Assembly (NCBI GenBank): GCA_949296295.1
Contig: CASFOM010000230.1
Span: 1-42,772 of the forward strand
Reading direction: 5' to 3'
Length of the DNA stretch: 42,772 nucleotides
DNA from: an uncultured Alistipes sp.
GTDB taxonomy: Bacteria > Bacteroidota > Bacteroidia > Bacteroidales > Rikenellaceae
Position numbers and translations under genes: made by a program. Positions 1 through 42,772 of this stretch are shown here, piece by piece. Every line of letters starts with the position of its first letter. Within the stretch, counting starts at the first letter, position 1. The notes under the pieces were generated by a model, which saw only the letters and a list, made by a program, of their open reading frames with translations, was not told the DNA's origin and did no database searches.

Positions 1-8
1 AAATGGAA

Positions 9-33
9 AAAGCCCGGTACAATACCGAGCTTT
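9..33 (-). terminator. Intrinsic terminator, minus strand
   Basis: An 11-bp stem (one G-U pair) closes a 3-base loop, and on the minus strand it is followed by a run of T. It lies about 200 bases beyond the stop of the DUF898 gene and could end that transcript. The same hairpin read on the plus strand has a poorer T run. Confidence 0.6.
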
Positions 34-36
34 ATT

Positions 37-232
37 CCAATCTAAGAGCGCCTCTTAATAATGTTAAACCGTCCAACTTTTGGGGGGGCACATCACTTTT
101 TAGTCAGTCTCTTTTAATTGCATCAGAAATATCAATCTGTCACATTATTGAGAGAGAAGAGATGAAGCGCGGGGAAAGTGTCAATGATGAAATCATCCCA
201 ATAATCATATTTGTCCTTTCCCCATTCTCTTG
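37..232. other. Non-coding stretch, left edge
   Basis: No supported gene is seen here. The one notable feature is a run of seven G at about 82-88 after CAACTTTT. It could be a long 3' untranslated region of the DUF898 gene, or flank something outside the window. Confidence 0.3.
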
Positions 233-1222
233 TTACGCCTGTATTCCTTCAATAGCCGGAGTTTCCGGATTTGTCGAATTCAATTCTTCTTCAATATAAG
301 TTCGGGTTAAAATACGGCGATAAATATTCGCAACAGCCCAAGAACCATAAATTCCTAAAGTGAGTATGGTAAGAATTCCTTGAATAAGGAAATAAAGATA
401 ATCTTTACTTATACAGGGAGTGTAGCCAATACGTACAGGAGCAGGCGTTCCATCGGCTTGTATCAATTCCGAATGACGGATAAACAGATGATAAATGCGA
501 ATGGATGCAGCGGGGAAATAGAATCCTAAGGTGATAATGCTTAATAATAATTGACCTAAGATATACCCTGCTCCATTGATGATATGATTGGCTTTTAATC
601 GGACAGTGATACCATTAATGGTAATGTCAATAATCCATCGGTAAAGCAGATACACATAAAAGGAGGCAATAGGCAAGAGAAGCAGGAAATAAAATAGCCC
701 TCCTGTTTGAGGCGGTAAGAACGAGGCTATAATAGCAACAAGTATGAGCGGTAATAAATAAGCAACAATAGTAATCCCGAATAGTGTTGAGCCAAGTCCG
801 TTAAATTGAAATGATTTGCCTCGATAATTGGTGTTATTAACAAAGAAACGTAAGATGCGGGCTTCGAGCCAGAAAGCATATATCCCTATGGTTAAAATAC
901 TTAATAGAAGACCGGGAAGAACAATACGCAGATAACCTCCGAAGGTACAACGACAGACCAATCGCTCTCCTGAATATTCAATATTTTCAATATACAGCTT
1001 GGTGAAAAAATACTGAATAAAGAGCATGACTACTAAATAAATAAATATGTATAAGAGCATGTTTGTAGTTCTTGCCAAGACTTCCTGTTGGGTTAATTCG
1101 GAAGAAACGGTAGCAAAACTACTGAGGGCCACCACATAAAGCCAGGTTGCTATTAGATAAATCAGAAAAAAAGGGAACAAACGAAGTCCCGTCAAGGTGG
1201 AATTCAGATAATTCTTCATCAT
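233..1222 (-). CDS. DUF898 (YjgN-like) multi-pass membrane protein
   Basis: Predicted inner-membrane protein of 329 residues matching the DUF898/YjgN family, whose biochemical role is unknown. I see about eight hydrophobic segments and a threefold internal motif, S-I-x-T-[IL]-G-[IF]-Y followed by a basic helix, at residues about 109-131, 229-251 and 286-308. A motif of this type is a feature of the family. Two adjacent ATG codons (1222 and 1219) are both possible starts. The gene stands alone: ilvE lies 301 bases upstream behind its own terminator. A TAAATTTG box at 1268-1275 is a candidate promoter. Family assignment is fairly sure, function is not. Confidence 0.75.
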   Translation of the reverse strand: MMKNYLNSTLTGLRLFPFFLIYLIATWLYVVALSSFATVSSELTQQEVLARTTNMLLYIFIYLVVMLFIQYFFTKLYIENIEYSGERLVCRCTFGGYLRIVLPGLLLSILTIGIYAFWLEARILRFFVNNTNYRGKSFQFNGLGSTLFGITIVAYLLPLILVAIIASFLPPQTGGLFYFLLLLPIASFYVYLLYRWIIDITINGITVRLKANHIINGAGYILGQLLLSIITLGFYFPAASIRIYHLFIRHSELIQADGTPAPVRIGYTPCISKDYLYFLIQGILTILTLGIYGSWAVANIYRRILTRTYIEEELNSTNPETPAIEGIQA

Positions 1223-1267
1223 GATTGGTTGTTTTATAATGAACAGAAAAAAGTTTTGTTATAACAA

Positions 1268-1275
1268 CAAATTTA
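1268..1275 (-). promoter_or_regulatory. Candidate -7 box for the DUF898 gene
   Basis: On the minus strand this reads TAAATTTG, matching the Bacteroidota -7 consensus TAnnTTTG, about 45 bases upstream of the start. No clear -33 TTTG is seen at the right spacing, and the region is AT-rich, so a chance match is possible. Confidence 0.3.
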
Positions 1276-1381
1276 ATGGATTAATTTGATATATACTTAT
1301 GGTTAAAAAGAATATAATATATATATTTTTTATTGATTGGAGTCGGAATAATTTTAAAAAGATTTTTTTTGGAAAAAACAA

Positions 1382-1415
1382 AGAGATGTGCCTGTCTTTA
1401 AACGGACACATCTCT
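1382..1415 (-). terminator. Terminator after ilvE
   Basis: Arms agagatgtg (1382-1390) and cacatctct (1407-1415) form a perfect 9-bp stem, and on the minus strand a T-rich run (TTTGTTTTTT) follows. It lies 109 bases beyond the ilvE stop. The rest of the 301-base gap between the two genes is AT-rich and holds no gene. Confidence 0.75.
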
Positions 1416-1523
1416 ATCTTCTATTAAGATTATAACAACAAAGTCTGAACGTTTACGATAAAAATCTATTCGTTTTTTTTGCCGACATGAAACCTTATTG
1501 CTTGGTATTAACAGATTAAGCAA

Positions 1524-2543
1524 TTACAGGTCCAATACGGTATTCCATCCATGGCGATCTTCCGCCCGACCATGTTGTATGGCCACAACAGCTTCATACA
1601 GACGAGTACACCAAGGACCCGGTTTGTCTCCATAACTATAACGTTTTTTGGTTTCCGGATCATCAATGTATCCAATAGCTGTTACTACGGCTGCTGTACC
1701 ACAAGCCCCGGCTTCGGAAAATTCGGATAATTCTTCCACTGGAATATGACGGCGTTCTACTTTTAACCCCATCTCTTCCGCTAAAGTACACAAGGTCATA
1801 TTGGTTATTGAAGGCAATACGGAAGAAGATGCCGGCGTAACGTAGCTGTTCCCTTTAATACCGAAGAAATTGGCTGCTCCACATTCGTCAATATATTTCT
1901 TTTCTTTGGGATCAAGATAAAGAGCATTGTCATAACCTTCCGCATGAGCCAACATTCCGGGTGTCAAACTTGCTCCGTAATTCCCTCCGGCTTTGATATG
2001 TCCGGTCCCTTTAGGTGCTGCCCGGTCATACCCCCGTTCTATAACGGCAGACATGGTTCCCGTATTTCCATTTTTGAAATAAGGACCTACCGGAGTAACA
2101 AAAATAATCAACTGATATTCATCTGCCGGTTTTACACCAACCTGTGCACCACTACCTATCAGCAAAGGACGAATATAAAGGGACGCTCCACTTTCAAAAG
2201 GAGGAATATAATCAACATTGAGTTCTACTACCTTTTTTACTGCATTGCAGAATAACTCTACGGGAGGTTCTGCCATTTTCAAATAAGAGGCGGAGCTGAT
2301 CAGGCGTCGTGCATTATCTTCCATACGGAAGATGCGGACTTTCCCATCTTCGCAACGAAATGCCTTCAACCCTTCAAATGCTTCCTGTCCGTAATGAAGA
2401 CAGGTGGCTGCTATGCTGAGGTTTACTGTGTTTTCACTGTGTATTTCAAGTTCTCCCCACGCGCCGTCCTTATAGGTGCAGCGAACGTTGTATGCCGTTT
2501 CCCGATAAGAGAAACTCAGGTTACTCCAGTCTAAGTTTACCAT
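1524..2543 (-). CDS. ilvE: Branched-chain amino acid aminotransferase
   Basis: Cytosolic PLP-dependent enzyme of fold type IV that interconverts leucine, isoleucine and valine with their 2-oxo acids, using glutamate/2-oxoglutarate. The 339-residue length fits the family's longer branch. Visible family signatures are YGQEAFEGLKAFR near residue 50, GTGHIKAGGNYGASL near residue 180 with the PLP-binding lysine in HIKAGGNY, and the conserved EAGACGTAAVVTAIG stretch near residue 275. ATG start at 2543. It is monocistronic: a terminator follows it and a 364-base gap precedes it. Identification is secure. Confidence 0.95.
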   Translation of the reverse strand: MVNLDWSNLSFSYRETAYNVRCTYKDGAWGELEIHSENTVNLSIAATCLHYGQEAFEGLKAFRCEDGKVRIFRMEDNARRLISSASYLKMAEPPVELFCNAVKKVVELNVDYIPPFESGASLYIRPLLIGSGAQVGVKPADEYQLIIFVTPVGPYFKNGNTGTMSAVIERGYDRAAPKGTGHIKAGGNYGASLTPGMLAHAEGYDNALYLDPKEKKYIDECGAANFFGIKGNSYVTPASSSVLPSITNMTLCTLAEEMGLKVERRHIPVEELSEFSEAGACGTAAVVTAIGYIDDPETKKRYSYGDKPGPWCTRLYEAVVAIQHGRAEDRHGWNTVLDL

Positions 2544-2849
2544 CTTTTTATCTGTTTATATCATTTCTTGAATTAAAATTCATGTAAAATTACAAAAAAA
2601 AACTCTGTTTGTACATGAAATTCAATAAAAATATGCTCCATATTTTTTCAATATGTATAAAAGATATGGATTTTAATGAAAAAAAGAATGATTGATTCAT
2701 CCTTTCGAATTTATTAAGAATCCGGTTTCATTTCTTGAATAAAAAATTCAGTCCGATGTTTTGAATCTCTTTTTTGCTGTTCCAGGAGGTACCCTTCAGT
2801 AAACAGATTAGAACGATAAAAATAGTTTTTAACTCTTTCCGAAAGAAAA
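2544..2849. other. Non-coding stretch upstream of ilvE
   Basis: Together with the terminator at 2850-2880 this makes a 364-base gap between ilvE and the thioredoxin gene. It is AT-rich and shows no credible gene. It must carry the ilvE promoter, but I find no full -33/-7 pair. TAATTTTA about 55 bases upstream of ilvE is one base off the -7 consensus. Confidence 0.4.
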
Positions 2850-2880
2850 GGAGGTTGTGTCAATATCTAACACAACCTCC
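2850..2880 (-). terminator. Terminator after the thioredoxin gene
   Basis: A perfect 11-bp stem, ggaggttgtgt (2850-2860) with acacaacctcc (2870-2880), closes a 9-base loop. On the minus strand it is followed by TTTTCTTTC. It lies 27 bases beyond the thioredoxin stop and is a textbook rho-independent terminator for the rlmN-thioredoxin unit. Confidence 0.85.
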
Positions 2881-2907
2881 TGCATCTTAAAATGAAAAGG
2901 AACGGTA

Positions 2908-3336
2908 TTAACGAGAAATACCTTCTACTGTCTTCTGTACTTTTTTTATGAACTCTTCTGCCGGAGCACCTCCTACAATACGACCTAACTCTTTCCCGTT
3001 CCCATCCAATATCAGAAAAGTAGGATAAGCCTTGATGTCATATTTCTTTGCTACATCAATTCCTTCCCCTTTTTCCATGTCCAACTTATAGTTGATGAAA
3101 TTTTTATTGAAATAATCACCTACTATTTTCTGGGGAAATACCTCTTTGGCCATTAGTTTACAAGGTCCACACCATACAGCATAACAATCCATAAATACTA
3201 ATTTGTCAGCTTCTGACGCTTTCTTCAGTACATCTGTAAAAGTTCCGCTTTCGAATTCAATCCCTCCTGTGCTTTGTGCCGATGCTTGACCGATGCAAAA
3301 CAAGGCAGTGAATAGCAGAAAAAAAATCTTTTTCAT
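2908..3336 (-). CDS. Secreted thioredoxin-fold protein
   Basis: Protein of 142 residues with an N-terminal signal peptide (MKK, hydrophobic core, cleavage near ASA-Q at residues 20-21), so it acts outside the cytoplasm. The thioredoxin active site WCGPC is at residues 55-59, with redox cysteines 56 and 59. The cis-proline region is AYPTFLILDGNG. The CGPC motif is that of classical thioredoxin, a reductant of disulfides. The gene starts 11 bases after the rlmN stop and is probably co-transcribed with it. A periplasmic partner could be the DsbD encoded at 28.4-30.5 kb, but that link is inference. Confidence 0.85.
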   Translation of the reverse strand: MKKIFFLLFTALFCIGQASAQSTGGIEFESGTFTDVLKKASEADKLVFMDCYAVWCGPCKLMAKEVFPQKIVGDYFNKNFINYKLDMEKGEGIDVAKKYDIKAYPTFLILDGNGKELGRIVGGAPAEEFIKKVQKTVEGISR

Positions 3337-3347
3337 AATCAGCAGTT

Positions 3348-4391
3348 TTATGCGTTAATATGTTTGTTCTTTGTAGAGAGCATACCACAAGCAGCAAAGA
3401 TATCCTCCCCTCGTGACGCTCTCAGCGTGGTTATAATGCCTTCCCGATTCATCGCATCTTTAAAAAATTCGATACGTTCCATCGAGGAAGGAGATAAAGC
3501 AGTGTCCGGAATACGATGGAAGCGAATTAAATTCACCCGACAACGCAATCCTTTTAATAAACGGCAAAGTCCCTTAATATGTCGTTCCGTATCATTGATA
3601 CCCTCAAACAGGATATATTCAAAACTGATTCGGCGTTGTCCTCCCCAATCATAGTTTTTTAACTCTTTGACCACTTCTTCAATTCCGTATTTGTTCTGAA
3701 CAGGCATGATTTGTTGCCGTTCTGCGCCAAAAGGGTTATGCAGACTGATGGCCAAATGAACCTTACTTTCTCTCATAAACCGTACCAAGGACGGCAAAAC
3801 GCCAACGGTCGAAAGAGTGATGCGGGTAGGGCTCCAGCCAAACCCCCACGGCGCAGTTAATATCTCCAAACTTCGTAGTACCTGCTCCAAATTATCCAAA
3901 GGTTCGCCCATACCCATATAAACAACATTTGTCAATCGCTCACTCTCTTCAATAGAACAGATTTGGTTCAGAATCTCACCGGACGAGAGATTATGAAGAA
4001 ATCCTTGACGTGCTGTCATACAAAAACGACACCCCATCCTGCATCCCGATTGAGAAGATATGCAAAGGGTGGCACGCTGTCCATCAGGAATATAAGCCGA
4101 TTCTATGGCTGCTCCACCGAGTGTTGGAAACAGATATTTACGTGTCCCGTCCACAGATTGCTGTACAGTCTCATAACCAATACGACCGACTACATATTTT
4201 TGTTGCAACCGCTCCCGCATGGATTTGGAAAGATTCGTCATCCCTTCAATGTCCGTAATACGCTTTACGTATAACCATTCAGCTATTTGACGCCCTACAT
4301 AACGCTTGCCTCCCATTTCTGTTGCAAGTGTTTCCAATTCGGATAAGGTCTTGCCAAACAACCACTCTTTTTCTTCTTCTTTTGTTGTCAT
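3348..4391 (-). CDS. rlmN: 23S rRNA (A2503-C2)/tRNA (A37-C2) methyltransferase
   Basis: Radical SAM enzyme that methylates C2 of A2503 in 23S rRNA, and in some bacteria A37 of tRNA. The protein has 347 residues. The CxxxCxxC cluster-binding motif is at Cys117, 121 and 124. Cys110, seven residues before it, fits the cysteine that carries the transferred methyl, and Cys335 in ASRGEDIFAACG fits the second catalytic cysteine near the C-terminus. Both catalytic cysteines are what separates RlmN from simpler radical SAM proteins. ATG start at 4391. It heads a two-gene unit with the secreted thioredoxin. A dispersed intergenic repeat lies upstream. Confidence 0.95.
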   Translation of the reverse strand: MTTKEEEKEWLFGKTLSELETLATEMGGKRYVGRQIAEWLYVKRITDIEGMTNLSKSMRERLQQKYVVGRIGYETVQQSVDGTRKYLFPTLGGAAIESAYIPDGQRATLCISSQSGCRMGCRFCMTARQGFLHNLSSGEILNQICSIEESERLTNVVYMGMGEPLDNLEQVLRSLEILTAPWGFGWSPTRITLSTVGVLPSLVRFMRESKVHLAISLHNPFGAERQQIMPVQNKYGIEEVVKELKNYDWGGQRRISFEYILFEGINDTERHIKGLCRLLKGLRCRVNLIRFHRIPDTALSPSSMERIEFFKDAMNREGIITTLRASRGEDIFAACGMLSTKNKHINA

Positions 4392-4523
4392 ATTTCTCAG
4401 GGCGAAAGAATATCCGCAAATCCTTTCGTCGTTGTAAAGATACAGGAAAAAATCAAAAGACCAAGCAAAATAACTTTTTTTGCTTTCAAAAGTCTTCTTT
4501 TCCCCGCTCCTGTCTTCTTATTG

Positions 4524-4646
4524 AAATCAGTTTGGATTTATTTTCGAATGATTTGAAGGTTGTTTTTTGCGCTGTTTTCCCTGTTTGATAAAAAGGCAAT
4601 AAACTGTCTGATGAAGGGGACAGAGCAAAACAGTCTTAAAGAGGAA
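4524..4646. repeat. Dispersed intergenic repeat, copy 1
   Basis: Bases 4530-4559 are identical to 13678-13707. Similarity continues into a T-rich stretch ending CGCTG, then a second shared block, TGTCTGATGAAGnnGACAG (4605-4623 here, 13729-13747 there), and an A-rich tail. This copy has about 20 extra bases between the blocks. The second block can fold into a small CTGTC/GACAG hairpin. It fills the 304-base gene-free gap between cydB and rlmN. Boundaries are approximate. No protein or inverted terminal repeat is visible. Confidence 0.8.
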
Positions 4647-4695
4647 GAGGCGAAAACATCAAACCGATTTTTAATTCAAGAAATTCAATCCGATT

Positions 4696-5835
4696 TTAAT
4701 ACTCCAAAGGTTCTTCTTTCCCTGAATCTGTTTTCTTGTCCATAATCCGCCAAACATACCAAATATAGGCTATGACAAACGGAATGAACAGAGAGACAAC
4801 AGCCATCGTACGAAGGGTAAAAAGGCTTGAGGAACTATTGGATATGGTCAGAGAACTTTGCGGATCGCACAAAGAAGGATAATAGGCCGTACCGTTATAC
4901 CCTGCCAGCAGGAGTAACATACATACTGTAACAATCGTACCTGCCCCGCTGAACCAGATGGCTTTTCGGTCTGTTTGCAAAAGGGCTGCAATAATTCCCC
5001 ATAAGACGGCAGCAATACCTAACGCCAACAATACACTGATCCAGGGGAGAGCAATCAGGTTATGGAAATAGAGGTATGGAACGGACCGAATCATACCCGT
5101 TACCGAATCCTCCTGTTGCCCGGAAGAGAGAAACAGGGAGATTAAGAAAAAGACAAAACAGATAACAAAAGCGATGGAAGAAATCAGCAAGGGCCGTTTG
5201 GCGTTCCGAACAATCTCCGAATCATTCAAATCATTATAGAAATAATGAATTCCCAAAATTCGGGCAAGAAAAAATACGGACAGTCCTAAAGCTATATTCT
5301 GTAAATTACATAAGGCTTCCAACCCTCGCCACGGTGTCTGCCATTCCGATATGATGGGATTGCCTGACGTTAAAGCCAAATTCCCCCGCTCTACGGTAAA
5401 TGCTCCTCCGGTAAAAAGGGTTCCTACGGCTACACCTAACAGCAAGGTTCCCAAAAATCCATTGAGAATTAAAAACCATTCGTAAGTACGGGCTCCGAGA
5501 AAATTCTCCGGTTTGGACCGGTACTCATAAGCTACCGCTTGTATGACAAAGAAGAAAAGAAGGATGGTCCAAACATAAAATGCTCCTCCGAAACTGGTTG
5601 AATAGAAGAGGGGGAAAGAAGCGAAGAAGGCTCCTCCAAAGGTGACTAAGGTTGTGAACGTAAGTTCCCATTTGTGTCCTAAAGAACGAATCAGAATATC
5701 GCGTTGTGCTTTAGTCTTACCCAAGGTATAAATTAGGGTTTGACCTCCTTGTACAAAAAGCAGAAAAACCAGTAATCCCGCCAAAAGCGAAATAATCAAC
5801 CACCAGTAATGTTGTAGAAAAAGATAGGTATCCAT
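4696..5835 (-). CDS. cydB: Cytochrome bd ubiquinol oxidase subunit II
   Basis: Membrane subunit of the bd-type terminal oxidase, which reduces oxygen to water with quinol electrons at high oxygen affinity. The protein has 379 residues with about nine hydrophobic segments and a short charged C-terminus. It starts at an ATG 19 bases after the cydA stop, so the two are one transcript. The N-terminal FLQHYWWLIISLLAGLLVF followed by QGGQTLI is typical of the Bacteroidota form. No clear terminator is seen directly after it. The enzyme lets an anaerobe respire or detoxify trace oxygen. Confidence 0.93.
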   Translation of the reverse strand: MDTYLFLQHYWWLIISLLAGLLVFLLFVQGGQTLIYTLGKTKAQRDILIRSLGHKWELTFTTLVTFGGAFFASFPLFYSTSFGGAFYVWTILLFFFVIQAVAYEYRSKPENFLGARTYEWFLILNGFLGTLLLGVAVGTLFTGGAFTVERGNLALTSGNPIISEWQTPWRGLEALCNLQNIALGLSVFFLARILGIHYFYNDLNDSEIVRNAKRPLLISSIAFVICFVFFLISLFLSSGQQEDSVTGMIRSVPYLYFHNLIALPWISVLLALGIAAVLWGIIAALLQTDRKAIWFSGAGTIVTVCMLLLLAGYNGTAYYPSLCDPQSSLTISNSSSSLFTLRTMAVVSLFIPFVIAYIWYVWRIMDKKTDSGKEEPLEY

Positions 5836-5854
5836 AGTAAAACCGTTTCAAAAG

Positions 5855-7420
5855 TTAATGTTCAGAACCAATACGGATTTGTTTTAACAAGATGCGGATT
5901 TCCGCAATCAACAATAGAGTAAACAAGAGGGCAAACAGGAAAAAGGTAATCTGTACCGAAGCGGTATCCAAGCTGGAAACGGAGACATTCGTAGGTAACA
6001 AATCCTGAATAGCCCACGGTTGTCGTCCGACTTCACACACAATCCATCCCGTCTGACCGGCCAGATACCCCAAAGGGATGGACCATACCAACAGATGCAA
6101 CAGAAACTTTTTATTCTCAATCGATTTTCTTCCCATCCATAACACTACGGCAAAAAGCAACAGGAAGTAAACTCCCAATCCTACCATAATACGGAAACTG
6201 TAATAGGTTAAGGGAATATTGGGAATAATCTCCTCGGGGGAGTTCAGATAACCGTAACCGAGGTAACGGAAATAATTTTCTTTAAAATCTTTCCCCTTTT
6301 CTGTATTCGGTTCGAAAAGGGCTTGTACCTGTTTCATCGTTGCAGTATCTCCCGATTCCCGGGCTTCAACATAACGAGTCATTTGTGACAGAGCCTCTTT
6401 CCCCCGTTCCATCTTTTCTCGCGTAGAGAGGATGCCATGTGCCGCATTCCCATAAATGAGGTCTTCTATTCCCGGAACAAAGGCATCAGAACGATGCGTG
6501 GCCAAGAGCGACAACATTTTATCTATTTGTATCGGAGCGTAATGTATCGGTTCATCATTATCCAACCTTTTATCGGGATTTAACAGACTGATGACCGTCA
6601 GCGGAGCTCCTGTCTCTCCTTTATAAAGAGCCTCCATGGCTGCTAATTTCATCGGCTGTATCCGCGCAACCTGTACGGCTGAACCGTCTCCGCTCCAGGC
6701 CACCAACAGAGAACCCGCCAATCCGATAACGGCTCCGATACGGAGACTGCGGGGAGCTAAAAAAGGTTCTCTCTTTCGCAACAGATACCAGGCCGAAATA
6801 CCACATACAAACAGAGAAGCCGTTACTAATCCGGAAGAGACGGAATGGATAAATTTCATTACTGCCACAGGAGAAAGGGCTACCTGGGCAAAATTGGTCA
6901 TTTCGTTTCGGGCAGTTTCTATATTGAAACTCATTCCTACCGGGTATTGCATCCAGCTGTTGGCCACCAAAATCCAATAGGCGGAAAGAGAAGCCCCCAA
7001 AGCCACCAACCACGTAGAGGCTAAATGGAATCGGGGAGAAACTTTTTCCCAACCAAAGAACATGACAGCAATGAAGGTTGCTTCCAAAAAGAAGGCGACA
7101 ATACCCTCAATGGCTAAGGGAGCGCCGAAAATATCCCCGACAAAATAGGAGTAGTTGGACCAGTTGGTTCCAAATTCAAACTCGAGTATTAATCCGGTAG
7201 CCACTCCAATAGCAAAGTTTATCCCGAAAAGACGCATCCAAAATTGAACCGTCTTTTTCCATTCCAAAGGAAATCCCTTACGTACATAAATCGTTTCCAT
7301 TACTGCACAAATAATCCCCAATCCTAAGGTAAGCGGGACGAAAAGCCAGTGATACATGGCGGTAAGAGCAAATTGTGCCCGGGACCATGCTACAATTTCT
7401 GTGATGTTCAGTGGTATCAT
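5855..7420 (-). CDS. cydA: Cytochrome bd ubiquinol oxidase subunit I
   Basis: Heme-bearing, quinol-oxidizing subunit of cytochrome bd. I chose the ATG at 7420, giving 521 residues that begin MIPLNITEIVAWSRAQFALT. The longer frame to 7462 begins at TTG and adds a non-homologous tail. The conserved histidine in ALTAMYHWLF (residue 24) matches the heme b595/d ligand region, and GRQPWAIQDLLPT near the C-terminal third is the family signature. About nine membrane helices are visible. It follows the DUF4492 gene by 38 bases and precedes cydB. Likely regulated with them as one operon. Confidence 0.95.
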   Translation of the reverse strand: MIPLNITEIVAWSRAQFALTAMYHWLFVPLTLGLGIICAVMETIYVRKGFPLEWKKTVQFWMRLFGINFAIGVATGLILEFEFGTNWSNYSYFVGDIFGAPLAIEGIVAFFLEATFIAVMFFGWEKVSPRFHLASTWLVALGASLSAYWILVANSWMQYPVGMSFNIETARNEMTNFAQVALSPVAVMKFIHSVSSGLVTASLFVCGISAWYLLRKREPFLAPRSLRIGAVIGLAGSLLVAWSGDGSAVQVARIQPMKLAAMEALYKGETGAPLTVISLLNPDKRLDNDEPIHYAPIQIDKMLSLLATHRSDAFVPGIEDLIYGNAAHGILSTREKMERGKEALSQMTRYVEARESGDTATMKQVQALFEPNTEKGKDFKENYFRYLGYGYLNSPEEIIPNIPLTYYSFRIMVGLGVYFLLLFAVVLWMGRKSIENKKFLLHLLVWSIPLGYLAGQTGWIVCEVGRQPWAIQDLLPTNVSVSSLDTASVQITFFLFALLFTLLLIAEIRILLKQIRIGSEH

Positions 7421-7458
7421 GTCTTTCAAATTAAGAAGTAAGCAAAAGAAAATTTGTG

Positions 7459-7668
7459 TCAAGGTTGAAAATGAGTCAATTGATTCAGAACATAAATTGC
7501 CTTTTCTGATTCACTGCCGAACCGGGCCAATATATCCGGAAAAAAGAAAAACTTTAATATTCCAAACATTATGAATACCTTTACCAGAATAATTATCCAA
7601 AGAGTTTTCCCTAAGGTCATATTCCGGAAACCTTCATAATAGAAACGAAATATTCGAGAAAAAATCAT
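7459..7668 (-). CDS. DUF4492 small membrane protein, bd oxidase operon
   Basis: Protein of 69 residues with one hydrophobic segment (about residues 20-44) after a basic, aromatic N-terminus (FRFYYEGFRNMTLGKTLW). This pattern matches DUF4492, a short family found ahead of cydA in Bacteroidota. The position suggests an accessory subunit or assembly factor of the bd oxidase, like small Cyd subunits elsewhere, but no function is shown by the sequence. ATG start at 7668, 42 bases from the divergent nrnA start. Confidence 0.8.
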   Translation of the reverse strand: MIFSRIFRFYYEGFRNMTLGKTLWIIILVKVFIMFGILKFFFFPDILARFGSESEKAIYVLNQLTHFQP

Positions 7669-7710
7669 GATTCGGGAAGGTATGGTTAATGTGTTAAATA
7701 TAGTATAAAA

Positions 7711-8712
7711 ATGTCAGATATTAGTAAACTTCAGAAATTTTTACAACGTCCTGCAAAAATGGTGCTAATTGGTCATATGAATCCCGACGGAGATGCGGTC
7801 GGTTCTTTGTTGGCCTGGGGAGAATATCTTGAGCGGAAAGGACATCATGTGACCTTGTTGGTCCCTAATGACCCACCCCTGTTTTTGCGCTCCATGGATG
7901 GCTTTTCTCAGCTTCGCAGTTTTCGTATGGAGGAGGTTTCTTTGGTGAATGCGATAAAAGAGGCGGAGGTAATTTTTGCCATGGATTTTAATGAAATGGA
8001 AACCCGAATCGGAGCACTGTCCGAAGCATTGAAGATGAATGATAAGGCAGCTCGCATATTGATAGATCATCACTTGAATCCTCCTCTGGAACAATTTGAT
8101 CTCTCTTTCAGCGATTCTGCTGCTTCTTCAACAGCCTTGATAGTTTATCGGTTAATACGTGATTTGGGCGATTTGGATAGTCTGACGTTGTCTATGGCAA
8201 AAAATATTTATATCGGGATGATGACCGATACGGGTAATTTCAGTTATGGGCATTTAACAGGAGAATTGTATCGGATTATTGCAGACCTCGTGGAACGGGG
8301 AGTCGCTCCTGCCGAGCTGAATGTACAGATTTTCAATGTCTATTCTGAATCCCGAATGCGTCTTATCGGGTATTCCCTGCATAAAAAGATGACTTTGTTG
8401 AATGCCAATACTGCTTATGTAACTCTTTCGATGGCGGAATTGAATTATTTTCATTATCGTCCCGGAGATACGGAAGGGCTTGTGAATATGCTCCTTTCCA
8501 TCGGTGGGGTAAATTTGTCCGCCTTGTTTACAGAAACCAATGAATGTATCAAAATTTCATTACGCTCTCAGGGAGCGAATGCCGTTGATGTGAATCAGTT
8601 TGCCCGTACATGGTTTTCCGGAGGCGGACACCGCAATGCCGCAGGAGCCAAATCCTTCGCTTCCATGGAGGAAACTTTGCGGCGGTTTGAGGAAGGAGTA
8701 AGAGCGTTGTAA
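7711..8712 (+). CDS. nrnA: DHH-family oligoribonuclease / pAp phosphatase
   Basis: Cytosolic phosphoesterase of 333 residues that degrades short RNA oligomers and, in many relatives, dephosphorylates 3'-phosphoadenosine 5'-phosphate. Metal-binding motifs are in order: GHMNPDGDAVGS (from residue 21), the MDFNE aspartate, the DHH triad in LIDHHLNPP, and MMTDTGNFSY. The C-terminal DHHA1 domain carries GGGHRNAAGA, which binds the substrate. ATG start at 7711. It is divergent from the cyd operon with a very short shared upstream region, and is followed by rlmH on the same strand. Confidence 0.92.
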   Translation: MSDISKLQKFLQRPAKMVLIGHMNPDGDAVGSLLAWGEYLERKGHHVTLLVPNDPPLFLRSMDGFSQLRSFRMEEVSLVNAIKEAEVIFAMDFNEMETRIGALSEALKMNDKAARILIDHHLNPPLEQFDLSFSDSAASSTALIVYRLIRDLGDLDSLTLSMAKNIYIGMMTDTGNFSYGHLTGELYRIIADLVERGVAPAELNVQIFNVYSESRMRLIGYSLHKKMTLLNANTAYVTLSMAELNYFHYRPGDTEGLVNMLLSIGGVNLSALFTETNECIKISLRSQGANAVDVNQFARTWFSGGGHRNAAGAKSFASMEETLRRFEEGVRAL

Positions 8713-8753
8713 ATTTTTTGGAAATCATCCGAAATAAACCGTGGAACAGGCAC

Positions 8754-8761
8754 TATTTTTG
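8754..8761 (+). promoter_or_regulatory. Candidate -7 box for rlmH
   Basis: TATTTTTG matches TAnnTTTG and lies about 80 bases before the rlmH start. There is no clear -33 TTTG. A stretch about 30 bases upstream (8726-8745) weakly resembles the dispersed repeat in reverse orientation. Confidence 0.3.
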
Positions 8762-8841
8762 TATATAAACGCATCGGAATATCCTTGTGCAGAAGGAATT
8801 GACAAGGGAAGAACGAACCGATGTTTTTACCCTTTATAAGT

Positions 8842-9315
8842 ATGAATATCGACTTGATAGTTACCGGAAAAACCAACGTAAGCTACATCATGGAAGGAGT
8901 AGCTGAATATGAGAAGCGGTTAATCCGGTATATTCGTTTCCGGATAGTGGTTTTACCGGAGGTCAAAAATGCCTCCTCCCTGACTCCCAACCTTTTGAAA
9001 CAACGGGAAGCGGAGGCTATGCTCCTGAAGTTTCAAGAGTATGATCGAATCATTTTGTTGGATGAAAAGGGAAAAGAATGTACTTCGGAGGAATTTGCTG
9101 TCCGGTTGGAGCGTATGATGAGCAGCGGGTTACGTAATGTAGCTTTCGTGGTAGGAGGAGCCTACGGATTTGATGAGTGCATTTATCGTGTCGCCCAAGA
9201 GAAAATATCAATTTCAAAAATGACTTTTTCTCATCAGATGATTCGTTTGCTTTTTATTGAACAGCTTTATCGGGCAATGACGATACTTCGGGGAGAACCT
9301 TATCATCACCGATGA
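8842..9315 (+). CDS. rlmH: 23S rRNA pseudouridine-1915 N3-methyltransferase
   Basis: SPOUT-class enzyme that methylates pseudouridine 1915 in helix 69 of 23S rRNA on the assembled 70S ribosome. I chose the ATG at 8842, giving 157 residues starting MNIDLIVTGKT, which is the family's usual length. An ATG at 8821 would add seven residues. The SAM-binding knot shows as FVVGGAYGFD and the C-terminal signature as FSHQMIRLLFIEQLYRA, ending in a YHH-type tail (EPYHHR) as is typical. Confidence 0.95.
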   Translation: MNIDLIVTGKTNVSYIMEGVAEYEKRLIRYIRFRIVVLPEVKNASSLTPNLLKQREAEAMLLKFQEYDRIILLDEKGKECTSEEFAVRLERMMSSGLRNVAFVVGGAYGFDECIYRVAQEKISISKMTFSHQMIRLLFIEQLYRAMTILRGEPYHHR

Positions 9316-9382
9316 TGGCTTGATTCGAAAAATTACCTTGAACGGATTATAAATTTGAAGCAAAATGCTTAGAAACAGCTAA

Positions 9383-12300
9383 ATGGGTTCAGGAATGAAG
9401 ATGCGTTGGCGTGATGTGAACATAGCTAAAACTTGGGTCCGTATAGAGAATAAAATTGCTCGCCGCGGATTATTTTGGGGTATCTTGTTGTTATTGGCAT
9501 ATGGTATCTTGTATTATGTCTCTAATAAGTTATACTGTGTACAAACCGGATATCGGGTTGAACGAAAGCTACAAAAAGCCAAAGAAGTTTCTACCCACTG
9601 GGCTGAAATTTGGACACAAACCTCGGATAAAGAAGCAGGAATAAAAAAGATTCAGGAAAACAGCCTGTTTCATAAACTGAATGAAAACAATTTTCTGTTG
9701 TGCCTGTTTGATCAAGGAAAGTTGGTCTATTGGAATCAGGAAGTCAATGAACCCGACTCGGTAATCTACCGCCTCTCCCCTCAGGCCATTCATCAGATAA
9801 ATAATCGGATTGTCTATCCTTTCGTCTTCGACCAAAACAACAGACGTTTGGTCATGATGCTTGAAGTATCGAACTTCCTGCCTGAACGGAATGATTCTTT
9901 TTCCGGAAGTGAAAATGCTCCCTTATTCCGTATCTATTCCGACCATCCTGATCAGGGAATGGCCTTGGAAGATGAATCCCACAATTATTTTTTGTCGATT
10001 GAACCCGTCGGTACTCACGCTCCTTTCCCCTGGGTAGGGATTATTGCCTGGATAGGGTGGCTGACAGTAGTACTCTCTTTGGCTTTATTAGTATTGAAGC
10101 GAATGACGATTTACAACGGTCCCTGGATGCTTTTACTCTTGTTTATCGGCTTGCTTGGGATATGGGTGGTGGCCGAATTCAGCCATGTTCTGCCCCAAAA
10201 CTATCCTGTTTTCAAGCCGGAACATCCGGTTAACGGGATATTGGTCAGGTGGTTCGGACCTCATCTCACTATGGGAAATGTTTTGATAATCAGTATTCTG
10301 TTCTTTATATACACTTTAGTTAAAGTACGGGCACGTTATAAATTGAAGATTTATTTCCGCCATGCTACTCCTTCATTCCGACATCTTTATATCGGATGGA
10401 CAGCCATCTCTTACGGCTTATTCTTAGCAATCGCCACTGTGGCCATGCTCTTGTTCATATTCGATCATTTTGCCTTTAAAACCGTTTATGAGACTTTCGC
10501 GGCTGATCCTGCTATGATTGCTCTTCTTATGGCATTAATTGCTGTTAATGCAACTATTCCTTTATTTGTTCTGCATCTGAGCCAGGTGTTCAATCGTAAG
10601 GAGATTGCGTGGATTGTTCTTGGAATGTTGGTTACCGGTACGGTCGTCATACTCTCCTTATCAAGAACCGTAACGTATATGGAATACCTGGCACTTGCTT
10701 TTTTTGTATTGACTTTGGGAATGATATTCTTTCAATATAAATATCGGTTGAGGGTATTTTTTACCTGTTATGTGGGAATAACTGCTTTTTTCTTCACTTT
10801 GGCGGCCTTCCATGATGCCATTACCGGAAATACCGATATGCCTCATAAAATTGCCACGACCATTTATAACAGCAAAAACCGGGTAATAGAAGGACCGTAT
10901 GACTATATCTTGAAAACGAACAGAAAAGAGTGGCAGCAATTTTCTTATTACTCATTTATTAAAGTGGAAAAACAGAAAATTGTTGATTTCGGAGGACGGT
11001 ATGTCTATGGCGAGGCAGAAGGAAGAAATAAAATATTGCCCGTAAATCGGCTTCATTGGAAAAAAGAGAATGGGAAAAATGATACGTTGTTTCAAGCGAA
11101 CAATTTTATTCATTATGCTTTTTTACCTCAGATGTCTCAGGATAAAATGGTGGTGGTATCCTATCCCAAACCTCGGTTTGTGGATTTTCTCTCCATGTTT
11201 TTGCATTTGTTCGTCTTATTGTGGGTAGGTGGGGTATGCTTGTTTGGAATTACCCTCCTTTTACCTAAGATACGACGTTGGCCCAATAGCCTTTACCAAC
11301 AGGTATGTACTACCATCTTCCTCTCTGTAATCCTCTCTGTTTTGGCTGTCTTGATAGTGGTGGTACGGTATGTTGTAAAAGAACGGGATGACATCTCCAA
11401 AGCCCAACTTTTTACCCTGTTTAATACCACTGTCGCTGATTTCAATACCCTTTTTCGTGTAGTTCCCTATACTCCTGAAGGATTAAAATTATGGACACAT
11501 AATTTAAAAACCAGTTATTGGCTTGACCTGAATGTGTATGATGAATCGGGAAGCCTGCTGGCTTGTTCCAACCCTAAGGCATTGGCTCATAAACTGATTC
11601 CGATACGGATGAATCCTCAGGTGTTTCAATCTCCTCAAGAAACAGGAAACTTAACGTATGTGGAGGAATCGGTCAAAGGATTCGATTGTTTCTCTTTTTA
11701 TTGTAAATTACAAATCCCCGGGACCGACGATTATGTGTTCCTTCATGCTCTCTTCCCTGGAAATTTTTATGAAATGGGAGCATTGCCCATAGTGGTCAAT
11801 ATGATGAATATATTTTCAGTGGTTGTCTTTCTCTCCATGGTCATTTCCGGGTTGTTTTACAGACAGATTATGAAACCGATTCGTTTGATTCAGAATAGTA
11901 TCCGAAACATTCGTTATCGTCAGAGAATAGAAAATTCTCCTTATGACAAGCACAGTGAAATAGGACAGTTGCTGGAACAGTACAACCAGACTATCGATGA
12001 GTTGGCAGTGACCTATACGGAATTGGCCCGGCATGAACGTCAGGATGCCTGGAGGATGATTGCCCGGCAGATGGCACATGAGTTGAAAAATCCTCTTACC
12101 CCAATTAAGTTGAAGGCACAAATGATTCTTCATCGGCGGAAAACGGGGGATACCCACTGGGACGATAAAATAGATGAGAGTCTGCAATTAATTGTGTCAC
12201 AAACCGAGATTTTAGCCAATATTATTACTGAATTCTCCTCATTGGGAAAGATAAATGAAAAACCGCCTGTTCGGGTAAACATAGATAAAATGTGTCGGGA

Positions 12301-12760
12301 ATTAATCTCTTTTTATTCCTGCTTTCATGGCGTGACCATTCATTATCAGAATTTGGATACTTCGTTATATGCCAATGTGAATTACGATAATTTATGGAGT
12401 GTCATACTGAACCTGATTTCCAATGCCGTATCTGCTGTCCATGCCGTAAAGGATATTCGTCATGGGCACATCATACTGAAAGTTCGCAGTGATGGTCCTC
12501 AGCATATAGAAATATCTGTTTCGGATAATGGATGTGGAATTCCCAAAGAAGAACAACCAATGATTTTTGCGCCTAATTTTACCACGAAGAAAAACGGAAG
12601 CGGTTTGGGATTGGTCATTTCTCAACAAATGGTTCAGGCCATGAAAGGACGTCTTTATTTCGAATCCAAAGAAGGAGTGGGGACGGTCTTTTATATTGTT
12701 ATTGAACAGGCATTGCCTTTGGATGAAGAGGAACAAAAAAACGGGTTACAGGCATTATAA
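9383..12760 (+). CDS. Large NtrY-like sensor histidine kinase
   Basis: Membrane sensor kinase of 1125 residues, much longer than ordinary kinases. One membrane helix (about residues 29-48) is followed by an extracytoplasmic region, a block of about eight to ten helices, a second extracytoplasmic region and a final helix. A HAMP linker begins MKPIRLIQNSIRNIRY. The H-box MAHELKNPLTPIK has phosphoacceptor His899. The ATPase domain has an N-box (NLISNAVSAV), G1 (DNGCGIP) and G2 (GSGLGLVIS). DAWRMIARQMAHELKNPLTP resembles NtrY. No response regulator is nearby, so its partner is unknown. The start is uncertain by up to six residues (ATGs at 9383, 9395 and 9401). Confidence 0.85.
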   Translation: MGSGMKMRWRDVNIAKTWVRIENKIARRGLFWGILLLLAYGILYYVSNKLYCVQTGYRVERKLQKAKEVSTHWAEIWTQTSDKEAGIKKIQENSLFHKLNENNFLLCLFDQGKLVYWNQEVNEPDSVIYRLSPQAIHQINNRIVYPFVFDQNNRRLVMMLEVSNFLPERNDSFSGSENAPLFRIYSDHPDQGMALEDESHNYFLSIEPVGTHAPFPWVGIIAWIGWLTVVLSLALLVLKRMTIYNGPWMLLLLFIGLLGIWVVAEFSHVLPQNYPVFKPEHPVNGILVRWFGPHLTMGNVLIISILFFIYTLVKVRARYKLKIYFRHATPSFRHLYIGWTAISYGLFLAIATVAMLLFIFDHFAFKTVYETFAADPAMIALLMALIAVNATIPLFVLHLSQVFNRKEIAWIVLGMLVTGTVVILSLSRTVTYMEYLALAFFVLTLGMIFFQYKYRLRVFFTCYVGITAFFFTLAAFHDAITGNTDMPHKIATTIYNSKNRVIEGPYDYILKTNRKEWQQFSYYSFIKVEKQKIVDFGGRYVYGEAEGRNKILPVNRLHWKKENGKNDTLFQANNFIHYAFLPQMSQDKMVVVSYPKPRFVDFLSMFLHLFVLLWVGGVCLFGITLLLPKIRRWPNSLYQQVCTTIFLSVILSVLAVLIVVVRYVVKERDDISKAQLFTLFNTTVADFNTLFRVVPYTPEGLKLWTHNLKTSYWLDLNVYDESGSLLACSNPKALAHKLIPIRMNPQVFQSPQETGNLTYVEESVKGFDCFSFYCKLQIPGTDDYVFLHALFPGNFYEMGALPIVVNMMNIFSVVVFLSMVISGLFYRQIMKPIRLIQNSIRNIRYRQRIENSPYDKHSEIGQLLEQYNQTIDELAVTYTELARHERQDAWRMIARQMAHELKNPLTPIKLKAQMILHRRKTGDTHWDDKIDESLQLIVSQTEILANIITEFSSLGKINEKPPVRVNIDKMCRELISFYSCFHGVTIHYQNLDTSLYANVNYDNLWSVILNLISNAVSAVHAVKDIRHGHIILKVRSDGPQHIEISVSDNGCGIPKEEQPMIFAPNFTTKKNGSGLGLVISQQMVQAMKGRLYFESKEGVGTVFYIVIEQALPLDEEEQKNGLQAL

Positions 12761-12783
12761 AACAGACCAGGATGTCCGTTTCC

Positions 12784-13641
12784 TTAGTTAAAAGCAGTAC
12801 GAACAAAAAGAGCCACCTCTTCCATTAACCATTTGGGGGTTGAAGTCGCTCCGCAAATGCCTACCGAATGAATCCCTTGAAACCATTCCGGACGGATGCT
12901 TTCTTTATCTTCAATTTTATAACAACGAGGATTCACGTTTTGACAAGTTTCAAACAACGCTTTCCCGTTGGAACTGTGGGCTCCACTGACAAACAATATC
13001 AAATCATAACGTGAGGCAAACTCCTGTAAATGTTTAAAACGATTGGAAACCTGCCCACAAATGGTTTTATGTATGGTAACCTTCGATTGGGCCCTTGCCT
13101 GTATTTCTTCGGCAATTTGGTCAAATAGGGAGGAGGATTGTGTCGTTTGAGAAAGCAGATATAGAGGGCGGGTAAAATCAAGTTGAGATAAATCTTCCCG
13201 GGTTTCAATGACCATGGCGCGATTCTCTATTTGCCCGTTCAACCCAATCACTTCGGGATGGCCTTGCTTACCTAAAATAACCACTTGTCCATTGACTGAT
13301 TGCATCTCTGTATCTGCCTCGATTACTTTTTTTTGTAACGCAGCAACAACAGGACAGGTGGCATCTATCAGATGAATGCCGCATTGACGGGCCAAAGCAT
13401 AAGTGGCAGGAGGTTCTCCATGTGCCCGAATAAGAACGGTTTGACCTGTGTAAGAGGATAATTCCTGGGTATTGATGGTGCGAAGCCCTAACTTGGAAAG
13501 ACGGGACATCTCCTTGTGATTATGCATGATATCTCCTAAAGAGAAAACGGGAATGCCTTGCTGTAAAGCTTCTTCTGCCTTCTTTATCGCAGTTACTACA
13601 CCGAAACAAAAACCGGATTGCTCGTCTATTTCTACTTGCAT
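12784..13641 (-). CDS. ispH: 4-hydroxy-3-methylbut-2-enyl diphosphate reductase
   Basis: Last enzyme of the non-mevalonate isoprenoid pathway. It uses an iron-sulfur cluster to convert HMBPP to IPP and DMAPP. The protein has 285 residues. Cluster cysteines are seen in SGFCFGV (Cys12), DATCPVV and ICGATSTP. Substrate-binding motifs include RAHGEPP, TQTTQSS and SGAHSSNGKALFE. ATG start at 13641. A TAACTTTG box sits 23-30 bases upstream, next to copy 2 of the dispersed repeat, which suggests a separate promoter from the cmk operon. It converges on the sensor kinase gene with only 23 bases between. Confidence 0.95.
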   Translation of the reverse strand: MQVEIDEQSGFCFGVVTAIKKAEEALQQGIPVFSLGDIMHNHKEMSRLSKLGLRTINTQELSSYTGQTVLIRAHGEPPATYALARQCGIHLIDATCPVVAALQKKVIEADTEMQSVNGQVVILGKQGHPEVIGLNGQIENRAMVIETREDLSQLDFTRPLYLLSQTTQSSSLFDQIAEEIQARAQSKVTIHKTICGQVSNRFKHLQEFASRYDLILFVSGAHSSNGKALFETCQNVNPRCYKIEDKESIRPEWFQGIHSVGICGATSTPKWLMEEVALFVRTAFN

Positions 13642-13663
13642 GGAATTGAAAAATAAGATGTTA

Positions 13664-13671
13664 CAAAGTTA
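13664..13671 (-). promoter_or_regulatory. Candidate -7 box for ispH
   Basis: On the minus strand this reads TAACTTTG, a full match to TAnnTTTG, 23-30 bases upstream of the start. The expected -33 position falls inside copy 2 of the dispersed repeat and has no clear TTTG. Confidence 0.4.
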
Positions 13672-13790
13672 GAAATTGTTTGGATTTATTTTCGAATGAT
13701 TTGAAGGCTATTTTTACGCTGATTGCTTTGTCTGATGAAGAAGACAGCGAGTGCCGATGAATAGAACAGAACGAAACAATCCTCAAAAGA
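13672..13790. repeat. Dispersed intergenic repeat, copy 2
   Basis: Bases 13678-13707 equal 4530-4559 exactly. The following T-rich stretch ends CGCTG as in copy 1, then TGTCTGATGAAGnnGACAG (13729-13747) recurs, and the tail is A-rich. It occupies most of the 172-base gap between cmk and ispH and abuts the candidate ispH -7 box. No coding capacity is seen. Confidence 0.8.
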
Positions 13791-13813
13791 TGAAAAGAAT
13801 CAAAAACAGACGC

Positions 13814-14503
13814 CTATTCCTGAGTACGTTCCTTGATTAACTTCATCACCCACTCCATCTGTTCTGGAATACTCATGTGACTGTTATCCAATAATAACGC
13901 ATCCGGAGCCTGACGTAACGGACTGACAGCCCGTTCCGTATCAAGACGGTCCCGTTCTTCTATATTCCGCAGAATCTCGTCAAAACTGACCGAACTGCCC
14001 TGGGCGCGTAATTCCTTATATCGCCGTTCTGCCCGTACTTCTGGGGCTGCTGTCATGAACAGTTTTAATTCCGCATTCGGAAAAACAACCGTACCGATGT
14101 CACGTCCATCCATAACCACTCCTTTATCCATCCCCATTTGTTGTTGACGGGAGACTAAGAATTTGCGAACTTCAGGGATAGCACTTATACTGCTTACGTA
14201 TCGGCTTACCTCCATGCTCCGGATTAGTTTCTCTACATTTTCCCCATTTAAATAGATGTCGCTTTTCTGCGTTTCCGGACAATAATGGAAAGAAAGATGG
14301 ATTTCGTTTAATCGGGAAATCAATTCCTTTTCGTTTATTTTTCCATCCTTGATCATTCCTTCCTGACGGGCGAAAAGAGCGACAGCCCGGTACATGGCTC
14401 CCGTATCAATGAACAGGTATCCCAAACGCGCTGCAATGGCTTTTGCAAAACTGCTTTTCCCGCAGGAGGAGTATCCGTCTATGGCTATGATGATTTTTTT
14501 CAT
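13814..14503 (-). CDS. cmk: Cytidylate kinase
   Basis: Cytosolic kinase that phosphorylates CMP and dCMP with ATP, recycling the CMP released in RNA and lipid turnover. The protein has 229 residues. The P-loop is GYSSCGKSSFAKA (residues 10-22). The CMP-binding region includes DGRDIGTVVFP, and the lid region ERRYKELRAQG precedes ERDRLDTERAVSPL. ATG start at 14503, seven bases after the stop of the LysE-family gene, so it is the last gene of the acpP-fabF-rnc-lysE-cmk run. Confidence 0.95.
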   Translation of the reverse strand: MKKIIIAIDGYSSCGKSSFAKAIAARLGYLFIDTGAMYRAVALFARQEGMIKDGKINEKELISRLNEIHLSFHYCPETQKSDIYLNGENVEKLIRSMEVSRYVSSISAIPEVRKFLVSRQQQMGMDKGVVMDGRDIGTVVFPNAELKLFMTAAPEVRAERRYKELRAQGSSVSFDEILRNIEERDRLDTERAVSPLRQAPDALLLDNSHMSIPEQMEWVMKLIKERTQE

Positions 14504-14510
14504 GGTTATT

Positions 14511-15167
14511 CTATTTTACAATTTGTTCCACACCTACGCTCGGCATTTCAAATACAACACTCAAAATAGTGATGATTCCCAATAAAATAATTACTCCTCC
14601 GGCAATCTTGTTCAACACAACCAAATGACGGGGACGGAATTTACGGCGAACCTTATTGATGGAAAAGGTGAGCAGGAACCACCAACTTGATGCTCCGGCA
14701 AAAACCCCTAAAACAGCCGGAATCCCTTGTCGTAAAGAGGGACTGCTCTCAAACCCCAAGGAGGTAAAGAGGGCTACGAAAACCAAGATATAGGCGGGAT
14801 TGGTCAAAGTAAGAAAAAAGACAGAGATATAGTCTTTAAAAGCACGCTCATTGCGGGCCCGTTTCCCGCCTCGCTTGAATGAGGTCTTCTTATAGTAGAT
14901 GGAGAGCCCTATACCAATGATAATAATACCTCCTACCACAGTCAATAATTGCATACGGCTCTCTATAAATGACATGACAAGGGTAAGGAAAAACATCGCT
15001 ATTGTAGCAAAAATCGTATCGGCCGTCGCTGCTCCCAATCCGGAACAAAACCCGGATTTGAAATGTTTGTTCAAAGTTCGTTGGATACATAATACTCCGA
15101 TGGGACCCAAGGGTATGGAGCTCAATAAACCGATAACTATTCCTTTGAATAAAAAGGTCAGTTCCAT
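14511..15167 (-). CDS. LysE/RhtB-family amino acid exporter-like protein
   Basis: Inner-membrane protein of 218 residues with about six hydrophobic segments and the LysE-family N-terminal motif SIPLGPIGVLCIQRTL (about residues 16-31). A conserved TNPAYILVFVALF appears mid-protein, followed by a basic RRKFRPRH loop. Members export amino acids or similar small molecules, but the substrate cannot be read from the sequence. It lies between rnc (42 bases upstream) and cmk (7 bases downstream) on one strand, and is probably co-transcribed. Confidence 0.8.
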   Translation of the reverse strand: MELTFLFKGIVIGLLSSIPLGPIGVLCIQRTLNKHFKSGFCSGLGAATADTIFATIAMFFLTLVMSFIESRMQLLTVVGGIIIIGIGLSIYYKKTSFKRGGKRARNERAFKDYISVFFLTLTNPAYILVFVALFTSLGFESSPSLRQGIPAVLGVFAGASSWWFLLTFSINKVRRKFRPRHLVVLNKIAGGVIILLGIITILSVVFEMPSVGVEQIVK

Positions 15168-15209
15168 GATGAGTTAATGGCGTTTGAGGGATAGGTAAAA
15201 CAATGTCAT

Positions 15210-15965
15210 TTATCGATGCCGCATCTGTAACTTGTTCAGCAATTTCATCTCTCCTAAAGCATTCTTCGCAGAACGTTGTTCCGCCTCTTTTTTGGAATCT
15301 CCAATACCATACCCTTTGGGTTGTCCGTCAATAAGAACTATGGAGGAAAACTGTTGTTCCACAGCAGACGGATCCGTACTGGGAGCATTTTCAAAAATAA
15401 CTTGCCGACGATGTTGCTGACACCATTCTATCAGACGACTTTTAAAATCTGTCTCCATCTCCAACAAATTGTCCAAATCGATGTATTGATGTACGATATT
15501 ATTGATAAACAAACGATTGGCCGTATTGTAACCTTGATCTAAGTAAAGCGCCCCCATCAGTGCTTCCAAAGCGTCTCCGTAAATGTTCTTTTTGGTATTT
15601 TGATGGTAATTGTTTTGGGAAATGAGATATTTGTCTATGCCCAGACGACGAGCTAACCGGTTCAACGAGGCCCGAGACACTATCTTGGAACGTAGTTGTG
15701 TCAGGAAACCTTCGTCTTCTTCCGGAAATTCTATGAACAGCATATCCGAGACAATGGTCTCTATGACTGCATCGCCTAAGAATTCTAACCGTTCATTATT
15801 GATATTCCTGTTCTCAAAGACAACAGAAGCTGACTTGTGGATTAAAGCCAGCTTGTAAAGTTCTATGTTGTTCGGATAAATACCGAAAATATCTTTCGCA
15901 AGTTTATAAAATTGTTTGTCCCGGGAGAAACGTATCTTCAGGGGAAACAATAACCAGTCAATCAC
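15210..15965 (-). CDS. rnc: Ribonuclease III
   Basis: Double-strand-specific endoribonuclease that matures rRNA and processes structured mRNAs. The protein has 251 residues. The catalytic signature ERLEFLGDAVIETIVSDMLF contains the conserved acidic residues, and a second acidic site is in NIYGDALEALMGALYLD. The C-terminal double-stranded-RNA-binding domain ends GYGIGDSKKEAEQRSAKNAL. The start is GTG at 15965, three bases after the fabF stop, with no upstream ATG in frame, so translation is probably coupled to fabF. This acpP-fabF-rnc order is common in Bacteroidota. Confidence 0.93.
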   Translation of the reverse strand: MIDWLLFPLKIRFSRDKQFYKLAKDIFGIYPNNIELYKLALIHKSASVVFENRNINNERLEFLGDAVIETIVSDMLFIEFPEEDEGFLTQLRSKIVSRASLNRLARRLGIDKYLISQNNYHQNTKKNIYGDALEALMGALYLDQGYNTANRLFINNIVHQYIDLDNLLEMETDFKSRLIEWCQQHRRQVIFENAPSTDPSAVEQQFSSIVLIDGQPKGYGIGDSKKEAEQRSAKNALGEMKLLNKLQMRHR

Positions 15966-15968
15966 GAT

Positions 15969-17219
15969 TTATTCGAATTTTTTTAGAATAACGGTTGCAT
16001 TGTGACCTCCAAAACCGAATGTGTTGCTTAAAGCATAGTTAATATCGCGTTTCTGTGCAACGTTCGGCGTTAAATTCAGTCGAGAATCAATTTGGGGGTC
16101 TAATTCTTCCAGATTGATTGTAGGAGGTATAATTCCTTTGGTCAGAGCCAAGATAGAAGCCAACGCTTCAATGGCACCTGCTGCTCCCAACAAATGACCT
16201 GTCATCGATTTGGTGGAGTTGATGTTCAAGGTGTATGCATGATCTCCAAAAGTCAGCATGATAGCTTTTATTTCCGCTACGTCACCTACTGGTGTTGATG
16301 TCCCGTGTGTATTCACGTAATCGATATCTTCCGGTGTAATTCCTGCATCCGCTATGGCATTCAACATCGATTTACTTGCTCCGCTTCCGTCCGGCAGGGG
16401 TGCTGTCAGATGATAAGCATCGGCGGACATTCCGCAACCAGCTACTTCACAGTAAATTTTGGCTCCGCGTGCCTTTGCGTGTTCATACTCTTCCAAGATC
16501 AAAGCACCGGCGCCTTCTCCTATTACAAAACCGTCGCGAGCTACATCGAATGGACGGGAAGCCTTTGCCGGATCATCATTACGAGTAGAAATCGCCATCA
16601 TGGAACCAAAGCCTCCTACACCCGGTTCACTTACGGCCGCTTCTGAACCTCCTGTGAGCATAATTTCCGCTTTCCCCCAACGAATCTGATTGAATGCATC
16701 TGCAATAGCATGATTGGAAGAAGCACAAGCAGAAACGGTCGCATAATTAGGTCCTCGGAAACCATACTTCATGGATATATGTCCTGCAGAGATGTCTGCA
16801 ATCATTTTAGGAATAAAGAAAGGGCTGTAGCGTGGAGTTCCATCGCCTTCTACAAACCCTTTCGTTTCCTGGTGGAAAGTAATCAATCCACCTATACCTG
16901 ATGCCCAAATGACTCCTGAGCGGTCCAAATCAATCTTTTCCAAATCCAGATTGGAATCTTTTACCGCTTGTTCTGCCGCTACCAAGGCATACTGTGTATA
17001 TAAATCGTATTTGCGTGCCTCTTTGCGATCGAAATGGTCATTGGCATTGTACCCTTTTACTTCGCAGGCAAATCTTGTCTTGAATTTAGTAGCATCAAAT
17101 TTTGTAATAGGTGCGGCTCCGCTGACTCCTTTTTCGAGATTTGAAAAATATTCTTCAATGTTATTTCCTAACGGATTAATAGTACCTATGCCTGTAACTA
17201 CAACTCTTCTTAATTTCAT
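15969..17219 (-). CDS. fabF: Beta-ketoacyl-ACP synthase II
   Basis: Condensing enzyme of type II fatty acid synthesis. It elongates acyl-ACP with malonyl-ACP. The ATG at 17219 gives 416 residues starting MKLRRVVVTGIG, the usual N-terminus. The longer frame to 17231 begins at TTG. The catalytic triad is visible: Cys in TVSACASSNHAIADAF, His in NTHGTSTPVGD and His in KSMTGHLLGAAGAIEAL. The gene follows acpP, its substrate carrier, by 89 bases and is nearly contiguous with rnc. Confidence 0.96.
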   Translation of the reverse strand: MKLRRVVVTGIGTINPLGNNIEEYFSNLEKGVSGAAPITKFDATKFKTRFACEVKGYNANDHFDRKEARKYDLYTQYALVAAEQAVKDSNLDLEKIDLDRSGVIWASGIGGLITFHQETKGFVEGDGTPRYSPFFIPKMIADISAGHISMKYGFRGPNYATVSACASSNHAIADAFNQIRWGKAEIMLTGGSEAAVSEPGVGGFGSMMAISTRNDDPAKASRPFDVARDGFVIGEGAGALILEEYEHAKARGAKIYCEVAGCGMSADAYHLTAPLPDGSGASKSMLNAIADAGITPEDIDYVNTHGTSTPVGDVAEIKAIMLTFGDHAYTLNINSTKSMTGHLLGAAGAIEALASILALTKGIIPPTINLEELDPQIDSRLNLTPNVAQKRDINYALSNTFGFGGHNATVILKKFE

Positions 17220-17308
17220 ATCTGGTTTCAAATATTGATTTAAAAGACAAGATTGGTTCCTGTCAAACTATTTTAGGGATGTTTGAATGTTCGTCTTCTT
17301 TGTTTAAA

Positions 17309-17545
17309 TTAGTTCTTTTTGCTTTCGATATAGCTGATTGCATCACCTACAGTAGTGATCTTTTCTGCATCTTCATCAGGAATTTGGATATCGAATACTT
17401 TTTCGAATTCCATGATCAGTTCTACTGTGTCGAGAGAGTCTGCTCCCAAATCGTTGGTAAAACTTGCAGATGGAACAACAGCTGCTTCATCAACACTTAA
17501 TTTTTCAACAATGATTTCAACTACTTTTGATGAAATTTCTGACAT
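17309..17545 (-). CDS. acpP: Acyl carrier protein
   Basis: Small acidic carrier of growing fatty acyl chains. The protein has 78 residues, the standard length. The 4'-phosphopantetheine attachment serine is Ser37 in [12 protein letters not shown]. The C-terminal helices [19 protein letters not shown] are typical. It heads the acpP-fabF-rnc run. A TAACTTTG box 66-73 bases upstream is a candidate promoter. Confidence 0.97.
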
Positions 17546-17610
17546 GATTCTAATTTTTTGAGTTTGACAATTCTATTTCTTAATGCTCTTTGTCTGAGCA
17601 AATTTTTTGG

Positions 17611-17618
17611 CAAAGTTA
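17611..17618 (-). promoter_or_regulatory. Candidate -7 box for acpP
   Basis: On the minus strand this reads TAACTTTG, matching TAnnTTTG, and would leave a leader of about 60 bases before acpP. No clean -33 TTTG is present 19-21 bases upstream. The 153-base gap also has to hold the divergent purN promoter. Confidence 0.42.
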
Positions 17619-17698
17619 TAATTTTTTAATTTACTTTTGTCTATTACTACGATTTTTTTTACTTATAGAGATTTTTTTGATTTTGTAATTTATTGTTT

Positions 17699-18271
17699 AT
17701 GAGGAATATAGCAATATTCGCTTCCGGAACAGGAACAAACGCCGAGCGAATTATATCCTATTTTCAGGCCGGAAATACGGCTCGGGTACGTTTAATTTTG
17801 TGTAATAAAAGTACGGCTGGTGTCGTTGAACGTGCAAAAAAATATGGTATTGAATGCCAAATTTTCTCCCCTGCGGAGTTGAAAGAAACGTCCTTGGTAT
17901 TGGACTGGTTGGAAGAGTATGAAATTGATTATATCGTATTGGCCGGATTCCTATTACTTTTACCGTCTGTAATTATCGACCGTTACGGCGACCGGATTGT
18001 CAATATTCATCCGTCCCTTTTACCCAAATTCGGAGGAAAGGGAATGTACGGAGAACGGGTACACGCTGCTGTAATCGAGGCAGGAGAATCCCGTTCCGGC
18101 ATTACCATCCATCATGTTAATGGACAGTTGGATGAAGGTGCCGTAATTTTTCAGGCGGAGGTGCCCGTATTGCCGGGAGATACGCCCGAAACTCTGGCTG
18201 CCAGGATACATGAGTTGGAATACACCCATTATCCCCGAATTATTGAACAGGAAATATTGAAAATACAATGA
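17699..18271 (+). CDS. purN: Phosphoribosylglycinamide formyltransferase
   Basis: Purine biosynthesis enzyme that transfers a formyl group from 10-formyl-tetrahydrofolate to GAR. The ATG at 17699 gives 190 residues starting MRNIAIFASGTGTNAE. The upstream TTG at 17693 is unlikely. The phosphate loop is SGTGTNAERI, and the catalytic region NIHPSLLPKFGG with HHVNGQLDEGAVI supplies the conserved Asn, His and Asp. It overlaps the threonine aldolase gene by four bases (ATGA), so the two are translated as a unit. Confidence 0.94.
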   Translation: MRNIAIFASGTGTNAERIISYFQAGNTARVRLILCNKSTAGVVERAKKYGIECQIFSPAELKETSLVLDWLEEYEIDYIVLAGFLLLLPSVIIDRYGDRIVNIHPSLLPKFGGKGMYGERVHAAVIEAGESRSGITIHHVNGQLDEGAVIFQAEVPVLPGDTPETLAARIHELEYTHYPRIIEQEILKIQ

Positions 18272-19290
18272 AAAGTTTTGGAAGTGACAATCATTCCGGA
18301 ATACATCCATTGATTCTGGAAGCATTGGCAGAAGCCAACAAGGAGCATTGTCCCGCTTATGGAGATGATCCCTGTTCGGTTCTGTTGAAAAAGGAATTGA
18401 AACGTCGTTTCGGATGCACAGATAGTTGCACCGTATTTAATGGTACAGGAGCGAATGTATTGGCCTTGAAGGTACTGACAAACTCCTGGAATGCTGTAAT
18501 ATGTGCCGAGACGGCTCATATCCAAGTAGATGAATGTGGTGCTCCCGAGAAACATACCGGGTGTAAACTTTTGACCGTACAAACGCCGGACGGAAAACTG
18601 ACTCCTGAACGAGTACGTCCCTTGCTGCATGGGTTTGGGTTTCAACATCATGCTCAACCCCGGGTGATTTCCATCTCACAACCCACCGAATTAGGAACCT
18701 TATATACTCTTGAGGAGATGCGTTCACTCGCCGATCTGGCTCATGAATACGGGATGTTCCTCCATGTTGACGGTGCCCGACTTGCCAATGCTCTGGCGGC
18801 GATGGGGGAAACTCCGGAAATGATGACTCGTGGAGTTGGTGCCGACGTGGTGTCGTTAGGAGGAACAAAAAACGGATTGATGGTGGGAGAAGCAGTCCTC
18901 TTCTTTTCTTCGGAATTTTCGGAGACCTTGCTTTATCAACGGAAACAATTAACTCAATTAGCTTCTAAAATGCGCTTTATTTCAGCACAGTTGAATGCCT
19001 ATTTAAAAGATGACCTTTATATCCGACTGGCAGACCATTCAAACCGTATGGCCGCTTATCTGGCACAACGTCTGAAACAGATTCCGCAGGTACGAATCAC
19101 TCAACCGGTACAAACCAATGCCGTATTTGCCATTTTGCCTCGTGAAGTTCGGGAACAATTGATGCAGGAATATTGTTTTTATATTTGGAATGAAGAAACG
19201 GGAGAGGTCCGCTGGATGACTTCCTTTGATACGGAGCAGACCGATGTGGATGCTTTTGCGGACCGAATTGAATGGTTATGCCGCAAATAG
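18268..19290 (+). CDS. ltaE: Low-specificity L-threonine aldolase
   Basis: PLP enzyme of fold type I that cleaves threonine or allo-threonine to glycine and acetaldehyde. The protein has 340 residues. N-terminal FGSDNHSGIHP and YGDDP fit the family, HVDGARLANAL contains the PLP-ring aspartate, and SLGGTKNGLMVGEA contains the Schiff-base lysine. The start overlaps the purN stop. Glycine from this enzyme feeds purine synthesis and one-carbon units, a sensible pairing with purN, though shared transcription is inferred from the overlap only. Confidence 0.9.
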   Translation: MKSFGSDNHSGIHPLILEALAEANKEHCPAYGDDPCSVLLKKELKRRFGCTDSCTVFNGTGANVLALKVLTNSWNAVICAETAHIQVDECGAPEKHTGCKLLTVQTPDGKLTPERVRPLLHGFGFQHHAQPRVISISQPTELGTLYTLEEMRSLADLAHEYGMFLHVDGARLANALAAMGETPEMMTRGVGADVVSLGGTKNGLMVGEAVLFFSSEFSETLLYQRKQLTQLASKMRFISAQLNAYLKDDLYIRLADHSNRMAAYLAQRLKQIPQVRITQPVQTNAVFAILPREVREQLMQEYCFYIWNEETGEVRWMTSFDTEQTDVDAFADRIEWLCRK

Positions 19291-19377
19291 CCTTCTGTCT
19301 TTTCTATTTATAATAGAGCGTGTCAAACATATTTCGACCAATCTCCAGGAAAAGCATTTAAAGCGATAGATTAATAA

Positions 19378-19432
19378 AAAATCCCTCTGTTTTTACTTGT
19401 ACCAGAATGGTTCAGGTTAGTAGAGGGATTTT
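19378..19432. terminator. Hairpin after ltaE
   Basis: Arms aaaatccctct (19378-19388) and agagggatttt (19422-19432) form a perfect 11-bp stem around a 33-base loop, with A-tract and T-tract flanks. It lies about 90 bases beyond ltaE and probably terminates it. The flanks allow activity in both directions. Confidence 0.6.
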
Positions 19433-19446
19433 ATATCTTATGACTT

Positions 19447-19510
19447 CAGTATAAGTAAGGCAGTCTCATATTTTTCCGGTTTATTTTTTAAACAGCCTTA
19501 CTTATAACTG
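19447..19510. terminator. Second large-loop hairpin between convergent genes
   Basis: Arms cagtataagtaaggc (19447-19461) and gccttacttataactg (19495-19510) pair over 15 bp with one bulge, enclosing a 33-base T-rich loop. It sits 38 bases past the stop of the DUF6249-like gene. The long loop and absent U-tract make it a weak textbook terminator; it could be an RNA-stabilizing stem or part of a small RNA. Confidence 0.5.
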
Positions 19511-19548
19511 ATATAGAAATTTAGGAACAACCATTGAATAGAAACCGC

Positions 19549-19971
19549 CTATTTGGATTCGGATGAGTTGTGTTTGGATTTTGAAAATACTTTATATTCC
19601 AAAATAAAAGAGATGAGAAGGCCTAACCCTCCGAAAAACAACATGGAGGCAGTATAGATAATTTCTCGATCTTTGTTAGATGATAAAGGAGATAAAGGAT
19701 CCAAACCATAACTCGAAAGTAAAAATCCCAAGATTAATCCGAATCCCATCCCGGATAAAGTCAATGCAATGTGTAAGGGTACAAATTTATTGTTGCCCGA
19801 TGAATATTCCGGCAATTGAGGAAAAATGCAAGGAGAGGATAAATTAAAATCCTTCATTTTTTCAATAAATAAAATACGTTCTTTCCGTCGAGCATACAGA
19901 GCAAACAACTTGTAAAAAAAATAGCATAATATGCCAATAATGAATGTAGGAGCAAGAAAAGAATGAATCAT
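19549..19971 (-). CDS. Small DUF6249-like membrane protein, ECF target
   Basis: Protein of 140 residues with an N-terminal membrane helix (about residues 5-24), a basic stretch with ARRKERILFIEKM, then two more helices (about 68-90 and 107-126). The pattern resembles DUF6249, small membrane proteins often found beside ECF sigma factor genes in Bacteroidota. That assignment is from memory of the pattern, not a search. Its upstream region carries TGTAACC-N15-CGTCCA, the same promoter architecture as the divergent sigma gene, so it is probably transcribed by that sigma factor. Function unknown. Confidence 0.7.
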   Translation of the reverse strand: MIHSFLAPTFIIGILCYFFYKLFALYARRKERILFIEKMKDFNLSSPCIFPQLPEYSSGNNKFVPLHIALTLSGMGFGLILGFLLSSYGLDPLSPLSSNKDREIIYTASMLFFGGLGLLISFILEYKVFSKSKHNSSESK

Positions 19972-20010
19972 AGCATTTATTTTTTAGATTTGTAAAAATG
20001 TTTTGCTTAT

Positions 20011-20038
20011 TGGACGTCGAAATAAAGAAAAGGTTACA
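20011..20038 (-). promoter_or_regulatory. ECF-type promoter of the DUF6249-like gene
   Basis: On the minus strand: -35 element TGTAACC (20038-20032), a 15-base spacer, and -10 element CGTCCA (20016-20011), about 40 bases before the start codon. It matches the promoter of the divergent sigma gene in sequence and exact spacing. Confidence 0.72.
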
Positions 20039-20302
20039 GCTCTCGAAAAATTTTTGTGTGAGAACGTACTCCTTTTTATTGTTTAATAGTCAGGCCTGAA
20101 CATATTTGTATTGAATGAGGTGCGTATTTGTATGGAGATAGATAGGAAGGTGTCTTGATTCATATATGTTTATGGCTGTGACGGAAAATTATATTTGAAA
20201 TTTGTATATTATTGCGATTTTTTGAACTCCTCAAAAGGTGGGGGTGTAAACGGAACCTGTCTCAGTGTTAGATAATTTAGAGATAATAAGGTCGATTTTG
20301 TT

Positions 20303-20330
20303 TGTAACCCTAACTGTTGGATAGCGTCTA
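20303..20330 (+). promoter_or_regulatory. ECF-type autoregulatory promoter of the sigma gene
   Basis: TGTAACC (20303-20309), 15-base spacer, CGTCTA (20325-20330), ending 23 bases before the sigma factor ATG. AAC at -35 and CGTC at -10 are typical of ECF promoters. The divergent copy at 20011-20038 has the same elements and spacing. The rest of the 382-base gap between the two genes holds no gene. Confidence 0.75.
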
Positions 20331-20353
20331 AAGATAAAAAGGACTTGAAAAAT

Positions 20354-20896
20354 ATGACAACAGTTGATGAAAAACAAATAATTGAACGCATCCAAAAGGG
20401 TGAAAATGAATTGTTCGGGCTGTTGTTGGCAAATTATTCCAATCAGATATTCGGATTGATTGTCCGTATGGTTGGTAATCGTGAAGATGCGGAGGAACTG
20501 ACGCAGGATGTTTTTCTGAAAGTTTTTCGGGCTTTGCCGGATTATAGGGGCGAAAGTTCTTTTTCCACTTGGTTGTATCGAATTGCCTATAATTGTGCAG
20601 TGTCGAAAATCCGGAAGAAAAGGCAACGGTTTTATTGGGGAGGACCCCTTTGGGAACGGCTTGCCGGAGAAGTTCCGGAGGAAGAATTCACACCTCAAGA
20701 AGAACAGTTGGAGAGTTTGGAACAGGCATTGCGTCGTTTGCCTCCCGAAGAGGCACTGATGATATTGATGTTTTATTGGGAAAAGAAAAGTGTGCAGGAG
20801 TTGGCGAAAATTACCGGATTATCGGCAGGTAATGTGAAGGTGCGATTACATCGCATTCGTGAGAAATTAAAAAAATGGATATTGGATAAAAAATAG
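20354..20896 (+). CDS. ECF-type RNA polymerase sigma factor
   Basis: Extracytoplasmic-function sigma-70 factor of 180 residues from the ATG at 20354; a longer frame starts at TTG (20345). Region 2 is clear: FGLIVRMVGNREDAEELTQD, then FRALPDYRGESSFSTWLYRI. Region 4 follows a short linker: LEQALRRLPPEEALMILMFY and the recognition helix GLSAGNVKVRLHRIREKL. Its own promoter has an ECF pattern, as does the divergent gene, which points to positive autoregulation. The next two genes (13-base gap, then a 4-base overlap) form its operon and probably supply its regulator. The inducing signal is unknown. Confidence 0.92.
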   Translation: MTTVDEKQIIERIQKGENELFGLLLANYSNQIFGLIVRMVGNREDAEELTQDVFLKVFRALPDYRGESSFSTWLYRIAYNCAVSKIRKKRQRFYWGGPLWERLAGEVPEEEFTPQEEQLESLEQALRRLPPEEALMILMFYWEKKSVQELAKITGLSAGNVKVRLHRIREKLKKWILDKK

Positions 20897-20909
20897 GGAG
20901 AAAAGAAAA

Positions 20910-21275
20910 ATGAATGCAGAAGAACAGGATAAGTGGTGGCAGGAACAGTTTGCTGCCTTATCACCCAATGAACTCCCTGAAGGGATGAATGAACGTATTT
21001 TACAGACGGTGTTGTTGGCTGAAAAGAAGCATCAAAGGAGAAAACGATTCTTAATCTTGTTATTTGTATCCGCAGGAATAGGAGGCGTAGCTGCCGGCCT
21101 TGTATGGGTGGTGAGAAACTACGGCTTTTATTTTGAGAAATTATGGTCCGACTGGTTTTCTGAATGGAATTTACCGGAATGGGAAGCAGGAACATTCCCC
21201 TTTATTACAGGAGGAGTTTTACTCTTCCTCTTGATGCTTCAATTATGGATTGAACAAAAAATAAAAACAACATGA
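20910..21275 (+). CDS. Small two-helix membrane protein, probable anti-sigma
   Basis: Protein of 121 residues: an N-terminal cytoplasmic stretch of about 45 residues with PEGMNERILQTVL, a basic HQRRKRF hinge, a membrane helix (about 47-67), a Trp-rich loop and a second helix (about 96-113). I recognise no named domain and see no zinc-binding HxxxCxxC motif. Its place 13 bases after the sigma gene and its topology fit an anti-sigma factor, as is usual for ECF operons. This function is inferred from context. The stop overlaps the next gene by four bases. Confidence 0.6.
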   Translation: MNAEEQDKWWQEQFAALSPNELPEGMNERILQTVLLAEKKHQRRKRFLILLFVSAGIGGVAAGLVWVVRNYGFYFEKLWSDWFSEWNLPEWEAGTFPFITGGVLLFLLMLQLWIEQKIKTT

Positions 21276-22282
21276 TGGGAAAAGAATGGAGACAAATTAT
21301 GGTAATAGCCATAATGGTTTTGGGAATAACAGCTGTTTCCTGTTCCTCTCGATTGTCTGAAGACGGAGAGATGGCAAAACCGGATTATGCTGATGATTAT
21401 ATGTGGTATCGTTCAGGAGATGCAGTTGATAAAAAGGCTGATGTATTTTATATAACCCCTACCTGTGTATGGGACTGGAAGAATGAACAGGGAGAGATTT
21501 GTCATTATATGAATGTCCAAGATGTCAAGCAACGTAAGGCGGTGGATGGTTCCAACCGATTGGCAGAAGCTTTGTTTGGGAAAAGTTGCCGTTTCTTCTC
21601 TCCCTATTATCGTCAGATAACCATGAACTCATGGTTTGAATCTGCTGACGTGATTGAAAAACGGTATGCTGAAGCTCACCGGGATATTGTCCGGGCTTTT
21701 CAATATTATATGGACCATTTCAATCAAGGACGTCCCTTCCTCCTGGCCGGTCATAGTCAGGGGGCTAAAGCAGTCATAGAGCTTTTAAAAAATTCTTTGA
21801 CAGAAGAACAGTATGAGCGAATGGTGGCAGCTTATGTCCTCGGATTTTCAATTACCCGTTCAGAAACGGAGAATTATCCATTTGTGAAACCGGCAGCCGA
21901 TTCCCTGGATACAGGGGTGGTGATTTGCTTTAACAGTGTATCACACCTCGAAGCCATCTCTCCTTTGTTTCAAGAAAACAGTGTTTGCATCAATCCTTTG
22001 AATTGGGAAGTGGGAGCAACCTATGCACCTGCTTCGGAAAATAAAGGTTCGGTATTTTTCAACGCATCCGGAACTTCAGATACCTTGGTAGGAAAGGTGG
22101 GGGCCCGTTTGGATGTGAATGCCCATACCTTGTTGATTGACGGATTGGATGACGAACAATACTATATCCCTTCCATAGGAGAACTTTTCCCAAAAGGGAA
22201 CTATCATGTACAAGAGTTGAATTTGTATTTTTTGAATTTGCAACAGAATATAGCCCGTCGGATTGAAGTATTTGAAGAATAA
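21272..22282 (+). CDS. DUF3089 alpha/beta-hydrolase lipoprotein
   Basis: Protein of 336 residues with a signal peptide ending in a lipobox-like AVSC (Cys24), so probably an exported lipoprotein. The nucleophile elbow GHSQG (serine 162) in FLLAGHSQGAKAVIELL and the flanking pattern (DVFYITPT near residue 57, FFSPYYRQ near 108) fit DUF3089, a serine-hydrolase-like family with unknown substrate. Tandem ATGs at 21272 and 21275 are alternative starts. It is the last gene of the sigma factor operon, so it is probably a target of the same envelope signal. Confidence 0.8.
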   Translation: MMGKEWRQIMVIAIMVLGITAVSCSSRLSEDGEMAKPDYADDYMWYRSGDAVDKKADVFYITPTCVWDWKNEQGEICHYMNVQDVKQRKAVDGSNRLAEALFGKSCRFFSPYYRQITMNSWFESADVIEKRYAEAHRDIVRAFQYYMDHFNQGRPFLLAGHSQGAKAVIELLKNSLTEEQYERMVAAYVLGFSITRSETENYPFVKPAADSLDTGVVICFNSVSHLEAISPLFQENSVCINPLNWEVGATYAPASENKGSVFFNASGTSDTLVGKVGARLDVNAHTLLIDGLDDEQYYIPSIGELFPKGNYHVQELNLYFLNLQQNIARRIEVFEE

Positions 22283-22476
22283 GATATGCATTCTTTTAAC
22301 ATCGGGAAGAATGGTAAAGATGGGAAAATGTGTTGCTCACGAAATTGATAATGAATAATTTGATTTCCTTGCAGGGAAAGGGTTACTGTTAGTGACTGTG
22401 TGATTTGGAACGTTCCACTATAAACTATTGTCCCGTAAATTTTACCTTTAGCTTGTATTTTATTAATTCTTATTAT

Positions 22477-22521
22477 AGGAAATGGGGTGTGTTAAGTTTT
22501 CATTTACACACCCCATTTCCT
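22477..22521. terminator. Bidirectional terminator
   Basis: A perfect 16-bp stem (22477-22492 with 22506-22521) closes a 13-base loop between two convergent genes, the DUF3089 gene and the rubrerythrin gene. Flanks are AT-rich on both sides but lack long T runs. The bases between 22283 and 22476 hold nothing else I can identify. Confidence 0.75.
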
Positions 22522-22560
22522 TATGATAATAACCAATTTTCTGTCTTAAAAAGAATTTGA

Positions 22561-23112
22561 CTATTTGTCAAACAAACGTTTGTATAAGCCTTGGAATACC
22601 TGACCATGACGGGCTTCGTCCTTGCACATTTCATGTACCGTATCATGAATGGCATCCAGCCCCAATTGTTTTGCTCGGGTGGCAATACGTTTCTTGTCTT
22701 CACAAGCTCCTGCTTCTGCATCCATACGAGCTTTCAAATTGGTTTTCGTATCCCATACTACTTCGCCCAACAGTTCTGCAAATTTAGCGGCATGTTCCGC
22801 TTCTTCCCATGCTATACGTTTGTAGGCTTCCCCTACTTCCGGATATCCTTCACGATCTGCCTGACGGCTCATCGCCAAATACATACCTACTTCGGTACAT
22901 TCTCCCATAAAGTGAGCTTTCAAGCCTTCCAATACTTCTGAATCTACATCTTTTGCTACTCCCAGACGATGTTCGTCTGCCCAGCTGATTTCATCCGTTT
23001 CTACCAATTCCTTGAATTTTGAAGCCGGTTGTTTACATTGTGGACATTGTGCTGGAGGGGTATCGCCCGTGTGGACATATCCACATACGGTACAAATGAA
23101 TTTTTTACTCAT
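22561..23112 (-). CDS. Reverse-type rubrerythrin
   Basis: Cytosolic diiron protein of 183 residues that reduces hydrogen peroxide. The domain order is unusual: the rubredoxin-like domain is first, with CTVCG (Cys8, Cys11) and CPQCK binding iron, and the four-helix diiron domain follows. Its ligands are in [22 protein letters not shown] and [10 protein letters not shown] (ExxH motifs). This 'reverse rubrerythrin' layout is known from anaerobes. ATG start at 23112. It complements cytochrome bd in oxygen and peroxide defence. It appears monocistronic. Confidence 0.92.
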
Positions 23113-23323
23113 AGTTGTCTCTTTTTTAAGGTTTATTTTTGTTCTTTTGGTGATACAAAGTAACGGTATATTTTACGGATTTCCTAATTATAAATACAAA
23201 TGAAGTTATCGAAAAAATTTATATATGAAGTTTAAGTAAATTGTTGGTACAAATAAGTTGTCTTATCTTTGGATAATGATAAAGGAAGTAGGTTTTAACT
23301 ATTGAGAAAAGAAACATTGGTTT

Positions 23324-24481
23324 ATGAGTGAAACAGTACTGAAAAAAAGGGTAGAGTCGGTAGATGCTCTTCGCGGATTTGCTGTAATGGCTATTCTTTT
23401 AATACACAATATTGAACATTTTATTTTCCCGGTTTATCCCGATGTTGCAACACAACCTCATTGGCTTAATATTTTGGATCAAGCCGTTTTTGAAACCTTA
23501 TTTGCTTTATTTGCGGGGAAAGCTTATGCCATATTTGCTTTATTATTCGGATTTACCTTTTATGTACAGTATGAAAATCGTCGGCGCTCCGGGAAAGATT
23601 TTGGACCTCGATTTTTATGGAGACTTGCGCTTTTGGCAGGATTTGCTACCATAAATGCTGCTTTTTTCCCCGCAGGAGATGTCTTACTGTTGTTTTCCAT
23701 AGTGGGGATAAAATTGTTTGTTGTTCGAAAATGGAGTAATAAGGCTGTCGGAATTTTGGCTGTGATATGCTTGTTGCAACCTATGGAGTGGTTTTTCTTC
23801 TTTTCCCGACAGATAATGCCTGACTGGGGAGTGAGTGAAATGTATGCGGAAGTTGCTGAATATACCCGGACAGGGGACTTAGCATCTTTTTTTATGGGGA
23901 ATATTACATTGGGACAGAAGGCAAGTTTGTTGTGGGCAATTAATGCGGGACGGTTCTGGCAGACAGCAGGTCTGTTTTTGGTGGGGTATTGGTTGGGAAG
24001 AAAACAATTATTTGATTCTTCTTCTGAAAATGCCCGCTTTTGGTTGAAGGTACTTATTGTAGCCGCTGTCATTTTTGCTCCTTTGAATGCCTTGCTTCAA
24101 AAGGTGCAAGAGGGAGAGGCCGCAAAAACGATAGGTATTGTGTTGGATATGTGGCAGAAACTTGCCTTTACAGGAGTTCTGGTCGCTTCTTTTATGCTCT
24201 CTTATCGAATGACTGCTTTTCGAAAGCGGATAGCTTCTTTGAAATGGTATGGTAGAATGAGTTTAACCAATTATATCGTACAATCTATTTTGGGGGCATT
24301 GATTTATTTCCCTTGGGGCCTTTCTTTGGCTCCTTATTGCGGATATACTCTTAGTTTGTTAATTGGTGTTGTATTGTTTGTTTTACAGAACTTTTTTTGT
24401 CGTTGGTGGCTGAACCACTATCGGCAAGGCCCTTTGGAAAACCTTTGGCATCGGCTGACTTGGATCGGAACTTCCCGATAA
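23324..24481 (+). CDS. DUF418 multi-pass membrane protein
   Basis: Predicted inner-membrane protein of 385 residues with about nine to ten hydrophobic segments. The N-terminal RVESVDALRGFAVMAILLIHN and the C-terminal WYGRMSLTNYIVQSILGALI are the hallmarks of DUF418 proteins (YeiB-like), distantly related to acyltransferase-3 membrane proteins. Function and substrate are unknown. ATG start at 23324. It stands alone, ended by a strong hairpin at 24531-24570. Confidence 0.85.
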   Translation: MSETVLKKRVESVDALRGFAVMAILLIHNIEHFIFPVYPDVATQPHWLNILDQAVFETLFALFAGKAYAIFALLFGFTFYVQYENRRRSGKDFGPRFLWRLALLAGFATINAAFFPAGDVLLLFSIVGIKLFVVRKWSNKAVGILAVICLLQPMEWFFFFSRQIMPDWGVSEMYAEVAEYTRTGDLASFFMGNITLGQKASLLWAINAGRFWQTAGLFLVGYWLGRKQLFDSSSENARFWLKVLIVAAVIFAPLNALLQKVQEGEAAKTIGIVLDMWQKLAFTGVLVASFMLSYRMTAFRKRIASLKWYGRMSLTNYIVQSILGALIYFPWGLSLAPYCGYTLSLLIGVVLFVLQNFFCRWWLNHYRQGPLENLWHRLTWIGTSR

Positions 24482-24530
24482 TTACTTATGAAAAATGTGT
24501 TTTATTTCTGAGATTAAATAGATTTGGAAT

Positions 24531-24570
24531 AAAAGAGGTGGTCAAATTCCATAGTTTGACCACCTCTTTT
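24531..24570. terminator. Bidirectional terminator
   Basis: A perfect 16-bp stem, aaaagaggtggtcaaa (24531-24546) with its complement (24555-24570), closes an 8-base loop. A runs on one arm and T runs on the other let it serve both convergent genes, DUF418 (plus) and the FKBP gene (minus). Confidence 0.88.
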
Positions 24571-24722
24571 ATGTATTGGAATCGGCAAAATAAGGTAAAA
24601 ATGATAAAAGGAAGACGAAATTTGAAAATAACACAACTGTTTATTATTCAAAACTTAGCTTATCCAATGATACCTTGATTTTGACAAGTCCCGGAAATCT
24701 TCATATTGGAAGAGTGTTCGGT

Positions 24723-25268
24723 TTAATGACATCCTCCGCAACCGCAACTTCCTCCGTCGCTATCGCAATCTCCGTCACAATGACAACCGGAGCAAGAACC
24801 TCCGGCAGGCATCATGTCTTCCGGTTTGGAATCCCGTACTACCAAAATTTCCCCTTCAAAATTTAATGTCTTATCCGCCATCGGATGGTTGAAATCCATC
24901 GTTACCGTACTCTCGTTAATCGATTTTACGGTCCCCGGCATACGGTTCCCTTCCGCATCCGTCATCGGTAAGACAACCCCTTCCTTAATCATCTCTTCGT
25001 CAAACTTGCCGTTAATCAGAAAAATATCTTTGGGCAAATCTACAACGGCTTCTGCAATGTATTCTCCGTATCCTTCTTCCGGTGTCAGGGTGAAGGCAAA
25101 TTTGTCTCCCGCTATTTTCCCTTCAATATTTGCTTCGAATTTCGGTAACAACATACCGGTTCCGAAAACAAAAGAAAGAGGACGTTCTGCTGTCGCTTGA
25201 TCTGCTATTTGACCATCTACGGTCAAGGTATAGGTTAACGACACAAATTTGTTGTTGGCTACTTTCAT
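24723..25268 (-). CDS. SlyD-like FKBP peptidyl-prolyl isomerase
   Basis: Cytosolic prolyl isomerase and chaperone of 181 residues. The FKBP domain is split by an insert-in-flap domain, as in SlyD: SFVFGTGMLLPKFE and TPEEGYGEY before the insert, NHPMADKTLNFEGEILVV after it. The last ~26 residues are Cys/His/Gly-rich with seven Cys and two His, a tail like SlyD's nickel-binding C-terminus. ATG start at 25268. Its role here may include metal delivery. It lies 142 bases downstream of gcvP in the reading direction reversed, on the same strand. Confidence 0.9.
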   Translation of the reverse strand: MKVANNKFVSLTYTLTVDGQIADQATAERPLSFVFGTGMLLPKFEANIEGKIAGDKFAFTLTPEEGYGEYIAEAVVDLPKDIFLINGKFDEEMIKEGVVLPMTDAEGNRMPGTVKSINESTVTMDFNHPMADKTLNFEGEILVVRDSKPEDMMPAGGSCSGCHCDGDCDSDGGSCGCGGCH

Positions 25269-25410
25269 TAGTTAATCTGTATTAAATTAAGTTTTTTGTT
25301 GTTTCCCTTAATGTGGTTGGAGTAGAGGAAAATATGACAGATTTCATACTATGAATTGTCACATGGCATCCCTCTTCCCCAACGTTTCTTTCGTCGTTTT
25401 ATTGTCCTGG

Positions 25411-28269
25411 TTATAGCTCGGTCTCTATGGAACCACAGGTACAAACTAAATTGCGGTCGCCATAACCGTTATCGATTTTCGAAACGTAAGGCCAGAATTT
25501 ATTTTCTGCTACCCAAGGCAATGGATAAGCGGCTTCTTTCCGAGAATAGGGATGGGTCCATTCATCTGCCGAAGCTTCTTGTGCCGTGAGTGGCGCGTTT
25601 TTCAATAAATTATCTTCCCCTTCTCCCCGGGATACAATCTGTTCACACTCACGTTTGATTTGAATAAGAGCGGCAATGAAACGGTCCATTTCTGCCTTCG
25701 GCTCACTTTCCGTAGGTTCTATCATCAAGGTTTCATGTACCGGGAAAGAGAGGGTAGGTGCATGGAAACCATAATCCATCAAACGACGCGCAATATCCGC
25801 ACATTCAACACCATAATCTTTCCGGAAATTACGACAATCCAAAATCATTTCGTGTCCTACACGTCCCGTTTCTCCCGTATAGACAATACCGAACTCATCC
25901 TTTAGGGCTGCCGCCATATAGTTCGCATTCAGAATGGCCATTTCCGTTACGCGTCGTAACCCTTCTGCTCCTAACATCTTGATATAACCATAGGTAATGG
26001 GCAACAGGGCTGCGCTACCCCAAGGGGATGAAGAAACGGCAGTAATGCCTTCTGATCCTCCTACTCCTTCTACTACGGCATGGGAAGGTAAGAAACGAAC
26101 CAGTTTTTCACTTACGGCAATCGTTCCTACTCCCGGTCCTCCTCCGCCATGAGGCATGGCAAAGGTCTTGTGCAGATTCAGGTGGCACACATCTGCTCCT
26201 ATGAAGCCCGGATTGGTCAGACCTACCTGAGCATTCATATTGGCACCGTCCATATAAACCAGCCCTCCAAATTCATGAATAATGTCGCATAACTCACGTA
26301 TCCGTGCTTCAAAGACTCCGTGAGTGGAGGGATAGGTAATCATGGCACATGCCAGCTTGTCCTTGTTGGCCTGTGCTTTGGCACGAAAATCATCTACATT
26401 GATATTCCCCCGTTCATCACAGGACACTACTTGTATTTCCATCCCTGCCATGTGGGCCGAGGCCGGATTGGTCCCATGTGCTGAGGCAGGAATCAATGCA
26501 ATGTTGCGATGTCCGTTGCCCTGAGACTGATGATAGGCACGAATCACCATCAATCCGCTGTATTCTCCGGCAGCTCCTGAATTGGGTTGGTTCGATACTC
26601 CTGCAAAACCGGTAATGGCTGCTAAATCTTTTTCCAACTCCCGCATCATTTCCATATAACCTTCTGCCTGTTCTACCGGAACAAAAGGATGGATGTTCCC
26701 GAATTCCGACAGACTGAGAGGCATCATGGTAACCGCGGCATTCAGCTTCATTGTACAGGAACCTAAGGATATCATGCTGTTGGCCAATGAGATATCCCGA
26801 CGTTCCAATTTCTTGATATAACGCATCAAATCGCTTTCGCTGTGATATTTGTTGAAAACAGCTTCTGTCAGATAAGCACTTTGACGTTGACGGGAAGGAC
26901 AGAATGAGATTTTTTCCGGTACTTCCGACAAAAGGACAGGTGATTTCCCTGCCGCTTCTGCAAAGATGGTAATCAGTTGATTAACCTCTTCCAACGTTGT
27001 TACTTCATCGCAGCTGAATCGTACGGTTGTGGCATCCGGATAGAACAGGTTGATTTCATGTTTTTCCGCAATGGCTTTTACTTTTTCCGCATCGGCTTTT
27101 ACCTGTAACGTATCAAAGAAGCATTCCGAAGCCAATTCATATCCTAAACTTTTCAATGCTCCTGCTACTGCTGCTGTATGACTGTGAACATGCAGGGCAA
27201 TTCGGCGGATGCCTTCAGGACCATGATAAACGGCAAAGAACCCTGCCATACTGGCAAATAGTGCCTGTGCCGTACAGATGTTGGATGTGGCCCGTTCCCG
27301 TTTGATGTGTTGTTCCCGCGTTTGAAGCGCCATACGCAAAGCCTTGTTCCCCAAACGATCTACCGACACTCCGATAATTCGTCCCGGCATGTTGCGTTTA
27401 TACGCATCTTTGGTGGCCAAATAGGCTGCAGAAGGACCTCCAAAGCCCATGGGGGCCCCAAAACGCTGGGTAGAACCTACGGTGATGTCGGCTCCCCACT
27501 CTCCCGGAGGAGTTAATAAAGCCAGACTTAATAAATCTACGGCAGCGGTAACCAATACTCCCGCAGCATGGGCCTTCTCTGTGAAAGAGCTGTAATCGTT
27601 GATTCGTCCGTCGGCTCCGGGGTATTGTACTACGGCACCGAATTCCGAACCGGTGAATTCATAAGTGGCAAAGTCGCCTGTTACGATTTCTACATCGAAC
27701 GGTTCTGAACGGGTAATCAGTACATCAAGAGTTTGAGGGAAAATATTTTCATCCACAAAGAGAGTCTTGCGTCCTGATTTTACCGCTTCCCGGCTCCGCT
27801 GATTAAACATCATAATCATTGCTTCGGCGGCTGCTGTCCCCTCATCAAGCAATGAACAGTTGCTGATTTCCATCCCTGTCAAGGAAATGACCATGGTTTG
27901 AAAGTTCAACAATGCCTCTAAGCGACCTTGTGAAATTTCCGCTTGATAAGGAGTATAAGAGGTGTACCAGGCCGGATTTTCAAAAACATTACGTATAATC
28001 GCGGCCGGAACAGCCGTTGGGTAATAACCCATACCGATAAAGGTCCGATATGGGTGATTTTTACGTGCCAGAGAGCGGATATGGGCTGCAAATTCATATT
28101 CACTCATCCCCTGCGGGGCAATAGCTAAAGGCTCTTTTAGACGAATGGAGGAGGGTATGACTTGTTCTATCAACTCGTCCACTGAGGATACGCCGATAAC
28201 TCGCAGCATCTCTTCCACATCCCGGTCATTTGGACCTATGTGGCGGTTTACAAATTTATCTTGTGCCAT
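25411..28269 (-). CDS. gcvP: Glycine dehydrogenase (decarboxylating), P protein
   Basis: PLP-dependent P protein of the glycine cleavage system. It decarboxylates glycine and passes the aminomethyl group to the lipoyl H protein. The ATG at 28269 gives 952 residues starting [15 protein letters not shown]; the longer frame to 28350 adds a non-homologous tail. Both halves of the P protein are in one chain. The PLP lysine is in [18 protein letters not shown]. No gcvT, gcvH or lpd is near, so the rest of the system is elsewhere. A 10-bp inverted repeat lies in the upstream region. Confidence 0.96.
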
Positions 28270-28322
28270 ATAATGTGTAATAAAATAAAATTTCAAATCA
28301 TCCAATCTCTTTGAGAAAGTGT

Positions 28323-28365
28323 AACGGATAAAATAAGGGATGACAACCAACTGTATTTATCCGTT
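28323..28365. repeat. Inverted repeat upstream of gcvP
   Basis: aacggataaa (28323-28332) and tttatccgtt (28356-28365) form a perfect 10-bp inverted repeat with a 23-base spacer, 54-97 bases before the gcvP ATG and 62 bases past the dsbD stop. It could be an operator, a leader hairpin, or a weak dsbD terminator. It shows no glycine riboswitch core. Confidence 0.4.
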
Positions 28366-28427
28366 TTGTAATAGTTTCGGGAGAACACGAGTTTCTGAAC
28401 CCTGAAAACCTGCCCAAAGAGTTGTTT

Positions 28428-30521
28428 TTATTTCTTTTCCTGATAACGTTTTATTCCTTCTTGCAGAAAACGAACATAATTCTCTACGTTCAAATCGTAA
28501 CCGCGTGGAGGAACCAAAGTCTCGCCTTCATTATCCAGCAGAACGTAGTAGGGTTGTCCGTTCACTCCGAACCGTTCGGCTTGAAATTCTGCATTGATTT
28601 TTCCCAAGGTTTTCAAGGTCTTCCCGTTTCGGCCCGTCACCCATTCACTTTCCGGAAGCTGTACTTTATCGTCCACATAAAGAGCAATGACCACATAATC
28701 GTTTTTCAGAATCGAAAGGACTTGTGGATCGGACCATACATTCGCTTCCATTTCCCGGCAATTGACGCATCCATGACCTGTGAAGTCGAGAAAAACAGGT
28801 TTCCCTACTTGTTTGGCATATTCCATCCCTTCCTTGTAATCGAAGAATCCCTGTAATCCATGAGGCAAGTGAAGCATATCGCTGTATTTCGCCCGGATGG
28901 GGGCCTGAGTAGTGGAGGAAGAGGAGTTTCCGTTGTCACGACTCAAATCGAAATCAAGCGTATGCATGGGAGGAAGATAGCCCGACAATGCTTTTAACGG
29001 AGCCCCGAACATTCCCGGAATAAGATAAACGACAAAGGAGAAGGTGATGATGGCTAAGAACAGCCGTTTCACCTTGATATAGGGTACTTCACTGTCGTGG
29101 GCAAACTTTAATTTTCCTAAAAGATAAAATCCCAACAGGGTGAAGATAACAATCCATAAGGCAATGTAAACTTCGCGGTCGAGCAATCCCCAATGGTAGG
29201 TCTGGTCTGCTACCGAGAGAAATTTAAGTCCTAAAGCCAATTCAATGAATCCCAATACCACCTTGACGGAATTGAGCCAACCGCCCGATTTGGGGAGGTT
29301 TTTCAACAAAGAGGGGAAGAACGCGAAGAGAGTGAAAGGAATAGCAAAGGCGGTGGAGAAGACCAACATGGTGATAATGGGTTCCCAAACCTCTCCTTGT
29401 GTGGATTTGACCAAAATGGATCCGACGATCGGACCGGTACAGGAGAAGGAGACCAACACCAAGGTAAGAGCCATGAAGAACGTTCCAATCAGGCCGCCCT
29501 TGTCGGCTTTGGCATCGCTTCGATTCACCAACTTGCTCGGAAGGACTATCTCAAAGGCTCCGAAGAAAGAGGCCGCAAAAATCATGAAAATCAAGAAGAA
29601 CACAACATTGGGGAGCCAATGGGTGGAAAGCCAGTTGAAGATATCGGCAGTAACCGCATCGCCGCCTACCAAATAGGTGATGAGGATAATGATGGCGATG
29701 GGCAGCGTATAAAGGGCTATGATGGAAAGCCCGTAAAAGCTGGCCATGCTCCGTCCTTTGGCTTTGTTGTCCGAACTTTTCAGGAAAAAAGATACGGTCA
29801 TCGGAACCATAGGGAATACACAAGGGGTGAGCAGAGCGGCAAATCCCCATAAAATAGCTTCAACGATGATGCTCCACATCGATTTCCCCGGAGTGTCGAG
29901 TTGTTGAATCTCTCCATCAGCAGATGCGGTAGCGGTGGAAACGGCTGAAGAAGCTGTCTCTGTGGATTTTATCTTTTCTGCCGCATTGGGAGATTCCGTT
30001 TCTTCTGTCGGCTTGGTATCTGTTGCAGCAACAGCCTCATCGGTTGTTGCGCCACCATTGTTTCCCGGACGTTCTATGGTAAATGTAAACTCATGTTCGT
30101 CAGGAGGCAGACAGTTCATCTCGGTACAAGCCTGCCACTCAATGGTGGCTTTTATCTCCGTCTTGCCCGGTTTCGTTACTTTTACCTGTTGCTTGAACAC
30201 CGCTTGCCCGGAGAAAGTGCCAATTTCCATGCCGAAAGCGTCATCGTATTTCTTTTCGGTTTGCCCTTGCTCTATGGTGCCAATCATTTCTACATCTCCG
30301 TTGGGCTCAAACGTGATAACAGTGGCATTAGGACCTCCTTCATAAGGACCCATGTCGTAGATATGCCAGTCACTTTCAAGAGTCCCCGTCATAACCAACT
30401 CGTATTTGTCATTACCGAGTTCTTTTACGCTGCCCTTCCATTGAACGGGCTCTTCTATCTGGGCTTTTGCCGTCCATATACAGCAGATGAACGTCAGGAA
30501 CAGAATGAGTTTTTGTTTCAT
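28428..30521 (-). CDS. dsbD: Thiol:disulfide interchange protein DsbD family
   Basis: Inner-membrane reductant conduit that moves electrons from cytosolic thioredoxin to periplasmic proteins. The ATG at 30521 gives 697 residues; the longer frame begins at TTG. Domains: signal peptide (ending near AKAQ), periplasmic N-terminal domain (~20-150), a low-complexity Thr/Ala/Glu linker, an eight-helix membrane domain with the paired cysteines in LLTPCVFPMVP and SFSCTGPIVG, and a C-terminal thioredoxin-like domain with HGCVNC. It may reduce the secreted thioredoxin at 2908-3336, by inference. Confidence 0.92.
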   Translation of the reverse strand: MKQKLILFLTFICCIWTAKAQIEEPVQWKGSVKELGNDKYELVMTGTLESDWHIYDMGPYEGGPNATVITFEPNGDVEMIGTIEQGQTEKKYDDAFGMEIGTFSGQAVFKQQVKVTKPGKTEIKATIEWQACTEMNCLPPDEHEFTFTIERPGNNGGATTDEAVAATDTKPTEETESPNAAEKIKSTETASSAVSTATASADGEIQQLDTPGKSMWSIIVEAILWGFAALLTPCVFPMVPMTVSFFLKSSDNKAKGRSMASFYGLSIIALYTLPIAIIILITYLVGGDAVTADIFNWLSTHWLPNVVFFLIFMIFAASFFGAFEIVLPSKLVNRSDAKADKGGLIGTFFMALTLVLVSFSCTGPIVGSILVKSTQGEVWEPIITMLVFSTAFAIPFTLFAFFPSLLKNLPKSGGWLNSVKVVLGFIELALGLKFLSVADQTYHWGLLDREVYIALWIVIFTLLGFYLLGKLKFAHDSEVPYIKVKRLFLAIITFSFVVYLIPGMFGAPLKALSGYLPPMHTLDFDLSRDNGNSSSSTTQAPIRAKYSDMLHLPHGLQGFFDYKEGMEYAKQVGKPVFLDFTGHGCVNCREMEANVWSDPQVLSILKNDYVVIALYVDDKVQLPESEWVTGRNGKTLKTLGKINAEFQAERFGVNGQPYYVLLDNEGETLVPPRGYDLNVENYVRFLQEGIKRYQEKK

Positions 30522-30749
30522 AAAATTCAATACTTAGATTATGGTGTTATCGAATAACCTTTCATGAAATACATCAGGTCGGATTCTTACAGAAAATGTC
30601 ATTTAATATTTAATATAAGAAAACCCTTACGATAGAAATCATGAAAACGATATATCCATTTTTTATTCATTTTGAAGAGCAGAATCTCATAACACTCGGA
30701 GACAACTTTGAAACTCCTGTCGGTTTGAGCGGCTACTCATGGGTTCCCG
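30522..30749. other. Gene-free stretch between M60 and dsbD
   Basis: This 228-base AT-rich stretch must carry the dsbD promoter and the 3' end of the M60 transcript. I find no full promoter pair and no strong terminator hairpin in it. Confidence 0.3.
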
Positions 30750-32297
30750 TTAGTCTTTTATCCGGGTTACATCTTTGGCCGGTTTCGGATAGTTCTTCGA
30801 AGCGATGTATTGTTTGGTGCTTTCTATCATTTCCGGTGTGATGTTGAATTGGTAATCACTGTAATCGTTCACTTCGAATGTCCCGGTTACAAAGAATCCC
30901 CATGCTTCAAAGAAATCGGTCAAATCGGTTTGCAATAAATCACACGATACCTTAATAAATTCGTACATGTTGTTGATGGAGGCATTCCCCGTACCTTGGT
31001 GGGGATGGGTACGCATATATTCCATCAAATCGGCATAAAAGTCCGGATACCCTTTTTCCTGTGCGAATAAATGCAGTTGCCAGAAAGGTACTAATTTTTG
31101 AAAAGGGTCCGAAACACACATGATGAACGGCTTTTCCGGTGCATCCAATACTGTTTTAAACGCTGCTTCATAAGTATTGTTCGCACTGAGTCTGCCTGGT
31201 TTCCCCGCTTCGGTGGTTACATACAAGGTGAACAGGTTGTTGCTCACTTCCGTCATTCCTCCCCACGTAAGTTGTGGAGACATTTGCATAACATGACCTA
31301 TCTCATGATTTACTCCCCAGTCGCGGTAGATATTCGGACCTACTGCTGATTTCATCGTTCCTTCGTCGCCCAAGAAAGCCACTCCGTCTCCATCGCGGAA
31401 CATATAATAATTGTAATTCACGCGTGCCAATATCCGTTTTTCCGGTATCCGGTGGTATTTGGTCGCTCCGCAGAATTCGTATTGTTGTTCCATGATTTTG
31501 TCGTAGGCTGCCGCCAATTCTTTCCCGTCTTCATACCGGAATTTTTTCAGGTATTCCACCGGATAGGCCAGCTGCATATATTGTGCTTTGACATCCATAA
31601 TGGGGCTGACTGCATGGTCAAGCAGCGATTTCCAAGTCTCGTTATCCTCGCGGGTAGCGTCAAAATATCCGTTCGCTTTCCCCGTGACAAAATGTATGGT
31701 TATGGCAGGAGCCGTTTCCGGATCATCTGCAAAATAGTCGATATATACATTCCCGCTCTTTTCTACATAGATAACATTAACCCCTTCATGCAACGCGATT
31801 TTTTGTCTCTTTAATCCCCAGCCTTCCGGATCCTGAGTCGGCTTGTAACCCGGGGTCGGTTGACGCATCCATTCCGGGATAAGCAGACCAACTTCCCGGC
31901 CATGAAGATCCCCGACCAGAACGACGTTTTCTCCCGATTCCAAATATACGCCTGTAATGTTTTCATAATTGCTGTATCCGTTATTCAGTTTTAAAGCCTG
32001 TCTTAGAACTTTGTTTGACGGTATGGGCTTATAGCTGTTCAGCAGATAGCGCGATTCATAGTTCCCCTGATACAGTTGCTCTGCTAATTGCTGCATTACA
32101 GGACTGTTGAATTCTTTTAGTTGTTTCGCTTTGAATCCTTCTGCCAATTCAGAGGCTGTCCAATCTTTAAAAAAGCACAGGTCTTTGGTAATGGCTTGGG
32201 TGGAATATGAGGGAGTTTGTCCCGAAACAGTGACTGATAGACAACAGAACATCCCGGTTAATGAAAGGGATAGCGTTTTAATGAATGAATGAATCAT
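30750..32297 (-). CDS. Secreted M60-like (gluzincin) metallopeptidase
   Basis: Protein of 515 residues with an N-terminal signal peptide (hydrophobic core residues 8-24). The zinc motif HEIGH is at residues 331-335 (His331, Glu332, His335), and Glu350, 15 residues later in GGMTEVSN, fits the third ligand of the M60 (enhancin-like) pattern HExxHx(8-28)E. M60 enzymes act on mucin-type O-glycoproteins, and gut Bacteroidales use them on host mucus. The exact substrate is not shown. It lies 116 bases downstream of cysS on the same strand, with the Ser-type sulfatase beyond. Confidence 0.87.
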   Translation of the reverse strand: MIHSFIKTLSLSLTGMFCCLSVTVSGQTPSYSTQAITKDLCFFKDWTASELAEGFKAKQLKEFNSPVMQQLAEQLYQGNYESRYLLNSYKPIPSNKVLRQALKLNNGYSNYENITGVYLESGENVVLVGDLHGREVGLLIPEWMRQPTPGYKPTQDPEGWGLKRQKIALHEGVNVIYVEKSGNVYIDYFADDPETAPAITIHFVTGKANGYFDATREDNETWKSLLDHAVSPIMDVKAQYMQLAYPVEYLKKFRYEDGKELAAAYDKIMEQQYEFCGATKYHRIPEKRILARVNYNYYMFRDGDGVAFLGDEGTMKSAVGPNIYRDWGVNHEIGHVMQMSPQLTWGGMTEVSNNLFTLYVTTEAGKPGRLSANNTYEAAFKTVLDAPEKPFIMCVSDPFQKLVPFWQLHLFAQEKGYPDFYADLMEYMRTHPHQGTGNASINNMYEFIKVSCDLLQTDLTDFFEAWGFFVTGTFEVNDYSDYQFNITPEMIESTKQYIASKNYPKPAKDVTRIKD

Positions 32298-32413
32298 ATA
32301 ATGAATTAATACGGTTATCGGTTGATAATAATGAGTTATTAACTTGGTTTATAAGCTTAAACAGACGAAAATCACATCGCTTTGTCAATCTTAATCCGAA
32401 ACGATTTTCTCCT

Positions 32414-33877
32414 TTATTTGATTTCCCAATCGTAGCCGTCTTTACGGTCTTTGACGGTAATGCCCAACTGTTGCAGAGAATCACGGATTTTGTCGGAAGT
32501 GGCCCAATCTTTTTGATTTTTGGCTTCCTGACGTACCGAAAGAATCATGTCAATCAATCCCGCGGTTATCTCTTCCCGTCCCGATGCGGCTGTTTCGTCC
32601 GTTAGTCCCAATACCTCTGAAACAATGGTGTGCATATCCCGGGTTAAGGTCTCGAGGTCCGATTGTGTGATGCTTTGTCCTCCATCGTGCAATTGATTGA
32701 TGATGCGCACCCACTCAAATAAAATGGCAATGGCAACCGGACTGTTTAAATCATCGCACATGGCTTGCATTACCTCTTCTTTTAGCTTGGAAACTTCTAT
32801 GGTAGAGGTGGAGGAGGGTTTGATTTTATGTAATGTATCTACGGCTTTCATTAAACGTTCATACCCTTTTTCCGCTGCACTCAAGGCTTCGTTCGAAAAA
32901 TCCAGAGTACTCCGGTAGTGAGCCTGCAGGATGAAAAAGCGGATGGTCATTGGAGAATAGGCTTTGTCCAATAATTTGTGTCGGCCCGAAAACAACTCTT
33001 CCAAAGTAATGAAATTACCTAAGGATTTCCCCATTTTCTGCCCATTGATGGTAATCATGTTGTTGTGCATCCAATAATTGACCGAGTCATGACCTAAGGC
33101 TGACGTGCTTTGGGCAATCTCGCATTCATGATGGGGAAACATCAGGTCCATACCTCCCCCATGAATATCGAATCGTTCCCCCAAATATTTGGTACTCATC
33201 GCAGAACATTCAAGATGCCAACCCGGGAAACCGTCACTCCACGGAGACGGCCAACGCATGATATGTTCGGGGGAAGCTTTTTTCCACAAAGCAAAATCAT
33301 ACGGATTACGTTTGTCATCCTGACCGTCAAGACTTCGTGTCGCTGCCATCATATCTTCAAGCACCCGTCCTGATAACTGACCGTAGTGATACTGTTTGTC
33401 GTATTTTTCCACATCGAAATAAATGGAGCCGTTGCTTTCATAAGCAAAGCCTTTATCCAGAATGGTCCGTATCAACTCTATTTGTTCGATGATATGTCCT
33501 GATGCCTGTGGCTCGATACTTGGCGGAAGAACATTCAGAGAACGCATCGCATCCCGGTAACGGTTTGTGTAATATTGGGCCACTTCCATCGGTTCCAACT
33601 GTTCTATACGTGCTTTTTTGGCTATCTTGTCTTCGCCCGTATCGGCATCGTTTTCCAAATGTCCCACATCGGTAATGTTGCGGACATAGCGTACCCGATA
33701 TTCCAACTGTTGCAACAGCCGGAACAACAAGTCAAAAGTAATGGCTGGACGTGCATGGCCCAAATGGGGATCGCCATATACTGTGGGGCCGCATACATAT
33801 AATCCCACATGAGGTGGGTTAATGGGTTTGAAGGTCTCTTTTTTTCGTGAGAGCGTATTATAAATTTTCAGTTCCAT
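32414..33877 (-). CDS. cysS: Cysteinyl-tRNA synthetase
   Basis: Class I aminoacyl-tRNA synthetase that charges tRNA-Cys. The ATG at 33877 gives 487 residues starting [14 protein letters not shown]; the longer frame starts at TTG. Motifs: [15 protein letters not shown] (HIGH equivalent, with the zinc Cys in YVCGPTV), [17 protein letters not shown] (zinc and substrate site) and KMGKSLGNF (KMSKS equivalent). A TATCTTTG box at 33928-33935 is the candidate promoter. It is an essential gene lying among accessory genes. Confidence 0.96.
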
Positions 33878-33927
33878 CGATTTATGGTTGTTTTTCAATC
33901 TCTTCTGTTAAAACGGAAATTAAGCTA

Positions 33928-33935
33928 CAAAGATA
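33928..33935 (-). promoter_or_regulatory. Candidate -7 box for cysS
   Basis: On the minus strand this reads TATCTTTG, a full match to TAnnTTTG, 51-58 bases upstream of the ATG at 33877. No clear -33 TTTG is seen. It supports cysS being transcribed separately from the sulfatase. Confidence 0.45.
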
Positions 33936-33968
33936 GGCTTTTTATCCGGGAGTATTGTATTTTACTTT

Positions 33969-35540
33969 TTATTTGCGCTCTTTGGGGTTCATTGGCAGGT
34001 TGTCCTGACGTTGCTTGACCGTTTCGAGGAGGAAAGATAGTTTGGCTACCTGATCCGGATACTCTTCCGCAACATTGTTCTTTTCTCCAGGATCGATGTC
34101 CAAACGATAGAGTTGAGGTCGTTTGTCATTTCCCAATTCGGTATTGGTATAACTGTCTTTTTTTATCCCGTTGTTCGGCTCTATGTATTTCCATACACCT
34201 TGAAGCAGTGAGGCAGCTGATGCCTTTTCTACTACATATTCTCGCCCTGACTTGTCTTTCCCCAACCATGCGGATAATTCATTGCGGCTGTCGGGGGCTT
34301 CCCCTTCACTTAATGACGTGCCGGTAAGAGCTGCCAAAGAGGCGAACAGGTCAATCTGGCTTAAGGCGGCATGACTTGTCCGGTTGCGTGGAGTATGCCC
34401 CGGCCACCGAACCAATGTAGGAACACAAGTCCCTGCTTCGAAACTGCTGTATTTTCCGCCTCGCATATTTCCCCAAGGCTTATGGTCTCCCAGTTTCTCT
34501 ACTGCATCATCCCGATAACCGTCATCCACAACAGGTCCATTGTCACTTGTCAGAATAACAAGCGTATTTTCTGTTAATCCCAATGAATCCAAATGATTTA
34601 ACAGTTTCCCTACGGAATAATCAAAAGAGAGAATGGCGTCTCCTCTTGGACCCATTCCACTCTTCCCCGCAAAACGGGGATGAGGAACTCTCGGAACATG
34701 GATGTCGTTGGTGGCGAAATAAAGAAAGAAAGGTTCTGATTGATGGGCCTCAATGAATTCAAGAGCCTTCTCCGTGATGCGGTCTGCAATCTCTTCATCC
34801 TTCCATAAGGCACTTTTCCCGCCTTTCATATAACCGATACGTCCAATACCGTTGATGAGTGCTTGATTATGCCCGTGGCTGGATGGCATGGTTAATAGCT
34901 CCGGATTGTCTTTCCCGGTCGGTTCTCCGGGGAAAGGTGTCGTATAACTGACTTCAATAGGATCGTTGGGATCGAGTCCTACTACCTCACCGTTTTCTAT
35001 ATAGACACATGGAACGCGGTCTCCCGTAGCCGCCATGATGAATGAATAATCAAAACCGATATCTTCCAAAGCCGGGGAAATACGCTCGTTCCAATTTTGT
35101 TTCCCCGTTTCTGAACCTAATCCCAAATGCCATTTGCCAATAGCTCCGGTAACATAACCTGCACGTTGCAGCATATCCGGCAAGGTCTTTCTCTCCGGTG
35201 TGATAATCATCGCTGCATCTCCCCGGGCAACCCCTGTCCCCTGACGTCGCCACGCATATTCTCCCGTCAGTACACTGTATCGCGAGGGAGTGCTGGTAGA
35301 GGCCGTAGCATGGGCATTGGTAAAACGGACTCCTTCTCGTGCCAACCGATCTACATGCGGCGTAGATATTTGACGGGCTCCGTTGCAACTGATGTCTCCA
35401 TAACCGAGATCATCGGCAAAAATAAAAAGAATGTTGGGTTGATTTCGATTGCTTTGTGGCCTCTCTTTTGCAAGAGAAGAAACAGAGGCGGTGAAAGAGA
35501 ATACCCCTGTTAAGGCTAAAATACATGGAGCGGAGTTCAT
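33969..35540 (-). CDS. Secreted Ser-type sulfatase
   Basis: Sulfatase of 523 residues that hydrolyses sulfate esters, with an N-terminal hydrophobic export signal. The active-site motif is S-T-P-S-R (Ser83-Arg87) in TASTSTPSRYSVLTG, so the formylglycine is made from serine, not cysteine. This is the type matured by the oxygen-independent anSME radical SAM enzyme. FIFADDLGYGD (calcium site), GKWHLG and TSDNGP are also present. The target sugar cannot be read, but sulfated mucin or glycosaminoglycan is likely. It is divergent from the serine hydrolase gene at 35640 (99 bases between). Confidence 0.92.
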   Translation of the reverse strand: MNSAPCILALTGVFSFTASVSSLAKERPQSNRNQPNILFIFADDLGYGDISCNGARQISTPHVDRLAREGVRFTNAHATASTSTPSRYSVLTGEYAWRRQGTGVARGDAAMIITPERKTLPDMLQRAGYVTGAIGKWHLGLGSETGKQNWNERISPALEDIGFDYSFIMAATGDRVPCVYIENGEVVGLDPNDPIEVSYTTPFPGEPTGKDNPELLTMPSSHGHNQALINGIGRIGYMKGGKSALWKDEEIADRITEKALEFIEAHQSEPFFLYFATNDIHVPRVPHPRFAGKSGMGPRGDAILSFDYSVGKLLNHLDSLGLTENTLVILTSDNGPVVDDGYRDDAVEKLGDHKPWGNMRGGKYSSFEAGTCVPTLVRWPGHTPRNRTSHAALSQIDLFASLAALTGTSLSEGEAPDSRNELSAWLGKDKSGREYVVEKASAASLLQGVWKYIEPNNGIKKDSYTNTELGNDKRPQLYRLDIDPGEKNNVAEEYPDQVAKLSFLLETVKQRQDNLPMNPKERK

Positions 35541-35590
35541 AAATTTATAGTTTGTTACGATAATGTGCGATTTGTCGATTTTTGTTATTG

Positions 35591-35598
35591 CAAATATA
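35591..35598 (-). promoter_or_regulatory. Candidate -7 box for the sulfatase gene
   Basis: On the minus strand this reads TATATTTG, matching TAnnTTTG, 51-58 bases upstream of the sulfatase ATG. No clear -33 element is found. Confidence 0.38.
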
Positions 35599-35639
35599 GT
35601 GTGATTTTATTAACTTTCGGCGTTTTCCAGAAATATACT

Positions 35640-36986
35640 ATGAAATTATTTTATAAAATAATTCTTTCTTTTGCTTTTTCTTCGTGTGCCGTTTCTATTA
35701 TGGCTGCTGACCATGCTTCCCCACGAGCGATGGAAACATGTTCTTCCGTAGATGAACTCATTAATCAGGCTATTGCTCAACGGGTATTCCCCGGAGCCCA
35801 ATTGGTAGTAGGTGATAGCCGAGGAGTCATTTATTCCCGTACTTATGGTTATCAGGATTATTCAAAAAAACGAAAAGTAGAAGCGGATGACTTGTATGAT
35901 ATCGCTTCCTGTACCAAAATTATGGCATCTACCCTGGCTGTGATGAAGTTAGTGGGAGAAGGGGTACTTCATCTGAAAGATTCCATTGCCGGATTGTTGC
36001 CGGAGTATCAGGGGACAACCGTCTCTTCCCTGACATTGGCCGAATTGTTGAAACATACGACCGGATTGAAACCGGTGATCCCTGTCGTACAACGTCTCGT
36101 GAAACCGGAAGAAGGAACATTATTCAGCGCTAAAAAAACGGAATCACATCCATATCAGTACGATAGAAATTTATATGCTTGTAAGAAGACCTGTTATGAT
36201 ACGGCTTATTTATCTCCGGAACCATGTCCCGGATTTCATCCTGTAACCGATTGCCTCTATGCAAGTGACAGTATTGTACAACTTGTGGATTCCATGGTCT
36301 TAGCTGCCCATAACCCTGCTCGACGGGGACGGTATCTGTATAGTGATTTGAATTTTTATTTCGTCCAGAAAATGGTAGAGGCGGTAACCGGAGAATCATT
36401 GGATGCTTATGTGAGGAGAATCTATGATCGGATGGATATACATAATATTGGATATAATCCGGTGAAATGGAAACCGAAAGAAAAAATAGTCCCCACAGAG
36501 TACGACTGTTTGTTACGGAAGGATACCTTGCGGGGATATGTCCATGATGAGTTTGCATGGATACGGGGAGGAGTGTCCGGAAATGCCGGATTATTTGCCG
36601 ATGCTTCCTCTCTTGGAGTGGTTTGCCGAATGCTGTTGGATAGCGGACGCTATGATTCTGTCCCTATTATTCGTCCCGAAGTTATTGAACAGTTCACGAA
36701 GCCTCAGCTTTCCGGAGATAAGGTTTGCCGCGGATTCGGATTTGCCAAACAGCCGCCTCAAACAACAGAATACGGTCCGGAAAGTTATGGCCATACCGGA
36801 TTTACCGGTACATTCTTTTGGGTGGATCCGGAACGGGATATTTATGTAGTACTATTAACAAACCGAGTATATCCTTCTCGAAGTAATAAACAGTTTGATT
36901 CATCTTTTCGTCGAGAACTTTGGGCGAAGATAACAGCATCTGTTCCCTCAGAGGCGAATTATGAAGAGATTGCCGAGTCTCGATAA
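35640..36986 (+). CDS. Secreted serine beta-lactamase-fold hydrolase
   Basis: Protein of 448 residues from the ATG at 35640, which begins a signal peptide (core residues 6-21, cleavage near MAA-D); the longer frame adds a non-signal tail. The class C beta-lactamase/DD-peptidase fold is shown by SxxK (Ser90-Lys93) in DIASCTKIMAS, the YSD motif in YLYSDLNFYFVQ and HTG in YGHTGFTG. It resembles the hydrolase domain of the GH3-lactamase fusions of Bacteroidota, here standing alone. Activity could be esterase, peptidase or amidase. It need not confer drug resistance. Confidence 0.87.
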   Translation: MKLFYKIILSFAFSSCAVSIMAADHASPRAMETCSSVDELINQAIAQRVFPGAQLVVGDSRGVIYSRTYGYQDYSKKRKVEADDLYDIASCTKIMASTLAVMKLVGEGVLHLKDSIAGLLPEYQGTTVSSLTLAELLKHTTGLKPVIPVVQRLVKPEEGTLFSAKKTESHPYQYDRNLYACKKTCYDTAYLSPEPCPGFHPVTDCLYASDSIVQLVDSMVLAAHNPARRGRYLYSDLNFYFVQKMVEAVTGESLDAYVRRIYDRMDIHNIGYNPVKWKPKEKIVPTEYDCLLRKDTLRGYVHDEFAWIRGGVSGNAGLFADASSLGVVCRMLLDSGRYDSVPIIRPEVIEQFTKPQLSGDKVCRGFGFAKQPPQTTEYGPESYGHTGFTGTFFWVDPERDIYVVLLTNRVYPSRSNKQFDSSFRRELWAKITASVPSEANYEEIAESR

Positions 36987-37186
36987 TATTTTTTATCCTT
37001 GTTTTTTTTTGTTTAAATTTCTGATAATTAAAAGGATAGGGATTGTTGTGTTTTTTGCTAAAAAAAGTTTTCATTTTATTTTGTAAACGGGGTAAAAATT
37101 TGTAAATTCCGAACGAAAGATAAGATGCTTAATATATAATTTTAGTTAAGTGTTTTATATACGTTTAATTTTAAAATATTTCAGCC

Positions 37187-39868
37187 ATGACCCCTGTATT
37201 TACCCCAGACAGGAGGCGCGTGCGTTTCTTGTTGTTCTTAGTTTTCTTTTTGTTTCTGTCGTATTCCTATTTTAGAGGTTCAGAAACGTTACCGATGCGA
37301 ATAAGCCGTTATTTTGAGAGCCAGAGGATTTTTTCACAGGAAAAGGTTTATCTTCATACGGACAAGAGTGCGTATGTGAGTGGCGATACACTTTTTTTCA
37401 AGGGATACTTGTTGGATGCGATGACGCACATAGATTCAGTAGGGAGCAATTTTCTATACGTAGAGTTTTTGGACCGTCGTGACTCGGTCCTGCTTCGAAG
37501 GAAATTCAAGCGTGATTCAGGAATTTTTCGTGGTCAATTTGAACTTCCCGTCACGCTCCAGCCGGGCGATTATTATTTGCGGAGTTATACGGAGTGGATG
37601 CGAAATTTTTCCCCGGCATATTTTTTCACGAAAACAATCCCGATAGGGAATTCTGTAGTAACCGATATCGTTCCGAAAGTAGATTACGTAACGAACGAAG
37701 ACGGAAGTCGTGTTATGAAAATCGGCTTTTTTAACGGAGAAGGAGTCCCCTATTCGGAAGAGAAAGTTAGTTACAGTTTAACGGATAAGACAGGAAAGAT
37801 TTACCGTACCCGAACAGAGAGGACTAACGGTTCCGGCGTATTGTATGTTCGGTTGGACGAACGTTCTCAGATAACGGATGATCCTCGAGTGGATGTCACT
37901 TTTGATGGAGAAAAATATGATTATAGCCGGAGTTTCTATGTGAGTAGCGATGATGAAGATTACAAGATGACATTTTTCCCGGAAGGAGGCAATTTGTTGT
38001 TGGGGCAAAAACAGCAGGTAGCGTTCAAGGCACAGAATTCGCGAGGTTTTGGAGAGTCGGTCACAGGGTTCGTAGTATCGAGTGAAGGTGATACGGTATC
38101 CCGTATAGTAACGCATCATGACGGGATGGGCAGTTTTTTGATGCATACGGAGCCGGGAGAGAGTTATCGTGCGGTAGTCCGGTCGTCGAAAGGTCGGGAA
38201 CAGGAGTTTCCGTTACCTTCCCCCGTTTCATCGGGCTATTCGTTGAGCGTCCGGAGCGGACGTGATAAATTGTATTATCAGGTACATAAGACCGCAGATC
38301 GGACTTTGGACAGTCTTTACCTACTGTGTCATACGCGAGGGATTCCGAAAATTCTGTTGACCCTTACCCCGGAAACGGACAGCGGAGCCATCGACAATAG
38401 TATTTTCCCGGACGGGATAAGTGAATTGTTGCTTTTGGATGGTCGCGGGATGTCCTTAAGTAAACGTTTGGTCTTTTTTTATCGTCCGGATGTTGTATTC
38501 AGTCACAGGACTGATCGGGCAGGTTACGGACCCCGTGAACGAGTGGAAATGGAGATAATGATACAGGATAACCAAGGTCAAGGGTTACCCGGAGATTATT
38601 CGTTGAGCATAACTGATGGAGGGAGTGTTCCGATAGACAGTTTGTCGGACCATATCGTTTCCTCGTTGTTGCTGACGTCGGATTTGAAAGGATATATAGA
38701 TGATCCGGCCCTTTATTTTCGGGACAATACCCCGGAGACCTTACATTCCCGGGACTTGTTGATGATGACACATGGCTGGAGTCGTTTTGTTACGGACAAT
38801 TTATCCGAAGCACAGCGCCAGGATATTCATTTTTTCAAGGAGGGAGGTCAGTTTGTCACGGGTCATATAGAGAATTTGATAGGTGGGAGATCGAAGAATG
38901 CCATGGTTATCGGTGCCTGGTGGGACAGTGATTCAATAATGCGTTTTCGTCCACCAGTAATGGCTGATTCTATGGGAAATTACATCATTGAAGGGATGGA
39001 TTTTGTGGATACTGCGAGAGTGATGATTCAAGGCCGTACAGGGAAACGCCAATGGGATAATGTAGGAGTTGTGGTGGACAGCACAGATTATCCTGCGCCA
39101 TATTCCAAGGTACGATATCGGGATACATACGAGTTGCTTACGGAGAATTATCTGCAACAGTTTCGAGAAGATTACTACAACAAGGGAGGGATAAAGGTTC
39201 TTAGTTTGAAGGAGATTACGGTGACGGGAAGGAAATTGTTTTCGGAGAAGAGGGGGATGGATAGTGAGATTTTCGGACCGGAGGAATTTAGAAAGGATAA
39301 TGAACATTCGTTATTCTATACGATTAAAGCAATGCCTTATGTTCAGTGGAGACCGCCGATAGGAGGTGGAGAAGAATATTTTATTTATAAAGGGAAACCA
39401 ATAGGATATTATATTGTTGATAATTTTAATGTTTCATGTACTTATTTTCGGAATGTGGATATCAGTTGTGTCGCGTCTATTGAATTTATTAAGGATTTGA
39501 GTATGGCAACGTTTCCTGGTATGTCTTCTCCTCCTCGAAAAGGAACTGCTATTTTTGTTCGAATTTATCCAGACAAGTTTAAGCAATTGTTAAAGGTATC
39601 TCCAGGGTTGTCTTTATTTCGAATTATGGGCTATACCCGTCCTCAGGAGTTTTATGAGCCGGTTTACGATACGCCGGAAAGGAAGTCGGTTAAACGTCCT
39701 GACTTACGTACAACTATTGCGTGGCGACCGAAGGTAAATGTGGATTCAAGCGGGACAACTCAAGTTATTTTCTATACATCCGATTCTCCTGAGAACTACA
39801 ATATAGTGTTGGAAGGAGTTACCAACCAAGGAAATCCTGTCCGTTATGCCACTAAATTGGCAGAATAA
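37187..39868 (+). CDS. MG2-domain protein with TonB plug-like C-terminus
   Basis: Protein of 893 residues with an N-terminal export signal (hydrophobic core about 13-27). EKVYLHTDKSAYVSGDTLFF (about residues 53-72) is the MG2-type (alpha-2-macroglobulin-like) signature common in large Bacteroidota surface proteins. The C-terminal third has a TonB receptor plug-like region, from LKEITVTGRK (about residue 674) through YIVDN and IEFIKD to FVRIYP, but no beta-barrel follows. Function is unknown; an envelope role is probable. Base composition changes noticeably near 39.3 kb, where the AT content rises. The 200-base gap upstream is AT-rich with no certain promoter. Confidence 0.75.
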   Translation: MTPVFTPDRRRVRFLLFLVFFLFLSYSYFRGSETLPMRISRYFESQRIFSQEKVYLHTDKSAYVSGDTLFFKGYLLDAMTHIDSVGSNFLYVEFLDRRDSVLLRRKFKRDSGIFRGQFELPVTLQPGDYYLRSYTEWMRNFSPAYFFTKTIPIGNSVVTDIVPKVDYVTNEDGSRVMKIGFFNGEGVPYSEEKVSYSLTDKTGKIYRTRTERTNGSGVLYVRLDERSQITDDPRVDVTFDGEKYDYSRSFYVSSDDEDYKMTFFPEGGNLLLGQKQQVAFKAQNSRGFGESVTGFVVSSEGDTVSRIVTHHDGMGSFLMHTEPGESYRAVVRSSKGREQEFPLPSPVSSGYSLSVRSGRDKLYYQVHKTADRTLDSLYLLCHTRGIPKILLTLTPETDSGAIDNSIFPDGISELLLLDGRGMSLSKRLVFFYRPDVVFSHRTDRAGYGPRERVEMEIMIQDNQGQGLPGDYSLSITDGGSVPIDSLSDHIVSSLLLTSDLKGYIDDPALYFRDNTPETLHSRDLLMMTHGWSRFVTDNLSEAQRQDIHFFKEGGQFVTGHIENLIGGRSKNAMVIGAWWDSDSIMRFRPPVMADSMGNYIIEGMDFVDTARVMIQGRTGKRQWDNVGVVVDSTDYPAPYSKVRYRDTYELLTENYLQQFREDYYNKGGIKVLSLKEITVTGRKLFSEKRGMDSEIFGPEEFRKDNEHSLFYTIKAMPYVQWRPPIGGGEEYFIYKGKPIGYYIVDNFNVSCTYFRNVDISCVASIEFIKDLSMATFPGMSSPPRKGTAIFVRIYPDKFKQLLKVSPGLSLFRIMGYTRPQEFYEPVYDTPERKSVKRPDLRTTIAWRPKVNVDSSGTTQVIFYTSDSPENYNIVLEGVTNQGNPVRYATKLAE

Positions 39869-40032
39869 ACCTGGTTAGGTTTTGCTGCTGAATAACAAAA
39901 TTTAGAATAGGTCTTGAAAATAGCGGATAATCTGTCTCTTATGTAAAACGTTGTAGTTTTTTAGATATAGACAGAATATTGAGGTGTCAAATCCATTCAA
40001 AACATGAATTCTTTCTTTATGAGGTGACACGT

Positions 40033-40470
40033 TTATTCGTGTCGGGGAAATGTGGATGAGTCGGATAATTCAATCACAACATTGTCATTATGGCCATGAC
40101 AAAGATCTTTTACCCGTAAGAAGTTGCCAGCTACACAAAACCGGTCGCCGATAAGAGGAAGATGTCTGACTAATACTGAGGGGAATAACTTGTCGTTTAA
40201 AACGGGACTGATAATAGTCATGCCCGGCTGTGGTCCCAAGACCAACAGAGGAACATATCCTGTTCGATGGAGGATATTGCGGACATAATTCAATCTTACC
40301 TCTTCTGAAAAATCCCATGCCTTCCTTTTCTTTTCCATTAATTCCTGCAAGGCAGCATCAGGAAAAACGGTTTCTCCAATATGAGGCAGTTCCGAAAGTT
40401 GAAGAGGTAAACATTCTGTCTCTTCCGGCCAATCGGCTTCTATGCTCACAGTAACGAACAAATCAATCAT
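40033..40470 (-). CDS. Conserved small protein with internal repeat
   Basis: Protein of 145 residues with no signal peptide or membrane helix and no motif I can name. It has an internal duplication: SELPHIGETVFPD...VRNILHRTGYVPLLVLG, then RHLPLIGDRFCVA...VKDLCHGHNDNVVIELS. Each unit has LPxIG[DE], then V[RK][ND][IL]xH and a hydrophobic strand. ATG start at 40470, eleven bases after the stop of the serine hydrolase gene, so the two are almost surely co-transcribed. A 6-bp hairpin overlaps its stop. Confidence 0.68.
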   Translation of the reverse strand: MIDLFVTVSIEADWPEETECLPLQLSELPHIGETVFPDAALQELMEKKRKAWDFSEEVRLNYVRNILHRTGYVPLLVLGPQPGMTIISPVLNDKLFPSVLVRHLPLIGDRFCVAGNFLRVKDLCHGHNDNVVIELSDSSTFPRHE

Positions 40471-40481
40471 GGTGCAAGTAT

Positions 40482-42155
40482 TTAGGGTATCGAAGAGGTA
40501 TCGGCAAGAATAGTGGTATCACCGGCAGACGTGTCGTTTTGTAAGCTGTCAGCAATGAACAGGTCTCGTTCAGGCCATTCGCTGACCTTGTTAAAAGCAC
40601 TGCGTAACATGGTGCTGATGTAACGGTGGAAACGGGAACCCTTCCAGGAACTGGTGTTGGTGATGAATACCCAGGTATAACCGTTGCTTTGTTTCCGTAA
40701 TAAGGCATTTGTGCCTGACATGGTGCCTGTACGGGACCATGTGCCATCATTTTCAGTACTCATCCAGCCTAACGGTAAGGAACCGTTTACCTTTTCCGTC
40801 ATTAACCGAATGGTGGAAGGCTTTAAAATATCAGGACGGGTGTCACTGCCGTCAATAGCCGCGACAAATAATAATATTTCCGTAGGAGAAGCCACCCAAC
40901 CTCCTGCTCCACTCAGCCCATGTACGTCATTCCCTCCATCGCTTTTGGCCGTTAATCGTCCGGAACCGTCGCAAGCCGGTACTTTTTCTGCTTCTTGTGT
41001 CTCGTAATAACGTACCTCATTGGGAAATTTATCCGCATGACGGTTGTTGCCTATATGCATGTCGAAACAACCCGCTGGAGCCAGGATACTGTCCTGAACA
41101 TAGGTCTCATAGGGTTGTCCCGTTATTTTCTCAATTACTTTGGAGAGTACGACATATCCTAAATTGGAATAATAAGTGCGTGTGCCAGGACGAAATCCCA
41201 ACCCGCTGCGTACCGCATATTCCACATAATCATCCATATCATAGGGAGGACGCCGCTTCAATACCCGTTCCACCAACTGCCAGCTGAACATCGGATCGCC
41301 TGCCCGAACGGTAAATCCTCCTTTGTGACGCAGCAACTGTTCTATGGTGACATCCGGAAGTCGTTTATCTGTATAACAGAGAAACAAGGAGTCATTTAAA
41401 ATACCTTCCGGACCGAAAACATGACTCTCTAAACCTACCTTGCCCTGTTCGTACAACTTCATTATCGCTGTGGCAGTAATGAGTTTGGAAAGGGAGGCAA
41501 GACGAAGGATATGTTTTACTTCCATACGTACCGAATCTTCCTGATCGGCCCAACCATACCCTTTGCTGTATATAAGGTCTCCATCTTTCATGATGGCTAA
41601 TGAAGCACCCATGAGATCCCATCGGGACATAAACTGTTCTACAGCCCGGTCAAACCGGTCCGCTTCGGGAAGGGCACTGTCTGAGTTGGAAAGCAGATGA
41701 TTGAGAGGAACAGGTTGAACAATACTGTCTGTTGTGACACCTGTTGAAGCCATCACTTCTCCGGAAAACCACTTCCAGGGACGTACCATAAGCAATACTG
41801 CCAATGCTCCGATAATACAAATAATGCTGATGGTATTGCGGAGAGAAGGTAAGTTATGAGGGAAATGAAACTTTATGGCAGGTAACTGTATCCGTGGCCA
41901 TTGGATATGCGGCCATTTGATTTTGGGAATGGAGAGGGTAGGAATGGTAATTTTTCTCTGCTTCTTTGGGGAAATTCTTTTATGGTGTGAGACAGTTTTG
42001 GAAACTGTCTTTTTTCGTTTCCTCTTTGTTGGAGGAGAAGAGGGGGTGGGATTCTCCTGCTGCTTTTCTTCTTGCGAAGGAGGATAAATTTCCTCTTCCG
42101 GCTCGTTAGATGGTGTATAATAGATATTATAATCGGGTTTACTGACTCGTTTCAT
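40482..42155 (-). CDS. Membrane-anchored serine beta-lactamase-fold hydrolase
   Basis: Protein of 557 residues from the ATG at 42155. An ATG at 42188 is rejected because a TACCTTTG -7 box lies between the two. Layout: charged, Pro-rich cytoplasmic tail (1-70), five pentapeptides (IPTLS, IPKIK, WPHIQ, WPRIQ, LPAIK; 71-95), membrane helix (about 108-124), then the extracytoplasmic hydrolase domain with SxxK (Ser221-Lys224), YSN in YYSNLGYVVLSKV, and RTGTMSG as the third motif. Natural substrate unknown: peptidoglycan peptide or ester are options. It leads a two-gene unit with the small repeat protein. Confidence 0.86.
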   Translation of the reverse strand: MKRVSKPDYNIYYTPSNEPEEEIYPPSQEEKQQENPTPSSPPTKRKRKKTVSKTVSHHKRISPKKQRKITIPTLSIPKIKWPHIQWPRIQLPAIKFHFPHNLPSLRNTISIICIIGALAVLLMVRPWKWFSGEVMASTGVTTDSIVQPVPLNHLLSNSDSALPEADRFDRAVEQFMSRWDLMGASLAIMKDGDLIYSKGYGWADQEDSVRMEVKHILRLASLSKLITATAIMKLYEQGKVGLESHVFGPEGILNDSLFLCYTDKRLPDVTIEQLLRHKGGFTVRAGDPMFSWQLVERVLKRRPPYDMDDYVEYAVRSGLGFRPGTRTYYSNLGYVVLSKVIEKITGQPYETYVQDSILAPAGCFDMHIGNNRHADKFPNEVRYYETQEAEKVPACDGSGRLTAKSDGGNDVHGLSGAGGWVASPTEILLFVAAIDGSDTRPDILKPSTIRLMTEKVNGSLPLGWMSTENDGTWSRTGTMSGTNALLRKQSNGYTWVFITNTSSWKGSRFHRYISTMLRSAFNKVSEWPERDLFIADSLQNDTSAGDTTILADTSSIP

Positions 42156-42175
42156 GAAATGAAAAATGAATATTG

Positions 42176-42207
42176 CAAAGGTACACATAAATTATATACA
42201 TCCCAAA
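42176..42207 (-). promoter_or_regulatory. Promoter of the membrane-anchored hydrolase gene
   Basis: On the minus strand, TTTG (42207-42204), a 20-base spacer and TACCTTTG (42183-42176) match the full Bacteroidota -33/-7 consensus. The start at 42155 then follows with a leader of about 14 bases. It is the best complete housekeeping promoter in the window. Confidence 0.62.
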
Positions 42208-42233
42208 AATGAAAAAACAGTATTGGGATGTAT
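42196..42233. repeat. Perfect 11-bp inverted repeat over the -33 box
   Basis: atacatcccaa (42196-42206) and ttgggatgtat (42223-42233) are perfect complements with a 16-base spacer. One arm covers the -33 box of the leftward hydrolase gene, and the dyad is in the 176-base region shared with the rightward GH2 gene. Position suits an operator; it could also fold in RNA, but no gene reads into it as a terminator. Confidence 0.6.
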
Positions 42234-42331
42234 GAGAAAAACAGACTGAAATATACGAAAATGGCATGATTAGAAAAATTCTCGTAATATTTTCGTACTT
42301 TTATCTTGAATTCATGTAAATACAAGCCATA

Positions 42332-42772
42332 ATGAAGAGTATTGTTCGATTGCTGGTGATCATATCCTTCTTCTTTTGCTCGAAAAAAGGAGAAACACAA
42401 CGATTATCCATGACGCTTAGTGGAAAAAATGATTGGAAAATATGGATGGACAAACGTGCCGAGTGGATTAAGGATTCCTTGTATCTCCCGGAGGAAGTGG
42501 TGTTGGAGAAATTGCCTGTAAATCCTCCTTCGTGCGGGTGGGAGACTCTTTTTAATGAACAAGAAATCCCTTGTCAGGTCCCAACCACGGTAGAGGAACA
42601 GTTTGGAGAGAGAAATACCTGGACCTATCATGGGGTCTCCTGGTTCTATACAACTTTTGAATTGCCTGAAAACTGGGAACAAAAAAGGGTATTCTTGAAT
42701 ATTGCTCAATATAATCAGCGGATAGAGGTATTTGTCAATAATCAGTTAGTGGGATATGATGCTGTGGGAATG
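42332..42772 (+). CDS. Glycoside hydrolase family 2 protein, 5' part
   Basis: Open reading frame of 147 codons from ATG at 42332 that runs off the window end. The N-terminus MKSIVRLLVIISFFFCSKK is an export signal, possibly a lipoprotein signal (Cys16). The sequence from about residue 98, TWTYHGVSWFYTTFELPENW then KRVFLNIAQYNQRIEVFVNN, is the jelly-roll sugar-binding domain of GH2 enzymes such as beta-galactosidase, beta-mannosidase and beta-glucuronidase. The catalytic domain is outside, so specificity is unknown. With the M60 peptidase and sulfatase it fits glycan use. Confidence 0.78.
   Translation, partial: MKSIVRLLVIISFFFCSKKGETQRLSMTLSGKNDWKIWMDKRAEWIKDSLYLPEEVVLEKLPVNPPSCGWETLFNEQEIPCQVPTTVEEQFGERNTWTYHGVSWFYTTFELPENWEQKRVFLNIAQYNQRIEVFVNNQLVGYDAVGM

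Follow-up and report, generated by a model that had tools for sequence, protein, structure and literature searches.

Paired ECF promoter-like sites connect a sigma factor operon with a divergent DUF6249 gene in a predicted circuit conserved in Bacteroidota

To our knowledge, targets have been identified for few of the extracytoplasmic function (ECF) sigma factors found in Bacteroidota, and DUF6249 (PF19762) is a protein family without known function. Both meet at a locus in a 42,772-nt stretch of DNA from an uncultured Alistipes sp. (contig CASFOM010000230.1 of assembly GCA_949296295.1), here called the window, in which a sigma factor gene and a DUF6249 gene diverge from a shared intergenic region that holds two similar, oppositely oriented promoter-like sites. 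The locus raises the question of whether these sites are promoters through which the sigma factor activates its own operon as well as the divergent gene, as a first-pass annotation made from the sequence alone had proposed. Bacteroides thetaiotaomicron alone possesses 50 ECF sigma factors (PMC12596196).

The locus and its two promoter-like sites

The plus-strand gene next to the intergenic region encodes an ECF (group IV) sigma factor, with region 2 at residues 26 to 90 and region 4 at residues 120 to 172, a short linker and no region 3 (Table 1). Its nearest solved structures are SigH, SigW, and RpoE. The sigma gene is followed on the same strand, with tight spacing, by the genes for a two-transmembrane-helix (two-TM) protein and a DUF3089 lipoprotein. 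Among the loci tested, a DUF3089 homolog was found at the sigma locus only in a genome of the same genus (G001), so we regard this gene as a local addition; as judged from the comparison of loci, the conserved core is formed by the sigma factor, the two-TM protein, and DUF6249. The divergent gene, initially described as DUF6249-like, encodes a true PF19762 member (42.4 bits versus a cut-off of 33) with conserved glycines and a charged ER pair after the first helix. For one DUF6249 member, a weak match to the LiaI-LiaF-PspC TM family was obtained; a structure search with the DUF6249 model against known structures and a search with the family profile against solved structures gave no significant match.

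Table 1. Positions of genes and predicted promoter elements at the locus (window coordinates)
Feature	Position	Strand	Basis
DUF6249 membrane protein, 140 aa, three predicted TM helices	19549..19971	-	PF19762, E=7.5e-11
Predicted ECF promoter, DUF6249 gene	20011..20038	-	-35 TGTAACC, N15, -10 CGTCCA; exact pattern match
Possible housekeeping -7 element, TATATTTG	20190..20197	+	Consensus match alone (sigma-ABfr, TAnnTTTG)
Predicted autoregulatory ECF promoter, sigma operon	20303..20330	+	TGTAACC, N15, CGTCTA; exact pattern match
ECF sigma factor, 180 aa	20354..20896	+	PF04542, PF08281, TIGR02937; alternative TTG start at 20345
Probable anti-sigma factor, 121 aa, two predicted TM helices	20910..21275	+	Conserved position and topology; putative function
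DUF3089 lipoprotein (alpha/beta-hydrolase-like), last gene of presumed operon	21272..22282	+	PF11288, E=3e-48; lipobox-like VSCSS

The region between the two divergent genes (19972-20353) has the length of 382 bases given in the first-pass annotation and holds TGTAACC-N15-CGTC(C/T)A twice, at the positions and with the equal spacing reported there. The minus-strand site reads TGTAACC-TTTTCTTTATTTCGA-CGTCCA and the plus-strand site TGTAACC-CTAACTGTTGGATAG-CGTCTA, both with a spacer of N15. A pattern search of the window returned just these two matches, while shuffled windows contained 0.02 matches on average and 0 of 100 shuffles reached two, in agreement with the earlier statements that no further pair is present and that chance is an unlikely cause. 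Both sites also lie close ahead of a start codon, as had been noted: the DUF6249 ATG follows 42 nt past the last base of CGTC in the minus-strand site, and the sigma ATG (20354) 25 nt past that in the plus-strand site, with an in-frame TTG (20345) at 16 nt. The assignment of the boxes to ECF promoters is supported as well, in that they fit the AAC/CGT hallmark; such promoters are, together with autoregulation and a co-transcribed anti-sigma factor, textbook features of ECF systems (PMC8103513). Furthermore, TATATTTG on the plus strand of the same region matches the housekeeping -7 consensus TAnnTTTG of sigma-ABfr in Bacteroidetes (PMC7366714) and could provide basal expression of the sigma factor.

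A genome-wide search for TGTAACC-N(14-16)-CGTCNA had been suggested in the first-pass annotation, with frequent occurrence at random positions as an argument against the sites. In the 2.70-Mb genome, this pattern gave 3 matches, namely, the window pair and one N14 site on another contig, and TGTAAC-N16-CGTC gave 4, namely, the window pair and 2 sites within long open reading frames (ORFs). Random positions in the genome thus rarely carry the motif, which is essentially limited to the window pair. The N14 site was rejected as a regulon member because no convincing gene lies downstream, and the two additional TGTAAC-N16-CGTC sites because they lie inside ORFs. When one mismatch was allowed, the genome-wide matches (89 in total) did not exceed those of a reversed-pattern control (106). 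Since the pair is nearly unique in the genome, the predicted regulon in the window's organism consists of two promoters.

Conservation of the sites and relocation of the DUF6249 gene

Relatives of the locus were gathered from 60 related genomes and 80 named contigs, and a first scan detected the motif in nearly all of the close relatives, mostly as two divergent copies. Conservation was tested on 98 distinct loci encoding the window-type ECF sigma factor, with a total of 662 kb. In this set, 149 of 152 motif copies are located just ahead of a gene for the sigma factor or for DUF6249; of the three others, one stands at the start of an operon whose sigma gene comes after a short gene. Viewed from the genes, a motif is present at most 260 nt upstream of the sigma gene in 90 of the 98 loci and ahead of 64 of the 69 DUF6249 genes that were found by profile in the sigma loci. 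Dinucleotide-shuffled upstream regions contained it in 5 of 9,700 trials. These comparisons indicate that the paired sites are kept by evolution across the phylum Bacteroidota.

The sigma genes that form the exceptions are of different kinds. L051 is cut by the contig end, L074 has only about 160 nt of upstream sequence, and at L014 the motif is found at the head of a longer operon. Variant boxes are present at L112, L073, L091, and L097, and L088 has diverged. At the locus L204 (G032:C16), a gene for a small secreted protein, chagasin-like as judged by eye, has been added at the front of the sigma operon, and the predicted ECF promoter is now located ahead of that gene.

The internal architecture of the sites is far more constant than their surroundings. 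A spacer of N15 is found in 139 of 154 sites and the boxes are near-invariant, whereas spacers and flanks are unrelated between species and the gap between paired sites varies from 3 to 266 nt, with 2 to 3 kb in three loci. Each copy is also set at a typical distance from the start codon of its gene. A fixed N15 combined with variable gaps and spacer sequences is the layout of two separate promoters rather than of a single paired operator. In 71 of 88 loci (among L006 to L113), the sigma gene has its first in-frame ATG 7 to 14 nt past CGTC, to which the window and G001, with 25 nt to the ATG, are exceptions; for DUF6249, the median distance from CGTC to the start is 44.5 nt, corresponding to a leader of about 35 nt. 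Assuming that transcription starts 6 to 9 nt past CGTC, the sigma mRNA, unlike that of DUF6249, would have almost no leader, which implies that in most species the sigma gene is read from a nearly leaderless mRNA.

The proteins encoded behind the minus-strand motif belong to DUF6249 in 47 of 47 cases, each with an E value of 0.01 or better; as this set was chosen by the motif, the weight rests on the tests that start from the protein, i.e., the 64 of 69 genes above and a second search by profile in genomes where DUF6249 was not found next to the sigma gene. In 13 of the 13 genomes tested in this way, the relocated DUF6249 gene has the exact motif 42 to 62 nt upstream. In P. macacae and Lentimicrobium, the motif-bearing DUF6249 gene is on another contig than the sigma gene, and G051 is a further case with the two genes on different contigs. 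Other genomes document rearrangements at closer range: in G001, an ORF of 1,046 aa separates the sigma and DUF6249 genes and both promoters are kept, in G032 the DUF6249 gene is rearranged with its motif retained, and in G016 it has become the third gene of the sigma operon, without a separate promoter. We consider these natural rearrangements, including the relocated genes, the strongest evidence that selection keeps DUF6249 co-expressed with the sigma factor. We therefore predict that an autoregulated ECF sigma factor has the divergent DUF6249 gene as its core target.

Recognition of the sites, additional targets and alternative explanations

Several observations bear on which sigma factor reads the sites. 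In a quick tree, the clade around the window sigma factor has the motif, and the most distant homologs (L024 to L033), which are paralogous, are without it. At L112, TGTC replaces CGTC at both promoters. In the clade of L073, L091, and L097, the sigma promoter reads TGTGAC-N16-CATC, and the sigma factor carries the exchanges S84M and K162T in regions expected to contact the -10 and -35 boxes. This variant occurs once in each of the three genomes, at the sigma gene, and the remote DUF6249-like genes of these genomes have neither the usual nor the variant motif. The clade offers a case of promoter and sigma factor apparently changing together; as it represents one evolutionary event, it is suggestive only. 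From this distribution, we infer that the window sigma factor recognizes both TGTAACC-N15-CGTC sites.

The motif was also detected ahead of other genes. Of the 10 best-scoring loci with PspC/LiaF-like genes in distant Bacteroidales and relatives, 7 have it 20 to 70 nt ahead of the gene (L336, L337, L339, L340, L341, L343, and L345), and the encoded proteins have LiaF-like TM regions. The PspC genes of the window's genome and of its closest family lack the motif upstream. Genes for a MacB/LolD-type ABC ATPase have it upstream in a minority of genomes (L366, L367, L380, and L383), and variant CGAC boxes are present upstream at L373, L374, L376, and L378; in G070, G072, G074, and G075 (Dysgonomonas and Prevotella sp. 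10(H)), the ABC ATPase genes are preceded by TGTAAC-N16-CGAC. The ABC ATPase genes are possible targets that may belong in part to another ECF sigma factor. Upstream matches at OMP_b-brl, DUF5686, TlpA-like, TetR, and further genes were limited to single genomes without recurrence, and these candidates were rejected. The earlier description of a small regulon thus holds for the window's genome and does not extend to distant relatives, where the motif also precedes PspC/LiaF-like genes and, less securely, ABC transporter genes. The position of the motif before PspC/LiaF-like genes in these relatives makes a role of the circuit in envelope or membrane stress moderately probable.

Taken together, it is very probable that the two sites are ECF promoters that serve both arms, the sigma operon and DUF6249. 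Two opposite copies within one divergent intergenic region could in principle also constitute a bipartite operator, at which a dimeric transcription factor represses or activates both genes. We regard such an operator as highly improbable, because the internal N15 is held constant and the distance between the copies is not (3 to 266 nt, in some loci as much as 3 kb), each copy sits at the typical distance from its own start codon, single copies precede relocated DUF6249 genes and PspC genes, and the boxes carry the AAC/CGT signature by which ECF promoters are recognized (PMC8103513). It is hardly credible that AT-rich copies without function were shared by chance or neutral descent. Although divergent intergenic regions are passed on together, the near-invariance of the boxes amid unrelated spacers and flanks, the near absence of the motif from shuffled regions and its movement with DUF6249 all speak against this.

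A different possibility accepts the sites as true ECF promoters and has one or both of them used mainly by another ECF sigma factor with overlapping specificity. Different ECF groups have similar promoter boxes, an overlap of regulons has been suggested in flavobacteria (PMC9723704), and the TGTAAC-N16-CGAC sites before ABC ATPase genes hint at a second sigma factor. Nevertheless, we consider this unlikely, given that the motif tracks the window-type sigma clade and is absent at the distant paralogs, that at one locus the boxes of both promoters have changed and in one clade the boxes have changed together with the linked sigma factor, and that the window's genome contains only this pair.

The probable anti-sigma factor, the proposed circuit and known systems

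In the 121-aa protein encoded downstream of the sigma gene, 46 residues precede the first of two TM helices (family median, 51). Both the adjacent position and the topology of this protein are conserved at sigma loci, which makes it a probable anti-sigma factor. Profile searches with the protein returned no significant family or anti-sigma domain match, Foldseek returned no match for its model, and the best match of the family profile among solved structures (PDB) was RsiW, with an E value of 0.39 that is not significant. An AlphaFold2 model consists of a short helix (residues 3 to 16) and a long helix (residues 26 to 85). A class I anti-sigma domain (ASDI), a four-helix domain of about 100 aa, was rejected because the N terminus, with about 46 residues and two helices, is too short for it. 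In class II, CnrY has a short N terminus with two helices that clamp the sigma factor (PMC7406223), and going by the model, the size and two-helix plan of the 121-aa protein fit this class better than class I. The likeness to CnrY/CnrH concerns size and layout, in that a short N-terminal segment in the cytosol, containing two helices, precedes a TM helix; no sequence similarity was detected, and the 121-aa protein has a second TM helix. A class I domain is found nearby for only 6% of Bacteroidetes ECF sigma factors (PMC7406223), a figure that minimal anti-sigma factors would help to explain if they were common.

In the circuit that we propose, the small membrane anti-sigma factor would hold the ECF sigma factor inactive until an envelope signal frees it. 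The sigma factor would then guide RNA polymerase to both TGTAACC-N15-CGTC promoters between the divergent genes. One of them would drive the sigma factor, the anti-sigma factor and, in the window's genus, the DUF3089 lipoprotein, resulting in positive autoregulation, and the other the divergent DUF6249 membrane protein as the conserved core output, which might serve as a membrane effector or as a partner in feedback.

Parts of this arrangement are known from other systems. E. coli RpoE-RseA and B. subtilis SigW-RsiW share with it a sigma factor of regions 2 and 4 only, an AAC/CGT-type promoter before the sigma operon, and a membrane protein encoded directly downstream; the window's locus differs in its probable anti-sigma factor, which has about 46 to 51 residues before the first TM helix, two TM helices, and no significant class I domain, and in having a DUF6249 gene as core target. 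In the alphaproteobacterial EcfG system (nepR-ecfG with divergent phyR), a divergent gene and the sigma operon are likewise served by promoters of the same sigma factor (PMC8103513), but here the divergent gene encodes a DUF6249 membrane protein instead of PhyR, and a two-TM protein is encoded downstream instead of a NepR-type anti-sigma factor. With neither PhyR nor NepR at the locus, membership in the EcfG general stress response was rejected. Within the same phylum, Das/Dma ECF21, EcfO, and SigW-1 (BT1817) also combine an ECF sigma factor with an adjacent membrane regulator; unlike the protein found here, however, Dma proteins span both membranes and have a C-terminal barrel, and a TGTT -10 element has been reported for SigW-1. 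Phage-shock and LiaF-type systems resemble the circuit through the motif before PspC genes with LiaF-like TM regions in distant relatives and differ from it in the window's genome, whose PspC genes are without the motif.

A description of DUF6249 as a sigma target was not found in searchable papers (one plant paper matched), the main ECF classification paper (Casas-Pastor 2021) aside, and a published ECF group may already include the window sigma factor. We see an even chance that the findings outline a Bacteroidota-wide, so far unnamed envelope-stress system, consisting of an ECF sigma factor, a minimal two-TM class-II-like anti-sigma factor, and an obligate DUF6249 membrane partner, to which some lineages would add PspC/LiaF-like proteins and a MacB/LolD-type transporter, with the sigma mRNA nearly leaderless in most species. 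For a sigma factor found across Bacteroidales and beyond, the analysis predicts an exactly defined promoter together with a core target gene and puts forward a candidate for the anti-sigma factor, and DUF6249 becomes a testable part of a stress circuit. The window-type sigma factor is present in cultured species, namely, Parabacteroides distasonis and species of Bacteroides and Dysgonomonas.
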